Source: an uncultured Armatimonadota bacterium
GTDB taxonomy: Bacteria > Armatimonadota > Fimbriimonadia > Fimbriimonadales > Fimbriimonadaceae
NCBI GenBank assembly: GCA_946478935.1
Contig: CAMLEL010000146.1
Location: 1 to 6,422 of the forward strand
Direction: 5' to 3'
Length of the DNA stretch: 6,422 bases
The translations under genes were made by a program, and so were the position numbers. Shown here one piece after another: positions 1-6,422 of this stretch. The notes beneath the pieces are model-generated. The model had not been told where the DNA came from. It saw nothing but the letters and a program-made list of their open reading frames with translations, and did no database searches. The first letter of the stretch is position 1. Every line of letters starts with the position of its first letter.

Positions 1-3
1 TCC

Positions 4-12
4 TGATATAAT
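4..12 (+). promoter_or_regulatory. Possible extended -10 promoter element
   Basis: The bases TGATATAAT match the extended -10 consensus (TGn followed by TATAAT) perfectly. The matching -35 region would lie outside the window, so it cannot be checked. If the element is active, transcription would start near position 19. The ATG at 11-13 overlaps the box and could then not be the translation start of the following gene. A single 9-base match can occur by chance, so this is tentative. Confidence 0.3.
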
Positions 13-274
13 GCCAGACAGAAGACGAGGGTGGAGCCGATCATCTCTCCCTTTCTTACCCGGTGACCCCTTGGATTGTCGCGATTGTCATCGATGGAAC
101 TCAGAGGAGCGCAAGTGCCTGGACGGCAAAGTCAATCCCCATAATTGGGAGACGGCCGTCACGGTCTCACAGGTGCTGGGGCTGAGGAGTATTTGCACGT
201 TTAACGACTACCGAGAGCGGTTGGTCGCGAGTCGCAAGCCGCTGGAGAAGGCCCATTCTTCGGACCAGATTTGA
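11..274 (+). CDS. Small four-cysteine protein of unknown function
   Basis: I do not recognise the family. The 87-residue reading frame has cysteines at 23, 26, 36 and 62 (C-x2-C-x9-C-x25-C) in a composed, gene-like setting: CRDCHRWNSEERKC, then GKVNP (39-43), then LGLRSICTFNDYRERL (56-71). Four cysteines in under 90 residues with a CxxC pair suggest a bound zinc ion or iron-sulfur cluster, but that is inference. There is no signal peptide or membrane segment, so it is probably cytoplasmic. The start is uncertain. The ATG at 11 sits inside a TATAAT-like box and lacks a ribosome-binding site. The frame is also open to the left edge, so the gene may begin upstream. A TTG at 71, four bases after GGTGA, would give about 67 residues beginning just before the first cysteine. 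The arginine-rich N-terminus (residues 4-10) may not be translated. Confidence 0.55.
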   Translation: MPDRRRGWSRSSLPFLPGDPLDCRDCHRWNSEERKCLDGKVNPHNWETAVTVSQVLGLRSICTFNDYRERLVASRKPLEKAHSSDQI

Positions 275-363
275 GTCCTTGTCGCGTAGTCCACGCGGCT
301 AACGTGCCGAGTCGCACGGCCATTCGATCCGGGAGCGGTGCCTTCCCCTGGTAAGGTGCATCA

Positions 364-807
364 ATGACTGCAAGCCTGATTCTCGCAGTTTTCATTGCCG
401 GCCAGGCGAGCCCTCATCAGGCCCGCAAGGAAGTGGAAGAAGTTTATCACCGCTTCGCCAGATGCTGGGAACGTGAAGATGTTGTTGGCCTTGCCAAAAT
501 CATGCACCCAGACGGAGTAACCATTGGGCTCGATGGCTCTCGCTGGTCGTTCAGGAATGTTCGACGAGACCTTGTCCCGATGTTTGAAAACCGTCGGAAG
601 GGTCGCATGCGTATCCGGATCGAGCAGTTTGAGGTGTTCGGTCACGAAGCTCAGGTATGGCTGACCTCCACTGAAAGCTTCGAGCGAAAGACCAAGACGG
701 GTTGGCGAGTCGTTACGGGCAGTGGCAGGTTTTACGAGCGATTGGCGAATGATGGCGCGCGGTGGCGCATCATCGAGAGCATCGACGTCAGCGACGGTCG
801 CAACTGA
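364..807 (+). CDS. NTF2-like (SnoaL/DUF4440-type) protein, probably exported
   Basis: The 147-residue product has the layout of the NTF2-like fold. An amphipathic helix (about 20-38, KEVEEVYHRFARCWEREDV) is followed by a short helix ending in MHPDG (47-51), then alternating strands (about 83-140) ending in the typical GRFYERL and ARWRIIESI strands (121-140). These proteins form small cone-shaped domains that act as enzymes or ligand-binding modules; the substrate cannot be told from sequence. Residues 4-15 are hydrophobic and could be a short signal peptide cleaved after GQA, although the usual basic N-terminal residues are missing. The start is supported by AAGG at 353-356, seven bases before the ATG. 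The gene stands 98 bases before mqnE on the same strand, and no functional link is evident. Family-level assignment is fairly secure; function is unknown. Confidence 0.75.
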   Translation: MTASLILAVFIAGQASPHQARKEVEEVYHRFARCWEREDVVGLAKIMHPDGVTIGLDGSRWSFRNVRRDLVPMFENRRKGRMRIRIEQFEVFGHEAQVWLTSTESFERKTKTGWRVVTGSGRFYERLANDGARWRIIESIDVSDGRN

Positions 808-858
808 GCGGGGTCGCACAAACCCTACGGGCCAACATCTAACCGAGGATCCCGATGC

Positions 859-884
859 CAACTTTCAACAAAAACTGAAAGTTG
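859..884 (+). promoter_or_regulatory. 9-bp inverted repeat before mqnE
   Basis: CAACTTTCA (859-867) and TGAAAGTTG (876-884) form a perfect 9-bp stem around an 8-base A-rich loop. No T run follows, so it is not a typical intrinsic terminator. The right arm touches GAGG (884-887), the only Shine-Dalgarno-like sequence ahead of mqnE, which lies 18 bases before the ATG. TAAGAT (888-893) just downstream resembles a -10 box and would place transcription start within a few bases of the mqnE ATG. The repeat could be an RNA hairpin or a dimeric operator overlapping a promoter. The function is inferred. Confidence 0.35.
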
Positions 885-905
885 AGGTAAGATATCCGCA
901 CGGCG

Positions 906-2063
906 ATGGCACTCTCCCCTGAGCGGATTTACGGCGACCTAATCGACATCTACCAAAAGGTGGAAGCGGAAGAAAGGCTCTCATTTGAGGACGGGCTGAG
1001 GCTCTGCAAGACTCCCAACCTCACCGCCGTCGGCCAGATGGCCAACATTGTGCGCGAGCGTAGGCATGGCGCCAAGACCTACTTCGTGCGCAACCAGCAC
1101 ATCAACTACACGAACATTTGCAACAAGTTCTGTAAGTTCTGCTCCTTCTATGCCAAGAAGGGCGGCCCTGCCCCCTACCAGATGTCTATTGAGCAGGTAA
1201 AGGAGCGGCTGGAATGGCATCGAGATGCCAACCTGACGGAGGTCCATATGGTGGGCGGCATCAATCCCAGACTTCCCTACCAGTACTACATGGATCTTGT
1301 GCGCACCGTAAAAGAGGGGCTGCCTGGAGTCCACGTCAAGGCCTTCACGGCAGTAGAGATTGTGGAGATTGCTCGACAGGGCAAGGTCTCAGTTGACCAA
1401 GCGCTTGCCGATCTAATCGAAGCCGGTCTCGACTCTCTCCCTGGCGGAGGCATTGAAATCCTAAGCGATCGCGTCCATGCCGAGTTGTTCGGCAAAAAGC
1501 TCAAAGGTGAAGAGTGGAAGGACGTGGCACGCGCCGCCTCGAAATTGGGCCTCAAACAGTACGCCACCATGCTCTACGGCCACATTGAGACGGACGAGGA
1601 GCGCGTGGATCACCTCATCCAGCTTCGAGAGTTACAGGACGAGACTGGCAACTTCCTCACCATGACTCCGCTCAGCTTCCATCCCGAGTCGACCGAGCTT
1701 GAGCACATCCCCAAACCCACTGCCGACACGGACCTCCGCAATATCGCCGTCAGTCGGCTGATGCTGGACAACTTCGAACACATCAAGAGCTTCTGGATCA
1801 TGAACACAGTGCCGGTGACTCAGATGGCGCTCTGGTATGGCGCGGACGACGCTGACGGAACCGTCCACGAGTATGAGATCACGTACAAGGAAGGTGAGTT
1901 CGGCAACAAGAGTCAAGCCCTCACCCGGGACAACATGATCAAGATGATCGAGGAAGTCCACCGAGTACCTGTCGAGAGGGATTCCCTTTACAACGAGATC
2001 GTACGGCACGAACCCCTGAAGAAGGATCGACAACTCACGGCGATCCCGGTTGCGATTTCGTAG
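906..2063 (+). CDS. mqnE: Aminofutalosine synthase MqnE (radical SAM)
   Basis: MqnE is a cytoplasmic radical SAM enzyme of the futalosine route to menaquinone. It joins an adenosyl radical to 3-[(1-carboxyvinyl)oxy]benzoate, giving aminofutalosine. The 385-residue length is normal. The [4Fe-4S] cysteines C72, C76 and C79 (C-x3-C-x2-C) follow HINYTN. Family blocks follow in order: VHMVGGINP (113-121), KAFTAVEI (145-152), GLDSLPGGGIEI (174-185), ATMLYGHIET (220-229), ELQDETGNF (242-250), SFHPES (257-262), WYGADDADGTV (310-320) and VPVERDSLYN (354-363). The late blocks point to MqnE rather than its paralogue MqnC. The ATG at 906 fits the expected N-terminus, but the nearest purine-rich stretch (GAGG, 884-887) is 18 bases upstream, so initiation may be weak or the mRNA nearly leaderless. 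No other mqn gene is present in the window. The last 29 bases overlap the end of the gene on the opposite strand. Confidence 0.95.
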   Translation: MALSPERIYGDLIDIYQKVEAEERLSFEDGLRLCKTPNLTAVGQMANIVRERRHGAKTYFVRNQHINYTNICNKFCKFCSFYAKKGGPAPYQMSIEQVKERLEWHRDANLTEVHMVGGINPRLPYQYYMDLVRTVKEGLPGVHVKAFTAVEIVEIARQGKVSVDQALADLIEAGLDSLPGGGIEILSDRVHAELFGKKLKGEEWKDVARAASKLGLKQYATMLYGHIETDEERVDHLIQLRELQDETGNFLTMTPLSFHPESTELEHIPKPTADTDLRNIAVSRLMLDNFEHIKSFWIMNTVPVTQMALWYGADDADGTVHEYEITYKEGEFGNKSQALTRDNMIKMIEEVHRVPVERDSLYNEIVRHEPLKKDRQLTAIPVAIS

Positions 2064-2589
2064 GCGTCCGGACTATTTTCTTTCGCTTGAGAAGAAGCAA
2101 GATTCCGCCCTCGCCCTTGCTCTCTGCCAATGGCCGGGGGCCACGATGATTCGGCGCTGTGACCTTGGTCAGCAGCAGCTTCATTTCGTTTCCGGAAATC
2201 TCATAGGAGCTTGCGTACTCCACCGAATCCGGGTCGTCCAAGTGCCCCTTGTCATCGCATCGCCCAAGTGACTTGGTCTCAATCCATGACATGTTGCCTT
2301 TCACTCGCAGCCTTCCGCCAAGCAGCACACTCTGCGGGGATATGGGATCGACTTCCTCCGATCGGAAGCTCACAACCTTCCCTTTCCAATCTTGACCCGG
2401 TAGTTCTTTGCCTTCGACAAAGGCTTGCTGGACAATCCAATCTCCCTGCAGGCTTTTGAAAGCTTTCGATTCGGCCGGTCCAACCGAGAGGTGAAAGATG
2501 AGAATTAGAAAAGTGCTGATCGCCTGCAAAAGAGCCTCCACTGAAGTCGAAATAGAGACACTGCGACGGTGGAGTGTTCCGAACTCCAT
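2035..2589 (-). CDS. TIGR03067-family lipocalin-like exported protein
   Basis: The 184-residue product matches the layout of the TIGR03067 domain, best known from multi-copy families in Planctomycetes. The opening motif LQGDWIVQQAFVEGKELPG (47-65) is typical. It is followed by beta strands with VVSF (72-75), a central strand near 93-105, and the closing YEISGNEMKLLL (129-140), GPRPL (150-154) and ILLLLKRK (163-170). The fold is predicted to be a small beta barrel; no molecular function is established. A hydrophobic stretch (about 23-37, ISTFLILIFHLSVGP) looks like a signal peptide, so the protein is probably exported. The start is debatable. The ATG at 2589 has no ribosome-binding site, whereas a TTG at 2529 (codon 21) lies five bases after TGGAGG and directly before the hydrophobic stretch. 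The gene runs convergently into mqnE and overlaps it by 29 bases; it diverges from the serine hydrolase gene with 65 bases between. Confidence 0.82.
   Translation of the reverse strand: MEFGTLHRRSVSISTSVEALLQAISTFLILIFHLSVGPAESKAFKSLQGDWIVQQAFVEGKELPGQDWKGKVVSFRSEEVDPISPQSVLLGGRLRVKGNMSWIETKSLGRCDDKGHLDDPDSVEYASSYEISGNEMKLLLTKVTAPNHRGPRPLAESKGEGGILLLLKRKKIVRTPTKSQPGSP
2535..2540 (-). promoter_or_regulatory. Shine-Dalgarno site favouring a TTG start
   Basis: Read on the minus strand this is TGGAGG, followed five bases later by an in-frame TTG (2529-2527) of the TIGR03067 gene. It is the best ribosome-binding site near the N-terminus of that gene and suggests that the protein is 20 residues shorter than the ATG-initiated version. 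Confidence 0.45.
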
Positions 2590-2654
2590 TATGGCTGATT
2601 GCGCTGGCTCAAGGGTCCGGGACTGGCCGCTACGATTCGGAGTAGGATTTCAAT

Positions 2655-3728
2655 ATGCGTCGAGTTTCGATTTTCGTCATCCTCGCACTTGCCTGCCTTG
2701 CGGGAGCACAAGGCGCCTGGCCGCATGCTCAATACGCATCCGAACAGCTCGAGGCGTACCGCAAGCACTATGATGTTCCCGGTATCTCGGTCGCCATTGC
2801 CAAGAACGGCCAGATTATCTTTGCCAAGGGGATTGGCTTTGCCGACCTTGAGAGAAACGTTCCTGTACAAACCAGCGATTCATTTAGGTTGGCATCCGTT
2901 AGCAAGCCCATCACCGCGACCCTGATCTTTGAACTCGCCGAACAGGGCAAGATCAACATCGACGCGCCTGCTCGCCAATACCTTTCAGAACTACCGCCGC
3001 ACCATATCTATCGAGTGCGAGACCTTCTCTGCCACCAGTCCGGCGTCCGTCATTACGGCGCGGACGGCCCCCTCCGGAACTACCCCACGCAAGTCTCGGC
3101 GCTGGCGCGATTTGTGAACGATCCGCTCCTTTTCACCCCCGGCGAAAAGTACAGCTACAGCACCCATGCGTTCACGATTCTCGGGGCTATTATCGAGAAG
3201 GTGACCAAGAAGCCGTATCGAGCCTACGTTGGCGAGCGAATGCATGCTTGGAGCATCGAAGATGTTCGGTGCGAGACCGGAGCAAACTCAAAACGCACGA
3301 AGGTGTACGCGAAGGTCGGCGGGAAGCACAAAGTTATGGAGCGTGACGACCTCTCCTGGAAGTATGCGGGCGGAGGTTACGAGGCTACGGCGATCGGCAT
3401 GTGCAAACTTGGCTCGGCCATCATTGGCGGCAAGATTCTTAAGCCGGAGACCTTGGAAAAAATGTGGGCCGTTCAGAAGCCTCGGACAGGCAACTCGACA
3501 ATGGCACTTGGCTGGACCATCGCCGAGGTCGCTGGGAGCAAGTTCGCAGTGCATGGCGGCTCGCAACTTGGCGCAAACAGCTCGTGGGGTCTCCAGATCG
3601 GTGGTGACATCGTCGTGATGGTTCTTAGCAACCAAAGCGGTCATCACCCAGGGCGGCTGGCGACGTTCCTCGAGGAATTGGCCCAAGCCAAAGGAAGTGA
3701 CAAACTTCCAACCATCAAACTGGATTGA
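2655..3728 (+). CDS. Secreted serine hydrolase, class C beta-lactamase fold
   Basis: This 357-residue protein belongs to the beta-lactamase/penicillin-binding-protein-like hydrolases (PF00144), which attack amide or ester bonds through an acyl-enzyme on serine. The catalytic SxxK is SVSK (S81, K84) in FRLASVSKPITATLIFEL. The second motif is YST (168-170) within TPGEKYSYSTHAF, where YSN is usual. The third is HGG (300-302), replacing KTG as in many esterase-like members. An N-terminal signal peptide (MRR plus hydrophobic 5-18, likely cleaved near 20-25) predicts export to the periplasm or outside. The block after PYRAYV (188-193) lacks the usual PLGM motif and reads ERMHAWSIEDV. The ATG is preceded by a purine-rich GGAGTAGGA (2639-2647). 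The real substrate (peptidoglycan peptides, D-amino-acid peptides, esters or lactams) cannot be told, and calling it an antibiotic-resistance enzyme is not justified. It is followed with a 4-base overlap by a kinase-like gene. Confidence 0.9.
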   Translation: MRRVSIFVILALACLAGAQGAWPHAQYASEQLEAYRKHYDVPGISVAIAKNGQIIFAKGIGFADLERNVPVQTSDSFRLASVSKPITATLIFELAEQGKINIDAPARQYLSELPPHHIYRVRDLLCHQSGVRHYGADGPLRNYPTQVSALARFVNDPLLFTPGEKYSYSTHAFTILGAIIEKVTKKPYRAYVGERMHAWSIEDVRCETGANSKRTKVYAKVGGKHKVMERDDLSWKYAGGGYEATAIGMCKLGSAIIGGKILKPETLEKMWAVQKPRTGNSTMALGWTIAEVAGSKFAVHGGSQLGANSSWGLQIGGDIVVMVLSNQSGHHPGRLATFLEELAQAKGSDKLPTIKLD

Positions 3729-4243
3729 AGGCTCGCCGCGTCTTGGTTTACGGGGTTACCGGTTCAGGCAAAACGACTTTTGCCAAGAAGCTCGCTGAGC
3801 GAACGGGCATTCCGTTTCACGAAGTTGACGCCCTGACCTGGGAGCCCGGATGGGTGGAAGTGCCGGTCGAGCGTCAGATCGCTCGCATTCGTGAGATTTG
3901 TAGTCGTGACCAATGGATTCTGGATAGCGCCTATACCAAGTGGCTTGACATTCCGTTGCAGCAGGCCGATCTCATCATCGCGTTGGATTATTCGCGCGCG
4001 ATTTCATTTACCCGCCTGCTGAAGCGTACAGCTGGCCGAATCTTGGACCAAAAACCCATTTGTAACGGGAATCGCGAGTCTTGGCGACTTGCGCTGTCCC
4101 GTGACTCGATCCTCCTCTGGCACTTTCGAACCTTCGCCCGCAAACGGCGAAGAATCAACGGTTGGATCGGTGAGGGGAGAAACATTATTAGGTTAACGTC
4201 CCCGAAAGATGCCGATACGTTTTTACAGTCGTGCCATCGGTAA
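3725..4243 (+). CDS. P-loop kinase-like protein (adenylate kinase/FlaR-type)
   Basis: The 172-residue protein is a small P-loop NTPase of the group often annotated as DNA topology modulation protein FlaR or adenylate kinase-like. Walker A is GVTGSGKTT (10-18, K16). HEVDALTWEPGW (32-43) is a conserved substrate-side motif of this group. DLIIALD (82-88) is the strand typical of nucleotide kinases, and NRESWRLALSRDSILLWHFRTFARKRRRI (116-144) is an arginine-rich lid-like region. It probably phosphorylates a nucleotide or other small molecule in the cytoplasm; the topology-related name has little support. The only start fitting the frame is TTG at 3725. An in-frame stop lies at 3698-3700, and the TTG overlaps the stop of the preceding hydrolase gene as TTGA. 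No good Shine-Dalgarno site lies close by, so translation is probably coupled to the upstream gene. Confidence 0.85.
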   Translation: MKARRVLVYGVTGSGKTTFAKKLAERTGIPFHEVDALTWEPGWVEVPVERQIARIREICSRDQWILDSAYTKWLDIPLQQADLIIALDYSRAISFTRLLKRTAGRILDQKPICNGNRESWRLALSRDSILLWHFRTFARKRRRINGWIGEGRNIIRLTSPKDADTFLQSCHR

Positions 4244-4250
4244 TCCTGCC

Positions 4251-4265
4251 CAGGAGGAAATACGA
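4251..4265 (+). repeat. Orphan Shine-Dalgarno, copy of the ilvB ribosome-binding site
   Basis: CAGGAGGAAATACGA here matches CAGGAGGAAATTCGA at 4544-4558 in 14 of 15 bases. The second copy serves ilvB, with its GTG start nine bases after GGAGG. This first copy has no ATG, GTG or TTG at a normal distance. The nearest, GTG at 4271, would read only three codons before TAA. The leader ORF starts at 4293, too far away. It may be a relic of a duplicated gene start or chance similarity of two strong ribosome-binding sites. Confidence 0.4.
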
Positions 4266-4271
4266 AAATCG

Positions 4272-4280
4272 TGCTAGCAT
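4272..4280 (+). promoter_or_regulatory. Possible extended -10 promoter for the ilv leader
   Basis: TGCTAGCAT resembles an extended -10 element (TGn followed by a hexamer matching TATAAT at four of six positions). Transcription would then begin near 4287, a few bases before the leader ATG at 4293. No convincing -35 box is found 16-18 bases upstream; TTTACA at 4222-4227 is too far. The leader needs a promoter near here unless it is read from the kinase gene, so this is the best candidate but a weak one. Confidence 0.22.
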
Positions 4281-4292
4281 AAGAGTGTGGAG

Positions 4293-4400
4293 ATGAGCAC
4301 GCCACCAGACAATCTCGCAGCGGACCAAGGTTCGTATTCGATCGTCATTGGATCCGCTCTTCTCGTCGTCCTTAGCATTCTCATTCTTGGGCTTACCTAG
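4293..4400 (+). CDS. ilv leader peptide (branched-chain attenuator)
   Basis: A 35-codon ORF running from ATG (4293) to TAG (4398-4400). Its second half is packed with branched-chain residues: of residues 17-34, thirteen are Ile (17, 19, 29, 31), Val (18, 25, 26) or Leu (23, 24, 27, 30, 32, 34). The Leu codons are only CTT and CTC, the Val codons only GTC, and the Ile codons ATC or ATT. A terminator and an alternative hairpin follow directly, and ilvB begins 159 bases after the stop. This is the pattern of the ilv leader peptides that sense charged Ile-, Val- and Leu-tRNA through ribosome stalling; I infer the same role. The ribosome-binding site is modest: AAGAG (4281-4285), seven bases before the ATG. 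A GTG two codons earlier (4287) is an alternative start. The hydrophobic stretch could also be read as a single membrane helix, but the RNA context makes a regulatory leader more likely. Confidence 0.78.
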   Translation: MSTPPDNLAADQGSYSIVIGSALLVVLSILILGLT

Positions 4401-4406
4401 CCGAGA
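4385..4406 (+). promoter_or_regulatory. Possible protector (1:2) hairpin of the attenuator
   Basis: TCTTGG (4385-4390), near the end of the leader ORF, can pair with CCGAGA (4401-4406) as six pairs including one G-U, around a 10-base loop that holds the stop codon. This would occupy the left arm of the antiterminator when no ribosome is translating, so that the terminator forms. The stem is short, so this part of the model is the least certain. Confidence 0.4.
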
Positions 4407-4436
4407 TGGATTGCTAACACAAGCGAGCCCTCTCGG
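4401..4436 (+). promoter_or_regulatory. Antiterminator (2:3) hairpin of the ilv attenuator
   Basis: Bases 4401-4415 pair with 4422-4436 around the 6-base loop AACACA: 12 Watson-Crick pairs, one G-U (4412-4425) and two single mismatches (4407/4430 and 4410/4427). The left arm begins at the base right after the leader stop codon. A ribosome stalled in the Ile/Val/Leu codons would leave it free, while one sitting on the stop codon would cover it. The right arm contains 4426-4436, which is also almost the whole left arm of the terminator, so the two structures exclude each other. Confidence 0.72.
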
Positions 4437-4459
4437 AAAGAAGTCCGAGGGGGCTTTTT
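4426..4459 (+). terminator. Intrinsic terminator of the ilv attenuator
   Basis: AGCCCTCTCGGA (4426-4437) pairs with TCCGAGGGGGCT (4444-4455) as 12 continuous pairs, one of them G-U (4431-4450), around the loop AAGAAG, followed by TTTTT (4455-4459). This is a strong rho-independent terminator. It lies between the leader ORF and ilvB with no other gene ending nearby except the leader, so it is placed to stop transcription before ilvB. It could in principle also end transcripts coming from the kinase gene. Confidence 0.9.
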
Positions 4460-4543
4460 ACTTTGGGTTTGACTTAATAGCTGAAACTAAAGGGCAACGA
4501 CATCGCCGTCGGAACCTGGAGCTCCACCGCCGGAGCGCGAAAA

Positions 4544-4562
4544 CAGGAGGAAATTCGACGTG
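4544..4562 (+). promoter_or_regulatory. Ribosome-binding site and GTG start of ilvB
   Basis: AGGAGG (4545-4550) lies nine bases before GTG (4560-4562) and decides the ilvB start. The encoded N-terminus RSGASIVMEALAREGV aligns naturally with the beginning of other acetohydroxyacid synthases. Between the terminator (4459) and this site, about 85 bases hold no gene that I can support. Two small palindromes (4517-4526 and the 4521-4536 stem) are present there. Confidence 0.8.
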
Positions 4563-6248
4563 CGTTCAGGCGCAAGCATAGTAATGGAAGCTCTCGCCCG
4601 TGAGGGCGTGGACACAATCTTCGGGTATCCGGGCGGTGTGGTCCTGCCCCTTTACGACGAGATGCTGAATTGGCCCGAGGTCAAACACATTCTCGTTCGA
4701 CATGAGCAGTGCGCTGCCCACATGGCCGACGGGTACGCCCGCGCCACGGGAAGAACTGGGGTCTGTTTGGCCACCAGCGGCCCCGGCGCCACCAATTTGG
4801 TAACGGGAATCGCCACGGCAATGATGGACTCGGTGCCGATGGTCGCCATAACCGGCAACGTGAACTCATGGTCCATTGGAAAGGATGCTTTTCAAGAAAC
4901 GGACATCCAGGGCATCACGATTCCGATCACCAAACACAACTATCTGGTCACCAATGTAGACGATCTGCCCGGCGTATTGGCCGAGGCCTTCTACCTTGCG
5001 AACACTGGCCGCAAAGGACCGGTGCTGGTGGATATTCCAAAGGATGTGTTCATCGCCAAGACCGATGCCGAGTTCCCGGTAACGATCGCTCGAAGGGGCT
5101 ACCGGCTCCCTCCGGCTCCAGATCCCGATCAAATCTCAGAAGCCATTCGGCTCATCACCGAATCAGAGAAGCCGGTAGCGATTGCCGGGGCGGGTGTCGT
5201 TTGGTCGAAGGCATTCGACGAACTCCGATACTTCGCTGAGCACGCGGATATCCCGATCATCAATTCACTCCTTGGAATCGGCGGCTTCCCGCGTGATCAT
5301 GAACTCTCGCTGGGAATGATGGGGATGCATGGCGAAGCCGCCGCGACATTGGCGGTACAGGAAGCCGACCTCGTTTTGGGAATCGGTATTCGATTCGATG
5401 ATCGTCTCACCGGAAATACCCGTGCGTTTGCGAAGAACGCCAAGATTGTTCACTTCGACCTTGACCCAAGCGAAGTCGGCAAAACCGTTTCGCCGGTTGC
5501 TTTTGTCATTGGCGACCTCAAAGAAAGCCTCAAGCTTCTGAATCGTGAGTTGCCAGAAAAGCGACATGACGGGTGGCGCGCGCAGATCCGGTCTTGGCAG
5601 CAAAACTATCCGCTCGTCGTGCCACCCGGAAAGTTCCTTTCTCGCCACGTCCTCGATGCACTGAACCGGCACACCGGCGGTGAGGCCATCGTGTCGACTG
5701 ATGTGGGCCAGCATCAAATGTGGGCGGCGCAGTTCATGAAGCAGCGTCATCCATTCAATTGGATTTCGAGCGGAGGATTGGGCACGATGGGCTTTGGCTT
5801 CCCGGCCGCGATGGGCGCAAAGTTTGCTCGGCCCGAATCTGAAGTTTGGGCTGTCGTTGGAGATGGTGGATTCCAGATGACTTTGCAGGAGCTGCAGACG
5901 GCGGTAGAGTACGGGGTGAACGTGAAGATTGCGCTCTTGAACAACGGTTACCTCGGCATGGTGCGCCAGTGGCAGGAGCTGTTTTACGATAATCGGTACA
6001 GCCACGTCGCAATGTCCTCACCAGATTACGGCAAGCTTGCCGAGGCATACGGGGTCAAGTACGTGCGCTGTGAATCCGAGGCAGAGTTGGATGATGCTCT
6101 ATCCTCGGCCAGCGATCATCCCGGACCCGTTCTCTGCGAGTTCCGGGTTGAAATGGAAGAGAACGTGTTTCCGATGGTCCCGGCTGGAGGAAGCAACAGC
6201 GATGTGATCATGGATCCTGCTTTGAGTTCAGTGGTGGGTGCGCGATGA
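4560..6248 (+). CDS. ilvB: Acetohydroxyacid synthase, large catalytic subunit
   Basis: This is the catalytic subunit of acetolactate (acetohydroxyacid) synthase. It condenses two pyruvates to 2-acetolactate, or pyruvate with 2-oxobutyrate to 2-aceto-2-hydroxybutyrate, the first common step to valine, leucine and isoleucine. It uses thiamine diphosphate, Mg2+ and FAD. The 562 residues match the family. The N-terminal domain has FGYPGG (21-26), the ThDP-activating glutamate E49 in VRHEQCAAHMADGYARATG, and SGPGATN (73-79). DAFQETDIQGI and TKHNYLV lie at 109-130. The central FAD-side domain (about 190-330) includes GIGIRFDDRLTGN (274-286). The C-terminal ThDP motif starts at GDGGF (434-438) and ends at NN (461-462), followed by MVRQWQELFY (467-476). 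The end, VFPMVPAGG (536-544), is canonical. The usual GQVP segment reads GNVN (99-102), with Asn at the position of plant Pro197. The stop overlaps the start of ilvN as ATGA. Expression is probably controlled by the attenuator just upstream. Confidence 0.96.
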   Translation: MRSGASIVMEALAREGVDTIFGYPGGVVLPLYDEMLNWPEVKHILVRHEQCAAHMADGYARATGRTGVCLATSGPGATNLVTGIATAMMDSVPMVAITGNVNSWSIGKDAFQETDIQGITIPITKHNYLVTNVDDLPGVLAEAFYLANTGRKGPVLVDIPKDVFIAKTDAEFPVTIARRGYRLPPAPDPDQISEAIRLITESEKPVAIAGAGVVWSKAFDELRYFAEHADIPIINSLLGIGGFPRDHELSLGMMGMHGEAAATLAVQEADLVLGIGIRFDDRLTGNTRAFAKNAKIVHFDLDPSEVGKTVSPVAFVIGDLKESLKLLNRELPEKRHDGWRAQIRSWQQNYPLVVPPGKFLSRHVLDALNRHTGGEAIVSTDVGQHQMWAAQFMKQRHPFNWISSGGLGTMGFGFPAAMGAKFARPESEVWAVVGDGGFQMTLQELQTAVEYGVNVKIALLNNGYLGMVRQWQELFYDNRYSHVAMSSPDYGKLAEAYGVKYVRCESEAELDDALSSASDHPGPVLCEFRVEMEENVFPMVPAGGSNSDVIMDPALSSVVGAR

Positions 6249-6422
6249 GCATCCGTCAACACGCGGTTACCGCGCTCGTTCAAAATGAAGCCGGGACCAT
6301 CAATCGCCTGGTCTCCAACTTCCGTCGACGCGGGTTTTCGCTGGATTCGTTCAATGCAGGCGACTGCGAACAACCAGGCTACTCGCGACTCACACTCTTG
6401 CTCAACGCCGATGACCAGCAGC
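6245..6422 (+). CDS. ilvN: Acetohydroxyacid synthase, small regulatory subunit (partial)
   Basis: The first 59 codons of a gene that runs off the window. The product starts MSIRQHAVTALVQNEAGTINRL and continues with FRRRGFSLDSFNAG (26-39) and SRLTLLL (47-53), the pattern of the N-terminal ACT domain of IlvN/IlvH. In this family the subunit binds the large subunit, raises its activity and carries the valine feedback site. The ligand-loop motif reads NEAGT (14-18), against the usual NEPGV or NxxGv, so feedback behaviour may differ, although that is speculative. The ATG overlaps the ilvB stop codon (ATGA), as expected for coupled synthesis of the two subunits. The C-terminal domain lies outside the window. 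Confidence 0.93.
   Translation, partial: MSIRQHAVTALVQNEAGTINRLVSNFRRRGFSLDSFNAGDCEQPGYSRLTLLLNADDQQ

Follow-up and report, generated by a model that had tools for sequence, protein, structure and literature searches.

Evidence for a ribosome-mediated attenuator and tandem hairpins upstream of ilvB in Fimbriimonadales

The leader preceding ilvBN in a bacterium of the order Fimbriimonadales is very likely a ribosome-mediated transcription attenuator, and very probably one that is ordinary in kind. We base this reading on the conservation of a short ORF, the placement of its control codons, two mutually exclusive stems that both covary, an intrinsic terminator, and the cognate biosynthetic genes downstream, ilvN directly following ilvB in the window (the whole stretch of 6,422 nucleotides that was analyzed; contig CAMLEL010000146.1). 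The novelty lies in the lineage, in the likely leaderless design with its skewed control codons, and in a neighboring pair of hairpins.

Leader Architecture and Proposed Mechanism

The features of the leader region are collected in Table 1. The preliminary description of the window had placed an antiterminator at 4401–4436 with 13 of 15 positions paired, and the fold reproduced this pairing; the stem begins directly after the stop codon, however, and not one base past it as had been described. The terminator, given earlier as 12 pairs at 4426–4455, kept its stem and T run but was found to extend over 4425–4456, with 13 pairs (8 of them G–C), a 6-base loop, and a T run to 4459. Upstream pairing by a protector was likewise found, although it is larger than the 6-bp stem proposed at 4385–4406: when 4370–4436 was folded alone, 4372–4393 paired with 4399–4417 in 18 pairs.

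Table 1. Leader, hairpin, and gene features in the window
Feature	Position	Strand	Description	Basis
Putative extended −10 element	4275..4280	+	TG at 4272–4273; 6 nt before GTG 4287; no good −35	
Leader ORF	4287..4400	+	GTG start, 37 codons, TAG stop 4398–4400; ATG 4293 in frame	
Control region	4338..4397	+	Last 20 sense codons; 13 Leu/Ile/Val, mostly CTT, CTC, GTC, ATT	
Segment 1	4372..4393	+	Putative protector strand; pairs with 4399–4417 when segment 4 is absent from the fold	
Segment 2	4401..4415	+	Antiterminator 5′ strand	
Segment 3	4422..4437	+	Shared strand: 4422–4436 antiterminator, 4425–4437 terminator	
Segment 4	4444..4459	+	Segment 4 proper (4444–4456) plus T-run end of the intrinsic terminator	
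Hairpin H1	4498..4511	+	CGAC-ATCGCC-GTCG	Alignment A1
Hairpin H2	4521..4536	+	GCTCC-ACCGCC-GGAGC	Alignment A1
ilvB ribosome-binding site	4545..4550	+	AGGAGG	SD-like
ilvB	4560..6248	+	Acetolactate synthase large subunit, GTG start	
ilvN	6245..6422	+	Acetolactate synthase small subunit, beginning only; runs off the window	

The region 4400–4460 was folded more stably than any of 200 shuffled sequences (z = −4.23), and the longer region 4270–4465 gave z = −3.53. The best fold of the shorter region contains the antiterminator and draws the T run into another small hairpin, while that of the longer region contains the terminator in its place, indicating that the two states compete.

In the proposed mechanism, RNA polymerase would start at the leader start codon or very close to it, and a ribosome would load at once. 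When charged tRNAs for Leu, Ile, and Val are ample, the ribosome would reach the stop codon and cover segment 2, segments 3 and 4 would form the terminator, and transcription would end near 4459. With Leu, Ile, or Val tRNA in short supply, the ribosome would stall in the control codons and leave segment 2 free to pair with segment 3; the terminator would then not form, and ilvB, ilvN, and the genes downstream would be made. If no ribosome loaded, segment 1 might hold segment 2 and so favor termination.

Conservation of the Leader ORF

To place the window, we scanned for IlvB and kept 80 loci. The nine best belonged to Fimbriimonadaceae, Fimbriimonas, or Armatimonadetes metagenome-assembled genomes (MAGs), at 67–79% identity; between the two phyla suggested earlier, Armatimonadota and Planctomycetota, the scan thus supported the former (order Fimbriimonadales) and not the latter. 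The other 71 loci (L010–L080, mostly Chloroflexota) served as the non-ingroup set. For the ingroup, 113 genomes of the order were searched, and an IlvB match at E ≤ 1e-120 was found in 31, of which 30 became loci L081–L110. One of these, L093, starts at a contig end without upstream sequence, and the remaining 29 relatives together with the window gave 30 leaders. A comparison set of 40 other Armatimonadota was taken from 150 with an IlvB match.

Requiring at least 9 Leu/Ile/Val codons among the last 20, we found a leader ORF in 29 of the 30 ingroup leaders, a count that, like all those across leaders, treats related genomes as independent. The same threshold was passed by 1 of the 40 other Armatimonadota, by 4 of the 71 non-ingroup loci, and by 2 of 150, 6 of 200, and 7 of 355 dinucleotide shuffles; as the counts outside the order match the shuffle rate, they represent the level of chance. 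The single ingroup leader lacking the ORF, L110, also lacks the stems, and its IlvB is just 50% identical. A strict automated search requiring every part of the architecture succeeded in 16 of the 30 ingroup loci and in none of the 40 other Armatimonadota, the 71 non-ingroup loci, or 705 shuffles; among the 14 ingroup loci that it missed, 13 show the ORF and the stems in the alignment. In this sample, the attenuator is confined to one order.

The content of the ORF is strongly biased. In the window, the 13 Leu/Ile/Val codons counted earlier within residues 17–34 are there as claimed. Across the 29 leaders, whose assigned lengths are 31–47 codons, 9–14 of the last 20 codons specify Leu, Ile, or Val, in total 346 of 580 (Leu 199, Ile 74, Val 73); Thr accounts for 22 of the 580, and Phe, Trp, Met, and Tyr together for 4. 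These codons are also placed unevenly, occupying position −13 in 27 leaders, −5 in 25, −2 in 9, and −1 in none. That the control codons end before the stop codon is expected if a stalled ribosome must leave the strand 3′ of the stop free. Judged by position, the geometry of the classical model described earlier was borne out, with segment 2 adjoining the stop codon in the alignment and the last sense codon free of Leu/Ile/Val in all 29 leaders.

Could the switch be read without a translating ribosome, as a riboswitch or a tRNA-sensing T-box, or through an RNA-binding protein? T-boxes control ilv genes in other bacteria. So do ppGpp riboswitches for ilvB elsewhere (PMC10272879). The conserved feature upstream of segment 2, however, is the run of Leu/Ile/Val codons, and a search of the window against Rfam, including the T-box and ppGpp riboswitch models, returned no family at E ≤ 1. 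Twelve of the 30 relative loci were searched likewise at E ≤ 0.5; no match fell in the leaders, the sole one being a tmRNA end away from the leader. We consider such a reader very unlikely.

Synonymous codon choice is skewed as well. The Ile codon is ATT in 65 of 74 cases (88%) in the leaders vs. 25% in ilvB of the same loci, and the Leu codon is CTT in 109 of 199 (55%) vs. 16%, while CTG makes up 9 of the 199 vs. 29% in ilvB. A single tRNA normally reads both ATT and ATC, and differential charging of isoacceptors would therefore not alone explain the preference for ATT; part of the bias may serve the pairing of the leader with segment 2. The probable leaderless start and the strong choice of CTT and ATT make these leaders a natural setting in which to test whether, as theory has it, an attenuator depends on which synonymous codons it uses (PMC1183508).

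When 16 pairs of related leaders from seven groups were compared, differences at the first, second, and third codon positions numbered 115, 87, and 189, the third being favored, but 170 of the 281 changed codons were nonsynonymous; as most changes alter the residue, it is the content of the leader that is kept rather than its sequence. These patterns bear on a different explanation, that the product of the ORF is a small membrane protein with a single pass, whose transcript the terminator simply ends. Residues 16–34 are indeed hydrophobic enough for a membrane helix, and the closest relatives, L083 and L086, have the N-terminal TPPDN in common with the window leader. Membrane helices nevertheless contain Phe, Trp, Met, and Tyr far above the 4 in 580 seen in the last 20 codons of the 29 leaders; moreover, it is Leu/Ile/Val content and not sequence that is kept by eye, the synonymous codon choice is strongly skewed, and the strand 3′ of the stop codon covaries with segment 3. 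Together, these observations leave a membrane protein extremely unlikely.

Covariation of the Two Stems

The conserved ORF and the stem covariation that the preliminary description proposed to look for in related genomes are both present. In the stem alignment (A3, 29 sequences), 94.1% of the terminator cells are paired and 11 of its 14 pairs show compensatory changes, with none of 500 shuffles as high by any measure. In the antiterminator, 88.8% of the cells are paired and 5 of 8 pairs show compensatory changes. None of 500 shuffles matched it in percentage paired, in the number of cells with two-sided change, or in covariation score, while 12 of the 500 reached its five two-sided pairs and 37 its number of pair types. 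Sliding the register lowered the percentage paired and the score in both stems, although slid versions of the antiterminator kept up to four two-sided pairs. RNAalifold found the terminator in A3 unaided, with 13 pairs, 11 of them with two-sided change; the antiterminator is absent from its result, as a single structure cannot show the competing stem too.

Further support for both stems came from swapping the partner strands between species. The mean pairing energy weakened from −18.2 to −14.5 kcal/mol for segments 2 and 3 and from −27.8 to −20.7 kcal/mol for segments 3 and 4. In both stems, the own pairing was stronger than the mean of the swapped partners in 29 of 29 leaders, and in 20,000 permutations the observed value was never attained, which also held for a thinned set of 21. 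In all 29 leaders, pairing is more stable between the terminator arms than between those of the antiterminator, and the weak pairing of segments 2 and 3 in L108 has an energy of −8.9 kcal/mol. A third explanation is a plain terminator of the ATPase-like gene that lies upstream on the same strand and ends at 4243, accompanied by a chance ORF. It is hardly credible, because the window and 28 relatives all combine the ORF with terminator and antiterminator ahead of ilvB and both stems covary, whereas an antiterminator would then have no reason to do so.

For the protector, the differences are smaller. The mean probability of segment 2 pairing upstream in the 29 leaders was 0.75, compared with 0.66 in shuffled leaders, 0.67 when ilvB usage supplied the synonymous codons (Wilcoxon P = 5e-5; 24 of 29 higher), and 0.71 when synonymous codons were permuted (P = 0.04; 19 of 29 higher). 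Such a slight excess over controls weakly suggests a protector across the relatives.

Upstream of leuA in 13 genomes, no comparable Leu-rich leader with a terminator was seen by eye, the highest Leu/Ile/Val counts being 9 of 20 (L201) and 8 (L203); upstream of trpE in 11 genomes, no comparable Trp-rich leader with a terminator was seen by eye.

A Probably Leaderless Message

The leader ORF had first been described as starting at ATG 4293 and running for 35 codons to the TAG. Its frame and stop stand, but comparison of the sequences makes GTG 4287, 6 nt upstream, the likely true start, because L083 has ACG at the site of the window's ATG and GTG at the homologous upstream site. Aligned by eye, GTG 4287 also coincides with the start codons of L082, L083, L084, L086, and L089.

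A TAnnnT box ends 5–14 nt before the assigned start in 27 of 29 leaders, with a TG extension in 10; in mono-shuffled 60-mers, the box was found in a mean of 4.7 and a maximum of 12 of 29. These starts were set by hand, L096 and L099 being doubtful cases, and the figure of 27 is a favorable one, as the −10 box was in view when the choice was made. An SD-like sequence precedes 3 of the 29 leaders vs. 18 of the 29 ilvB genes, the latter number probably being low because the ilvB reference codon, the one aligned with the ilvB start codon of the window, is not always the true start. From the position of the −10 box, the message is probably leaderless. Some actinobacterial ilv leaders are similar: transcription of Corynebacterium glutamicum ilvBNC starts one nucleotide from the leader start codon (PMC11857589, PMC10272879), and IlvL of Streptomyces lividans is reported to be leaderless (PMC8079986).

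Tandem Hairpins before the ilvB Ribosome-Binding Site

Two hairpins, H1 and H2, with six-base loops (RNNGNN) closed by a C–G pair, follow the terminator and precede the ribosome-binding site of ilvB. We aligned them in 21 of the 29 leaders (A1), leaving out eight with no clear H1–H2 pair (L089, L096, L099, L100, L103, L107, L108, and L109); the hairpins for A1 were prefiltered for G at the fourth loop position. In A1, 93.5% of the cells are paired and 5 of 10 pairs show a compensatory change. The percentage and the score were reached by none of 500 shuffles, and the five two-sided pairs by 10 of the 500; one slid register reached four. RNAalifold predicts both hairpins.

All 21 H1 loops carry G as their fourth base, as do at least 90% of the H2 loops, in rows that were partly chosen for this base. 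Without the filter, G was found at position 4 in 20 of 21 six-base loops vs. 9 of 25 in ilvB coding stretches. Among the 54 unfiltered best stems, 21 have six-base and 25 four-base loops, partly because the loop ends can pair.

In searches of 11 whole genomes with 150 candidates scored in each, nine matches scored at least 30.6 bits, all of them before ilvB and all from the model's own members, and the next scored 24.5; the genomes G022 and G060 had no such match. Model R1, applied with strict filters to 291 Armatimonadota genomes (21 candidates each), gave 29 matches at E ≤ 0.1. Twenty of these lie before ilvB and are the 20 relatives from which R1 was built, with no new ilvB case; the other nine are fewer than expected by chance (29), and the one inspected, L189, lies inside a coding sequence. 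No tandem hairpins were found before ilvB in L010–L080 or in the 40 other Armatimonadota, and those in the window and in 12 relative loci matched no Rfam family. As far as seen, then, the tandem hairpins are associated with ilvB, and they are possibly a new class of regulatory RNA.

The position of the hairpins before the ribosome-binding site suggests that they act in translational control. CsrA and RsmE target ANGGAN hexaloops, and a CsrA site is laid out as two hexaloop hairpins near the ribosome-binding site. The hairpins found here resemble such sites in being two C–G-closed six-base-loop hairpins near the ribosome-binding site but differ in that GGA, the CsrA core (PMC4894983), is absent from 40 of the 42 A1 loops, the exceptions noted by eye being H2 of L091 and of L106. 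We therefore rejected CsrA as the reader of the loops; a CsrA gene was found in 15 of 15 genomes searched. A reading of the hairpins as DNA operators is opposed by their G–U pairs and varying stems.

We tentatively propose, with rather less than even confidence, that ilvB of Fimbriimonadales may be under two serial RNA controls: a leaderless attenuator whose control codons have been selected for slow reading as well as for complementarity to segment 2, and then a cis-acting RNA class not described before, the tandem C-[RNNGNN]-G hairpins ahead of the ribosome-binding site, at which translation of readthrough messages would be gated by a ligand or a dimeric protein.

Relation to Known Attenuators

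The leaders of ilvBN and ilvGMEDA in Escherichia coli have the same mechanism and operon class. For the other systems, the comparison follows the cited descriptions. By its description, the ilvBNC attenuator of C. glutamicum (the ilvB-II motif of Corynebacterium) is alike in its Leu/Ile/Val ORF, its strand-sharing antiterminator and terminator, and its operon, and differs in that its leader has 15 codons while those of Fimbriimonadales, as assigned, have 31–47 with 9–14 Leu/Ile/Val in the last 20. In S. lividans (ilvL) and Mycobacterium tuberculosis (ilvB1), ilvB is likewise controlled by leader-peptide attenuation, but in another phylum and with a much shorter control stretch than in the Fimbriimonadales leaders (LVVI in M. 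tuberculosis). The model for M. tuberculosis ilvB1 has a ribosome at the stop codon masking the antiterminator (PMC13236596).

The ilvB-OMG motif, which occurs in various phyla, and the Leptospira ilvB motif each place a short ORF with many branched-chain codons ahead of ilvB (PMC10272879); going by the descriptions, their peptides are set apart by being rich also in Thr, which is infrequent in the present leaders (22 of 580). Naville and Gautheret (2010) knew of leader-peptide systems only in Proteobacteria and Actinobacteria, besides the Firmicutes case of that study (PMC2965389). Further Firmicutes cases come from Staphylococcus and Listeria, and leader-peptide attenuation has been predicted for ilvB in other phyla (PMC10272879). 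A literature search for attenuation or leader peptides in Armatimonadetes and for Fimbriimonas ilvB, under that phylum name and not Armatimonadota, gave no earlier report, and one combining Armatimonadetes, RNA motif, ilvB, and attenuator gave no Armatimonadetes report among the matches listed. A case in Armatimonadota with covariation widens the range of leader-peptide attenuation, known mainly from Proteobacteria and Actinobacteria.

Gene Context

In four relatives whose neighborhoods were examined, ilvD is nearby in all four (L171, L172, L175, and L177) and ilvA in two (L172 and L175); ilvC is nearby in the three scored for it (L171, L175, and L177). An ORF on the opposite strand lies between ilvC and ilvD in L171.

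No IlvB match at E ≤ 1e-120 was found in 82 of the 113 genomes of the order, which may mean that the synthesis of branched-chain amino acids has been widely lost or else that the MAGs are incomplete. Among the matches listed, IlvB of the window is up to 56% identical to proteins of Chloroflexota and up to 53% to those of other Armatimonadota; being about equally close to both, it may indicate that the ilv operon was replaced or acquired in this lineage.

Elsewhere in the window, 2655–3728 encodes a serine beta-lactamase family protein (PF00144) whose N terminus looks like a signal peptide by eye. Positions 906–2063 encode a radical SAM protein with a CofH/MqnC C-terminal domain, the latter pointing to a product of the futalosine or F420 kind.
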